Source: Trichodelitschia bisporula (lineage: Eukaryota > Ascomycota > Dothideomycetes > Phaeotrichales > Phaeotrichaceae). Taken from it: a stretch of 64,000 nt of DNA. The position numbers and the translations under genes were made by a program. The stretch covers positions 713,697 through 777,696 of the forward strand of contig ML996699.1 in assembly GCA_010356995.1 (NCBI GenBank). The letters are read 5' to 3'. This document shows positions 1 to 64,000 of this stretch, piece by piece. Within the stretch, counting starts at the first letter, position 1. Each line of letters starts with the position of its first letter. The notes under the pieces were generated by a model. It was not told the DNA's origin. It worked only from the letters and a program-made list of their open reading frames with translations, and did not search any database.

Positions 1-1709
1 GCAGGCTCCGTCCTGCGCCCCCCCAACTCCGCCCAAAAATGGCGCGACGCCGGTGCCCGCTTCGTAGGCGGCACCCTCGCCGGCGTCCGCTCGAAACTCG
101 GCTACCTATCCCGACTCGGCGTCGGCGGCGTGTGGCTCGGCCCCGTGTTAAAGCAGGTCCGCGGGCTGGAAACGTACCATGGGTACGGGGTGCAGGATTT
201 TCTGGCCGTGGAGAGCCGGCTGGGGACAAGGGAGGAGTTAAGAGAGGTGGTGAGGGAGGCTCATCGCGTGGGGATTTGTGTGGTGCTGGATGTTATATTG
301 AATCATGCGGGGGATGTGTTTGCGTATGAGAAGGAACGGCCGGTGTATGATGGGAGGGAGTATAAGGTGAAGGGGTGGTATGATGCGCGGCGCAAGGCTG
401 AGATTGCGTTCGGTCGTGGGGAGGTCGGGAAGGTAAAGGGGGTGTACCCGGATGGTGCGGTCTGGCCGGTGGAGTTGCAGGATCCGAGTTGCTGGACGCG
501 AAAGGGGCGGATTCGCGACTGGGATAAGGCGCCAGAGTATCTTGAGGGGGATTTCTTCGGGTTGAAGGCCTTGAGCCTGGGGGCGCACGCGGTGGATAAA
601 TTTGTTCCTACGCCCACGCTCAAGGCCTTGGTCGAGGTGTACAAGTTTTGGATCGCATACGCTGACCTCGATGGCTTAAGGATCGATACTGTCAAGCATA
701 TGGGCCATGGGCCGACGCGCTATTTCACCTCTTGTATAAAGGAGTTTGCGCAGGCGCTGGGAAAGGACAACTTTCTCATGGTAGGTGAGATTGCCGGTGC
801 AGGCGCGTTCGAGACCGTCGAAGTGACAGGTCTGGATGCAGCGCTGGGGATTGGGCACATGCAAGAAGCGCTGTGGAAAGTACCCAAGGGGCTTGAGGAC
901 CCGTCAGTAAGTGCGCTTCAGCCTCCCCCACCCGTCTGACAGCGTAGAAATACTTCTCCCTGTTCCGCAACGCCCCCTACAAGGAAAAGGGAAGCGGCCC
1001 TTGGTTCCGCAACAAAATCGTCACCATGATCGACGACCACGACCAAATCTGGCGTCTTACATCCAAGGGCCGCTTCTGCTCCGATCCTGTCGGCCAGAAA
1101 CTCATCTGTGCCGCGCTGGCGCTAAACCTGTGCACGTTGGGCATCCCATGCATATACTACGGCACCGAGCAGGGCTTCGACGGGGCCGGTGGATCTGGCA
1201 GCCAGGGACATCACTCGGACCAGTATATCCGCGAGGCGATGTTCGGCGGAGAGTTCGGAGCGTTTCGCACGAGGGATGTGCACTTCTTCCTTGAAGATAG
1301 TGAGATCTACCGCTTTATAGCCAATATCGTCAAGCTGCGCAGCGAGCACATTGCATTGAGGCGCGGGAGGCAGTTTCTGCGCGAGGTATCGTCGACAGGT
1401 ATTCGGTGGGGCTACCCAAAGATCAAAGGACAGCGGAGACGAGGCATTGTTGCTTGGTCCCGGGTGTTCAATGAGGTGGAGCTGCTGTGCGCGATTAGCA
1501 CTGACCCGGATAAGGCAACGGTGGCTTGGGTGGAGGTTGATCCTAGAATGAGTGCGGAAGGAAGTACCTTGGGTTGCTTGTATCCGGGAGGTGACGATGT
1601 CACTGTTCAGCGTAGGGGAGGCAGAGCGATGGTGAAGTTGATTGTTGAGGCGGGCAAATTCGTGGTGTATGGGCAGTCGAGCCATGTCGCAGTTTCATCC
1701 AAAATCTAG
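1..1709 (+). CDS. GH13 alpha-amylase-family glycoside hydrolase (5' partial)
   Basis: Glycoside hydrolase of the alpha-amylase family, acting on alpha-glucans or related sugars; the exact substrate cannot be read. The frame is open from base 1, so the start lies upstream of the window. Exons are 1-906 and 948-1709, with a 41-bp GTAAGT...TAG intron that joins DPS to KYFSLF in frame. The four conserved GH13 regions are visible: DVILNH (region I), GLRIDTVKH with the nucleophile Asp (II), VGEIAG with the acid/base Glu (III) and TMIDDHDQ with the transition-state Asp (IV). IPCIYYGTEQGF is also typical. No signal peptide can be judged. The C-terminal beta-domain has the GIVAWSRVFN / LLCAIST layout that I associate with bacterial-type family members, so an old bacterial origin is possible but is inference. 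The stop at 1707-1709 is clear. Confidence 0.93.
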
Positions 1710-2600
1710 ACACAACTTGATAGATGACGAATGCGCAGTTCTCCGCGTGCTTGATGGGGCTTCGGCTTTAACAAAGCGTGACGGCATACTTCAAGTGGAT
1801 ATCGGTTAGCCGGGGATGATCGATCAGAATTTACGATGGCCAGAGATGAGTCGGAGACATAAAATGATCCAGACCCTAATGTGAGGATGCGTGGGCGCAC
1901 ATTCCTGTCTCAACGCTCTCCAATGAAGCTCCGAACCTCATCACCACAACCAGCACCAACGTCAAGATAGACTCTTTTATGGCGCTTCCCAAGCGGCAGC
2001 CCTTGGAGAGCGCCGGCACGTACCGGACGGCAGCGAATCATAACCCCAGACGCTGCAGATCTGTCAAATCTCGCTGGCTAATATCTCTTCGGATCAAGGA
2101 CTGGTCCAATTCGGCCATCGTAACACGAATGGGACGACAGTCCCTTCAGCTGAAGGCTCAAGAGCATCAATGTCTTGCAGCATGCGCTGCGAAACTCCAC
2201 TCATCAAGCTGCTCCGCATCCGGAGGCACCAGGAAGAAGCACCAAACACGTCGAAGATCAAGCTGCATGTGCAGGGATAAAAGAGGATAGAAAGTGTGGA
2301 GTTTGAAGCCACTATTCAGTTGTGCGCGCTCTCACTGGTTGCTTCGCTATCCCCTCGCCAAAAGTTGACCCGTGCTGTGCAGGCCACCCTGCGACGCCTC
2401 TTTCTCCAAGCAAACGGTAGCAACCGCGTCCTAACCTTTTCTCCTTCCCTGACAACCTTTCATTCAACCCCTCCACTCCTCCTCGAATCCATCGTTACTC
2501 CTCCTTGCAGGTGTTGTCCAAGCTCTTCACATTCTACCTCACCTCCTCTTGGATTAATTGCCGCTTCTTCCCCCACCCCTTTTCGAGTGCCGCCTTCGCG
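1710..2600. other. intergenic: GH13 3' end and coiled-coil gene promoter/leader
   Basis: No convincing gene. The second half becomes CT-rich (about 2400-2600), as expected for the promoter and 5' leader of the coiled-coil gene starting at 2601. Short open frames on both strands have no recognisable content. Confidence 0.6.
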
Positions 2601-5600
2601 ATGGCAGACTCCACCGAAGAGACGACTCCGGTCAAGGCTCCGACCGTCGCCTCGGACAGCGACACAGCTCCCGCAAAGTCGTCTGCCATTGCTGAGCGGC
2701 TCAAGCAGTTCGAGAACAAGCACCCGAGTCAGAAGCCTGCGACGGCGACGACCGCACCTCCGAAGCGGGTGACCACCGCGTCGGCCTCGAAAACAACCCC
2801 TTCAACCACCCAGCGCTCGCCAACAGCCCCGAAGACAGCCAATGTGGCCCCTAAGTCATCCCTGGGTAGCAGCCTGAACAAGCCGCCCGCGCGTCCCACC
2901 GCAGGGACCACAGCCGCACGCCGTGGAACCGTCAACTCGAAGGCGTCAGCGTCGGACGCGGAGCTCCAGTCGCTCACATCGGGGGATGAGAAGAAGACTT
3001 CCAATGGCCTGAAGCGTCCGGCCGGAGCCGCTGGTACGCCTGGTTCTGCGGCTGCGGCTCGTGCTGCTGCTGCTAAGGCTCCTAGTACCGATCGGCGCAC
3101 TACACTCGGTTCATCGACCACTACTCGTCCTGCGGCATCTCGTCCGGGTGTTACGAGCCCAAGCAAGCCTCGTCCTCTGGTCGGTTCGACTGCGCGAGCT
3201 CCTCTGGCCTCGTCTACTCGCACTGCTCGGCCGGCTCCGAGCTCCACGGGGGCTAAGACAGCGGCTGCACCTGTCCGGAAGCCTACCACTGCGGCGGCGC
3301 CGTTGAAGACATCGTAAGTCTCACTTTACTGCATCTGTCCTTTTCGCCCCTTTAAGCTTGAAACGTCCCGTTCCGGGCTTGCAAACGGCATATCATCAGC
3401 GACGTTTCTTGCTCTGCATGTCCTTGTGCCGTCAAGCGCGAATAGGTACTAACCATACGTAGGACGTCCAAGTCGCTTGGGAAGGCCCCTGAACACTCTG
3501 GAGATGAGGCGGTTAGCAAGACAACCCATGGCTCGGCTGAAGAGTCTGCCCATATCGCAGAGCTGGAAACTAGGGTCAAGGAGCTTGAGGAGAAGAGCGA
3601 AGCCGAGAAGGCCAAGTACGAGGAGGCTGTCCGTGAAGAAGTTGAGGCCAGAACCAAGGATCTCAAAGAGCAGCTCGAAGCCCAGAAGGCCAAGTATGAC
3701 GAGGCAGTCCAGGCTCGCGAAGATGACAAAAAGGTTTTTAACCATCGGCTCACTGCTGCTGAGTCTGAAGTTGCTGATTCGGTTCGCTGCCAGTACATCG
3801 ATGACATGAACCAGCAGATCAACGAAATCAACAAGCTAAAATCGGCCATTAAGTCACATGAGGAAAATGCCGCCAGTACCGAGGAAGAGCGCGCCAAAGA
3901 GCGCGCCGACACTGCCGCGAAACTCAGTTCGTCCGAGGAGGAACTGTCGTCCTTCAAGGCTACACAGGAGTCAAAAGTCAAAGAACTCCAATCCGAGATC
4001 GAGAAGCTCCGTGAGGCTGCGAACGAGACCGCAGAACTTCGTGAAAGCAGGGATAAATCGGAAGCGACTGCTTCGAAGACCATCCAGGAGCTCGAGGCTA
4101 AGCTTGACAAAAAGGTTAGCGAGCTTGAGACTGCGAAGAAGGCGGCCGCGGAGTCTGCCGAGACGCAGAGCAAGCTGCAAGACAATCTTAAAACCCTGGA
4201 GCAGGAGAAGCAGGACCAGTCCAATGCCGGCAAGCAAGCCCTGGAAGACCTTCAGCAGGAGCTCATTGAGGAGAAGCGGAAGGGATCCGACAACCAACAG
4301 GTCATCGATGTGTTGCAGGCCAAGATCAAGGAGTTCGAGCAGGTTGAGGCCGATACAGCTAAGGAGCACGGCATGGAGGTCGAAACGCTTCAAAAGAAGC
4401 TTGAAGACACCAAGCAGCAGCTTGCGACGGCCACCGATGAAAAGACGGCAAAGGCTGATGAACTCAAAGAACTTCAGCCGATCATCAGTAAGCTGCAGGA
4501 TGATCTCAAGCACCGCGAGCAAGAGAAGGCCGATTCGGATGCGGTCATCAAAGAGCTTCAGGGGGATTTGGCCGGCCTCAATCGCCATGAAACGGACCTG
4601 AACGCCGAACTTGAGGCTAGCAAGGAAGTGAACGCTAGCCTCGAGGCTCAGGTCAAGGAGGCGGAGCAGAAGCTTGCAGTGGAACAGAAGAAGCGATCTG
4701 ATCTCCAGGCTAACCTGGAGTCATCCGAGGGTGCGCTTGCAGCTGAGACCCAGCGTCTGAAAGCGGAGCTTGAGCAGTTGACGGAGAAGTACAACACCGC
4801 CCAAAAGGAGCATCAGGCTACGTTGGCGAGCCTTAAGGAGGAGCACGAGACTCAGATCGCCAAGCTCAAAGGTAAGCACCGGACCCTGGGAGGTGGTCGA
4901 AAAGGCCTATGATACGCTTGGGTATTGTTCTAACATTGCTAGATCAACTTGAAGCTGCTACTAAGAACTGTGCCGAGCTGGAGAGCAAGACTTCCGCCCT
5001 TGAGAAGGAGATCGCCAATGTGAAGGAAGCTCGTGCATCTGACGTTGATAAATTTGCCACATCGGAATCTAAACTTGCCGATGCTCTCGCTGCCAACGAC
5101 AAGATTGTGAGCGAACTCAAGTCTAGCCATGCCGAGGAGCTTTCCACCGCGCTGAAAGAAACCGAAGCCCAAAAGGATGCACTTGAGGCATTGAAAACCG
5201 ATCTTGGCTCGAAATTCGAAACTGCCGTTGGTTCTTTGAAGGCCCAGATCGCTGAGCTTGAGGCAGCCAAGGGTAACCATGAGTCTGCCCTCCAGGATGC
5301 TAAGAAGACCCATAGCTCCGAATTGGCAGTCCTCCAGTCCGAGAAGGATTCCTTGCTTGCCGAACTCAACGCACTCAAGTCTAAGAGCGCGGAAGTCGAA
5401 AAGACGCAGTCTGCCTCGGAAGCCCAGCTCGCGGAGGCCCTCGCTGCGAAGGCCACTCTTCAGGACAAGCTCGCCACCGCTAAAGCCGGTCAGCGCTCCA
5501 TGGAAGACAGCCATGGAGAGTCTCTCCGCAAGCTGGAAGAAAAGCTGGCTGAGCAGGCGAAGCTTCACGAAGAAGAGACCATGGCTCTCAGCAGCAAGCA

Positions 5601-6491
5601 CACCTCCTCCCTTTCTGAGTCTGAAAAGAAGCACGAGACCGAGGTTGCCGCTCTTCGCTCGGAGCTCGAGGCCCAGGCATCTCAGAACGAGTCGCAGTCC
5701 AAGGCCGCCCACGCCAAAGCTGTGTCCGAGCTCGAGGAGAAGCTCAAGGCTAGCGAGACGAAGGCTAAGCAGGCCGAAGCCGAGTGTGAGAAGGCACGCA
5801 AAGATGCTAAAGCCGAGCTCGAAAAGCTCCGCAAGGAGCGTGATGAAGCCAAGGAAGCTGCCGAAGAGATTGGAGAGAAGGTCGTTGAGATCGCTACGCT
5901 TAAGAACGAGTTGGCGGAGAAGACCCAGCGGCTCAAGGACGCGAACGAGAAGCTGGACGCACGTTCCGTCGACGCGGAGCGCCTGGCGAAGCTTGATCTC
6001 GCCGCGAAGGAAGAGAAGGATCAGCTGCTCTCAAAGTTGTCGAAGTCGGAGACGACTTACAAAGCCCTGCAGCAGGAGCTGGCGAGCAAGAAGGAGGAAC
6101 TTACAAAGCTCTCCAGGCGGTCCCCGTCTCCGAGTCTCAAGGCCAGCAAGTGGGCCCAGAGCGAGGCCGGTCCCGACGGTTCCACGACCGGCGAGTCCGC
6201 TGCGGACGCGAGCGTTGCGTCTTCTCAGGTGGGTGACGATGAATCAGATGCATTCGAGGGAACTGTTAGACTCCCTCCCTATGTGGTGTCATTCCTCTGA
6301 ATTTTGAGTTCTGTTGCTGACCGGTGGTGTTTGCAGATGAATGAGGTGCTCGAGCAGATGGAAGCTCTGGAGGATCTTAATCTCCGTGCTCAAGCCGAGA
6401 ACGAAAAGTGAGCTTACCGTTGTTTGGCCCCAGACGCTGTGAACTGAAGCTAATGTGATGCAGCATGCTTCGGATTCTTTCGACCATGTAG
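2601..6491 (+). CDS. large coiled-coil protein with basic Pro/Thr/Ser/Ala-rich head
   Basis: Unnamed structural coiled-coil protein of 1168 residues, of the kind often annotated 'M protein repeat' in filamentous fungi. Five exons: 2601-3313, 3463-4871, 4943-6228, 6337-6407 and 6464-6491. All introns are GT-AG and the joined length is a multiple of three. Residues 1-240 are disordered, basic and rich in Thr, Ala, Pro and Ser (starts MADSTEETTPVKAP, with an early AIAERLKQFENKHP helix). From about residue 270 to 1090 the protein is almost pure heptad-type Glu/Lys/Leu/Ala coiled coil. It ends in MNEVLEQMEALEDLN and MLRILSTM. The head could bind microtubules or nucleic acid, but that is inference. 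The ATG at 2601 (context GCGATGGCAG) begins the longest sensible model; an upstream in-frame extension lacks a good ATG. Confidence 0.9.
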
Positions 6492-7668
6492 ATGCGGGTG
6501 CCTGAGTTCGGGGAGGCCTGCCTCCTCACAGTGATTCGCTACCCCGTGTCACGATGCTCAGCGCAGGTGAGTTTGGTATTCCAACAGAATATGGAACACA
6601 TCGGCAAGTCTGGTTATTTTTTTGTTCTTCTCTAAATCGCATCCGATTTTGCCTACAGGCGCGCAGGATGACCTGTCGTCGCCTTGGTTTGCTTTCTGAT
6701 GCTCTGTATCGTGGCCTTCGGATTTGTAGCGTTGCTCCAACGCCTGCTCAGATACCCCCTTAACTGCGCGCTGAATTACCAAAAGGAGATTGTTTTTCAA
6801 CTTGTGTGAAAGGTGCACGTACCGGTGTATAGGAATTGTACTGCTCTCATGCACGATGTCGTCTGCGCCGCGGTGCTTCGGTTTTGATGCTGATGCCCTG
6901 CTCACTGTGCCGGCTTCGCCGCCGCTTCTCTCACCGTCGTGTCAGACTACCTTTGTATTTGACCTCGTCGTCGAACGATACCTAAGGCATTTTCAACCTG
7001 TCATTGTGGCTCGACTACACTGTCCACCGTCGGTCCAAGTCGCCTCACCCATACCCGAAGGTGGTTCTTCCAGCAGCACCCAATGCTCCCCACCGCTCAC
7101 AGCTCCCCCACCTACCTGCCGTCCGCCGCACTGGACAGCCAACCAACGCCTCCTATTACCACCACAGTCCTCTCCACGTCTTGCTCCTTCCTCCCCGCCG
7201 TCTGCCCCGCTTCTGCTCCTTCCCTCCCTCCCCACTACCGCCCCCGTTGTCATCCGCGCCTTCCCCCACTTCCCCATGCTCCTTCCTCCCAACGGTGCCA
7301 TCCGGCCACCATTCAGCCAGTCTCCGTCCGTCGTGCCTTCCAACTCTGCACCTGGAATGCGTCACAATGACTGTGTTCCATTGCCCCGCATCCCATTCGA
7401 GTCGCCGATGACGCAAGTCTCCCTGTCGGAAAGTTCTCGCTAGCGCGAAGCCATGGGTATAAAAGGGTTTGCTCGCTGGTCTTCTTCTCCGTTTCTTTTC
7501 ATCATCTGTCAAACACTTCGCTGCCATCATCTCTCAATCCACGTCTCTCAATCCCACTTTCAATCCTCTCAATCCTCATCTCTCAATCCTCACCTCTCAA
7601 GCTCTTCAAGCAACCTTCCCTCAAACCCTTTGAGGCATCATCATCTCAAGCTCTTCGAGCTATATACG
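6492..7668. other. intergenic: terminator region and CT-rich promoter
   Basis: No supported gene. An open frame from an ATG at 6856 to 7443 (about 195 residues) is extremely Pro/Ser-rich, has no recognisable domain and lies in CT-rich DNA, so I treat it as chance. A TATA-like GGTATAAAAGG at about 7455-7465 is followed by repeated CTCTCAATCC-type pyrimidine tracts (7530-7640), a typical fungal promoter and leader for whatever is transcribed rightwards from about 7.67 kb. Confidence 0.5.
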
Positions 7669-8990
7669 ATGCGGACCACTCCACCGTTCTATACCGCCAC
7701 ATGCCCTTGAGCGGCTTGCAAGGCTGTCCACTGTGTGGTCGTCCAACCTGCCCGAGAACCAGGCGGATAGTCCGGTTCGCATCATCGATCCAGACAGCCT
7801 TCGGGGGCCGGAGCCAACCGATCGTCCTTCAACAGCCACGGCCAACGACGAGGTTATCGCTTTCGACTCCCTTCATCGCCGCACACCCCTCGAGCCGCTT
7901 TTGCAACGCTTCGAGGCAGTCGGCGGCTTGTGCCATTTGAGAGCAATCGACGTCTTCTTTCCAGTCGACAACATAGACTCCATCAAACCGGGCGCCGCGC
8001 TGCTTTGCCGACATTTGGATGTATGCCTGTCACCCATACCGGACGGCTGACGCCCTCTGGAAGCGCGTGCTCACCCTGGCACCGAAGATAAAGCTGAAGG
8101 AAGCCGTGGAGCCTTTCGGTATCATCCGCATTGAACATTTCAATCTGTGGCCGAACCCGACCCATCCGAGCCTGTCCGACACGCCAGATACAAGCATGCC
8201 GCCTAGCCACGTGGGCTGGCTGCCTGGCTTCAACCCCAGCAGCGACGGGCCCATGGAGCTTGCCGTGTGGCATATGTGGGGTGATTTTTGTCATGATCGA
8301 TGATGTTGTCGAGTGAGAGCTTGCCAGCGCGGCGCCTCCCGCTGTCAAAGCTGTAGTGCCCATGCTCATAGATGTCGGAGTCGGAGCACCGCCGCAGTAT
8401 CTTGCCGTAATCCAGCTCAAGAACGGGCTGATGCGCGCCCTCCCTCTCATCCTCGACGTCGCCGGCCGAATGACCCACCGGGAACTGCAGCAAACTTTCA
8501 GCATTGGCTCCATTCACTATGTGATTCGGAATATGTGGGAGCGCAACAAACCGACCATCCTCGCCCGCATGGGGTGGCACCTCTGTGGACCTTCATATCC
8601 CGGCCTGGACGACGCAGCTTTGAGTCGAATGGCGATGCGCTCCATCAGCAACTCGCGTTGTGTCTGCCTCATCATCATCTGCCCGCTTCTCGCTCCCGAG
8701 TGGAGCACTTGCTGGTGCGTTCGGAGCCGCTGCCGAGGACCGGGACGAGTCTGTGGGCGTGCCTGCGCCGTCGGGAACACCTGTTACTTTGCCGCTGGCC
8801 GAGGCATTCGCGCTCAACAGCGTGCTTGCAGACGCTGGTGACAGCGACGGCCCCGTCCTGCGACTGTCAACTCCCACCGACAGACCTACTACTGCTCGGT
8901 ATCGCGCCTCCACACATCACCTTGAATTCTATATACTCATCGCCCGATACCTCCGCATTCGGTTGCTCGGTTCTCAAAGCTCTCTGTAAA
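7660..8990 (+). pseudogene. possible degraded or multi-exon hypothetical gene
   Basis: I do not recognise this stretch. Three successive plus-strand open blocks read like protein. They are about 7660-8050 (with FEAVGGLCHLRAIDVFFPVD), about 8040-8303 (with PFGIIRIEHFNLWPNP and MELAVWHMWGDF) and about 8356-8640 (with IGSIHYVIRNMWERNK). They lie in different frames. One join, a GTGAGA...GTAG intron near 8310-8355, is plausible; the others lack clean splice sites, and no good ATG opens the first block. The TATA box near 7460 and the CT-rich leader point towards a start here. It may be a gene with unusual introns or one decaying through frameshifts. Minus-strand frames of similar length exist, so even the strand is uncertain. 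Confidence 0.3.
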
Positions 8991-9638
8991 TCGCTACCTT
9001 CAGTCGGTTCCGCAAAACGATATAAATGGATGGAATGGTGGAGCCATCTACCATCAAGCCTACCTGCGTCCATGCGGTGGAGCAGGTACAACTCGTGAGA
9101 CGTCTTTGCCGGTCGGCGGGCCTATGAAGCTATGCATGAGGAGATGGAGTATAATATTTCACAGGCTGGCAACCGCGAACCCAGGCGTCGGCGAACGACG
9201 TCACCTGGAGCTTCGTCAGCCGGCTGCCGCAGCTAGCCAGGACAACTAGATAGAACAATGAAAGTTTCACCCCACCAATCTCCTGCGTCACTCTCACAGC
9301 CGAGGCTCCAGAGATCCTTGGTATCATAATTGAGGAGAGAGTCCCGGTGAAGGGCATCGATGAGGTACTCACCCATGCTATCGTCGACGGAGCTCCCGCG
9401 GAAGGGGACGAGGCTGTATATAGAGTTTGACTGCTAGCTCGAGAGAATTGACTCAGTTGCTGTGGCTTTAAATCTGCTCTGTTGATGTGATATCTGCAAT
9501 TCTTCACGTATACCTTGATTTCATTACACGGTGTCAATCTTATGCCCTGTCTCACGTTCAAGGCAAGCTGTAGCGGCCTCTAGATTGTTTTAACATAACG
9601 ACACGACCTTACATTCGCTTGGTCTATCCCGGAAGCAC
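8991..9638. other. intergenic
   Basis: Nothing supported. A minus-strand open frame at 9130-9561 has no domain, no composition bias typical of the neighbours and no splice context. Confidence 0.5.
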
Positions 9639-10859
9639 TCACTCCACTCTCTCGATCTCCTCAGGATACACCAACCCGCCCTGTTTGCGTACCTCATCCA
9701 TAACCTCCATAATCAACACACTCTCATCCCAGCCCTCCAACGCCCCCTCCTTCCTCCCCTCAATCACACACCTCGCCGCCTCATCCGCCTCCCAGAACAT
9801 CCCATGCCCCTCCCCCTCCGCATTCGTCGGCCCCCCAAACCCATTAAACCACTTACTCCCGATCCCCGGCCCGGGCTGCGCCCAATCCTTCTCCTCCACC
9901 GTCCCATCCAGCAGCACCACGCGCGTCTTGGTCGGCCGATACGTCGGCGGAAAAACCTGCACTTCGCCCTTAGGCCCCTGGATCCGCACGGACGGCGCAC
10001 TCCCCCGGCCCCCCGGGTCCGTGTCCACGCGCATCGAGGTAGTAGCGATGCCATGCGCGTCGCCGCCTGCGTCCTGCGCTCGGGGGAATACGACTACAAC
10101 GGTGCACATTTCGTCCGCGCCCGTCGGGCCGTAGTGCGCCATGGCACTCACGACGCGCGGCGGGGTTTGGCCCGTGCCTGCGCGCCAGAGGGCTGTGAAC
10201 ACCCAGGTTAGACTGTAGATGCCCATGTCGAGCAGGGCGCCGCCTGCGAGCGCGGGGTTGACCATCCGGTGCGCGCCGTCGGGGAAGGAGGTGTGCGGCT
10301 CGGTGGCTACGCTGCAGTCGGCTAGGACGCGGGTTACGGGCCCAAGGCGACCGGATTGAATAACCTCGCGCACGTACGCAGTGAGGGGGAAGTACCGCGT
10401 CCAGACTGCTTCCATGAGAAGCACGCCGCGCTCGCGGGCGGTCTCTACCAGGTGCCGGGCTTGCGCGGCGTTGACGGTTAGGGCTTTTTCGCAGAGGACG
10501 TGTTTCCCGCCGCGGAGGGCGAGGAGTGCGTTGGTGTAGTGGTGGCTGTGGGGCGTGGCGATGTAGACTATGTCGACGGAGGGGTCGGCGATTAGGTCTG
10601 CGTAGGAGCCGTAGGGTTTTGCGGAGGGGGGCGCGTTGACGGTGCGTAGGAAGGATTCGGCTTTGGATTGCGAGGAGGAGGAGGCGGCGGCCACCACGGT
10701 GTGGCGTAGGTTGGTTACGCCCCGCGTCGTGGGGTCGGTGAGTAGGTCGCGGGTGCTGGTGGGTTAGTGGGGTGTGAGATGGGGAAGGGGGACGTACAAG
10801 GTCAGCGCGATGCCGCCGGTGGCGAGGATGCCCCAGCGGATGGTTCTGGGCTCGGTCAT
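9639..10859 (-). CDS. Gfo/Idh/MocA-family NAD(P)-dependent oxidoreductase
   Basis: Predicted cytosolic dehydrogenase of 392 residues in the Gfo/Idh/MocA family, resembling fungal dihydrodiol/D-xylose 1-dehydrogenase-like members. Two exons on the minus strand: 10859-10798 and 10755-9639, with a 42-bp GTACGT...CAG intron. The start MTEPRTIRWGILATGGIA gives the beta-alpha-beta nucleotide-binding fold (GILATGGIA in place of GxGxxG). Then come the family hallmarks DIVYIATPHSHHY, GGKHVLCEKALTVNA (the CEKP-like motif with catalytic Lys, here EKA) and GVLLMEAVWTRYFP. The C-terminal alpha/beta substrate domain follows, with GGALLDMGIYSL. The ATG is the only one that keeps the Rossmann start. The Pro of the canonical EKP motif is Ala here, as in some dihydrodiol dehydrogenase relatives. 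The substrate is unknown. Confidence 0.94.
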
Positions 10860-11648
10860 TGCGATGGTGAGGTAGGCTGCGAGGTGATGGATACTGAGGG
10901 GAGGACGATGGCGAGAGAGAGGCTTTCACGATATCTTTTGAAAGGAGGGGAAGGTGGGGGGTCAAGGTGGGGTGAAGGGGAGCTCGGCTACGGTTTCGTC
11001 ATCGCGGGGGTAATCCTAGCTCTGTGCGATGCAACCCTCATCTTGCTTCCTCGCCTAGAATTGCCGATCTGATTCCATCGGGACGGAGCAGAGAGCCCTC
11101 AAACCTCCCTCACGGTATCTGAGCTGAACATAAGGTTTGGAAAGGCGGACCACAACAATGTGGCAGCTCTTAGATCCATCCTTGTGTTCTCACACCAACA
11201 GGTTAAGCATACTCGTATGCCTGAAGCAATGGATTGCAATTTGAACTGGCGCTGAAACTCCAGTTCAGTGAGGATGCCGCTTTGAAAGTCCCTAGAGGGG
11301 AGAGTCTGTCGAGAATTCGCCCTTTCTACGAATTGGATAGAACCAGAAACTTTGAGGAGAGACGCTACGTCCCCTAAATTCAGCAACACCGGTGGCACGA
11401 TACGCGCGGCCGCCGCGGCTTGGGCGCATACAGCGCCCAAGGACGATGCGTGGTGGGGCCGGATGCTGAGCTGAAGCGCGGCTGCATCGTGAGGCTGAAT
11501 ATTAGCGCGCTGAGTTTTCCCACCGAGTTTTCATACTGTGCTGGAAGTGCTTTTGAACATCGGCGATTTCGTCCCAGCTCGTCGTGACGAATGCTCCAAG
11601 CAAAAAGAAAACTCCCCAGCCACGGAATGGAAGGGAGAAAAAGATATG
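10860..11648. other. intergenic
   Basis: Divergent upstream region of the oxidoreductase, then the downstream flank of the tRNA gene. A minus-strand open frame at 11099-11440 shows nothing recognisable. Confidence 0.5.
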
Positions 11649-11729
11649 CGACAGTGACAGGATTCGAACCTGTGCGACCGAAGCCATATGATTTCTAGTC
11701 ATACCCATTAACCACTCTGGCACACTGTC
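11649..11729 (-). tRNA. tRNA-Ser(AGA)
   Basis: On the minus strand the sequence folds as a serine tRNA. Acceptor GACAGTG pairs with CACTGTC, followed by discriminator G. The D-loop is AGTGGTTAATGGG, the anticodon stem is TATGA/TCATA and the loop CTAGAAA presents the anticodon AGA. A long variable arm follows (the class II hallmark of Ser), then the T-arm CAGGTTCGAATCCTG, which also holds the B box. There is no intron; 81 nt is the normal length. Confidence 0.96.
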
Positions 11730-11957
11730 CTTTGATGAGAAGAGAAGCTTAAAAGCAGTTCATGCCCGGGAAGGCAAGCTCGTCCGGCGACAAGCTGAAA
11801 GGGAAGCAGTTCACGATATGCCATGAGTTGAACGTCAGATTGGCTCTGTCAAGCAGTTAATGCATTCATTTCATCGTAAAACCGCAATACCAGATATCTT
11901 CAGCAACCGAAATAACGCCCGCATTCAGCACTCTATCCACCCGTGCTTAATAACCCT

Positions 11958-14900
11958 CTACCTGCGCCCATAAACCGGATGCTCCTCCCTCCTCGCCTTC
12001 TCCGGCTTGCGCTGCTTCCCGCTAGACGACTGACTCTCCGACCGCGGCGGCGCCGATTTACTCGGATTCAGCACGCTGACTATCTCGTGATTGAAGCTGT
12101 CGTCATCCGCATCGCCGCGATAATCGCGCTTGAACAAGTTCATCATGTCCTTCATGCTCAGCTTACCCATCGCCTTCCCGCCCTCGATAGCGGCGGCGGC
12201 GATCTTGCGCTTCGATTCCTGGAGATCGATGATGCGGTCTTCGACTGTGTCGGCGATGGTCAGGCGGTAAATCACCACGTCGCGCGTTTGGTTGAGGCGG
12301 TGGACGCGGTCGATGGCTTGTTCCTCCACGAACTAGATGGTTGTTAGATAGAGGTCGAGAATGGGAGGGGGAGGGGGAGGGGGGCAACTTACGGGGTTCC
12401 AGAACGGCTCGAGGATGACGACGCGCGAGGCAGCGGTCAAGTTCAGGCCCAGACTGCCACACTTGAGCGAGCAGAGCAGGACGCGCGTTTTCTTATTGTT
12501 GCGCAGCCGCTCAAGGCTGGCTTCGCGGTCATCGTTCTTCATGCTACCGTCGTAGCGCGTGAACACGTAGCCTTCGGCAATGAGGTAGGGTTCGATGATG
12601 TTGAGCATGGTAGTGAATTGGGAGAAGACGATGACTTTGTGGTCGGGCGTATCCTTCTTGAGGATGTCGAGGAGGTAGCGGATTTTGGTTGAGGGCGCGG
12701 ACATGCGCTGCAGGCCTTTGAGGCCGTTGCGGATGTCGCTGTCGTCCTCTGACTCGTCCTCTTCATCATCGTCATCGTCTTCATCATCCTCATCGTCGTC
12801 CTCGTCGTCCTCGTCGTCGTCGTCCTCATCGTCCTCGTCACCATGTTCTTCCTCGGCGCCATCGTCTTCTTCGCCCGAGCCGACCTTCTTGAGACTCTTA
12901 GCCTTTAGAGGCCGAGATCGATCTTGCTCATCATCATCATTTTCCGGGTCCGAGGTGATCCACTCTCCACCGCCCTCGGCATTTTCATCATCAGTGTCAC
13001 CGGCAACGCCCAAGTCAGACACGTTCCGCTTGTCCTCGGCAACAATCCACTCGCCCTCGTCCTCTTCGTCGCTGTCGTCAATGACACGACGGTTACGAGA
13101 GGCCAGCGGGCGAGCAACAGCCTTCTCAGCCTTAGCCTCCTTCTTCTTCTTCTTCTTCTTCTTCTTCTTCTTTTTCTCGGAGCTGAGAGACTGTCTCCGT
13201 TGGTTCCGGATATCCTCCTCGCACTCCTGACAGCGAATGGCCCCGGAATCGGCTTCCTCTGGAGAGAGAGTAATCTGGCAGACATCGCACAGCTTGGACT
13301 TGATGTCCAAGCCCGTCATCTGCGCGACAATATCGTCCAGATCATCTTCGGGCCCTCTGGCCTTCTTCTTCGAGTCCGCAGTTTGGCCAGTCGTCAGTGC
13401 TTCCTTATCTGCCTTGACGTCGCCTCCAACCAGCTCGGGATGGTTACACGCCTGGCGAAGCCGCAGCAGCAGTACCAAAGCCTGGATATACCCGGTCCTC
13501 TGACCGCTCATGAGGTCCTCGAGCCGCGACTCCGCGCGGTCCGCAAGGCGATCGTAGAAGCGGCGCTCGTAGTCGCTAAAGTCGGCCTTGATCGTCTCAA
13601 CCTTGCGCTCGACGATCTTGAAGCCCGTCGACGCCTCGCCTTCCTTAGCCTTGCCGCCATGGGTCAGCGCGCCCTCCTGCTTGAGCACATCCTTGGTACG
13701 GCGCTTCATGCAGCCGCGGAGAAACAGCTGCAAGCGGCGCATAGCAAGCCCACCACGACCATTCTTCATCGGGCCCATGATCTGCTCCTTCCACGAGCTG
13801 AGCTCTTTGTAGGGCGCGATGCGCAGGAAGCGAATCAAGCTCTGCAATTCGTCGAGGTTGTTCTGCATCGGTGTGCCGGTGAGGCACCAGCGGTAGTGGC
13901 TGCGCAGGGCGTAGCATGCCTGCGTCGACTTTGCGTTGCGGTTCTTGATGCTGTGGGCTTCATCGAGGATCACGCGGTACCAGTGCACGCCGAAGCAGCC
14001 GGTTTGCAGGCCGATGGCTGATTCGGAGCTGGTGCTGTGCTCGGAGGCTAGGATCTGGTATGTCGTGATGACGACGTCGTATTTCTTGAGTGCGTCAAAG
14101 CTCTTGGTGCGGGAGGGCCCGTGATGCACGAGGACGCGGAGGCTGTAGTCGCTGGTGACTTTGTCCTTGATTTCCGCTTCCCACTGCTTGATGAGCGCCA
14201 ATGGGGCGACAACTAGAGTGCCCTTGCCGCACACCGAGGGGATCTTGTGCTTCTTCCGCTCCTCCTCCTCAGTAGGGTAGGGATTCGTCAGTATGAGCGC
14301 AACAGACTGTATGGTTTTGCCGAGACCCATCTATGCATGTCAGCCGCGTTCGCCTGCCGTTATGCTTGTAGCAAACCGGTACTGAGTAAACTTACGTCGT
14401 CGGCCAGAATTCCGCCTTTGGCGAGAACCTTGTTCTTCTTCTTCTTGCCCACTTCCTTGTCGATCATCCAGGCGACACCTTCAACCTGGTGAGGCAGAAG
14501 CTTGACTTTTAGGCCCTCAACCGAGCCGTCTTCAACATATTCTTCTTCTTCCTCAGCTTGTGGTTTTTCTTTAACCTCCAGGGTTGCCAGCTTATCCGCC
14601 AGACTCTTGCCCTGCAAGTTGGGCTTGGGAGGCCTAAGTTTCCGTTTCGGCAGACGCGGCTGCTCGCCGTCTTCGTCGAAGGCACCCTCCAGGAGCCCCT
14701 TGATGTTCTCCAACGCTCGTGAGCCATCGACATACTGGTATGGGTCGGCGGCACCGAAGCCTTCGTCCGCGAGTACTTGATCCGGGTTGAAATCGTCATC
14801 GTTGTCCTCTCCGGTCAGATCGACGGGGTTTGTCGGCGGGGCCGGACGCGGAACGTAGCCATTAACTGTCGTAAAACCGCTCGGCCGAGCCGAAAACACT

Positions 14901-15199
14901 GGCTGTGCAGGAGGCAGCACCGTCTTGGGTGGCGTGTCCTCGGGAATGAAAATCGGAACGGCACCCGGAGGCAGAGGGTTCGAAGCTATCCGCTGCGGCT
15001 CACGGTGGTGTTCTGGACGGGATCTTCCTTTCTCCGGAATATTGAAGATGTTGTAGTGCTTTTGGAGGGGATTCCGCATCGGGCTGGGTTTCCCAAACTG
15101 AGGCGCGCCATCGCTAGGCTTCTTTGTCACGTCGGAATTGAAAGAAACAAAGCCAGACTGAAAGGGTTTGCCGCCGGGCGGATCTCGCTCGTTAACCAT
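11958..15199 (-). CDS. SNF2-family DNA-dependent ATPase/helicase, Rad5/Ris1-like
   Basis: Nuclear chromatin-remodelling or repair ATPase of 1038 residues. Exons: 15199-14396, 14330-12393 and 12332-11958. Both introns are GTAAGT...TAG and all joins are in frame. The N-terminal 230 residues are disordered. They are followed by KLLPHQVEGVAWM, the Walker A motif DDMGLGKT split exactly by intron 1, Walker B DEAH, motif III LTGTP, and the second lobe with VIVFSQFTTML, GLNLTAASRVVILEPFWNP and motif VI DRVHRLNQTRDV. Between the lobes is a small CxxC...CxxC pair (CDVC and CQEC), less than the RING finger of true Rad5. It is followed by a run of about a dozen Lys and a long Asp/Glu tract (12740-12850), both low complexity. 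It diverges from the gene at 15454 across a 254-bp shared promoter. S. pombe Rrp1-like is the closest type I can suggest. Confidence 0.95.
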
Positions 15200-15453
15200 G
15201 ATTTTGCGTTGCTAGAAAGCAATGTGGCGAACGGAAAAGCGTGAATAAATGCGAGAACGCGATCAGTAGAAGTGCTGTTCTATTGATGTGTTGTCGTCGT
15301 CTCGGCGGCGTAGGCGGCAGTATCCCCCACCTATCGATTGTTGCGTAGGCGACCAATAACGCCAACCACGTGACACCGCGACCTCCCTGAGCAGCCTTCC
15401 TCCACACAGGCCCGGGCTTCTCACCAACCCGAGAAACCTCGACCACCGCAACC
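15200..15453. promoter_or_regulatory. shared divergent promoter
   Basis: The 254 bp between the start codons of the SNF2 ATPase (minus) and the C3HC-finger protein (plus) must hold both promoters. No obvious TATA box is seen, as is usual for housekeeping genes. Confidence 0.6.
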
Positions 15454-16855
15454 ATGTCCGTGCCACTCAACGTCACGAAGCGCAAGTTCTACAAACTCCT
15501 CGATAACCTCAGCTCCTCGAAGCTTCCCACCGAAGACTCTCTCAAAGAACCCCCTTCAAAGCGCTCTCGCGTCAGCGGCGCCTCCTCGCGCCAGTTCGAC
15601 CGGCCTTCCAGCTCGGCCTCCGACCGGCCTGTCTCAATGCCTGCCGGCGACCGATGGACCGTCTTGCCTGTGGGCGACAGTCCGCTGAGGAGCCGGTCGT
15701 TCAGTGCGTCTAAGGATCCCGGTCGGCCGTTGCCTAACTTCGCTCCGTGGAGCCAGGACCAGTTCCTGGCGCGCCTCAAAACCTTTTCCGATGTCCGGAC
15801 CTGGACGCCCAAGCCTGCGGATATTGGCGAGGTCGAGTGGGCGAAGCGTGGCTGGGTTGTCGATAGCAAGGACAAGGTCGCCTGTAAAGGCGGATGTGAG
15901 AAGCGGGTTGCGTTGCAGCTGACGCCGCCCACTGACTCCGATGGTGAAGCCATTGAGGAGTCGTGGTGGGTGGGAGACGTGGAAGACGAGGTCATCGCTC
16001 ATTACAAGGCTTTGATTGTCGATGGCCACGAGGAAGACTGTTTGTGGAGAAAGAGCGGCTGCAAAGGTAGGCCCCTCTCTTTGACCCACGCACTTTTCTA
16101 ACCGATGCACAGAGGACATCTATCGCATCCGCATGAGCGAATCTGTTATCTGGCAACACGAACTTAAGAGCCGCATTTCGTCGCTGTTGACCATCAAAGA
16201 TGAACTTCCCGTGCATCTGGTCATGCCCAGCTCCGACCGTGTCAACTTCGACATCGACGACTTTGCAGCCACCCTCCCACCAGACATTACACAACCGGAA
16301 GAGAAGTCTCCCCTCCTCGAAGCGACTTCCAACACGGTGCCTACACCTAGTACCAGCAACGCCTCCCTGACACAACCGGTCAACAAAACTGCTCTCACGA
16401 TGGCAATGTGCGGTTGGTCTGGTCTGCAGGTTAGCGGTGTCAAGATGGTGCATTGCACTCGATGTTTCCAACGCGCGGGTCTGTGGCTCTACCGCAAGCC
16501 GGTGGCACAGGACACCGGGTCCGAACCTGAGGACGCGATGAAGTTTGACCCCGTAGAGCTACACCGCGAACACTGTCCCTGGAAGAACGTCGTCAACCAA
16601 AACTCTACCGGCATTTTGGAGGGCCTGTCAGGCTGGGAAGTGCAGGCGGAACTGGTGATTCGGAGCAGACATCGCACCGACATCATCCGCAAGGCTCGCG
16701 CTCAGGAGGCTGTGGACTCCCCGCCACCTCCTAAGAGCAGGGAGGAGATCCAGAAGGAGGACAAGGTGCGGGAGTCTAAGCTTGCCAAGCTGCGACGGGC
16801 TTTTACTGTGAAGAAGAAGCCGGACAAGGAGAAGCCGGATAATACTGATAAGTAG
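15454..16855 (+). CDS. C3HC zinc-finger protein, NIPA/Rsm1-like
   Basis: Nuclear protein of 451 residues of the ZC3HC1/NIPA-Rsm1 family, which in fission yeast is an mRNA-export factor and in animals a nuclear-basket protein. Exons are 15454-16066 and 16113-16855, with a 46-bp GTAGGC...CAG intron. The C3HC domain is visible: FAPWSQDQFLARLKTF, WAKRGWV, VACKGGC and HEEDCLWRKSGCK, that is C...C and H-x3-C in the expected order. The second half holds the Rsm1-like region with AMCGWSG, VHCTRCFQRAGLW and LHREHCPWKN, a second Cys/His set. The tail is basic and probably carries a nuclear localisation signal. It is a normal length with a good ATG context (CAACCATGTCC). Confidence 0.93.
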
Positions 16856-17959
16856 CTAGGGCCTTTCGTCATTCCGTCTTTCTATCGGTTCTCTCTAGCG
16901 TAGGTTGGCTGGAGTTATGGGTGTTCTAACAGCGGACTGATTGGAGTTATGTGTTCCCAACGGTAGTCCAGCCTGTAGAACTAGTCTACTGTGTGCTTTT
17001 AGTGATTACAAGGCACCTGTAGCGGAGTCTTGATGGCGTATAAGGAGAAATGAAGCTCCTTTCAGATGACATTGAGTTTGGCTTTCATGCACCGTTCACA
17101 CCCGGTTCTTTACATCTAGCGAAGGTAAACAGACCAATAGCTGTCTGCAGCGCTACCACGCCCGAACGTCGGGAGACTGCGGGTTTGCAAGTGCGGCGAT
17201 AGTGGGTTGAAAGGCGGGGGCGGGGTAGTCGCTTGGTTGCACCGAAGGGACCAGCGTGCGGGGAGCAGGAGGCTTTTCGTGCTCGAAGTGCGAGCCGTGA
17301 TTCGCATATGAAGCTAAGCGTCAAAAGTGGCATCAACTTGTCATATGTTGTGCATTGCAGGTGTTCGTCATGATGCACCCACCCATTTCAAGGTTTGGAG
17401 CCTATGTGTCTTCAATTCGCTTGATTGAGTCACCAGGTTCGTGTAGGCTCGGAATGGTCCCGTTGCGATAATATCGACAAGCCGAGCGGGAAAGGAAAAG
17501 GAATGCACCCAGAAAGGCCCCACGACCCCTCAAATCTGTGGAACATCCAGCATCATCGTCCTCAACCCTCTCCAACTGCAACCTCGCCCTCTATTTCATC
17601 ACCCTCAAGCTATTTGGGCCGCTGTCAACCAGCTTAAAAAGCCTCTCGCTCTCTGAATTGCTCCCAGCAGCAAAGCATCAGCACCTCCACCCATAACCCA
17701 AGTCCCCGTTATCGCCACCACTCGACCGCTGACTAAAATCACCTCCGGCTCCCACATCCATTACCGAACCTCGCGTCCATTTACCGGCTCATTTCCCCCA
17801 TACACGCTTCACTATCTACCTGTCCTTTTCGGTGTTCGCCTTCCGTGTCCTCTGTACACTTACCATCTCGCACCCCGACACGTCTCGATAAGCTTGGTCG
17901 CGGCGGTCATAACGAGGTTGCACGCTTGCTGGTGGCAAGTGTTCCGTTACTCAGGTTCC
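16856..17959. other. intergenic: terminator and long 5' region of the BTB gene
   Basis: No supported gene. From about 17500 the DNA is CT-rich with repeated CACC and CCATT tracts, consistent with a long leader for the gene starting at 17960. An open frame extends upstream of 17960 but contains no ATG. Confidence 0.55.
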
Positions 17960-20900
17960 ATGAGTGCGATACTCTGGAAATATTTCCTCGAGGATGATGT
18001 CGAATCCTTTGGGCACTTGCTGAAAACAGCACCCTACACTACACGCCAGGGCGCACAGAAGGGCCATGGCAGCTCCGCCGATGCGACGAGCTTTAGCACA
18101 TCTCCCACGCACACCAAGGGCAAGGGACGCGAGTCTGAAGCGCGCAACATACCGGCCGGTCTTACACTGACCCGCGCTGACGTCAACTACCGCGATGCCT
18201 TTGGGCGCACGCTCCTGCATCTCGCTGCCGCGTCGACGGCGGCCACGGCCTACGAATTCGCAGTGGCGCTGCTTGAGCACCCGCTCACGGATATCTTTCT
18301 CCAGGATGCGGAGAACGGTTGGACGGCACTACACCGTGCGCTGTACGCGGGCAATGTCGCCATTGCGCGCTGTATACTCGCCCGCGATGCGCAGGACTCG
18401 CCGGGATACGGGTCGGGGTCGACACAGCGCGCTGGCGGGTTGATCAAGGTCAAAGACCGAGAGGGAAATGGGCCGTTCGATGTGTACGAATTGACGCTCG
18501 AGGGACATCGCCACCAACATGATCGCCGGGAGCCGAGGTCATATGTTGTGGAAAGTTCCAAAGAGGAGAGGAGCGATGATGAGTACGACGTAGACGCCGC
18601 CAAACGATCCATGCTGAGGCCGAACACCAGGCTCTACGGCGACGAGCTTTTCACCTTCGGGAGCAACAAGAACCTCACCTTGGGGTTTGGTGACGAGGAT
18701 GACCGACAGTTTCCTGAACGCCTTCAGCTCAAAAGAGCAGAGAGTGCCTACGAGCATATGCAGGACCGAAACAGCCACAACAGGATTGACCCTGTCCTGG
18801 TCTTCAGTGTGCATATGGCCAAGTTACATACAGCCGTCCTAGTCCACGACAAAGGACCGAATTTGTACGTCTGTGGACACGGCCCCGGTGGCAGATTGGG
18901 GCTCGGTGATGAGCGGACACGCTTCCAGCTACAGCTCGTCGAGGGCGGCACGCTGGCTTCTAAATCAGTTAGGGCAGTTGCGCTTGGTCAGAACCACACG
19001 CTGGCCATTGATACGTCTGGCAGTGTTCATTCATGGGGGAGTAACGATTTCGCGCAGCTCGGGTACTCGCTCTCGAAGGGAACAGTTCAGACGCTTCCCC
19101 GGCAACTGTTCGGCCCCCTGAAGCGGGAGTACGTGATAGGGGTTGCGGCTTCTCGGATCCACTCCGTCATCTATACGGAATCTGCCTTGTTCACCTTTGG
19201 CAAGAACGAGGGCCAGCTTGGCTTGATGGATGCGGACGCCCGGTCGCTCGAGATCCAGGACACACCGCGGCGCGTCGCACCTTCGCTGCTCACCGCGGAC
19301 ATACGTTGTGTGACGGCGACGGACCGCGCGACATGTTGCGTTCTGCAAAACAAGGAGGTCTGGGTGTTTGCCAATTACGGTTATGCGAAGGTGCATTTTC
19401 CAGTGCCTGGACTTAACAACAAATTCCTCAGCTCTTACAAGCATCTGAAGTCCATACGTCCGGACATGGCTACAATACGTAAAGTTGTCTCGGAAGGCGA
19501 TACTATCTGCGCGTTGTCCGAGGCTGGTGACATATTCAGATTTGGCCTGACTAAGGCCGAGGGTACATCCAACTCAGGGGCCTCCACAACGAACCCTCGA
19601 ACGCTTCGGTCATCGCTGTCGAAGCCCCAGCGCATCTGGTCTATGAATAAAGGCCACATGGCGGCCCGAGACGTGGCTATGGATCAAAACGGTTGCATCA
19701 TTTTGGCTACCCAAGCCGGCAGCGTGTGGCACCAGCGCAAAAAAGCCCACGACTCCTCGACAGCTGATCGCAAGAACAAAGACTACAAGTATTCGCGCAT
19801 TCCAGGGTTGACGCGCATTTCCGCGATATGTGCGTCAGGCTTTGGGGCATACGCTGCTGTTCGCGAAGATTGCGAGAAGATGGACAAAATTTATTGGCAC
19901 AGGGGGAAGTATGATGACGATGGGGTTGAGTGCCATTACAACGACTGGTTTCTTGCACAGGACGGGGATGAATTCTTTCGATACGATCATCACTCTTTCT
20001 GGGTCGAAGATGTTCTGAAGTCAGATGACCCGGACAGCTGTCTTCGGTCAGCGATAGACGACATGCGGAAGCCAGACATACCCTTCGACGCGATCATGTA
20101 CTCTGTCGGCTCGAGCGTCAGGATTCCTTTTCATAAAGTTCTCCTTGCTATGCGCAGCCCCGTGGTGAGGAATATGATTCACCAACTGGAACTCAATGGC
20201 ATGGGCAGCATTTGCCACCGGGGTCGCCTTGAAATCAGCAAAGTCGACGGACTGCTCCATGTCGTCTTTACTGACGCCAAACGTTGTGATCCGCTCACGC
20301 TTGCGAACTTGGTGATGTTCCTGTGTGAATCGAGTGTTAGGCATATCTGGGGCCATTCCTATAAAGGCCTCTGGCATCATGAGCATTACCGTCGGACTCG
20401 CGCAGAACTCCTCGACTTTGCCAAACTGCTTGAGATTAGGCCACTAGAGCGTTGCATCAAGGGGGGAGAGGATGGGGGGATCGCCAAGGCGGACGACATT
20501 GTCGAAGCCTTAAGCGACTTCCCTGCCTTTGGCGCATCGGCAGACGTCGTTGTGCAGCTAGCCGATGGCGAGGCTTTGGTTCACTCCTTCATCGTCACCC
20601 GCAGGAGTCGCTTCTTCGAAAGCCTCATTTTGGGGAGTTCAGGCACTTGGTTTTCTGAGCGGCGTAGACCTCGCGATGACTTGGGCCGCCAGACGATCGA
20701 TCTCAGGCATATTTCGTGCAGGGCTTTCAAATATGCTCAGCGCCACATGTATGCGGGCTTGTACGAAGACACCTTCGACTGGTTCTTCGACGATGTGGTG
20801 GCCGACACGGCGGAGGAGTTCCTGGAAACAGTGTTAGATATTCTAGGTGCGGCAGATGAGCTCATGTTGGACGAGCTTTGCGGCGATTGCCAGCACGCCA

Positions 20901-22773
20901 TCGGTCATTATGGTATGTTTGTCATGTTCCCGCTTAACCTTTACTAACCGTCCCAGTGACGGTGCGTAACGTCTGCCAGCTCCTCGGCAAAGTCTCGCAA
21001 TTCTGCATGAAGGGTTTCCAGAGAAGCGCGCTGAAGTACATCTGCTTCAACCTCGAGGCAGTGCTACAGTACGGGCGCTTTGACGAACTGAGCGAAGACA
21101 TGCTCTTTGAGCTAACGAAGACATTACGCCATCTTCAGACTAAATGCCTACCGATCCGGGGACGGGAGCCCGACGTTTTGGCCGCGCTCCACGCTAGGCA
21201 CCCCGGCCTTCAGCGCCGCATAGATCGCGAATGGCGCGCGAAAATCGATTCCATGGTCCGGCAGGGTGCTCGCTCTGTCATCGATGGTAGCCGCTTCGCC
21301 ACGGTCAATCCTCCCCACCCGGTTGCCGACAGTCCCCGCCCAGCGGTCGACAAACGGCCAGCTGCCAATGATACAAACGCAAGGGACTATCCGTTGGTAC
21401 TGGACGAAGACTTACTGGCTAATAAAAAATCCAGGTACGGAGGAGGAAGCGGATTCGTCGCAACTAGCCCCGGAGAGGCGTTCCTAGGCAGGCCCGACTC
21501 CCCGCCCCGCCGACATGCCTCGCTGAGCGATAGCCCGTATGGTCCAGCACTCCGCGCCAGCTCGTCCGCTTGGGATGTGTTCCATGAAGCTCCGCCTCAA
21601 GCAGATACCGATGCCAGGCGCCTTACGCCCGTTATCCAGGATCCGTACATCACCCCGGAGTCTTCCCGCACCCCACGACTACCGCCTCACAATGTAGGCC
21701 CCTCTACCCCCGTTCCAACCCCATGGCAACAAGTCCGGAGCAAAAACAGTCCTCTCCCAGTTTCCGGCTTCTCTCCTGCCCGTCAACCCGCCAAGCCCAT
21801 CACATCCAAACTTCCACCTTCTCTCCCCATCTCAACCGACGGTCTCGCCTCCTCCCAGTCATACCCAGACCTACCAGTCCTCCCCAAACTCTCCCAAAAG
21901 GAACGCAAACGCCTCCAAGCCGAGCGCGCCAGCGCACCACAACCTAACCCCGACCCTTCTTCTTCCTCCTCCAAAAACCCCTGGCAACAAGTCCCAAAGA
22001 AAGCATCTAAGCTCACCGAGCTTTTCGCCCAGGCCGGCACCTCACCCCGCCCGCAGCTTACAATGCGCCAGACGGTGGCCAATCCCGCGGCGTCGGGTGC
22101 CAGCGTCAGCGGCGGGAAGGCTGCGGTGGTTGCAGTGAATAGGCCTGGCTCGTCGGGCGCGGGCATCAGTTCTTCCCGTGCCGTACCGCTTGCTACCTCT
22201 GTGGGCACGCCCCCGGCGAACGGCAAGGCACCCGCGATAGGACCGGCCCCGGTGCCATCTGCGCCGCGTGGCTCGAGCACGCCCGCGAAGGCGACGGGCG
22301 GCATCCGCTGCGGCGCGCCGGGGATGCCGTCTGCGGCCGGGGTGGCCTCGACGCCGATGTCGAGCTCTCACCCGTCCGCCTCGCACCCAGCCGCTTCGCA
22401 CCCATCCGCCTCCCACCCGCCCGCCGCTCACCTCTCTCCCGCGCCAATCCAATCCATCCGACATACGCCCAAGCCCGGCCCATCGACGACGCCGTTCTCG
22501 AGCTACCAGCTGAGCATGGCTGCCATCCTGACGTTGCAGCAGGACGAGAAGGACGCGGCGGCGGCCGCGAGGGAGAAGCGCGATTTGAGGGATATACAGG
22601 CGGAGCAGGAGTTCCAGGAGTGGTGGGATAAGGAAAGTGCGAGGGTTAGGAGGGAGGAGGAGGAGAGGGAGGGGGGTGGGAAGGGGAAGGTGGGGAAGAG
22701 GAGGGGGGGGAGGGGGAAGAGGAGGGTTGATGGTGCGGGTGGTCGGGAGGGGGCTGGGGTGGGGACTGTTTGA
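17960..22773 (+). CDS. IBtk-like ankyrin/RCC1/BTB-domain protein
   Basis: Large scaffold of 1589 residues with the architecture of animal IBtk and yeast Btb1: ankyrin repeats, an RCC1 propeller and two BTB domains. Such proteins are Cullin-3 ubiquitin-ligase adaptors. Exons are 17960-20912 and 20957-22773, with a 44-bp GTATGT...CAG intron. Ankyrins lie at about residues 74-165 (DAFGRTLLHLAA, NGWTALHRALYAG). RCC1 repeats lie at about 225-560 (ELFTFGSNKNLTLGFG, HSWGSNDFAQLG, LFTFGKNEGQLG). BTB1 is at about 705-800 (FDAIMYSV...VPFHK-type IPFHKVLLAMRSPV) and BTB2 at about 857-960 (ADVVVQLADGEALVHSF). The last 450 residues are Ser/Pro-rich and disordered, ending in a Glu/Arg helix (EQEFQEWWDKESARV) and a Gly/Lys/Arg tail. 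The ATG at 17960 is the first in frame. Confidence 0.93.
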
Positions 22774-23559
22774 GTATTGTAGTGTTCGTGGAATTGGGTC
22801 GGGATTGTGGGTGGCTTTCTGGGATGGTAGTTGGGGGATACATGTAAATGATAGTTTAGAGCGGATACTGAGATATCTGGTGCATGCTTTAGCTCATAGT
22901 AAGAGAAGAGCTAAGCTGCTTCTACCAGGAAAATGTCCAAGCCCGCAACATGGTGATTCCATGTGAGACCGTCTAGCACATAAGTCTGCACGCTCTGCAT
23001 GAAGAGAGAGAACAAAAAGTCTACACCATTTACGATCCGTAATGGCCGCTCCTCCCCCCCCGGCCCACCAGCCACAGTATCCCCCAAATCAGCCCACCTC
23101 AGCCTCGCCACCGCACCTGCAAGGCTGCGCTCGCAAGTTCCATCCGTACTCCTTCCCCCAACCGCCAGCCCAGCCATTCAGGATGCCCATCCCATCGGGC
23201 CGACGGGTCGATATCCGGATCGGGGCCCTCGGGATGTGCACCATCACCGGCTTTAAGGTTCCATTCCTGATGCTTATATACATGGCCATGATTAAGTTCC
23301 CCCATCCCCGTCCCTAACATCCCCAACGCTAACCTTACCGCTAAAAGGCAAATCATATACTCGTAACGTCGTACCCAGGGCGCCGATATACCTGGCCCCC
23401 GTCCCAGAAAACCCACGCGCTAAGAAAAATCCCCCTCGTGGCCGTCAGGCCCATGTTGCCATTCCCCTACCCTCCCTTCACATCTCACACCAAAGAAAAG
23501 GCTCTCGTCAAAGAACGCCCCCCCCCCCCCCTTTCCAACCTCTCCCCCCCCCCACCCCC
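22774..23559. other. intergenic between convergent genes
   Basis: This is the space between two convergent genes, so both 3' ends lie here. An ATG-initiated 91-residue frame at 23042-23317 is Pro-rich at its start and has no recognisable domain; I give it little weight. Long poly-C tracts occur at 23518-23565. Confidence 0.5.
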
Positions 23560-25656
23560 CTACCGCACCCCCCTCGGACTCCCCGCTCTCCCCTCGATAT
23601 ATGGCAAAGCCCTAAGCCAAACCTCAAACGGCTTCTCCAACCCCTCCTGCACCGCAATAACCCGTAACGTACTGCGACTCTCATCCCCATGCAGGTATCC
23701 AAACCCCCCTCCTCCCCTCCCCAGGGAGACTACACTCCCCCTCGCCCCCGCCGGCCCACTCGACACGCTGACCATACTCTCAGGCCGCGTCTGCTGGGGC
23801 TTCTTCCCCCTCCTCAATACCAAGCGTAACTTTTCCGTCGCCGTCGGCGCGCGCGGGAGGGGCTTGCTCTTGAGCGCAGAGCGCAGCTTAGGCGGTACTG
23901 GGGGCGGCGCATCCGATCCCCTCCCCGTACTCACACCGCTCATCGCGCTCAACGCGCCCATGCTCTTGCTCGCGCCGCTGCGCGCATACTCCGCCAGTGC
24001 GGTGACCCCTGCGCCGCTAGCCCCAGCCCCGGTCGTCGTACCCTCCTCGTCGAACTTCGGCAGCGGCGGCGGTTTCTCCCTCGTACTGAATATGGACCGT
24101 TTACTCCGCGTACTACTAGCACGGGATTTACTCGTGCCGGGGCGCTCGGCGATGGCGCTGAGCGGGCGCGGGCGTGGCGATTTAGGTGCTAGGGCAGAGA
24201 GGCGCTGCTTTGCCGTCCTGCGCGGCGGCACGGGAGCGTCAGCGACCGGGCCGGGCGGCGCTTTCGCGGGCACCGGAACAGGCACGGGCGCCGGGCGCTG
24301 CTGCGGCGGCGTGCGCTGCGGCGAAAGGCGCGGCGATTTACGATCTAAGCTCGTCTCGCTCGCGCTGCGCGGTAACCCGAGCCGCAGCTGCGGCTGGTCC
24401 ACGCCCGCGAGCCGGCGCGCCTGCTCGGCGACGCGGCTGTCCAGACTGGCGAGGCGGCCTGCGGCGTAGGCGCGTGTTTCGGCGGCGCTCATGTGGCGCG
24501 TTTCGCGGACGATGTCGGCGCGCGCGGCTTCGATTTCGGGGTGCGCGATAAGGGGCGGGTCGGGTTGGGGGTGGGAGGGGAGGCGGATGAGTTGTTGGTG
24601 GGGGGGGGTGGGGGTGTAGCCGTTGCTTGGGGGGCGGGGGTAGGGGGGGGAGAAAGTGGTGGGGGGTTGCGAGGGTGCGGCGCCGGCGGATGAATTTGAG
24701 GTTATGCTGCTGCGGCGCGAGCGGGTGAAGGAGCGTTGCATGCTGCCTTGGACTTGGCCTTCCCAGGTCGAGGAATAGCGCTGGGGACCGTCTTCGCCGC
24801 GGCGGTAGGAGGCGTAGGAGAAGGTGCCTTGGGGTTGGGCGGGCGACTCGGGCGTGTCTGAATAGCGCGTTGACAAGCGCCGTGTCAGCGGGTCGGAATA
24901 GCTTGTGGATAGGCGCCGGGTTAGAGGGTCTGCTGGCGCGAGGCTCGCGGCGTATGTATCCGCGTAGTCGAAGTAGCGCCTGAGACACAGTTCCCAGTCC
25001 ATTTCGTCGGTGCGCTGGCGCGTGAGCTTTGCGTGGGAGGGGGTTGAGGGCTTGGTTGCTGCGCGCTCGTAGTGTATGTGCCGACGTTCGACGGAGCGGA
25101 GGATGAAGGTTAGGGTTTTGGAGTGGGCGGGGGAGGCGCGTTGCATGTCGAGGGTGGTGGTGCTGCGTTGGTTAGCTCTTTGCTCTCTTTTTTTTTGGGA
25201 ATGTAGGGGCGCGGACTAGATTGCGTTGGTGAGGACGAGGGACAGCGTGCGCTGGTGGGCGGTGAATTCATCCGCCAGCGTGCGGATCTGCTTGCGCTTC
25301 CAGGTCCAGCGGCTGCCGAAGAAGCAGCCGGCCTCTGGGCCGGCGCCAAAGGGGGCGAGGATGTAGTTGAGGGCATTGCAGGTGGTGATGAAGCGGTCGA
25401 GGCAGTCGCGGAGGTCAAAGGGGTCGTCTGCTTCGTCTGCTTGGCCGGCGCGGATGCGGGACTGGACCTGGTGGATGCGCTCGAGGTTGCGAACTGCGCG
25501 GTGGCAGTGGACTAGCGTGCCGGTTAGGGTGTCGACTGTCTCCGGACACTCTGAGATTTCGTCGAGGATGCGGTAGACATCGCGGAAGAGGGACTCGATG
25601 GTGGAGGGGGCGGGGGGGGTGGAGGGGAAGGTCGAGAAGGCGTTTGGGAAGTCCAT
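23560..25656 (-). CDS. fungal protein of unknown function, helical N-domain and Ser/Pro-rich tail
   Basis: I do not recognise a named family. The model has two exons, 25656-25217 and 25162-23560, giving 680 residues. Residues 1-147 (start MDFPNAFSTFPSTPP) form a predicted all-helical domain with IESLFRDVYRILDEIS, TLVHCHRAVRNLERI and CLDRFITTCNALNYIL. It resembles the N-terminal helical domains found on many fungal signalling or STAND-type proteins. The rest is Arg/Ser/Pro-rich and probably disordered, with a near-duplicate pair SYSDPLTRRLST / RYSDT. The intron between the exons has a strong branch point (GCTAAC) and CAG acceptor, but the donor must be GTCCGC or an equally in-frame GTCCCT upstream; neither is consensus. 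The junction is therefore the weak part of the model. Confidence 0.65.
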
Positions 25657-28292
25657 GTATCTGGCGATTGGAGTGAGGATTATGGTACGAAGGTACGGAT
25701 GCAAGGAAATGGCAAGAAAATCAGAGAAAAGACATTAGTGAGGGAATATACGAGGCAACAAGAGGCTACAACGGACAACAAGAAGCAGCAAGAAGCGAAC
25801 GATCAAGGAGAAGATTGTCGTGACGTGTTCTGTCGAGGTGGAGGTGGAGGTGGAGGTGGAGGCTGAGGTTGAAGAGGTGAGGTGAGGTGAGGTTCGGAAG
25901 AGAAGAGACAAGTCCCTTCGATCTCGCGTGTTGCCCTTAGGTTTCGCCAGTGCCGAGCGGGTCTCTTAGCAGCTTTGCGGGTCACTGACCATTAAACGCC
26001 ATCGCGACCTCGTCATTTCAGCCTAAGGCCCTGATGGCGTTGATAATGGGCGCCAGCAAAGAAAGCACGGACAGTGATATGCAGCGATGCAGAAAGTGTG
26101 CAGATGATAATGAAAGGCAGGCAGCTCGTATGCAGAACCTGCACTGTGCCTCCGGCTCACCCAGTGCATTAGGGCCCGCATATGTCAATCTTCCATGAAG
26201 CCGGTTTCCTGACATCCATCGCCATCGCCTATCCTATCGGACGCCATTCCCCAGCCTGGCGAAAAGCTGGCCAACAAACAAAAATAAAAACCGGCTGATG
26301 AGAGGCTGGGAACGATGTTGACGGACGCCACACAGGATATCCGCCATGATACACCACCCCGCATTTGTGTAATTGGCGCAATACCCCCCGTCCTCTGCAC
26401 CGCCAGTCCTCCCCGCGCTGTCCCTCGCACTCCGAGACCTCACAGCAAACATATCAAGTCGCGTCGCACGCACCGCGTAGCCGCGCAGCTAACCCGCAGC
26501 TAACAGCAAGGCAAGCCGCCGATCCCACTCACCTCCTCTCGATCCCCGCTTCCTTCATCCCCATCCCAAGCAACCGCCGTGTGAGATAAACCGACCTCAA
26601 CATCTCGATCTCGATCGAATAATGCCAACAACCGAGAAACAGGCGTCGATCCCCTCATGCCATTCCATGTCCGCCTTAATTAGCATTGACAACGCCCCCC
26701 AAACCAGGCACGCCAAGCATCCCAAACCGGCTTCCACACGTCTCCTTTAGGTTGGCGTCAGATCGACGTGCCAGGATGTCCCATGCAGTGCTGGCTGCCG
26801 AATCAAGCGGGGATCACGGCTGCACGGTCTCGCGCGGTAAAGTATCACGGCTTCATTTCCCCAGCGAAGGGCCCGAGAGTCGGTATCGCGATAATGACTT
26901 CATACATCGCGCCTCGCGTCTCGCACGGCCAGCATGCTGCCCGAACCTCGAGCTTCGAAACCTTGAGGCTAGAAACATATTTACCATGCCCTACCGGTGT
27001 ACCCTCAAAGTCCGATTGTGGCGGCCCCAAATGTCTCGCATGCACCTCGTACCCGACCACCAGTGACGCGCGCCGTGGCATGCCGGGACACGCCGTCGCC
27101 GCCGCCGCTCTATTCCCGCCGGTTCAATATCAACGCCGTGCCATGCGCGCTCGACTGGCTGGCAAGTCGTTGCGAGAACGAGAAAAAGGGCTCAAACCAC
27201 GGCGCCGGAGGGAACTGCCACGGTCGTCGAAACGGCGTCGTTCGCAGTGGGTTTCAAACGCCAAACTCCAGGCCATGCATCCCATCGTATCCCCTTCGTC
27301 GTGCAGCGCCGACACGTTGAATCCCACCTCCCATCTGATCTCCTTCCTGTCAGCGTGACTTCGTGGCGGAGACGCCCCCGCTCGAGTCCACTGCGTGTTG
27401 TACGGATAGCCAGACGTTTTCGCCACGGCGCGCAATGCTGAGGCACGCCGCTGCTGAGAAGGCCAAAACATCATCACTGAGTGTGATGGCGGTTGGAGCA
27501 GGTGCAGTGTTTAATTCGCAGCTGCGCTCCATTCCATCGCCACTCAATATCATCGCGCGTCGTTGGATGTGCACAGCTGTTACCATGTATTGCCCCTTAG
27601 GAGTGCAGTCGGGCAGTGCAGCAGCGCTCATTCACGGCGAACGCTGGGAAGAGGGAGGTGGCCACGAATGCCACAACCCAACGTCGAGCCTCGAACCGCG
27701 AACCAAACGCGCTCCAACCGTGAACTCACAAAACACCATCATCACAATTCACCGGCACGCCCGTACAGTAGCATCCTCCGCAGGTCCCCGGTATCGGGAA
27801 CAAAGCCTTTGTCCACAGCCCATTGTTCGGCATCCATCGTCACGGCATCCCCGCCCACCCCTGAAACCGACCTGGAACGCGCGCCAACCCCCCAGCGCCA
27901 ATCACCCGCTTCACCCAAGGGCCACCCGAAAATATCGTAGCCGCGCCCGTCCGCAAATATGCTAGGCAAGGCAGTCATGACTTTCTCAAATAGGCTTCAA
28001 CCCCCCTCACCCCCGAACCACCTCATAATGCGCGGCCGCGCTCCCGCCGCGCGTGCGGTTCGCTTCTCCTTTCCTCATCCCCATAGTCCTTCGTGAATAA
28101 CGTCAAGCCCGTGTCTTTCTCCCCTCGTCCCAAGCAGCCGGTCTGCCTTTTCCGCCTCGCATCTTCCAGCCGGTTCTGCATCGTCCTCCACAGCGACTAC
28201 ACTCCCTCAGCCAGAAACCAACCCCCTAAAAAACCGCGTCAGCAGCGCTTCACACCTCCACCAAACCTCACCACCCCTTCGCAACCGCAACA
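25657..28292. other. long gene-poor stretch (2.6 kb)
   Basis: No supported gene. It contains a (GGTGGA)n hexanucleotide run at about 25833-25862, several overlapping open frames in GC-rich DNA without start codons or splice signals, and near its end a probable third diverged copy of the small inverted-repeat element (27914-28000). A 78-residue ATG frame on the minus strand (27978-27742) starts inside that element and has no recognisable domain. The last 200 bp are CT-rich leader for the gene at 28293. Confidence 0.5.
27914..28000. repeat. diverged copy of small inverted-repeat element (tentative)
   Basis: The left end AAGGGCCACCCGAAAA and the right end TCATGACTTTCTCAAATAGG resemble the two ends of the elements at 28679 and 32083, at similar spacing (about 85 bp). 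The interior is not clearly conserved, so this is a weaker call than the other two. Confidence 0.4.
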
Positions 28293-28559
28293 ATGGCCTG
28301 GGAATTCCTCCGCCCGATCCTGACGCCCAACGCACTGGCAACCGTGCAAGCACGCCCCATGCTCCTGGCCTACTTCCTCGCGGGCCTCGGCGGCATGATC
28401 AGCATCATCTGTCTCGCCTTCTACATCAGCTTCGAGACGGGCAAGGCGTACCGCAAGCCCAAGACGGACGCTAAGGGTGGCGCGCCGGCGCGTGGACCGC
28501 CTCCTGCGACTGGATTCAAGGGGTTTGTGGGGAGGGTGAGGGGTGTTATGAGGGTTTAG
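28293..28559 (+). CDS. small single-pass membrane protein, hypothetical
   Basis: Short protein of 88 residues with a good start context (CAACAATGG) after a CT-rich leader. One hydrophobic segment lies at about residues 23-48 (MLLAYFLAGLGGMISIIC...), followed by a basic, Gly/Pro-rich tail (KAYRKPKTDAKGGAPARG). The layout suggests a small ER or mitochondrial membrane protein with its tail in the cytosol or matrix. I do not recognise the family. It is uninterrupted and intronless, and nothing else in this stretch competes with it. Confidence 0.6.
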   Translation: MAWEFLRPILTPNALATVQARPMLLAYFLAGLGGMISIICLAFYISFETGKAYRKPKTDAKGGAPARGPPPATGFKGFVGRVRGVMRV

Positions 28560-29430
28560 GGGAGATGGATATGGGGAGGAAGGATGAGGGGAAATGGGGA
28601 TGAGGAGGAACACTGAGGATGGGGGCAGAGGACGGCTGGAGATGTTGGATGCTGGACAGAGAGGGGTCAGAGGTTAATCGAAAAAGTCATGTCACCCCCA
28701 GCGACTAGACCTCTGCCAAAAATCCGGAGGGGCGAGGGCATGACTTTTTCGGGTAGCCCTTGGGCCCTTTGGGCATTCGAGGTATATGTAGATGGAATGG
28801 AGAAGCGGGGCGCTGAGCCGACCTGCTGGACAAACAATGCGCATGGATATGATGAGCGCTCTTGCCCCAATTCCCTCGTTCCTGCCTTCACCCCTGACGC
28901 GACTTCCATTCAGTTTCGCCGCTTCTTCCACTTCTTCCACACGTGACAATCGCAAGTATCTCCACGACGAGCTCTTATCCGCCAACTTTCACGCTTCAAT
29001 GTCCCCTCAGCCGCAGTCCCCACACATCTGCTCGCTGCTAATACGAACAGGCGGGACGTCACACTACCATGCCAAACTGAACTGCAGAAAGAGCTAAGCA
29101 TACGATCTATGTTGTAGTGCCTCAATATTAACGCACAAAACAGATGTCCGGCCCAAGCTGGCTGACGTTCGGATCGGGGTCCGTTCGGATCGGATCTTCT
29201 CAACTGCGAATCCCCGAATTAAGAACCGCTTCCAACCCGCTTCCACACCCATTCAAATACCGTAGCCGTCTGAGCTCCATGCCCTCACGCCTCTCCCTTG
29301 CCCTTCACCGACCGCACTACCGTCGTCCCAGCCTTCTCTACCACTCCAACTCCGGCCCCCTACCACACATCCCCTCGCCTCCCACCCCAGACTCGAGCTC
29401 CCGGCATACTATTCTCATCAGGACCGCCTG
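28560..29430. other. intergenic with inverted-repeat element
   Basis: Apart from the element at 28679-28751 I see no gene. The rightmost part is the 3' flank of the Rieske-type gene. Confidence 0.5.
28679..28751. repeat. 73-bp MITE-like element with perfect 13-bp inverted ends
   Basis: The left end CGAAAAAGTCATG is matched exactly, inverted, by the right end CATGACTTTTTCG. The interior contains GCGACTAGACCTCT, shared with the copy at 32083-32177 (GCGACTACACCTCT). The ends can be extended imperfectly outwards (GGGTAGCCC on the right). It has no coding capacity. Confidence 0.75.
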
Positions 29431-30781
29431 TCAAAGGCAGAGGACCAACTCACCTTTCTCCGCAACCCCATTCCCAACTTCCTCGCCGCCCTTTCCGACC
29501 TCATGCGGCACCTGCTGCGCCGCCTGGAAAATCTCCGCCCCGGCCCGTCTCTCGCGAGCCGCATGCTCACGGAGCAGCGCCGCAATCTGCGGATCCTGTC
29601 GACCTATCCCTTTCAGCCCCGCCGGCAGGCCGGGCGCCGTGAGCACGGCATAGTTTCTCTCCAGCTCCCTAACACGGGCCCGAAACCCCGCCTCCAACCC
29701 CGCATCATCCCCTCCTTGCCCCTCGGGGGCATACACATCCATCCTAACCTCAGTCTTCCCAGGCTCAAGTGGGTTATACACCGTCATGCTCCACGCCCCG
29801 CTGGGCAGGGCTGCTAGATGTGCGAGGGGGAAGACGTATATTTCGGGGTCAGGGTGCGGGGGCCGGAGAAACGAAATCAAGCGGATGAGGGGTGAAATGG
29901 GTGCCGCGGCCGGTTGAGGAGGGACTAACGGTCAGGTTTATGGAGGTGGAATAGACGGAGGGCGGGGGGGGGGGGGGGGGGGGCTACCGGCTAATTTCCA
30001 GTTGAACGCGCCCTTGGCCTCGAACCGCGCGACGGGCCGGCTGCTTGGGTCTGCGAACGCAGCCGCCCAGGCCGCAAGCTCCGCCTCGCTCCTCCCTTTC
30101 CCACTCTCACCCCTCTCGCCGCCCGAGAAATTAACGCTCACAACGCCATCCAGCACACTCAACCCAACAGGCCACAGCCCCATGCCCTCCTTCCTGAACC
30201 CAGGAAGTGCATCGAAGTGTGGCGCCTTAGTCAGACGGCCACGCGCATCGTAACTCCACCCGTGGTACCGGCAGCCAAGGACGAGGCTTGTGCCGGACTC
30301 CTTGCGAGCAACGGTGTATGCGCGGTGGCGGCAGACGTTGTGGAAGGCACGGATGTTTGCGTCCCGGCCTTTGATCAGTACGATGGGCAGCGAGGAGGGG
30401 GTGAAGGTTGTGTATGAGCCGGGGGAGGGGAAGTGCGAGGTGTGGGTTAGGGGGAGGGAGTGCTGCGGGGGTTAGCTGGGGGTGGGGATGGGAGGTGGGA
30501 CGTGGGGGCGGCAGTACAGTGGTGAAAATCGCGCGCCGCTCCAGCGCAAATTGCCGCGCGCATGTCCACCAGCCTTCCTCCTTGCCCACCCGTGGAACCG
30601 GCTCCTCGGGCCCGGAGAAGGGTCCGGCGGGGCGGGTCTGTGGGGTCGGCCCGGTCGCGACAGCCCCGCCATTGAAGGCTTCGGGCCGGGCTGGGCGACG
30701 GGAGAACAAGGACGCGAGCAGAAGAAGAGCAACGGCGACAACGATGACGGGGAAAGGAAGCATAAGCGCGTCTCGGTCCAT
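29431..30781 (-). CDS. Rieske oxygenase-like protein with [2Fe-2S] site but no mononuclear iron site
   Basis: Relative of the fungal choline-monooxygenase-like ring-hydroxylating oxygenases, 410 residues. Exons: 30781-30518, 30462-29988 and 29924-29431. Introns are GTACTG...CAG (55 bp) and GTAGCC...TAG (63 bp, branch CTGAC), all in frame. The N-terminus has a membrane anchor (LPFPVIVVAVALLLLASLF), then ALERRAIF and a complete Rieske motif: NVCRHRAY and GCRYHGWSY (C-x-H, then C-x2-H). FNWKLA marks the start of the catalytic domain. The helix that should follow, with D/E-x-H-x4-H, is missing. The sequence resumes at the later beta strands (IYVFPLAHLAALPSG), and the third iron ligand Asp of the usual QEDxELC is Asn (ERNYAVL). 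It should carry an electron-transfer cluster but not oxygenate on its own. A run of about 20 G lies in intron 2. Confidence 0.88.
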
Positions 30782-32082
30782 TGCTGCCACACAACTCCAA
30801 AAATAAAATCCAAAATGGTCTCTAGGGCGGAGACACAACAACGACGGACGAGGTAACCTCACCAGCGGGGCGGCGCATATATCGCAAATGGCATCGCCGC
30901 CTCGGCGGCAGTGCCCGCGGGTCCGCGCATACGCATCCCAAAACACGGATTGCGTTCCTGTGTTCCTGGGTTGGCTTAACCCCGCGGACTGCATTCGTGT
31001 ATTTCCCAACCGGCGGCTGCGAAGCCATTCCCTCTCTGCATATCGAACCCAGGCGCCCGTGTCGGAGTGCGTTTTGCAGGTCGGTTTCGCGGGCTCGAGC
31101 TTCACTTCGACTGCCTGACTTCCCAATGCGGCAAAAGGTTCCGCACCCGCGTTGCTCGGTCCTGCATCTGCCGGCCGGCTGGGCGCGTGTAGCGCGCCGC
31201 CACGAGGGGTTGCTGCGAGGCTGCCAAGAGGATGGCCCTGCCTGCTGGGGTGATTTGCGTGGATGGGAGTGCCCTGCTTGGGCTTGTGTTACAGGAGGTG
31301 GGGATGATAAACTCCCATTGGGATAATGGGATGGGTTTTGGATCTCGCGGTGCGGCGAAGCCCCCCGCTGCTGCCCCACTTTGGGCCGTTTTGCGGAGGA
31401 GATGCGGGCGTGCAGAGGAGATTTGCGGTTGGAATCGGAGTTCGATGGCACGATCAGTGCGGATTTAAATAACGGTGGGCGGGTCTGGAGCGGATATGTT
31501 TGGGGCAGTGACGAATGGACTGCTTGGGGAGGGGAGATGCAGTTCAAGTTCACCCCTCCATCGGCGAGGTTTTGATAAGATCTGATGGCTTGTTGAAGTG
31601 ATTGCCGCCTTTTTCTGTCTTATTGGCCTGGGAAGCGGCAGCGTCTTTATTGGCCCCTCAGGACCGGGTAAGCGCATCCTGCCCAGACCCGAACTCGGGA
31701 CGACGAGTGACAACCACGAACTCTCAATCTACCCTCCGCTCGCTACCTGCAACGCATTGCAGCATCTTACTCGCAACATTGGCTGCATGACCTGTCACGA
31801 TCCAGTAACCTAGACAGCCTCTGCCGCGCAAGCCGGAACCGCCGTCAACCAGACCCTCAAGTCGATAGCCGTGCACCACGACAAGGCGCTCCAAAAGCCT
31901 CAAACCTCAACCCGCAGATGGTTGAGACTCGAGAACATCGTCAAACGCGGCTGAGCACACTTCATGATGTCGCACGAAAACCACGCCTGCCCTATGTCAA
32001 GGAGCTTCTATAGTAGCACAGAGCAAGGAGACCCTTCTCCCCACCACCGACACCGGCCGTAACTTACCCTGAGCAAGAGGTC

Positions 32083-32177
32083 AAGGGCTACCAAAAACAA
32101 AGTCATGTCCCTACTGGCGACTACACCTCTAACACATTTTGGTGGGGGGGAGAAGGGACTTTTTCGAGTAGCCTTTG
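32083..32177. repeat. second copy of the small inverted-repeat element
   Basis: The left end AGGGCTACCAAAAACAAAGT and the right end GGGACTTTTTCGAGTAGCC are imperfect inverted repeats. The interior has GCGACTACACCTCT, shared with 28679-28751. Both copies face the same way and flank the Rieske-type gene at 29.4-30.8 kb. Confidence 0.65.
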
Positions 32178-32908
32178 AGCCCTGTTCGTCGCTCCGCACC
32201 GTCATCCGGGACTTCCAGAGTCGTTACGGCCCCATCCTGTGCTCGCTGCTCGTTATCATGGTGCCAAGCTGATACCGATATCTACCGATATCTTCCAGTT
32301 CACTCCAGCCAGTCGGATGTTTGCCTGGGCTGGGGAAATGCTGCGTTGCATCAAGGCGCGTGTGATGGTGCACAGGGCTAATCGCGAGTAGGACTGGATG
32401 GTATGCGGTGAGGAATACTGGAAAGGCGGAGATTGGTCTAATCGAAGAAGCATGAAGCAGCCTTATCATGCTGGCTTTCCAGCTTCCGCCGCGAGCAAGA
32501 GGGTTCTCACTTGGGGTGCGAAGATAGGATCCGCGAGCCTTTCCTGAGGAACGAACGCGCGATGATATGCTTATGATCGATCTTTTGCTGTGGTGACGAG
32601 GGCTGTCCCGGTATCGGTCGGCTTGTCATGACGAACAGGGCTCTCCACCGTTATTCCAGGTCACTTGGACCATCGTACCGGCCTATGATGGTAATGGGCA
32701 TGGGCTGTGGCTTCTCCGCTGCAGATAAATCAGGGAGGTCTTTAAAGTTATTCACGTACTGGATTCTTAACTCACTGTTGCATAGGGATATGTTAGATTG
32801 CGTAATGTGATTACATTTATCTCAAGTTTCCTCAAGGTCGGAGGTCGATTCAAGTTCAGACAGTCCATGATTGTGGATTGTGAACTTTATGTCAACACCG
32901 TAAGGGAT

Positions 32909-33095
32909 GAACTCGTGGTCGTATACGCCTGACTCAAGTTCCATTACAGATGCCAAACTCGTGGTCGTATACGCCTGACTCAATCTCCATTACAGATGTC
33001 GAACTCGCGGTAGTCGATGCCTGATTCAAATTCTATACTATATAGAACCAGAAGTCGAACTCGTGGTCATCAACGTCTGGTTCAACTTCAATCCA
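32909..33095. repeat. four-copy degenerate tandem repeat, unit about 46-56 bp
   Basis: Successive copies begin AACTCGTGGTCGTATACG (32909 and about 32955), AACTCGCGGTAGTCGATG (about 33002) and AACTCGTGGTCATCAACG (about 33058), each followed by CTGATTCAA-like and CATTACAGATG-like words. It lies immediately before the first member of the small-protein array. Confidence 0.75.
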
Positions 33096-33120
33096 AGAGG
33101 TCGGGGTCCATGTACTCGTT

Positions 33121-33363
33121 TTACGCAAACGGTACATCCTCTCCATCCAACTTCGGCCCCAAATACTTATTCTGATAAAAGTTCTTGGGATTGCGCTTCG
33201 GGTCAGGCTCCTGCGACGCCTTGTACTCGCAGGGAGGACAGAGATTCTCGGAAGTCCCGCTGACCGTAGTGCGCTTGTGACCTGGCTGCCCTATTGCTTT
33301 ACAGTCGGACGCCTTGATCTTGGTGTGTCCGCACGCGGACTTGGTTTCGATAGTCTTACACAT
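33121..33363 (-). CDS. small CxH/CxxC protein, array member A
   Basis: Small protein of 80 residues, start MCKTIETKSACGHTK. Cys11-x-His13 is followed by Cys42-x2-Cys45 (LCPPCEYK), a CHCC set that could hold one zinc ion. It has one extra CxH-free Cys (SDCKAIG) and a basic, Asn/Lys-rich tail without the acidic repeats of other members. This subtype (MCK...ACGH...C..C) is the commonest form in filamentous ascomycetes, where it has no assigned function. An AT-rich TATA-like element (GTTATATATG) lies about 180 bp upstream of the ATG, at 33543-33552. Confidence 0.75.
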   Translation of the reverse strand: MCKTIETKSACGHTKIKASDCKAIGQPGHKRTTVSGTSENLCPPCEYKASQEPDPKRNPKNFYQNKYLGPKLDGEDVPFA

Positions 33364-34035
33364 ACTGACGGAGGATTTCCTGAATCTGAGATCTCGAACT
33401 TAGAACTGAAGGGAGAATGTTCTTTAAAACTGAAGCGAGAATCTTTGGAACTGGATGGGAGAAGATTCGAAATCAGATCCAGTGGATGTTTGAGCTCGAA
33501 GCTTGGGGTTGGTGGTGGGATGAAAGAGGAGTCTTTCATGGCGTTATATATGTGGATTCTCATCAGCGAATGTGAGTTCAGGAAGAAGATTGTGATCTCT
33601 GTATTTCGATATTCACTAATGCTTCAACGCACTTGGGAACACTTTACTTGCCTATGTGATTTGCGTATATGGTCAGCGAAGTCGGTGAGTGACTACATTT
33701 AGCTAATTGTAACCTTCTCAGTCCAGCCGCACCAAGTGTGATGGCCGGCGGAGGTGGAAGGAGAGGCAGGGTGGTAAATGTGAGATCGAAGGAGACTGAC
33801 GCTTAGCAGTATACACACCATCTTGCCTTCTCTCCATCATGCACTTGCGTTCTGGCGCCATGTAAGTCCTATACGTCTCTCACTCACCATGCAATACCTC
33901 ACTTTCACCCGTAGGAACCTCACTCACGAGTCGCCCAGATGCCTTATAAGCCTCGTACCTTCCCACTAGAAACTCTCTTTTCTCGTCCGTTACTACTTCC
34001 CTCATCTTCGCGCTACATCTTCACGCTGCAGGAAG
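33364..34035. other. intergenic between divergent array members A and B
   Basis: It holds the promoters of both neighbours. Member A has a TATATA element near 33545; member B has a CCTTATAAGCC box at about 33941-33951, some 85 bp before its ATG. A minus-strand frame at 33291-33563 is a shadow. Confidence 0.5.
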
Positions 34036-34320
34036 ATGTGTATCGTCAAGAGAGTCAAGTACGCATGCTACCACCCCGAGTGGGAGGCCACCAACCGGCG
34101 CGAGAAGGCCGAGCTGCCGTTTACGCACCCGGATCACGCTGTGCTTTGCGAGGGCGGGATTGAGGAATCTGGGGACAGATGTGCCGTGTGCTTGCGTCAC
34201 CGGGCGATGCTATTGGTGCTTTTGGTCTTGTATGTTTGGTATAGGATGCTTATGGCTGAGTACCGGGAACTTACGTTTTTTGTTTTCAGAATCAACATTT
34301 CGCTTACTTGGTACTTGTAA
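34036..34320 (+). CDS. small CxH/CxxC protein, array member B
   Basis: Start MCIVKRVKYACYHPEWEA. Cys11-x-His13 is followed by Cys49-x2-Cys52 (DRCAVCLRHR), so the spacing is a little longer than in its neighbours. After the CxxC the frame continues into a hydrophobic stretch (LLVLLVLYVWYRM) and stops at 34318-34320. The last third could instead be intron or 3' untranslated sequence, since a GTACC donor lies there and the family normally ends in charged residues. The N-terminal 55 residues are secure; the rest is not. Confidence 0.6.
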   Translation: MCIVKRVKYACYHPEWEATNRREKAELPFTHPDHAVLCEGGIEESGDRCAVCLRHRAMLLVLLVLYVWYRMLMAEYRELTFFVFRINISLTWYL

Positions 34321-34779
34321 GCTTGTCATCTCCACGGCCATCATCACGCTCATTTGGAACTTTCCTTGGTAAACTCCCCATCTCCACGGTCACCACCTAG
34401 CATAATCAATATAAACAACGATTGAACCGACTATCCACCCTTGACCCCCTTGACTGTAATGTGCCATGTCCTTGAAGTGAAATACTCCCGCTCCCTCAGT
34501 CTACCGGGATAGCCATCCCATGTTCGAACTGGAACTGTCCTGATCTGCAGCACGAAGACGCCTTGCACGGCGGTGTTCCAGCAATTGACCGTGCCCACAG
34601 TGAACGAACCGATGAGGACAGCTATGGTGATTGATGCGAGCCATCCACCTAGACGGGGGTGACGAAGGTAAAAGGAGTCACTGGAAAGGTAGTATAAAGC
34701 CTCGTTTTCGAACTGCACTCCTTCCTCGCCATTAACAAGCACACCAACTAGCCTTTTCAACCCAGTATCACAGTCCAAA
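34321..34779. other. intergenic between B and C, including C's promoter
   Basis: It carries the conserved promoter block described separately (34620-34702). A 124-residue minus-strand frame across this block is a shadow of the promoter, not a gene. Confidence 0.5.
34620..34702 (+). promoter_or_regulatory. conserved family promoter block upstream of member C
   Basis: Contains GCTATGGTGATTGATGCGAG, CCACCTAGACGGGGGTGA and then CACTGGAAAGGTAGTATAAAGC. TATAAA is at 34693-34698, 82 bp before the ATG. The same words in the same order occur, inverted, upstream of members D-G. Confidence 0.8.
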
Positions 34780-35232
34780 ATGCCCAATACCAAGATTGGT
34801 ATCACGCGTACCCACTACGCCTGCCACCACAGCACTCTGATCATAACCCCGCCCGACTCCTGGGATTCTATGGCTTTGGGGGACCGGCAGGTTACTAGGC
34901 ACCACGTGTTTAATGACGACAAGTGCCCGGCGTGCAAGGCCGGGGTGGAGGAAGCTTCAAAGCAAGAGACCTTGGATCGCAAGGTCTCGAAACAAAAGGT
35001 CTTCGACCAAAAGTCGGACTACAAGGGTTCGATTCACGGGTCTGCGGACCCCAAGGCTTCAGACCACAAAGATTCGGATGATAAGCCATCGGACCACGAG
35101 CCCTCGGAACATGAGCCCTCGGAACATGAGGCCACGGAACACAAGCCCTCGGACCACGAGCCTTCGGATGAGTGGGTGAATAAGAACTGCGGGACCGAGA
35201 CCAAGAAGAATGATGAATCTCACCCAGAGTGA
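34780..35232 (+). CDS. small CxH/CxxC protein with acidic/His pentapeptide repeats, member C
   Basis: 150 residues, start MPNTKIGITRTHYACHHS. Cys15-x-His17 and Cys49-x2-Cys52 (DKCPACKAG) form the family CHCC set. Residues 93-130 are tandem pentapeptides of the form S-(D/E)-H-(E/K)-(P/A), rich in Asp, Glu and His. The C-terminus NKNCGTETKKND is shared with other members. The start context CCAAAATG is conserved in the family. It is the only repeat-bearing member on the plus strand. It carries its own promoter block and the family 3' block (35265-35370), so the whole transcription unit was copied in inverted orientation. The acidic/His tail might bind metal, but this is inference. Confidence 0.82.
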   Translation: MPNTKIGITRTHYACHHSTLIITPPDSWDSMALGDRQVTRHHVFNDDKCPACKAGVEEASKQETLDRKVSKQKVFDQKSDYKGSIHGSADPKASDHKDSDDKPSDHEPSEHEPSEHEATEHKPSDHEPSDEWVNKNCGTETKKNDESHPE

Positions 35233-36077
35233 TATCCATGCTACGTTAATCAGTCGTGTAATAGCTGCAAGTCTGGAAGCTTAACGGTCAGAGGCCGAGG
35301 GCCGGACGAGGCTGAGATGCAGCATGGATCAAGAGATTAGCCTAGTTCTAGTTTGGATTCAATGAAGGTCCATGAAATTGATCATCCGTGCCGCGTGCTC
35401 GCTGCTCTGCTTCCATAGTGCAGAGTGATGACGTTCTTCCGCATCCCAAAAATATCATCCACCTTAACACACAAATCGGACCGATAAGCCTTCACAAAAC
35501 ACTTTTCAAGCCGGGGACGAAGGTGTGTAGCGAAAGATCACCTTATCAGGCAAAGCCCCACCACAAGGCTGTCATCACATGACAAGCAACCCGCCCCAAT
35601 CGAACCTCGCGCCACAATCCACAGACGGACCACCACGTCAACGGTAACACAAACACCTCACCCCAACAGCTGGAGCCCAACAGCTTGAGCTCCGCCTAAC
35701 GCGTTAACATGGGGCCATACCCGCTATCACCCACGGAATCGGACACCTCCAACACGTGTAGCATCGCGCTCGGAGAGCTCGGGGGAAAGATCTCGACGGG
35801 CACCTCGCGGCGTTCGTATCCCTCCCAGCTATGAACAACCTCCCTTCGCCGCAAGCAACAAAACCGGATATACCGCGATCTAGCCCCTCCTTGCTCATTC
35901 CTATCCCCAGCTCCTGCGGGGCACGCGTTCTCATCACACGCCTCCATCCCCGCGTCAGGTTTTATCGTCCATCACTCAGAGCGGATTCCTTGCCCGCATT
36001 CGGACAAAAGTCCATCCCGCTTCCGGCCCCGCGATCCACCGTCGCGGTCAGACCGCGTCAGCATCGGTGCTTCAGAC
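35233..36077. other. intergenic with family 3' block
   Basis: Bases about 35265-35370 match, inverted, the 3' blocks of members D-H (GAGGCTGAGATG, TTAGCCTAG, ATTCAATGAA). The rest is upstream sequence of the Rieske-type gene. Minus-strand frames near 35.7-35.95 kb have no recognisable content. Confidence 0.55.
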
Positions 36078-37289
36078 ATGGCGCTTGAGTTTCTCGCCGC
36101 GCTCGCGAGGTGGGGCGTCGGTGCGGGCGGGTTAAATACTAAGCTCCGTACCGCTGGTGGCCCGGGTGGGACGGGCGGCAAGGCTGAACGCCGTGACGAC
36201 GACTGCACCGCCGACCCCGATAACGACCCAGTTATGGATCTGCCCAAGACGCTTCCTGCGAGTTGGTACCGCAGCGCGCCGCTGTATGCGCTCGAGCGGC
36301 GGGCTGTGTTTCTCAAGGTGCGTGCCCTGCTTCGGGATATGAACGTATGCTGATCCATGGGCAGGCGTGGTACCTCCTCGGCCCTGTGACGCGCTTCCTT
36401 CCCGACGAGCCGGTGCGGTATGAGATTGCGCAGGTGCGGTTGTGCGCTTCGCGCGGGGCAGGCGGGCTGAGGGACGTGAGCGTCGTGGACGAAGACACAG
36501 GCTTGCCGCTCCGCAGCTACATCACATCCTCGGGGCTAGTCTTTAGCACCATCTCGGGCGACGCGCCAAGTTTCGTCGAATTCTTCCCCGATCTCGAGCC
36601 GTTGCTCGCGCGGGTGGACTTCACCAGACTGCCGCACCGGCGGAGTATACGCTACGAGGGGAAGTTCAACTGGAAGACGATGGTGGACGGATACCAGGAG
36701 TGTTTGCACTGCCAATATACGCACCCGTCTTTCAGCGTCAACTACCCGCCGACCTTCTACAGCGTGTCGAACCACTGCAATTTCAGCCAACACATTGCCG
36801 ACCCGGCGAAGCCGGACGATGGGCTGTTTCTGTACTTCTTCCCCAATTGCACACTCAATGTGTACGGCGGTGGGATGAGCAGCTTCCGCGTGTGTCCTAC
36901 GACTGAGCCTGGTGTCACGCGTATGGAATTCGATTACTACCACGTGGCGGACGGGGCGGAGTTTGAGTCGTATTTTGCGTTTGTGAGACAGGTTGCGCAG
37001 GAGGATTTTGAGCTGTGTGAGAAGGCGCAGGCGAATCTGGAGCAGGGGGTTTATGTTGAGGGGGTGTTGAATCCGGATAAGGAGACGGGTGTTGCGTGTG
37101 AGTTGTCTTCTTCTTCCCCGTGGGTGCCAACTGACGTATATAGTCTACCAACAGCAGGTCCTCAAGCTGGTGGTTGCGCAGCACGAGGCGGACAAGCAGC
37201 GCGCGGGCTTGATGAGGGAGGCTGGGCCGATGCCCGTGCGGGACGGGGCGGGGAGGCATGCGCTGTGTGTGCAGAAGGCGACGGCATGA
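36078..37289 (+). CDS. Rieske oxygenase-like protein with mononuclear iron site but no [2Fe-2S] motif
   Basis: 372 residues. Exons: 36078-36317, 36365-37097 and 37144-37289; introns are GTGCGT...CAG (47 bp) and GTGAGT...TAG (46 bp). The joins give ERRAVFLKAWYLLGP and TGVAFYQQQVLK. The catalytic domain is complete and typical of the fungal choline-monooxygenase-like group: FNWKTMVDGYQECLHCQYTH supplies the two iron His, and VRQVAQEDFELCEKAQANL supplies the Asp ligand. FFPNCTLNVYGGGMSSFRV is also characteristic. The Rieske part is absent. The sequence passes from YEIAQVRLCASRGAGG almost directly to the last strands (PLRSYITSSGLVFSTISG), without CxH or CxxH. Without that cluster it cannot take electrons the usual way. 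It lies between inverted copies of the small-protein family. A later in-frame ATG at 36234 (MDLPKTLPASWYRS) is an alternative start. Confidence 0.88.
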
Positions 37290-37589
37290 TGCGGGCGCCG
37301 AGGGTGGCGGAAGGTAGGGTAGAGGTAGAGGTTTGATTGGCATGTACCATATCACGAGAAGTGCTTCAACCAATTCAAATTCCGTTCATTCATTGAATCT
37401 AAGCTAGGCTATAATACTATCGCACCCATGCGACATCCGAGCCTGTTCAAGCCCTTGGCCTTGGGCCATGAGCCTCGGGAATGCAGTTCTTACACGGCTC
37501 GTTGACTTAGTACGATGTCACTTTCTTGGTGGACTAAGCGTCAGCCGTCTTTGCCTCGGTTCCGCAGTTCTCACCATTGAGCCTAGCCT

Positions 37590-37904
37590 GGAGAAGGGTT
37601 GACGAGGAGTCAGAGGGCGTATGATCCGAAGACTTGTGGCCTGGGACTTTGTACTCCCGAAGGCTTATGGATACGAAGCCTCCGGGTCCGAACCCTTATC
37701 ATCCTAGGCCTCCTGGTCTGAAGCGATCTGGCCCGTCGTCGCCATGCGCTTCAGGAGCTCCGCACGGTGCTTACATCCCGGACACATGTCGTCCCTAAAC
37801 ACGACCTGTGAGAAAGCCTCGTCTGCTTGAAGACTAGGATTTGCGGTGTCAGTAACGGTTGCGACTTGGTGGTTGCAAATGAAGATGATACGCGTGAGAA
37901 CCAT
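37590..37904 (-). CDS. small CxH/CxxC protein, member D (probably truncated)
   Basis: Start MVLTRIIFICNHQVATV. Cys10-x-His12 and Cys41-x2-Cys44 (DDMCPGCKHR) keep the family spacing. The ATG frame ends at 37704 after 66 residues. Downstream, another frame still encodes the family's acidic/His tail (KSSDHTPSDSSSTLL) and the terminal NGENCGTEAK, closely matching member F. A frame change has therefore cut off the tail while leaving the Cys/His part intact. The promoter block is intact (TATA about 100 bp upstream), so a short protein may still be made. Confidence 0.65.
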
Positions 37905-38000
37905 TTCGGGTGGCTAGTTTGGGTTGGGGTGCTAGGTTGAGAAGGGGATGACTGATGGAGGTGGTTAGGGACAGAGAGGAGGGATCACGGCTCAAGCGGA

Positions 38001-38080
38001 GCTTTTATACTACCTTTCCAGTCACATCTCACCTCAGTCACCCTTCGTCTAGGTGGCTCGCTTGCATCAGTCACCATACC
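38001..38080 (-). promoter_or_regulatory. conserved family promoter block, member D
   Basis: On the minus strand it reads ATGGTGACTGATGC, CCACCTAGACGAAGGGTGAC and then GTGACTGGAAAGGTAGTATAAAAGC in short successive words. The TATA box is at 38003-38009. Confidence 0.8.
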
Positions 38081-38381
38081 TCCATTCCCGGTTCATCCTG
38101 TGGGTACGGTCACTCGCCGTGACACGGCTAGAGCGGAGTGTCTTCCCTATCATGAGAGTACTTGATCAAGCAATCCGGACTTTGTCCTTTCATTAAATCT
38201 AAGCTAGGCTACTACTATCCGACCTATATAGCATCTTAGCCTCGTGCGGCCTTGGGTCTGAGGCCGTTGAGCCTTCGGACGTGTAGTTCTTTTACAGCTC
38301 ACTGATATAGCGCGGGCATCACTCTCTCGACGAGAACTGAGCTTTGTTGTCCTTCATCTCGGTCCCGCGGTTTGAGTCCAC

Positions 38382-38645
38382 CTACTGGTCCGTAGGCTTA
38401 CGATCCGAGGGCTTGTCATCCGATAGCTTGAGTTCCGAAAGCATATGGTCCAGGGACTTATGATCCGAGCTCTCCTGATTCGAGGACTCATTCGTACCGG
38501 CCTTACAGTGGCGACATTTTTGCTCGGCGAAAATGTGCTGTGCACGCGTCCGCAGGTCCTCATGAGTAATTGAGCCTAGGCGATTGGGCAGGATTATGAT
38601 TATGGCGTCGTGGGGGCAGCTGACGTGGATTTGCAAGATAGGCAT
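38382..38645 (-). CDS. small CxH/CxxC protein, member E
   Basis: 87 residues, start MPILQIHVSCPHDAIII. Cys10-x-His12 and Cys44-x2-Cys47 (QKCRHCKAG). A short Ser/Asp/Lys tail (SELKLSDDKPSD) is shared with member G. The stop falls just before DNA that still resembles the family's terminal NRGTEMKDNK, so the protein may be slightly shorter than its ancestor. Start context CCAAAATG. Confidence 0.72.
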   Translation of the reverse strand: MPILQIHVSCPHDAIIIILPNRLGSITHEDLRTRAQHIFAEQKCRHCKAGTNESSNQESSDHKSLDHMLSELKLSDDKPSDRKPTDQ

Positions 38646-38691
38646 TTTGGGTAAAGGGAAATCGGGTGATACTTGGGTTGGCTGGTAAGTG

Positions 38692-38770
38692 GGCTTTTAT
38701 ACTACCTTTCTAGTCACTCGTCACCTCTATCACCTCCGTCTGGGTAACTGGCTGGTAGCAATCACTATAC
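38692..38770 (-). promoter_or_regulatory. conserved family promoter block, member E
   Basis: Reads GAAAGGTAGTATAAAAGC on the minus strand, with the TATA box at 38696-38702, only about 50 bp from the ATG, closer than in its relatives. Confidence 0.75.
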
Positions 38771-39057
38771 CTGCCGTTCCCGGGTTTACACGCGCTCGGC
38801 ATGGTGTCTCGTCATGATACTGCCCAGACAAATTATTTTACCATATACCGAGAAGTACTTCGCTTAATAAATCAATCAATTCAGATTCATTCATTCATTC
38901 ATTCATTCATTTATTCATTGAATTTAATCTAGACTACATTACTATCCGGCCCATACTACCATCTCAGCCTTGTCTGGCCTCGGGTCTTAGGCTATTGAGC
39001 TTCGGACTTGCAGCTTCTTAGACAGCTTAAAGTACAACCATCAGACTCTTGGTGATA

Positions 39058-39489
39058 CTAAGCACCGCTCTTCTCCGTTTCCGTTCCGCAGTCCTCATCC
39101 TTAAACTCAGTCCATAGAAGGGTTGACGAGGGTTCAGAGGGCTCGTGGTCTGAAGCCTCATGCTCCGATGACTTGTGGTCCGAAGCCTCGTGGTCCGATG
39201 ATTTGTAGTTCGAACCCTCATGCTCCGATGGCTCGTGGTCCGAACCCTCGTGCTCCGAAGCCTTACCCTCCGGAGCCTTATCATCCTCGGCCTGGTAGCC
39301 TGAAACATTGCGCCTATACTCCACAGCTACGCGGTTCAAGAGCTCATGGAGCTTGCACATGGGACAGATGTCTTCGCTGTACACGACCTCCGTAAAATGT
39401 GACTCGTCCCTAAGCAACCTAGGATCCTGACCGCTATCCATGCTTACGATCATGTGCTGGCAGCCGTAGAAGGTGCGATTGATGTCCAT
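39058..39489 (-). CDS. small CxH/CxxC protein with acidic/His pentapeptide repeats, member F
   Basis: 143 residues, start MDINRTFYGCQHMIVS. Cys10-x-His12 and Cys42-x2-Cys45 (DICPMCKLHELL) form the CHCC set. Residues 77-120 are tandem pentapeptides S-(D/E)-H-(E/K)-(P/A/G/S), and the end is DEDCGTETEKSGA. It is the best preserved member on the minus strand and the closest relative of D. The ATG context CCAAAATG and the promoter block at 39570-39650 are intact. Confidence 0.82.
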   Translation of the reverse strand: MDINRTFYGCQHMIVSMDSGQDPRLLRDESHFTEVVYSEDICPMCKLHELLNRVAVEYRRNVSGYQAEDDKAPEGKASEHEGSDHEPSEHEGSNYKSSDHEASDHKSSEHEASDHEPSEPSSTLLWTEFKDEDCGTETEKSGA

Positions 39490-39569
39490 TTTGGGCGATA
39501 GATATTTGGGTTGTGATGCTGAGTAAGGAAGGGGATGGTGGAGAGGAAGGATTGTGGGGGGAGAAGGAG

Positions 39570-39650
39570 GCTTTTATACTGCCTCTCCAGTCACTCCTCG
39601 CTTCTTGTCAACCTCCGCCTGGGTGATTGGCGGGCATCAGTCACCATACC
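39570..39650 (-). promoter_or_regulatory. conserved family promoter block, member F
   Basis: Minus strand: ATGGTGACTGATGC and GACTGGAGAGGCAGTATAAAAG, with the TATA box at 39572-39578, about 85 bp before the ATG. Confidence 0.78.
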
Positions 39651-39886
39651 TGCCATTTTACCATATCACGAGAAGTGCTTCAATCAAACAGTTCAGACTT
39701 CTTTCATTCATTAAATCTGAGCTTCGCTACCAGACTGCTATCTGACCCATGCAGCATCTCAGCCACGTGCGGCCTTGGGTCTAAGCCTTCGGACTTGCAG
39801 TTCTTACATAGTTTATTGACATAGTACAAATCTCACTCCGGCGAGACTAAACATTGCTCTTCTTCGGCTCGGGCGGCAGTTCGCAT

Positions 39887-40132
39887 TTACCTACTTTCCG
39901 AGGGCTTGTCGTCGGAGAGTTTGAGTTCCGAGAACATTTGGTCTAAGGATTCATGACCGGATGTCTCTTGGCCTGAGTTTTCCATTGTACTGGTCGTACA
40001 CGCGTGACAGCTGTCGTCGACAATTATGTGCTCTATGTGCGTCCGTGGGTCCCTAATAGAACCTGGGGAATCGGGCGGACCTATGATCGTGAGGCTGTGG
40101 GAGCAGGTGTAGTGGAATTGCAAGATAGCCAT
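39887..40132 (-). CDS. small CxH/CxxC protein, member G
   Basis: 81 residues, start MAILQFHYTCSHSLTII. Cys10-x-His12 and Cys42-x2-Cys45 (DSCHACTTS). The tail (SELKLSDDKPSESR) matches member E, and DNA beyond the stop still resembles the family's terminal CGTETKKS. Closest relative is E. Start context CCGAAATG. Confidence 0.72.
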   Translation of the reverse strand: MAILQFHYTCSHSLTIIGPPDSPGSIRDPRTHIEHIIVDDSCHACTTSTMENSGQETSGHESLDQMFSELKLSDDKPSESR

Positions 40133-40213
40133 TTCGGGTAAGGGGGAATTGGGTGATACTAGGCCGGCTGGTAAGTGTGTCTGATGAGAGAGAGGAAGGC
40201 GGGTGGAGAACGA

Positions 40214-40302
40214 GGCTTTTATACTACATTTCTCGTCACTCCTTGCCCCTAGTCACCTCCCTCTTGGTCACCTCAATCTAGGTAACTACTCGTATCAGTC
40301 AC
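40214..40302 (-). promoter_or_regulatory. conserved family promoter block, member G
   Basis: Minus strand: TACCTAGATTGAGGTGACC and then GAGAAATGTAGTATAAAAGC, with TATA about 85 bp before the ATG. Confidence 0.72.
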
Positions 40303-40485
40303 CTCGCCCAGGGACGTCACCAATCACTTCAACTTTCATTCATTCATTGAATCTAAGCTAGGCTACACTACTCTCCGACCATCTGGAATCTCAGCCCCAT
40401 CCGGCCTGGGCAGTCGACCGTCAGCTTTTGAGATTTGCAGTTGGTACTGGTTCATCGACGTAGTACGGATGTTACTCGAGTGAGA

Positions 40486-40842
40486 CTAAACCTCGCTCTT
40501 CTTCGTCTCGTGTCCGTTATTCGCATGCAAAAGCTCCCAATCCGCATCCATCGAGTGGTCCGTGGGCTTGTCGTCCGAGGACTTTTCATCCGAGGGTTTG
40601 CCGTCTGAGGCCTCGTCGTCCGAGGACTCGTCGCACACGCAGTGGTGGTGGCGACACTCGCACGAGCACTGGGACCCGCACTCGTCGTCCTCGGTCTTCG
40701 CGTCCTTACTGTACGGACAGTTGGTGTCGATGTGACGCACGTTCGAGATATCCGGCCTAGACCCATTATAGATGAGCTCCTGATCGTCACCAGCGGTGAT
40801 CTTGATGTGGTAACAGTCCTATTTGGTGAGCGTGAGACCCGG
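40486..40842 (-). pseudogene. array member H, Cys-rich, start lost
   Basis: Its beginning (GLTLTK, DCYHIKITAG) aligns with the first residues of member I (GLTYTN, LCGHIAMYAG). The ATG is gone, and a stop codon stands where I has Tyr. The rest is open to the family end HANNGHETKKSEV. An unusual Cys/His-rich insert (ECGSQCSCECRHHHCVC) precedes the acidic repeats (DEASDGKPSDEKSSDDKPTD). It starts only about 60 bp after the stop of I and has no promoter block of its own. It is therefore a decayed copy or, less likely, a second cistron. Confidence 0.6.
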
Positions 40843-40904
40843 TGGCGAGTCTGATGACGTCTTGAAGTCGTCAACTCAGGGCTTGGAGGGTGTGTGGACC
40901 GAGG

Positions 40905-41096
40905 TCAGGCGCTCCAGATGTCGTGAACCCAGGCATTTTCATGATAAAAGCCCATGCGATGACACTCCGGACACACGTTGCCGATGTTTTCCACCCTAGT
41001 GAAAACCGGCCCTTTCCCGGAATAAACGGGATCAACGCGGTGGCCGGCGTACATCGCGATGTGACCGCAGAGGTAATTCGTGTATGTGAGGCCCAT
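40905..41096 (-). CDS. small CxH/CxxC protein, member I
   Basis: 63 residues, start MGLTYTNYLCGHIAMYAG. Cys10-x-His12 and Cys42-x2-Cys45 (NVCPECHRMGF). It consists of little more than the CHCC core and lacks the acidic tail. Start context TTAAAATG. A diverged family promoter block lies at 41195-41310. Confidence 0.75.
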   Translation of the reverse strand: MGLTYTNYLCGHIAMYAGHRVDPVYSGKGPVFTRVENIGNVCPECHRMGFYHENAWVHDIWSA

Positions 41097-41724
41097 TTTA
41101 AGTAAAGGGATTTGGATTATGAGGTTGAGTTTGGAAAAAGATGGCTGGTGGAAGAGGATGGCGATGGAGAGGAAGGAGTGTAGCTCGAAAACGAGGCTTT
41201 ATGATACCTCTTCTGTGGCGCCTCACGTTTTGTCACCTCCATCGTGATCACCCCCGTCTCCATCTCCATCACCTCCATCTAGGTGGCTAACTCGGTTCTG
41301 TCACCATACTTGTCGCCGGCAGTTCTAACGCTGTTAACACGGTGCTTCGTCGTGATACCGCCCGGATAAAGTGACTTACCATTTCACGAGAAGTGAATTC
41401 AAGGGATCCAGCCTCCACACATACTCGTAGACATCGAAGACATCGAAGACATCGAAGCATGCACGTAAGGCAGGAGCACTGCTCTGCAGGAGGGAACATG
41501 ATGTAATATGCGCACATTGGGGGAAGGAGCATGCAAGTATACTTGACACCACTGTGTACTTCTTCTCGAGCGTCTTTTGACTCGCTTTTTCTTCTTGTCT
41601 TCCATTGACTCTTCACTTCACTGTAGCCATCTGCACGTGCTAAGCCTATGCTTCCGTTAAGGAAGACATCTCGGACTCAGAATGAACACCGGTGCAAGCC
41701 AAAACGGGTATCAAATTAAGCCGC
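41097..41724. other. intergenic: promoter of member I, array boundary, 9-bp repeat
   Basis: It holds the diverged promoter block of member I (41195-41310, with CCACCTAGATGGAGGTGA on the minus strand), the distal boundary word of the array (41377-41397) and a three-copy GACATCGAA repeat (about 41430-41456). No gene is seen. Confidence 0.6.
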
Positions 41725-44002
41725 CTACTTGCGTCCCAACATCGTATTCCCACTCGCACTCCTTCTCTCCTTCTTCCGCCACTCACTCTTATCACTCTTA
41801 TCCCTCTCTCCACCCTCATCCCTCCGCGGAGGCTTCTTCCTTCCCTGCGGCATAAACGACACCTCCCTCTCCCCAACCACGCCGCGCTTAACCACCCCCG
41901 CCGACTTATCCTTCAACTTGCCAACCCGGTCACCAAATGCCTTCTCCATCTTTGGCTTGCTCTTCCCTGCGCTCGAAACCACCATCCTCGGGCCCTCCTC
42001 AGCCCGAGCCTTAGCAGCACTCTTCTTCCGATCCGCGATCTGCGTCTTCCGCCTGTACCCACCGCCCTCACTCTCCTCACTCTCACTCCCACTCGAGTCC
42101 TCATTCCCGCGCCGCGCCTCCTCGAGCTCCGCCTCCTCAACGGCAGTAAGGCCCTTCGGCAACCGCCGCGGCTCATCTCGGACCAACGTGCTAGGATTGA
42201 GACTGCGGAACTCAGCACTGCGCTCATTGATCTCAAACGCCTCGTCCTGGAACAGGCGGGCAAAGCGGTCGTCAGTAAGGATATCCGGGCGTCTGGAGTC
42301 GACGGCGTCGCCGCCAACCTCCTCCTCCTCCTCTGCCTCGGACACTTCCTTGGGCTCTGCCGGCTCATCGCCACCTTGCTTGAGGACGCGACGCGCACGA
42401 CGCGCCTCGTTCTTGGCCTCGCGCTCGAGCACGCGCTCCGCCAACCGGCGGTTAACCTTGACAGCAACCTTCTTCGCGCCACGGATGCGAGACTCGCGCT
42501 CCTTGTCGATGCGGGCCTTGATACTCTTCGCGCGCTGGTCGGCCCAGAGGGTAGGATTGGACAGCAGGGCAGCTTCTTCGTAGAGCTTCTGCGCGACGAA
42601 GAAGCCGTGCATGTAGGGGCGGAGGAGCGCGGTTTGGCCCACAAGGTGGTCGATGTTGAGCACGCGCAGCTGGGCGGGGGTCAGGAACTTGAAGTTGTCG
42701 TAGACGGCGCCAGTTTGCTGCGTGGTGCTGAAGGCGGATGGGTCGGTGGGGTCCTCGGCGAGTTCTTCGACGAGGTTGTCGAGGAAGGCGCACCATTTCG
42801 GGGCTGGGCCGAGCTGGGGGATGAAGAATGCGTGCTGTTGCTTGCCTTCGTTGGCTGTCAGTAGCATGCCGCTGTCGGAGCACCATTCGACGTGGTTTAG
42901 GTCGACGGCTGGCTCGACGGCGGTCCATGGGTCGCCGGTCGTCGGGTCCCAGAGCTTGATGATGCGCTTGTCTGCGGAGAGGATTTTGGGGTCAGTGGTC
43001 TGGGCGCGAGTGCGCGAGGAGGACTCTAGGAACTTGAGCGTCTGGATGGGGTATCCATAGCCTTGGTCTTTTTTTAGCAGTGGAACGGGCGAGCGGAGGT
43101 CGTAGAGGTGGATGAGTCCAGTAGAGGAACCGGTGGCGAGAGTTAGCCCGTCACGGCGGAAAGAGAGGGCGGTGACTTCAGTGGCGGCATTCATGCTGTC
43201 GGGTGTAGGGTCACGGGGAAGTGAGAGGATGCCGATCCGGCTGCGCGAGCGCGGGTCGAAGAATTCGACTGTGCCGAGCGACGTGCCGAACGCAAGCAGG
43301 TTGTGGCTCTCCTCCGCTACGGCAGCCGTGTTAACGGCACCGACGCTGAGACTGCCTTGTAGGGTTCCTGAGTTGAGGGCGTCTGGATCGTCGCCACCGA
43401 CGTCGACTTCATAGCCCTTCATGAAACGCCCCAGTTCCAGGTTTAACCGAAACACTTCGCCATTTCCCTCCGCGTTGAGACCCACGGACGGTACCAGGGC
43501 CTCAGCGGATCGCCGGTCGTAGACCAGGTCGCGGCCATACCGCGGGATTCGTGTCTTGTAGTGGCATCCACCGGGGCTTTGGAACTCAAGGTAGCGGTCA
43601 GTCTGGAGATGGAGAGATTTGGAGTAGTCGGAAGAGAGGAGGATGAAGGTTTGGTTGAGAGTGTCGGTGTGGCGGGCGAAGGAGAGGGCGAGGTGGGGTA
43701 GGTAGTGCGTGTGTATTTGCGGCTTGTATGTGCCTGCGTCGTGTCAGTTCTTCGTCCTGGACTTCCGTCGTGCAGCTTAACACACCTGTACTCATCACCC
43801 AGTTTCCATCTTCGCTGACCCGCACGCACGAACTGGACTCTTCAAACTCAAAGTCCTGCAACAGTTCTATGCGGTTCGCAAACTCGGGGTCTTGCTTCAG
43901 ACTGCGTTTTCGTTTGCGGATGAGCCAGTCTGGGAGAGGCCGTGCGGTCGATGACCCGGCTATAGTATAGACCGGAACTGCAGAGTGTGTGGAGAGCTTC
44001 AT
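41725..44002 (-). CDS. ENP2: nucleolar WD40 protein Enp2/NOL10
   Basis: Essential nucleolar factor for 40S ribosome assembly, 741 residues. Exons are 44002-43786 and 43733-41725, with a 52-bp GTGTGT...CAG intron. The start MKLSTHSAVPVYTIAGSS and LPDWLIRKRKRSLK are typical of Enp2. WD40 blades follow (LLAFGTSLGTVEFFD, LTLATGSSTGLIHLYDL, KILSADKRIIKLWD). Then come the NUC153 box (DDRFARLFQDEAFEIN) and a highly charged basic C-terminus with several nuclear-localisation-like stretches. The length is close to other fungal homologues. It diverges from Med13 across 469 bp. Confidence 0.96.
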
Positions 44003-44471
44003 TGCAGTGAGGACAGATGCAATGAAGCCGTGATGTTTTCTGTGGATATCAAAGAGGCGCAAAAAGTTGTCCTCGACCCCAGCGTGCAGGGCTGGACGCT
44101 AGTCTTGTCTTGTCCTTAGCGCGACAGCTCGCATAACTAGTTCGAAGTAGGCCTAGACCGGACGCAGGCGATTGCATCAGTCCTCGTGTGCATGTTGTGC
44201 AAGTTGTGCCTGGGACGACAAACCACCAGCCAAACGTCCTTCAGAACTGGTTCAACTCACGGAGCTTCGGTCTAGACGCCTCTTCCCTTCCGCTTAAGTC
44301 GCTTCGGCTCGCAGTGGCTACGAATACCCGCTCATATCTCCCCTTATCACAGCGGCAGCTTCCTCATGACCGCCAGCGCAAAGCGCGAACGCGCCGCGGC
44401 TCTTTATCGTTGATGCAGACAATCATCAAAGACAGTCGCCTTTACCATCTTGACGTTCCGTAACCCCCGCT
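44003..44471. promoter_or_regulatory. shared divergent promoter of Enp2 and Med13 genes
   Basis: Between two start codons facing away from each other. No TATA box and no recognisable repeats. Confidence 0.55.
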
Positions 44472-47400
44472 ATGGACTTCTTACGCTCCTGCTACACCGG
44501 AGTCCAGACTCTCAGCGGCTTTACGCATGTCGCCTACAAGATCTACACGCTCGCGAAGAGGCCGCAGGGCACCGAAGATACCCGCGCCAGCTGGGAGAAT
44601 CTCTGGGCCGTGGAACGCCATCTACGCGAGAACAAGGTCATTGGACATTTGGACTACTCGCGATGCACGCTGTGGGTATTTGAGGCCGGAGAGACGGTCA
44701 GCTTCCAGACTGGCCCGCTGGAAGACGCGACAAGCTGTGCGCTGACCCGTATGCTTTCGTAACTCCCCCCCTAAGCGCAACTACTGATGCCCCCCCTAGA
44801 AGTCTTCTTTGGAACCCTAAAAGCAGCTGATCTCTTGTACTGCAATCGTCCGCTTTCTACTCCCACGCCGTCGCCTGGTGCCGGCCCTCATGGAACACCT
44901 TCCAACACCTTGCGTGCCTCGCAGATGGCCAACCTGCGGGCGATGCAGCAGAATGCGGCAGCCCAAACGACCCAGGACAACTCTCCTGTGGCGGATATAC
45001 GTACCGTACACGCAATATTCTGCTCTGGCATCACTTCCATGGTGTTGTACCATCTTGCCCGTTACCAGCAGGCGGTTCCCCTGGACTCTCGCACCTTCGT
45101 GCTTCCGTCCTTACATCCTACTCCCAAACCTGCTCGCTTGCAGCCCGTCGTCTTGGACGTGTATCTCACGAGCAACGGCACGCTCGTCATTGCCAGTAAT
45201 GGAGCGGCCAGCTTTTGCCCATTATCGCCGCTCATTCTTCCAAGGCGCGAAGCCCTTGTCGTCTATGTCGCTCCGTGTGGAACACTGGCTCTCGTCAGCG
45301 ATGAGGAAGTCGACTTTGACGGTAGCGAATCCCGTTTATGGCGTGGGTTAGTCGAAGCGGCGCTTGATCAGAAGGGCATCGTCCTCCCAAATCTGGACCG
45401 CGAGAGTAGCTGGGTGCGCCTTCGGAGTCAATTCCCGCAAGGAGACCAGAGTTTTACGCCGCAGAACTTTCTATGGCCAGCCGAGCTTTGCTTTCAACAC
45501 TCGCCGGATCCTGTTGAAAGACTGGATTCTGACGGTGTCGATGGGCTCGGCAAGCTCCAGTCGTTGCCTCCATCCTCATGGTTCTACAATCCGGATCACA
45601 GCGGCTACATCAGCCCATGGGACTTTGCAGAGAAGTGGTTACTCGGCAAGCCGGAGCGAGATCGCATGCTAGAGGCGCAACGGCAGCGTCAGATCGATAT
45701 GGAAACCGCACAGAAGCACGCTGAATCCGCCGCGGCCGCCTCCTCGCCTCTGAACAACCGCAACGTGAACTACTCCGACATCCACATCAACTCTGGCGTG
45801 TACCCTACCCCACCCGACGGAATCATATCGCAGGCAACGACGGTGGCTGCCCATCCAGACATTCCTGCGCTCTCTGGGCCGTTTGACGGCAACTCCGCTA
45901 TGCAAATTGATTCCAAAGGGCCCGTGGATATGAACTTGACCGATTTCGATTTCGGGTCCCGCGGAAGGCAAGACCACTCTATGGGCGATGATCTGTTTGG
46001 TGACATGGATGAAGATGACTTCGTCGGCAACGACATTACCGATGCGGATTTTAGTTTCTTCGACGAGCCCGACGATGTCGGACACCCGGGTGGAGCCGAC
46101 GCGACCGCCGGGGCATCGGAGCCTCAGGTTGTAGTGGTTAAAGAAGGCCCGGCAGATGAGACTGAAGCGCTGGCTCTGGTCAAGACAGACACGCCTTTCA
46201 ATGACAATCCAAAGCCAGATCTACACTCGGGCGGGCAAGAGCTCGAAGTCAAGCAGCCGCTCAACAGCCCGCCAATAGTTTTGCGACCCATTCTAACGCC
46301 CATCTCGGTCCGCCAAAAGCTCTTCTCTGCAAACTCGCTCAATGACTCTAACGCGCGTCGGCAAAGCGCCTTTGAGCACGTGTCCTTCAGCTCGGAAATC
46401 GACCGCACCGACGCTAAGTACTCGTCTAACGGTCCCTTCTTTGTGCCTGATGACGCAAAGCGAAAGCCGGATGAAAAGGCGACGAGCAAGAGTCTGCCCC
46501 CTAGCAGAGCAAAGCGGCGGAAGGTTACGCAGCCGCAGGGCGTAAAGTTGGAAATAGCGTATGATAGTGACGGAGACAGCGTTACTTCTAGTGCGTCCGA
46601 CGACGATCTCGAGTACTCTTATGACATTGCATCGCCGGCCAACCAGCTGTATGCAGATAAGCGTGTTACAGGCTTGCGGGAGGAGGGCACGGCATCGTTG
46701 GCTACATCGCCTGGTGATTTTATGGGCGATGCTACAACGGCAACGCATCCCAACCAGAAGGTTTGACTCCGTACTTTCGCATATTCCATCTCCCTAACTC
46801 GAACAGGAACTTGTCGAACGCCTGGCCGCCGTCCTTACGCCCGAGAACTCGACCCAACGCACCGGCGTCCCGCAGCCATCATGCATGGACCGTTTCATGG
46901 CCCTCGACCGGTTGTCCGGCACCCGATCGAGGCCGCAAGAACGTGCCAAACCACCCGACAGTCCGCTCAACCCTATGAACAAGGACTTTATCAGCGTTGC
47001 CCAAATTATCGCCGAGCAGGTCATCTTTAGCACTCTCGGTAAGAATTCGTAATGTACTCTCGTACCCTCTAACGTGGACAGACATCTTGCAGCCGCCGCG
47101 CAAGCTATTCGGCTCGGGCAATGCTCAGCAACCAATCGATTATACGGCGCAATATGTCCACGCCACTAACCTGGCCGTGCGCCAACTCTTCCAGAGCGCA
47201 GTTGACTGTGACCTCTTAAAGTTCATCTCCATCCAGGAAGCCACGGAGCAACCATCGAAACAACAGCAACAGACCCGCCAGATACCGCGTCGCACGAATA
47301 GCTCCGGCGGCCCGGTAGACTCCACAAGCTTCCCCCTCAACCACGTCACAGTCTTACAACCACCACACGTCCGGCTCCGCCGCGGCGACGCCTGCTGGGA

Positions 47401-49051
47401 TATTCTACCAACCGCCCTTCCATTCTGGGAGTACCTAGGCCTAGCCCCAACAAGCGGGCCCAAGAACATAACGGCCTACGCCATCTACCCTGGCAACGAC
47501 GACCTGAAGGGCCAGGTCAAGTACTTCATAGATGCACTGGCCAACACATACGAAACCTGCAAGCTGGGCAGCTTCGCCCTGGGCGATGGCATCGGCGGGT
47601 ATGACGACGCGCTCTTCCCCGTGCACATCGGCGAGAATTATTCCATGACCGCGGCGTCCAAAGCGCTCCACCAGCTATGCAACCACGTGGGCCGTGCCCT
47701 CGCCAGCGCCGAAGCCAAACGGCGAAGCGATGACTCGAAAGCTATCGACAACTTCGTGGTCTTCATGATAAATCCCTTCAACACGCGAAACGGCATCGCA
47801 GAGCTGTGCAGCGCCTTCTGGACACTTTACCAAGGGTACCGGCAACCCCCCCGCTCTCCAACCCTCAAATCCACCCGCCCAGACCTGGTCCTGCAAATCA
47901 TACCCATCGCATACGTCGCCGCGCCCTTCACCATGGTGCTCCCAGAGGTCGGGACCATGCAGCGCCTAGCCCGAGAAGTCTACGACCGGTGTCCGCCCGC
48001 CGTGCCCGCCGCCGACCCCTCGCGCCTGCGCATCTACTCCGCCCCCTCCATCCAGCTCGAAGAATCCCTCCCCAAGAGCATCCAATTCAAACTCATCCCC
48101 GACCCCCCATCAGACCTCCTATACGAAAACTCAAAACTGCACCTCGGGTACGCGCGCTCCTGCGACAAAGCCTGGCTCACGGCCGCCTGGACCGATAGTT
48201 CGGGCAAGTACCAAGCTACGGCGAGCTACAACCTCTCCAACCGCCCGTTCTTCGACCTCGCTAAAGAACTCTGGGCCTCCACGCTGGACATCCTCTCCGA
48301 GCGGAGAATAACCTGGCGTCTAGCGATAACCCGCGTGGGTACGATGGAGCGCGACGAGCTGGATGCCTGGATCACGCTCGCCTCGGCCCCCGCCCCGCTC
48401 ACCATCGTCACAGCAATAACAACTATCGATCCCAACCCACAGACGAGCATATTTCACCGCGCCGACCCGACGCCCCCGCCCGCGCCGACGCCCGTTGCTA
48501 CCCCCGGCGCCGCGAGCGGTATTTCCGCCTCTTCCGCCCCAGACGCCCCGCACGCCCTAACCCCGGCGGCAACGCCCTCCGCCTCCGCCGACGGCGCCTC
48601 CGACCCAAGTAGCGACCCAGACGCACATCTCGTCGACCCCAGCGACGAAACATGGGGCGTAGTCCTCGGACACCGCCCCCCTCCCCCCAGCACCTCCCTC
48701 GACACACGGCCCTTACTCGCCTCCGGCTTCCTGCTACACCCACCCCCCGCCCCCGGCGCCCCTATCTCACCCATGGACTGCGACTCGGAGGGGGGAAACT
48801 CAGGGCGGGGAATGGACGTTATGGGCGTGCACCTAGTCTGGGTGGGCAGGGCGGGGGGTGTAGAAGCGGGGGTCGTGCCGAAGGGGACGGCGGAGGGGAT
48901 GTTGAAGGAGTATCTTGTGCTGTGGAGGGGGTTGGCGCTTTTGGCGCGGGTGAGGGGACTACGGGGGGGCGGGGCTAGGGGGTTGCCGTGGCATGTGCTT
49001 GTTGCGCTTAGGGGGGTGGAGGGGTTGGAGGGTGTTCTTGGGGAGGGGTGA
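44472..49051 (+). CDS. SSN2: Mediator complex subunit 13 (Srb9/Ssn2)
   Basis: Subunit of the CDK8 kinase module of Mediator, which represses or tunes RNA polymerase II transcription; 1479 residues. Exons: 44472-44748, 44800-46760, 46807-47038 and 47082-49051; introns of 51, 46 and 43 bp, all GT-AG and in frame. The N-terminal domain starts MDFLRSCYTGVQTLSGF and includes WENLWAVERHLREN and VFFGTLKAADLL. An acidic, disordered middle follows (DDLFGDMDEDDFVG, DEPDDVG). The MedPIWI-like C-terminal half contains YDDALFPVHIGENYSMTAAS, FVVFMINPFN and WTDSSGKYQATASYNL. The last region is interrupted by an Ala/Pro/Ser-rich loop (about 48470-48640). Confidence 0.94.
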
Positions 49052-49447
49052 GAGTGCTTTGTAGAGAGAGTGCTTTGTAGAGAAATGCAGTTCATATCTG
49101 TGTCGGTGTGAAGTGAGATGTGGTGATGGCATTGCTGATTTCCCTGTCTTGTTACAGGCGTAAGCTGCTAATGACCGCTCTTCCCCACAAACGGACTGGG
49201 GACAAAGAAAGCAATCTGACCCTCCCTCCCTACCCAGCACACGGCAAGCGGCATATCACATCCCACACATAGCAAACAGACTCATACATAAGGAGCCTAC
49301 AGCAGCTCAAATCCATTCGGCAGAGTCATTAAGCTTTTCCGCCTCAAAATGGTGCGTCTAAACTTTTAGCACAACCTCAAAGCTTCGAAAAATCATATCT
49401 TCCCCCTTCGCCGGGGTATATCCCCCCTACTCCATGCTATAACGCGC
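49052..49447. other. intergenic between convergent Med13 and Scp160 genes
   Basis: Contains both 3' ends; nothing else recognised. Confidence 0.6.
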
Positions 49448-52400
49448 TTACTCGCGCTCGCCACGCCCACGCCTCTCCCGCTCCCCACTCCCATTCTTAA
49501 CCACCTCAAGAATCGTATCCCTCGCCTGCTCAACCCCCTCCTTGGGCCCCACAATCTCAATAGCCTCCGCCTTCGCCTGATCTTTCGGCACCGTAATCCG
49601 CGTCCCCGTCTTCTTCCGAATACTATTGATCTGCGACCCGCCCGGCCCAACAACAAGGCGATACGTCTTCGGGTCCGGCAGGATGAGATAGCCAGTCCAC
49701 TTCGGCTTCTGCGCGGCCTCGAGGGCGGATTGCAGCGATGCCTTGGCCTTGGCTACGCTCTCGGCGTTGCCGCGCAGGATCCACGGGATTTCGCCTTCTT
49801 CTGTGGAGGCGCCCGCGCTGGTGTCCACGAGCTCCCATGAGTGCGTGTCTGCGGCTTCGGCGGGGTCGTCCGTGATCAGCGGGGCGGCGGCCGTATTGCG
49901 GCCGCGGTTGGCTGGCGCAGCGGGCTTGGGCGGCGGGTGCTGCCCCGCGTGGTCCACGGTGACCTTGTGGTCGTTGCGAAGACGACGGAAGAACTGGCCG
50001 TTATCGGAGATAACGTGGTGGATGCGGCGGGGGACCATGACGGTCTCGCCCTCCTGCTCCTTGACCAGGTTGGCGATATGGACCTTAGCCTTCTCAACAT
50101 CATCCGGATTGCCCGTCAGTTTGATCTGGGAACCTTCGGGTCCAGTGACACCCTGCTTCGGGATGTCGATCCCGACGTTAAGTTGGGACTCAAGGTTGCG
50201 GCGGGTCTCGCCGCCGCGGCCGATGAGCAGGCGATGCTTCTCCGGGGCCACTTCAAGAATCTCGCTGACGTGGCTCTCACGCTGCTTAACGATCGCCTCA
50301 ATGGCGGCGGCGACCTTGTCGACCACATCCTTGTTGCCCTCGAGGCGGATGGCGTTGTCCTTGGAGTCAGGACGGGGGAAGCGCACCATGCGTGCGAGCT
50401 GGTGAGCGTCATCGGGCCCGCCAGCCTCGACCACGATCTTGCGGATGTGGTCGCCTACGAAAGTTAGGGAAAATGCTTCATTATAGCAAACAAATGTACT
50501 GACCTCTAGCGCCAATGAGCGCCTTGTGGAACTGACGGTCCACATCAAGTGTGCGAGTGACGGTCTGGTCAAAAGTCTTGACCCGATCCTCCAGCAGCTT
50601 CTTCGCCTCCTCGACCTGCTTCTTCGTTCCGCGGAGGCGGATCTCGACACGGCCGCCCGAGCCGGCGGACTCCTTCGCGCTAGGAACGTCGATCTGGCAA
50701 CCAGAGGCGAGACGGAGGTTCTCCATCTCGCGCCCACCTTGGCCAATCAATTGGGGAACCTGGTTCTGGGCCACAGAAACGGTGGCGGAGTGCGAGTTGT
50801 CAACGACATACTGCAGCAGGTTCAGGAGCTCCTCACGAGCTTCCTCGGCGCCCCGCTTGGGGCCCTTGATAACGACCTCATCCTGCGGCTGGGTGGCGCG
50901 GGAATTTTTGGCGGGCGCGTCGTTGGAGTCGGCGTCGTCGTTGGGGCTCGCGGACGTACGCGGGAAGTTGATGCGGACATTATAGCGGTCCTGCAGGCGG
51001 TTGACCTGAGTGCCCTTGGGGCCGATGAGGTCGCGGTGATACTGAGGCTTCACCTTGATGATGAAGGTGGCCTCATCTTCAAGCTTGCGGGCAAGCTGCA
51101 GAATGTTCGACTTGCAGGCTTCGCACTTCGCCTTCGGGCCCTTAAGTTCTACCTTGCCGTCAGGGACGCGGATTTCCACGTCAAACTCCTCTTCAAGCTT
51201 GCGTTTGTTTTCACCGCGTTTGCCGACAAGGTATCCAGCGTACTTTTGCGGATAATCAAACAACATGGTGAATCCGCGCTCAACCTCGTCCTTCTTCTCT
51301 TGCTCGATGAAGGCCTCAAGCCTAGCCTGCAGCTCCTTCACGGCATCACTGGGACCGCGCAGTGGAAGAGCACCGCCCTGCTTCCCTTGGAATTGGACCT
51401 GAACCGGGATGCGACCGGCGGGTTGACCAGACTGCTCACGCTCGACGTAGCGCCGAATCTTGTCGTGGTACTTGGGCGGAGCGTCAAAGTTGTGCGAGAC
51501 GATGTCCTGGTACTCCTTGATCATGCTCGCAAGCTGCTTCTGAGCCTGGACAATGGCCTCCTCCATCTTGCGAATGTCAGCCGGCGAGGGTTGCTGACGC
51601 GGCACGTCGTACTCGGACGGCGAGCCCGGCTCCTCGTAGACAAGGAGCAGATCCGATGAATCGCCATCGGGGAAGACAATGTGCACGCCATGCTGCCGGC
51701 GGAGTTGCTGGGCCTGCTGCTCCCGAATATGACGGTGAAAGAAGGGGTCAACATCAACCGGGCGGAGCCTAGCCGGCGGATGAGCGTTAACGTACTGAAG
51801 GATATCAGCACGCGCGTTCCGAGCATTCTTATAGTCCTTGGACCAGATCTGCCACGCGGACGGAGCTTCGTCTCCCCGGGGCAAGACGATGCTCGCATTG
51901 TGCTGACGCTCCAAGGCATCGACAGCCTGGCGCTCCCTCAAATAGCGGGTCACATTGCGCGCGTGCGCCGATGAACCGCCAGGAGCGTTGGCGAACTGCT
52001 TGCCAATATCGACGGAAGTCGACTGCATCTGGCCAGCAAGCTCCTCAACCTTGTCGTGGCCCGAAGCCAGCTTGTCCGAAGGCCCAACGATGTACAGAAT
52101 CTCACTGTCATCACCAGGCGGCGGCCGAACCACAGTGCAGCCGGTCTCAGCAAGGAAGTCGTGGAGGGAAGTGCCCTTGTCGCCAACGATGAATTGGTGC
52201 CGGTTAGGCTCGACCTCGATCTGCTTCACTCCGAGCTGGTTACGCAGAGCACGAGCATGGTTCTCAAGCTCTTGGCGAACCTGCTGAGCGGCCTGGCGAT
52301 CACCCGAGATCTGAATCGGGTATGATGCCTGCGGAGTGAACGTCGGCCGGCCCTGCTCGGACTGCGACGGAGCCTGATCCTTCCACATCTGGTAGTGGGG

Positions 52401-53468
52401 AATCTGGACACGGATGTCACGCCCATTCTCGAGCTTGCTGACACGAGCGTTGTTCGGGCCAGCAAGGAACGGGTAGAACTCGGCCGGGATGTCCCTCAGG
52501 CGGAGGTTGACGGTGGAGGTGCGTTCGTTAACGATGTTCTCAATTTCCTGGCGAGCCATATTCGCCGCAAGGGCGTCGCCCTCAACGATGACATCGATGA
52601 GCGGGTCGTCATCCTCACCAGTAGGCGCAGCTACCTCCTCGGATTTTGGCATTTGGATCTTCGCTCCGGTGCGCTTTTGAATGGCTTGGATGGTGGCGCC
52701 CTGGCGGCCAATGATGAACGGGCGAACCGACGCCGGAATCGGCACCTTGACCGACTGCTTGGAGCCAATCTGGCCCGCAACTTCCTTCAGCGCCTGGCGA
52801 ACAGCATCGACCGGGCCTTTGCCCTCGAAGCCGATGGTACCATTGGCGCCATCGCGAATCTCGATGCGAGCTTTCGACCGCCTGTTGATGTCACGGATGA
52901 TCTCAGGAATCGGCTTCTTGAGCTGGGCACGAGGGGCAAGCTGGTTCGGATAGAAAAGGATGCGCTCCACATGCTGCCCCGGAAGGCTGACAGTCGACGG
53001 CACGGTAGATCCGGGGGTGTTCAGGCCGGGGGTTGAGGCGCGGGACGAAGCTAGGCTGCCCTGCACAGCACCGTTGGTCCCCGCCTTGTTGCCGTTGGTC
53101 GTGACAGAGGCGGGCTTCTTGCCCCAGCCCTGCTGGAAAGCAGCAGGCGCGGCCTTCGGAGCACCAAGAGCGGGGAAGGCTTCCTCCGATTTCGTGTCCA
53201 GGACCGGGGTAGCCTTCTTCTTCGGGGCCTCAGGCTCGGCTTTCTGCTTGCCCTTTGCAACATCCGACTCGGCAGTCGCAGTGGAGGAGTCAACAATGGC
53301 AGGCGAGGTAACCGACGAAGAAGGAGCAGGATGAGCCAGATCATCCTCATCGGGGACGTCTTCAACCTGCACCCGATGAGCCTGATCGTGCACAGCCAGA
53401 AGCTTCTGGGCGGCAGAAGTGGTCTCGGGAGCGGTGGTGCTAGCACCAGCCACAGCTTCGGAAGCCAT
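49448..53468 (-). CDS. SCP160: multi-KH RNA-binding protein Scp160/vigilin
   Basis: Polysome- and ER-associated RNA-binding protein with many KH domains, 1323 residues. Exons are 53468-50504 and 50454-49448, with a 49-bp GTCAGT...TAG intron inside the KH motif IGARG/DHIRKI. The N-terminal 170 residues are disordered. At least eight canonical or near-canonical GXXG loops are visible, among them IGRQGATIQ, VGDKGTSLH, VGKRGENKR, IGPKGTQVN, IGQGGREME, IGRGGETRR and VGPGGSQIN. Further degenerate KH repeats lie between them, as in other vigilins (14 expected). The C-terminus is Arg/Glu-rich. The length fits the family. Confidence 0.95.
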
Positions 53469-54981
53469 TATGAACGGTAAAAGGTGGCCTTAAGATGTGA
53501 TCACCGACGAGCAAGCGGCAGATGTAGGGCGAAGGTGGAGACGCTTAGGACAGCAGCAGTTGCTGTGAGGCTGTTAGAGTGATGACGAAAGTGGGATGCG
53601 GATGTGAAGAGACAATAGGTGTGCAAATGGGATGATGTGAGATGTGAATGAGATGAGACGAGCGTGTGTACTGACCGTTGTAACTGGGCGAGCAAATTGG
53701 TGATGTTCAGTGCGTGTGGAGAAGTTGTGGGTTGAGTCCAGTGGATGGAGGGAGCTGGCAGGTGCTAGGAAGCAACAAGCATTCCCCGAAAGTCGGTGCG
53801 GGTGAAGGTGGGGTAGGGGCAATTGGGACGGGTGGATGCAGATGCAGAACTTTGAGGAATGGTAATGGGTTCAAGGAGATGTTGTTGAAATCTCCGTGAA
53901 TTGGGGTTGTGGTGTGAGTTGAAGAAGAGGTGGAGAGAGCAAAGGAAATGGGGAGTTCAATGGCCACCTGTTGACTTGCTTAAAACTTTCTTTTGGGTGC
54001 CTGAGGTGGTTGCGGGTCAAAAGGGTGTGAGGCGAGCGAAAGTTCGAAGACGACACTTGTGTCTGCCAAGCCAAGCCGCTCGACATCTGAACCGTGGGAC
54101 AAGTTGGTCTCTTCTCTCTCCTTGTCCCATGGAAATAATTCAAATCATCTTTTAGTTCCATTGCTGGACTTTTTGTTCATCGTTCATCGTTCATCGTTCA
54201 TCGTTCATCGTTCATCGTTCATCGTTCATCGTTCATCGTTCATCGTTCATCGTTCATCGTTCATCGTTCNNNNNNNNNNGTTCATCGTTCATCGTTCATC
54301 GTTCATCGTTCATCGTTCATCGTTCATCGTTCATCGTTCATCGTTCATCGTTCATCGTTCATCGTTCATCGTTCTTCATTCATCATCTCTTCACTATCTG
54401 TCTCGCCACAACCACTTCTCACAACGTGCACTTTGCCCCGCATCTCCCCCGCTCTCCCTCTTTTCTCTCCCTTCTCTCCCTCTTTTCCCTCCCTCTCTCT
54501 CTCCCTTTTCTCTCCCTCTCTCTCTCCACATCTCAATAATTTTCTCCCTTCATCATTTGCTCAACCCTCCGATTCTCCGCGCCCTTTAGACCCTTGGAGC
54601 CACTCTGTCCAGTTGAATAGCTGGTTGGATGACGAAGCCTTACTAGCACTAAGACGGCTTGAAGTGGATGGCCAGATGCGTCTGGCCCACTGGTTCATGC
54701 AGGGGGCCGTCCCCAACATCCAGACCGCGTCACCGCCAGGTACCGAGTGGTCCTGCTAGGAGTGCACTGTGCCCCTCACAAATCACTGCATTGCAAGATT
54801 GACGGTGCAAGATTGACGGTGCAAGATAATGAATTTCCCTTCATACATCCAAGCTTGCTATCTATTTCAACACATGACATCCCGAGATGTCCAAGCTAAC
54901 CAAGCTAACCAAGAGCTAAATGACAAGCGCACGGTACTTCCAAAGAGCCAGATTCTCAGTCCAAGCTGACCAGATGTCCCG
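53469..54981. other. intergenic (1.5 kb): Scp160 leader and 7-bp satellite
   Basis: Long upstream region of the Scp160 gene, the 7-bp tandem repeat with an assembly gap (54175-54374), CT-rich tracts (54440-54560) and the 3' flank of the Smr gene. No gene is seen; the open frames through the repeat are repeat artefacts. Confidence 0.55.
54175..54374. repeat. (GTTCATC)n 7-bp tandem repeat with a 10-N gap
   Basis: An almost perfect head-to-tail GTTCATC repeat runs on both sides of ten N (54270-54279). At least 26 copies are written out. The N run is conventional gap filling, so the real length is unknown. Confidence 0.95.
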
Positions 54982-56351
54982 TCACTTCTTGCCAAACACC
55001 CAAATGACGCCTTGCTCACGCTCAACCTTCCATCCCTTCCGAAGCTCCCTCTCCACCGCCGGGCCGACCTTAGCCCGCCCCCCGGTGCTGTGATTGCCGA
55101 GTCCAACAATGATCTTGTACGGCGAGTAGTTACCACGAGACATACCCCCGAGCCTCCGCTCCCCCAGACCCTCCCACCAAGCCTCAACCCGCTCACGGGC
55201 GAGCCGCGTAGCCTCACTGACATTGAAATCGTGCAGATCGAGCTCCGTCTTGCTCGTCTGCGCCGCAGCAAACCGCTCGCGCTCGGCCAATTCAGCCTTT
55301 TTGATCGCAGCATTGTATTCGCGCGCCTGGTTGCTGTAGTAACTGGTCGCATGCGCCATGTAGTGGTCGGACTTGCTCCTGCGGGCGTAGAGGCGCGACT
55401 TGTTGAACGCCTCGTCGCGGAGCGCCCGGATGGACTTGCTGTCCTGCCCGGGAGCCAACTGAGACGGTGCCAAACGGGGCGCCGAAGGGGATGGCGAAGG
55501 GGAGCGTGATGGGTGGCTGAGCTTGATCGCCTCGTACTCGGGTACAATAGGACCGTCCGCGTAGATGATGCTATCCAGATCTTCAGACGCAAGATCACGG
55601 CCGAGCTGGCGCGCACCATCTTGATCTTTGGTGAGGTTCACCAATGCAATCGCTTCTGGAAACTGGAGGGCTGGATTGTCTTCTGTTAATTCGATAGCCA
55701 GGCATATGACCGTATCATCGTCGAGATCTTCGACTTGGACGGCTACGAACTCGCCGACCAAGTGTGCGATGGTTTTGGACCTCGAGCGGCCGCACTGTTC
55801 ATAGAGAGATGCGATGGACTTGGCGGGGAACGCAGTGCGAGATGCGATGAAGTGGATATCCTCACCGCTCCTCTGCCACACGTTCCCGAGCTGCGTAGTC
55901 GATGTGAGGTCCGAGGACGACGAGTCCCGTGTCTGGAGGGTCGACCTCCTATTGTGCTTTTTCTTTCCCTTGCCGCGCGGACTTACGATGCCCTCAGCGA
56001 ATCCGTCAACTCCCTTGTGCGCAGCTAAGGGACCGGTGTACGCATCGTCTCCAGCGTAGCTGGTGCTACTCGGTGTGCTGCGGCTCCCAGTCTGCGTGCT
56101 GCTACCCAGTCCGGTCGGATCAAAGCCGGCCGTATCTTGACACATTGCGGCATCCTGGAAAATGCTCAATGTCTCGCGCACGAGGCGTACTTGCTCCTGC
56201 TTGGAAAGGCCTTCGTAATCAGAGAGAGTAGAGCGGATCAGCGATCCGTCCACGAATGGAAATTCCGCCTAAGTGTTGTCAGCACAACTCTCTAGCTTCC
56301 CGGTCCTGCGCGCACCTCAAATTGTTGGGCAAGGGCGTCATGGTCAACCAT
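54982..56351 (-). CDS. Smr-domain (DUF1771 + Smr) putative endonuclease
   Basis: 440 residues, related to the Cue2/N4BP2-type nucleases that cut mRNA on stalled ribosomes. Exons are 56351-56316 (MVDHDALAQQFE) and 56268-54982, with a 47-bp GTGCGC...TAG intron. A short CUE-like helical start (VDGSLIRSTLSDYEG) is followed by a disordered middle. The DUF1771 helices (EAFNKSRLYARRSKSDHYM, YYSNQAREYNAAI) precede the Smr domain. The Smr motifs are LDLHDFNVSEATRL, where the usual DLHG is DLHD, and IVGLGNHSTGGRAKV. The end WKVEREQGVIWVFGKK closes the Smr fold. The first exon is only 12 codons and is easily missed. Confidence 0.93.
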
Positions 56352-57073
56352 GCATCTTGATTTTTGGGACGAGACTGGCATCGTGGGTCATGAAGATGAA
56401 AGTGAAAGTGGCGATGATGATACGAGGGGTAGCAAAGGACATAATAATTATGTGATTTTTCCAAGAGAGAATGAATCAAAAAGGGAGCGATGTTCTGCCA
56501 GCAGGTGCTGCGATTTGCGACTGTTTGGAATGTTGATAGTGTTGTAGTGCAGAGGCGTGCGAGGTGCAGAGCACGGAACGTGGGAACCTGTGGGGGATTT
56601 TCAGGCGATCGGGCGCACTGGCCACATGGAGATCGGGTGCACCCGCGCCCAGATACCATAAACGCCGTGGAGGCCCAATGACCTTGCGAGCGTAGAGCGG
56701 GCGTCGTCATAAGCGCCGGTGGATATCTGCCGCGTTTACTAAGCGAGGCTCGGCTCCAGCTCCAGCTCCAGCTCCAGCTCCAGCTCCAGTCTCCGCTCTC
56801 ATAGCCGACATCTCTTCAATGTAGCTTAGCATTCGCTCTCAATTATGACTCTGATCGCACTTCACCTTACCTGCCACTATAGGCAAGAACGAGGGACCAA
56901 GGGCCACCCGGAAAAATGATGAGCTATGAAGCCCCGTAACTCCAGGTGCAGCTTCCCATCAAACGCAAAACACCTTCTTCCAAGTTCACCAGCAACACAC
57001 TTTACACCTTCCTACAAGTTCAACAACACCATTTACACCTTCCTCCAAGTTCGCCAACAACACACTTTCCACC
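56352..57073. other. intergenic with hexamer repeat and triplicated leader
   Basis: Contains a (GCTCCA)n run at about 56753-56789. An isolated word AAGGGCCACCCGGAAAAA (about 56899) resembles one end of the 28.7-kb inverted-repeat element. Three tandem copies of an ACACCTTCCTCCAAGTTC-like unit (about 56967-57070) lie immediately before the ATG at 57074. Confidence 0.6.
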
Positions 57074-58441
57074 ATGGACGAAAGCTCAAGCTCTCCCCCC
57101 ACCATCTCCCTCCTATTGCGCCTCCACCCCGCGCCCTCGTCCCCATCTCCCCCTCGCGAACCCCAACACCAAACTCAATACCCGCCCGACCCCACCGTCG
57201 CCGCCCGCTGCCGCTGCGGCAAGCCTGTCTCCTTCTACAGCTCCAACGACCCGGCCGTACGTCTCAAGCAGTCCGAGCAGCTCTCGGCACCCCACCCACC
57301 CTCGTGCCCCGCCGTCTCCCTCCCATGGCAGCTCCTTCCCACACCCTCCCCCCCTCGCGAATCTGAACACCAAACTCAATACCCGCCCGGCACCCCCGAC
57401 ACCGCTCGCTCCAGCTACGGCAAGCTCACCAGCGACTGGGGCTTCGACGAACCGGCTGTGTTCAGCAGGCTGACCGAAGAACTCTTGGCACCCTTGACGC
57501 CCTCGTGCCATCCTATCACCAAATAACTGCCCGACTCCACCCGCACCCACCGCTGCCGCTACGGCAAGCTCGAGAGCTTCGCCCCCGGCAGCGACCCGGC
57601 TGCTCGCCAGAGGCTGCGCGAGCAGCTCGCGGAACCCCACGCACCCTCGTACGGTCCCACCATCGAATACTTCTCCCCACCCCCCCCTCCGTTCCCTCGC
57701 GAACCTGAGCGCCAAACTCAATATCCGCCCGGCGCCCCCAGCACCGTTTGCTGCAGCTACGGCAAGCTCCTCGGCTTCGCAGGCTTCAACGACCCGGCTG
57801 TTTGCCGCAGGCTGTCTGAGCAGCTCTCGGCGCCCCACGCACCCTCGTGCGGTATCATCACCGAATACCTGCCCGGCTCTACCGTCACCAACCGCTGCTC
57901 CTGCGGCCATCTCGAGAGCTTCACCCAGGGCAACGAACCGGCTGTTCGCTGCAGGCTGTTCGAGCAGCTCGGGAGGCCCCACGCACCCTCATGCGGTCCC
58001 GTCATCGAATACTTCCCCCCAACCCCCTCTCCCTCGCCCCCCTCTCCTTCCTCTCCCCCTCGCGAACCCTAACAGCAAACTCAATACCCGCCCGACCCCG
58101 CGGTCGTCGACCGCTGCGTCTGGGGCCACCCCGTCTCCTTCAGAGCCTCCGACGACGTCGACCCGGCTGTATGCCGCCCGCATTTCGAGCAGCACTCGGC
58201 GCCCCACCCACCCTCATGCCCAGTCCGCATGGAACACAGCGACGACGAGATCCGCTTCCTACGGTCCCTGCTCACAGATCCGAAGTATGCCTCGCAGGTG
58301 ACGAACATCACTGCCGTGATCGAAATGTACCGCACCGGGTACCTGCCTGCGGCGAGCGACGCGACGGGCTCCATAGCGCTGTGGAATGTTCGGGAGGTTA
58401 CATTGAATGAGGTGACGCGCCACCCCCCGCAAGAGGTATGA
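57074..58441 (+). pseudogene. gene of about six tandem 50-60-residue Cys/Pro modules, interrupted
   Basis: I do not recognise the family. A single reading frame from the ATG at 57074 to 58441 encodes about six diverged copies of one module: TQYPP-like start, then G-K/H-(P/L)-x-S-F (CGKPVSF, YGKLESF, CGHLESF, WGHPVSF), then DPAV, EQL, and PH-x-PSC. Proline-rich PPREP linkers separate some copies. Approximate copies: 57170-57320, 57363-57520, 57530-57665, 57713-57850, 57865-57995 and 58076-58230. A unique end (MEHSDDEIRFLRSLLTD, ITAVIEMYRTGYLP) follows. The frame is kept through all modules but is broken by two nonsense codons, each one base away from a codon seen in a sister module. That suggests a recently inactivated gene, or one whose N-terminal part alone is translated (to about 57526). 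Confidence 0.65.
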
Positions 58442-59060
58442 CTTGCGGTGACTTGTCTAAGGGCAAGGTGAGGGCCTGGCTCTCTAATGACATTTGACTT
58501 TTCAAGCCCGGCGTGTACAGGACTCAACTAACAACTTCTGCCTTTGGACTCGTTAAAAATTGAACGCAGGAGCATGGGATGTTTAAGAGCCTTGTCTGTC
58601 AACAAAAGTATCAAGCACACGCAACCTACTGCCATATCAATCCTGTGCAATCACTCTTCGTATGCTTGTCTACGGGAGTACCCACCGGCCCCGTCAACAC
58701 TGTGCAGCCATATCACTGCTACCAATGGCTCAAGGGCACTTTGTGTCAGTGATGGAGGATGAAAGTCGATGGCAGAAGTTGATAGAATCAAGACGAGTGA
58801 GGAAAACAGCAACGGATCCTGTCATGTGAGCTGGCTGTGGTCGAACGTACTCGGTACTCACCGGCCGCGGCGCTCTTTCCTGGTCACTGATGCTCCTCTC
58901 TCTCGAACAGCTGCACCTGCACCCTTTCGTGGTTCAGAAGCTACGCTACCACTTGATGGGGAAGCAACTTCCCTCCGAGCTCGCTGCGCACGAGCCAGTC
59001 CCTGGGGAGATAAAAGGACGGCCTCCGCTCCAACTTCGACCAAACCTCAACATCCCACCA
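58442..59060. other. intergenic with possible TATA box
   Basis: No secure gene. A GAGATAAAAGGACGG TATA-like box lies at about 59006-59020, ahead of the duplicated region that follows. An open frame from an ATG at 58769 runs through it into that region. Confidence 0.4.
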
Positions 59061-59069
59061 TTGTCAACC

Positions 59070-60530
59070 AGCACCACTCAAGATTCGACCAAACTTCAAC
59101 ATCCATCACTCAAACTCTCTCATTCTTCCATACCAAGTTTACTACAACGTCTTCGTCTGATGCCACATTCTTTGCTACCATCGCATCCTTCCTTGCCCAA
59201 CTCTGTCAGCCCAGCATCACATCCCAAGCTTCGGTCAGACCTCAGCATCCATCAGTCAATGTCAGCCCAGCACCACACCTCAAGCTTCAATCAAACTTTA
59301 GCATTCATCATTGCCAGTCAAACGTCACGCCTCAAGTAAGTGTTTCATGTCGCCTGCTGCTGCTGTCCGGTTTGACTAACTCCACCAGGTTTCCGTCGAG
59401 GACTTATTCCCCTGGCACGTCCTTGATCAGTTCATAGCAGCCCCGAGTGCCGCCATGCCACCGCCACCCCACCGCCAAGTCGACGGGGCTATTGTGTACG
59501 ACCGCTGGGGAAACCCAGTGTCGTTCGCAATAGTCCCCGGGCAAGCCGAGGATTGAGCCGGACAACAGCCAAAATGTGGCAGAGCTTCAGGTCGCGATGA
59601 CAATACCTGAACTGGCCTGTCACCGTGATAACGTCACCATCGCGATCAAAAAGTACGGCCTCACGAAGAACGTGCGAGAGCCCTTTGCTCTATGCGAAGG
59701 GGTTATCCTCTCGCTAGAAGAAGCGATGCTGATCAACCCCATGGAACACCCCATCTGGCTTGAGGTATACTGGCATGCTCGGTTCTCTATGATGAGCTAC
59801 TTATTCTTATAGCTCCCTTAGGCGTTTCAGATGCTCCATTACGTGTACCCGCCCCACTCACTCCAACTTCAGCGCATCATCCCAAGCATCGATTATTACC
59901 CATCGCTGAGCATCTTCTCCCATCTAACCTGTATCACCTCAAGTGAGTGTTTCATATCACCTACTACTGCTGTCCGGTTGACTGACTCCACCAGGTCCCC
60001 GTCCAGAACGCCATCGATTACGACGAGCAAGAGCACCCGGTGTCCGTTTTCATCGTGCCGGGTCAGGCAGCCGTTCACCCCCATGCCGGACGCAATTGAC
60101 TACGACGAACAAGGGCAGCCGATCTCCTTCTTCATCAAGCCGGGGAGAGCAGCCGGGCAGACTGCCGCTTTGCGGCAGGCCAAGCCCTACTATGGGCAGA
60201 AGCTGGCAGATTTGCGCTTGTTCACCTTCGCTTGCGCTTCATATTCAACATGCGATCCACTTCTATACGCGTTACGTCAATTGCTTCTGTACCTGGCCTG
60301 ACTCCTGCCAGCTTTTAAAGACCAGCGAGCGAATCTCTCTGCCTGCGTGCGGCTTTACAAGTCGGTCCAAGTCCCGACTGAACCGTTCGCCGTCCGCGAC
60401 GGCGTATTCATCTCTTTGGAAGAGGCTGCCCTCACCAACCCAGCCGAGACGCCGATAAGGCTGGAGGTATACTGGCATGCTTGCTTCTTTACGATGAGCT
60501 AATGTTCTCCTAGGTCCCCGAGGCCTCGCA
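59070..60530 (+). repeat. two tandem copies of a small spliced gene segment, both degraded
   Basis: Copy 1 (about 59070-59820) and copy 2 (about 59830-60530) share the same order. First comes a Ser/His/Gln-rich stretch ending in CCTCAA. Next is an intron with nearly identical sequence in both copies (GTAAGTGTTTCAT... and GTGAGTGTTTCAT..., each ending CTCCACCAGG). Then an exon has the motif YDRWGNPVSFAIVPGQ or YDEQGQPISFFIKPG. A final part has PFALCEGVILSLEEAMLINP or PFAVRDGVFISLEEAALTNP, followed by a second co-duplicated intron (GTATACTGGCATGCT...). Neither copy gives a complete protein. The G-x-P-(V/I)-S-F motif recalls the modules at 57-58 kb. Function unknown. Confidence 0.6.
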
Positions 60531-60639
60531 GCTCGCTCAGTTCACCTACCCGCCCTATCCTCGGTTTCAAAGCTCTGCTGAGGTACATAAGCCGTCCCCA
60601 TGTTTTTTTCGCACGGCATACTCATGCGTTAGGTCTTTG

Positions 60640-61735
60640 TCCAAATGCGCCTTCCTCGACAGTGGGGCGCGAGCCTCAGCGGCATGTATGTTACGCTCCT
60701 CCGATACGGGGAGCAATCTCGCGGAGGTTACGGACTCGGACCTGAGAGCTCTGGGGCCTCCACCAGCATCCCCCCCGCGGATGTTGCGTGTGCAACATCC
60801 CGGTAACCACACCGAGATGCTACCTTGTGTCCTAGTCGAGACGCGACCTGTGGACGACAAAAACACGCCCCTCTCGGATTGGGTGCCAGAAGTGGCGGTA
60901 AAGCGCCACACGCCCGGCAGGTTTCGGCTGTCGGGCATGGCGGTCAAGGCCGCCCTTCCCAAGAGCCTTGTGCCGGGGCACGGGGCCCTGTACGTTGCGA
61001 GTTCAAAGAGCCAGGTGGGAAGAATGCTTCCAAGTCATTGATGTTTCTTGTGGCGCGTGGAGCGCGCTCTCTGCACTGGCAAGCCGGAATGAAACCCTTT
61101 CCTGGAAAATGGGAAAGTCAAAATACTGGCAGCGCTCAGTGGCAAATCGCAGCCCGCTGTTGTGCGCGCACAAATCTCTGACGTTCGGTTCTCGGAGATG
61201 GCGGTGAAACGGGTGCTCTTCAAAGGCATTACGCCAGGAAACGGAACGTTAAACACCACAGTTCCAACAACACTGCCAGTCGTCACTCCGAACACTCGAA
61301 GTCTCACGTGCATCATATCCAGCTGTTCCGGTGTGCTTCTTCTTTGCACCTGGTGGCTCCTAGACCTCAATGTCCCCTCGCGCCGTTGTACGACACCGGG
61401 AGCGACCTGACCGAAGTCATGGTGACTGAACTGGCCATCCTAGGGATCCCACCGAACGCAGAGCTGCCGCCGGTCTGGGTGGAACTAGTCGGAGGCTACG
61501 TCGAGTACTCATTCGGGGTTCTGGTGGAAACCAGGTTCACCAATTCCTAGTACGAGCCTGTGACAGAGTGGATTCTTGAGTCCGCTATCATGCGCAAGCA
61601 GCCCGTTGAGTGTCGGCCCTCTGGGACGGCGATCAAGGATGTGCTCTTCAAGGGCATGGTGCCAGAAAGCGGCTCGCTGTACGCGGGGACGTTCAAGACG
61701 AATGTGGTTCGCGCTTTACCCAGCAGCCGCTAGTT
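60640..61735 (+). pseudogene. retropepsin-like aspartic protease remnants, two to three partial copies
   Basis: Two stretches contain a DTGSNLAEV / DTGSDLTEV motif followed by a LGxPP turn, the layout of a retropepsin-type aspartic protease domain. Parts of the same module, including an (I/V)K-x2-LFKG-x2-P box, occur about three times. No reverse transcriptase, integrase or terminal repeats are seen nearby. The copies could be fossils of a retroelement or remnants of a host gene with a domesticated protease fold. The locus looks broken in several places and diverged, hence old. Whether the duplicated exons just upstream belonged to it is unclear. Confidence 0.45.
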
Positions 61736-63264
61736 TTTTTTCCTGTACTCTAGTTCAAGACCACTCTCATTTTCCGCTCCTTTTTGTATTCCATTCGACC
61801 ATATGTACCATTCTATCCTTCGCTATACTCAACTACGCCAAATCTCAGTGGTCTGACGCGCCCTCTCAACCCTCCGACACGCCGCCGGACGGATAGAGCT
61901 GCTAGGCTGAAACAATCGACTTCAGCTCATGTCTACACTGGTGGGAGCGTGTGTCGGCGAGGGTGTCGTCGAGCAAGGGTCGTGAAGTCGCTGGAGGGGA
62001 TGGAGGTGAGGTACTCGGGCAAGGTGGTGGGTGGTGGATAAGGATCTTGGGGGCGGCATTGAGAGGGGGGTGGTTGGTGTTGATGGCATAACGGGAGCAC
62101 TGGCATTACGGAAGGGGTATCGGGGTTGATACGGGATGGGTGCACACTGATGGGGATATCGAGGGAAATGTCGGTCTTGAGATCAGTGCGTTTTGCTGCT
62201 GGCCTGAAGCACCGGGCACCTTCCCTTCCGCTGTCGTTCCGCCATTTTGGAGAGGTTTCTGAGCGGATTTTCTCATTGGGGTCACCTTTTTTCATCTCCG
62301 TATTCCTGCTGATGCCCCGACTCCATCTGCTTCGGCGCTTTGTCGGACTGCGAGTGCTATGGACTGACACTGGGACTGGTTCCTGAGCTTTGAATGCATC
62401 GACGTTGATCTCGGATATCACGGGATCTGGCGCTTGAAATCCAATCACGTCCGACGCGTCCGTGGAGATGTCAACCCTGAACTGCTCAATGTCTCGGCAC
62501 AGCCAACGTAAGCACAACACCCGAAGAGCTTATGACCACGAACTCACACTCCAGCAGCTGTTGTTTTCCTCGTGGCGGAGATTTCCTAAGGGCCTTTACG
62601 TACGATGGTCATAATGTCCGTTTCCTGAGGCCTGGAATGATGACAGTTCAAGGTCTCCAATAGCACCACGGCCCCGCTTGTCTCGACCACCTTTTGACCC
62701 GAATTACTCGCCATGACCTGGAAGAATCTCACCGGTGTGGAATGCCGGGTTTGGCGCTGCGGGGCGCTTCGTGTCAGAACTGCGGCTTAGACAATGGCCC
62801 ATGACTGAAACTGGCGTTCTGGAAGGCGCCTGGCATGCAAGTCGCTCCGTGGCGTGTCCCCTCTTTGACTTTTGTCCACTGAATAAGCAGCGTATGTAAG
62901 ACGTCAGCCGCGCCCTGCCTATGCGACTGTGTACGGAGGTAGGCGGGTAGGGTGTCGTGCTCATCTCCTCCATATTTGAGATCCGCATAGCATGCTCTCC
63001 ATTGGAATGAAGATGGACATAGGCTGGACGTCGACCGTCAGCACCAGTTGATGGAGGCGACGGATGTACGCGGCGTGTCTTCAGCCTTTCCCCGGAGATC
63101 TAGGGAGTTGCGAGGATCATATAGAAGACGTGGTGGCCTTACCCCTTGAGCAACTTATAAGCTCCCATTATTCCACCTGGTACTCGAGTCCTCATCAGCT
63201 TGCTCAACATTACTTCCTCCTTCAATCGGCTCAGAAATATCCAGTCCTCGTTCCCATTGCTAAA
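61736..63264. other. gene-poor stretch before the aldehyde dehydrogenase
   Basis: No secure gene. A minus-strand frame (62520-61933, 195 residues, with DIEQFRVDISTDASDVIGF) has a protein-like Asp/Glu/Pro composition but no ATG; it could be an internal exon or a remnant. A 94-residue minus-strand ATG frame at 62988-62704 shows nothing recognisable. A CTTATAAGC box at about 63151-63160 is a likely TATA for the gene at 63265. Confidence 0.45.
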
Positions 63265-64000
63265 ATGGCTCCCGTCCCAGTTCCAGAGTACATCGAGACC
63301 CGTCTCTTCATCAATGGCGAGGCATGTCAAGCCACTTTCCATCCCCAACTCAGCTAACCATCCAGTTTGTCAACTCCTCCACCGGCAAGACCTTCGACGT
63401 CTTCTCCCCCTACGACCAGCACAAAGTAGCCACTGGTACCAACCCCTCCCCCCCCATCCATCCTCAATCTAACCCCCCCAGTCCAAGAAGCAACAGAACC
63501 GGACATCGACGCCGCCGTCTCCGCCGCCAAAGCCGCCTTCCCCGCCTGGTCTGCCCTCGCCCCCACCGCCCGCGGCACTCTCCTCCGCAAACTCGGCGAC
63601 GCCGTCGCAGCCGCCACCTCCGACCTCGCGGCCCTAGACGCCCTGGTCATGGGCCGGCCGATCAGCACGTACTTCGACGGCCCATTCGCCGCTGAGCTGC
63701 TGCACCACTACAGCGAAGCGGGCTTCGAACCGGCGGGGAAAACCAGCCTGCACACGCCCGGGACTGTGAACTTGACGCTGCGCCAGCCCGTCGGCGTTGC
63801 GGCTGCTATCATTCCGTGGAATGTGCCCATGATCATATTGGCGCATAAGGTTGGCCCGGCTTTGGCGGCGGGGTGCACGCTTGTGGTTAAGAGTAGTGAG
63901 AAGGCGCCGCTTAGTTCGCTCCGGTTTGCGCAGCTGGTGAGGGAGGTTGGGTTTCCGTCGGGTGTTGTCAATGTTGTGAGTGGGTTTGGCAGACCGGCAG
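63265..64000 (+). CDS. aldehyde dehydrogenase (3' partial)
   Basis: NAD(P)-dependent aldehyde dehydrogenase, N-terminal part only; the gene runs past the window end. Exons: 63265-63321, 63366-63435 and 63482 onward. The first intron starts with GC (GCATGT...CAG, 44 bp, branch GCTAAC); only this junction gives the family N-terminus INGE/FVNSSTGKTFDVFSPYD. The second (46 bp) is GT-AG. The cofactor-binding domain is clear: VSAAKAAFPAWSALAPTARG, RQPVGVAAAIIPWNVPM, VGPALAAGCTLVVKSSEKAP and VREVGFPSGVVNVVSGFG. The catalytic Cys and Glu lie beyond the window, so the substrate cannot be judged. Betaine aldehyde is one candidate, because choline-oxygenase-like genes lie in the same region, but they are 26 kb or more away. 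Confidence 0.94.

Follow-up and report, generated by a model that had tools for sequence, protein, structure and literature searches.

The gene array and its motif

Small genes encoding a common Cys/His motif are arrayed within 8.2 kb of the window, the term used here for the whole stretch of 64,000 nucleotides that was analysed. Eight open reading frames (ORFs) starting with ATG each contain C-x-H followed, after 28–35 residues, by C-x2-C. They are itemized below together with region H; the number within each motif is the spacer from H to C in residues.

33121–33363, minus strand: member A, 80 amino acids, CGH-28-CPPC, MC start (ORF)
34036–34320, plus strand: member B, 94 amino acids, CYH-35-CAVC then a hydrophobic stretch, subfamily II (matches on contigs C3 and C28)
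34780–35232, plus strand: member C, 150 amino acids, CHH-31-CPAC and an acidic/His pentad tail, subfamily I (ORF, alignment)
37704–37904, minus strand: member D, 66 amino acids, CNH-28-CPGC, tail shortened by a stop
38382–38645, minus strand: member E, 87 amino acids, CPH-31-CRHC
39058–39489, minus strand: member F, 143 amino acids, CQH-29-CPMC, long pentad tail
39887–40132, minus strand: member G, 81 amino acids, CSH-29-CHAC, short tail
40486–40842, minus strand: region H, broken second domain (CYH...CPYS), an I-like match with one TAG (E 0.03)
40905–41096, minus strand: member I, 63 amino acids, CGH-29-CPEC, promoter present, without tail

The array is of mixed orientation, with A on the minus strand, B and C on the plus strand and D to I on the minus strand, and it is split by a ring-hydroxylating-oxygenase-like gene at ~36.1–37.3 kb. 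In the eight members starting with ATG the cysteine of CxH is residue 10–15 and CxxC begins at residue 41–49. The second place of CxxC is proline in five of these (A, C, D, F and I). An earlier note had described nine copies, of which eight keep all four ligands. All nine were found where it had placed them, and the four ligands are indeed present in A, B, C, D, E, F, G and I. Eight of the nine are genes; the ninth, H, is a second, broken domain.

The cluster cannot be ascribed to chance or to base composition. An ORF scan with the pattern M-(4..16)-CxH-(24..44)-CxxC gave eight matches in the cluster and none in the remaining 55.8 kb of the window. When the 8.2 kb were shuffled 200 times with dinucleotides preserved, the mean was 0.03 and the maximum 1. 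Scanning 12 stretches, each of 10 kb, around the window, C3 and C28 in a similar way (one of them containing 164 N) returned four ORFs, all members of a related family.

Subfamily I and region H

Subfamily I comprises C, D, E, F, G and I/H, which have a common promoter and domain. Its shared elements are as follows.

34677–34706, plus strand: promoter core of C, a TATA-like block common to subfamily I
37996–38025, minus strand: promoter core of D
38688–38717, minus strand: promoter core of E
39565–39594, minus strand: promoter core of F
40210–40239, minus strand: promoter core of G
41143–41223, minus strand: promoter region of I, matching that of C at 75% (inverted repeat I4)
37367–37426, minus strand: shared 3′ region of D (repeat family D2, 63–83% to the reference)
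38167–38226, 38892–38951, 39685–39744 and 40321–40380: equivalent 3′ regions of E, F, G and I/H, respectively (D2)
35074–35168, plus strand: tandem repeats of 15/30 bp in C that encode S-[DE]-x-[EK]-x pentads (TRF, pentad tally)
39145–39258 and 40558–40633: equivalent pentad repeats of F and H, respectively (TRF, pentad tally)

The promoter-core pattern, allowing at most one mismatch, has four matches in 25.65 Mb, all of them in this cluster, and the reversed pattern used as a control has none. The core of C is missed by the pattern because it is one A shorter than those of D to G. The residues between the ligands had been said to vary freely; they do vary, but this understates the homology. 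Promoter, tail and 3′ DNA are common, wholly or partly, to members C to I, which therefore constitute one duplicated gene family. C matches F with an E-value of 5.7e-16, and the closest relative of G is member E (5.9e-19).

The tail of subfamily I is composed of Ser, acidic residues and His, and only C and F have a long one. These two have eight His each after CxxC, compared with one to three in D, E, G and I. The third position of the pentad is His in 15 of 28 tail pentads, the selecting pattern having left that position free. The tails of D, E and G end at early stops. Remnants of the C-terminus are recognisable past the stops of D, where they run on in another frame, and of E, which stops at a TAG near the C-terminus of the family; that of G is less clear.

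Region H has lost the second Cys of its CxxC, as noted previously, but this is not its sole loss. It has no promoter, CCG stands in place of the ATG, and there is an in-frame TAG upstream of its CxH; taken with the lost ligand, these features rule out H as a ninth independent gene. Beyond the broken domain runs an open Cys/His-rich and acidic tail that includes a CxC/HHH-rich stretch. The preferred reading of H is a portion of the I unit, or else a remnant. Introns linking I to H were sought as GT–AG joins of 40–260 bases giving an open product of >130 residues. The joins were ranked by 5′ splice-site score; of the first 25, those with the top score (3/4) all use one site inside the domain of I, which would delete the CxxC of I itself, and those retaining both domains score 2. 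A spliced I–H gene is unproven.

Subfamily II and the predicted fold

The family is not restricted to the window. Contig C3 carries six subfamily II copies in tandem and C28 a single one; B has matches on the two contigs with E-values of 2.2e-7 and 1.0e-6, respectively. Both A and B fit this subfamily. In hhalign A scores 29.0 against subfamily II and 18.2 against subfamily I, values without a shuffle control of their own, and as a query it found no further copy. The profiles of subfamilies I and II match with a score of 29.7, compared with a maximum of 26.7 in 200 column shuffles in which the ligands were fixed. As none of the shuffles reaches the observed score, the subfamilies are alike beyond their ligands. 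A weak match of member E on contig C7 (E-value 0.05, 28% identity) was set aside as probable chance.

In several subfamily II members the C-terminus includes a hydrophobic stretch. Tail-anchored membrane proteins have one hydrophobic helix at this end; Kyte–Doolittle maxima over 19 residues are 1.93 in B (from residue 49), 1.82 in the C28 copy and 1.76 and 1.25 in two C3 copies, but fall to 1.02 and 0.48 in the two remaining intact C3 copies and to −0.35 in A. Members of this subfamily have at most one His after CxxC.

The AlphaFold2 model of the F domain (pLDDT 76) has strands at residues 3–7, 13–17 and 33–37 and a helix at 43–56. The model is metal-free, and places C10 and H12 between two strands and C42 and C45 at the start of the helix. 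The model of B has the same order of elements with a long helix at 50–93 (pLDDT 73). Both were built on eight sequences and are of modest confidence (pTM 0.50 for F and 0.45 for B). They suggest a hairpin–strand–helix domain with one ligand pair at the hairpin turn and the other at the helix start. In the treble-clef zinc fold two ligands lie in a knuckle between strands and two at the N-terminus of a helix, and the secondary structure modelled for F fits this arrangement, at its pLDDT of 76 and with no significant fold match. Foldseek searches with the models gave best E-values of 0.78 and 2.3, and sequence searches of solved structures 0.35 (subfamily I) and 1.0 (subfamily II), none significant.

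RING fingers of the E3 ligase type have eight ligands in a cross-brace in C3HC4 order, with CxH ... CPxC as site 2. The present motif resembles that site in pairing C-x-H with C-x2-C, in the form CPxC in A, C, D, F and I. It differs from RING in having a single site, the other four ligands being absent, and no RING family occurs among the Pfam matches up to E 5, from which weak matches were mostly filtered. None of the nine window members or the five C3/C28 copies passes a Pfam gathering threshold, and the family matches no named protein family tried. No description of this family was found in the titles and abstract starts of the open-licence papers listed. Small fungal 'hypothetical proteins' of the form MC-x(7-8)-CGH...C...CPxC are common in Pezizomycotina databases, and A, B and the C3/C28 copies presumably resemble these; subfamily I differs from them in having the pentad tail and in lacking the initial MC.

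Selection on the ligands and the nature of the proteins

Among 47 gapless columns of the six subfamily I copies, invariance is confined to the four ligands and Met1, the latter being fixed by how ORFs are chosen. In 300 runs of a neutral star-tree simulation there were 0.25 invariant columns on average and three at most, compared with the five observed including Met1. The neutral probability that one Cys is retained in all six copies is 0.004, and that for one His is 0.002. Two of the three Cys codons vary, by synonymous changes only. The same four ligands are invariant in subfamily II, together with Met1, a Val and a Leu, and all four ligand codons carry synonymous changes. The proposal of selection on the four putative ligands is thus supported in both subfamilies.

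We consider that the array is probably an expanding and decaying family of small intracellular one-zinc mini-proteins with differing tails, subject to local birth and death. Each protein would form one mini-domain centred on a single metal site, with zinc the likeliest metal. Two ligand pairs would hold it in a treble-clef-like fold, C-x-H where a β-hairpin turns and C-x2-C where a helix begins. The metal would substitute for a hydrophobic core, leaving most other residues free to change. The C-terminal part may determine place or contacts: subfamily I would use its acidic pentad tail rich in Ser and His, and several subfamily II members a hydrophobic helix that might anchor them in a membrane. 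The proteins would then be cytosolic or membrane-located, and structural scaffolds rather than enzymes. Copies would be born by tandem duplication of promoter, gene and 3′ region, and lost through stops. The clustering, the size range and the decay of copies remarked on earlier are all borne out. Also in favour of this explanation, all 13 open-frame domains keep the four ligands, and all three stop-broken domains (H, C3:1639662 and C3:1641792) have lost at least one (Fisher P 0.0018, a biased value because it was the ligands that first drew attention to several of the intact copies). A ratio of nonsynonymous to synonymous rates (dN/dS) near 1 outside the ligands of subfamily I also fits nearly dispensable genes, and counts against this explanation, as do the modest confidence of the models, the lack of a significant Foldseek match and the constraint beyond the ligands in subfamily II.

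Diversification of the residues around the ligands had also been proposed. A possible alternative, though one we hold distinctly less probable, is an adaptor or recognition role, with a zinc-site scaffold whose variable loop binds copy-specific targets (self/non-self, antagonists or changing partners) under diversifying selection. The absence of any invariant column between the ligand pairs of subfamily I is in keeping with this, as are tandem turnover and the dN/dS of 1.37 without the ligands for E and G, the closest pair. However, the interval on that value is 0.60–3.51, and that on the subfamily I ratio of 0.99 without ligands and Met1 is 0.63–1.51 (bootstrap, three independent pairs). Both include neutrality, so that neither strong diversifying selection nor, in the strict sense, diversifying surroundings are supported, the ratio being compatible with relaxed constraint. 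The median dN/dS of subfamily II is 0.55, from which some constraint beyond the ligands follows. These rates are imprecise because synonymous distances are large (median dS 0.88).

Slightly more doubtful still is metal handling, where the site and the His/acidic tail would take up zinc or a different metal in order to buffer or deliver it, and only the ligands and tail composition would matter. Subfamily I has nothing fixed besides the ligands and Met1, and the His at pentad position 3 and the CxC/HHH-rich stretch of H would suit such a role, as would sub-threshold Pfam matches of F to SelP_N (E 0.095) and Zip (E 3.2). Against this, those matches are at chance level, long His tails occur in C and F only, and subfamily II is almost without His after CxxC. 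A single CxH/CxxC set has the look of a structural site.

It is unlikely that the array is mostly dying, its duplicates retained by chance, the ligands kept only through recent common origin and most copies without present function. Four units (D, E, G and H) have suffered truncation or breakage and dN/dS is near 1, but the median dS indicates ample time for ligands to be lost, the invariant columns exceed the neutral maximum, and the frame is maintained through changes in domain length. It is very improbable that these proteins belong with the secreted zinc-finger effectors typified by AVR-Pii (ZiF effectors). Those of Magnaporthe are host-directed. In delimiting that family a signal peptide served as a filter (PMC11213319). 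The two groups are alike as small, highly variable fungal proteins with one three-Cys/one-His zinc site (putative here) and pseudogenised members, but the AVR-Pii ligands Cys51, Cys54, His67 and Cys69 run as CxxC then HxC (PMC11213319), whereas CxH comes first here, from residue 10–15. By eye and hydropathy no signal sequence is evident at the N-termini, the highest value being that of E (1.45 over residues 1–19).

The intracellular mini-protein explanation can be extended, tentatively, to a fungal superfamily whose domain has hardly any selected sequence feature besides one zinc site (in subfamily I no other is seen). In it the loops would be nearly unconstrained in duplicates, and a minimal scaffold would carry swapped tails, namely possibly phosphorylatable acidic/His repeats, membrane helices and a Cys/His-rich insert. 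The family offers a clean natural example of a domain pared almost to its putative metal ligands, which in two subfamilies of one genome are fixed at high synonymous distances; in subfamily I everything else changes at an approximately neutral rate, and subfamily II is more constrained. It makes a testable claim of how little sequence a folded mini-protein needs, provides a seed alignment for a family matching no Pfam model tried, and would grow in importance if strain data showed true loop diversification.

The ligand motif, its setting and its conservation

The four putative zinc-holding residues (the ligands) lie in a C-x-H and a C-x2-C element separated by 28–35 residues. This arrangement occurs in eight ATG-started ORFs of the cluster (33121–41096), and the same ORF scan gave none in the remainder of the window. 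Shuffled sequence gave a mean of 0.03 such ORFs (maximum 1; 200 shuffles), so that the motif described in the earlier note is real. A similar scan of 12 stretches of 10 kb (around the window, C3 and C28) gave four ORFs, all of them relatives; the ORF at C3:1639997 straddles the edge of two stretches and is thus outside that count, and was recovered by search. The window spans C13:713697–777696; the cluster is located ~190 kb from the nearer end of this contig (943,630 bases), and therefore not at the extreme contig end. A nearby Enp2/NOL10 gene matches the solved structures 6rxu (426 bits), 5wlc (275 bits) and 7mq8 (243 bits) in descending order, respectively Chaetomium Enp2, yeast Enp2 and human NOL10; the source is therefore probably a filamentous ascomycete. 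Another gene lies within the cluster:

36078–37336, forward strand: ring-hydroxylating-oxygenase-like gene (Pfam Ring_hydroxyl_A, E 8e-23)

No Rieske motif (C-x-H...C-x2-H, spacer 12–22) is present in the three forward frames of 35701–37400, and the best PDB alignment starts at residue 144 of the relative, presumably past its Rieske part. The gene therefore seems to be missing the iron–sulphur domain.

In the six domains of subfamily I (C, D, E, F, G and I/H) the only invariant columns, from a total of 47, are Met1 and the four ligands. Neutral star-tree simulation (median dS 0.88) predicts 0.25, with a maximum of 3 in 300 runs. Synonymous changes occur in two of the three Cys codons; the first Cys codon and the His codon are constant. 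Subfamily II, represented by B, the C28 copy and four copies from C3, has Met, the four ligands, one Val and one Leu invariant among 58 columns, with 0.07 expected, and all four ligand codons vary synonymously. The simulation assumes a star phylogeny, so shared ancestry of the copies makes its probabilities somewhat too small. With Met1 and the ligands excluded, dN/dS is 0.99 (bootstrap 0.63–1.51) for three independent subfamily I pairs, and 1.37 (0.60–3.51) for the E–G pair alone. Domain-only values in subfamily I are 0.39–1.65 (median 0.93, 15 pairs), and the subfamily II median is 0.55 (15 pairs). When H was added and longer stretches were compared, 20 of the 21 pairs lay between 0.38 and 1.17 and one was saturated. 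Constraint on the ligands is therefore supported by the sequence comparison, in agreement with the selection on the ligands proposed earlier. Diversification of the remaining residues, also proposed there, is not established, the ratio of 0.99 being compatible with relaxed constraint; positive selection is neither shown nor excluded.

One duplicated family

The cluster members are a single duplicated family, and parallel invention is rejected. C, D, E, F, G and I are each preceded by a common block containing a TATA-like core, which in D–G reads AGTATAAAAGC. These blocks are 56–85% identical pairwise over 75–128 aligned bases (15 pairs), compared with 44–66% for the corresponding domains. Allowing up to one mismatch, the core pattern has four sites in the genome (25.65 Mb, 30 contigs), those of D, E, F and G, and its reversed control has none. 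A further common block lies 3′ of the gene in D, E, F, G and H. C, F and H have tails with 15-bp repeats, and their C-termini resemble remnants beyond the stop codons of D and E.

C-termini and remnants past the stop codon
C, C-terminus: NCGTETKK
F, C-terminus: DCGTETEK
H, C-terminus: NGHETKKSE
D, remnant: NCGTEAK
E, remnant: NRGTEMK

Two repeats lie beside these genes:

38885–38919: microsatellite with 8.8 copies of ATTC, located at the shared 3′ block of F
32910–33103: 46-bp repeat, four copies, lying immediately past A on its 3′ side; copies one to three form a nearly perfect tandem

The earlier count of nine genes is reduced by H, which is not a gene of its own. Its domain is preceded by the coding region of I with no promoter there, CCG occupies the expected place of the ATG, and TAG stands directly ahead of the CxH. 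H reads CPYS at the second element, confirming the reported loss of its last Cys. I has a promoter and no tail, and the 3′ block is situated past H; I and H therefore resemble a single unit in which the domain is doubled, the second domain being broken or joined by a putative intron.

With B as query, copies on C3 and C28 are matched. These in turn reveal a tandem group at C3:1638906–1641956 with at least six copies, two of them broken by stops: in one the CxH has lost its His, and in the other the CxxC is gone. The searches returned best candidates only, so copy numbers are lower bounds; among such candidates A matched only itself. By profile score A fits subfamily II better than subfamily I (29.0 versus 18.2, with no shuffle control for A). 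Compared with hhalign, the two subfamily profiles match over 47 columns (P 1.1e-5, probability 82%), and in a separate run they scored 29.7, against a maximum of 26.7 for ligand-fixed shuffles (n = 200).

Predicted fold and known systems

The AlphaFold2 input alignment comprised the eight window domains. The model of F has strands at 3–7, 13–17 and 33–37 and a helix at 43–56 (mean pLDDT 76; 59–76 over five models), with C10 and H12 in the turn joining the first two strands and C42 and C45 at the start of the helix. That of B has strands at 4–8, 14–18 and 42–44 and a helix at 50–93 (pLDDT 73, falling below 50 at residues 23–31 and 33–40). The predicted arrangement of strands, helix and ligands resembles that of a treble clef, the putative fold. 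A PDB fold search with the models gave no significant match, and the best PDB sequence match had E 0.35.

No Pfam family reached threshold for the window members (0/9) or other copies (0/5). ZiF effectors are secreted and have a ligand order other than CxH...CxxC (PMC11213319). RING domains share only the site-2 pattern. Fungi have many unannotated small proteins of the form MC...CGH...CPxC, and database relatives are therefore very likely to exist.

Proposed mechanism and the tails

The mechanism judged most likely is a single-metal mini-domain with a tail, subject to gene turnover. One metal ion gripped by CxH and CxxC would fold a domain of ~45 residues that, apart from the ligands, would need little specific sequence; the tail would set location or contacts, and turnover would proceed via duplication and truncation. 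The physiological role of the family may be metal handling, or may be recognition of changing partners.

A hydrophobic stretch (Kyte–Doolittle 1.25–1.93, 19 residues) follows the CxxC in B and in three of the five remaining intact copies of subfamily II; the other two have maxima of 1.02 and 0.48, and A has no such stretch by this measure. The tails of C, E, F, G and H contain 28 pentads, mostly S-[DE]-x-[EK]-x. The selecting pattern restricted places 1, 2 and 4, leaving places 3 (His in 15/28) and 5 (Pro in 12/28) alone informative. Sites of the form S-D/E-x-E conform to the casein kinase 2 consensus, so phosphorylation of these tails is possible. The tail of H has a further feature:

40558–40740, reverse strand: Cys/His-rich stretch CGSQCSCECRHHHCVC, absent from the other members and metallothionein-like in appearance
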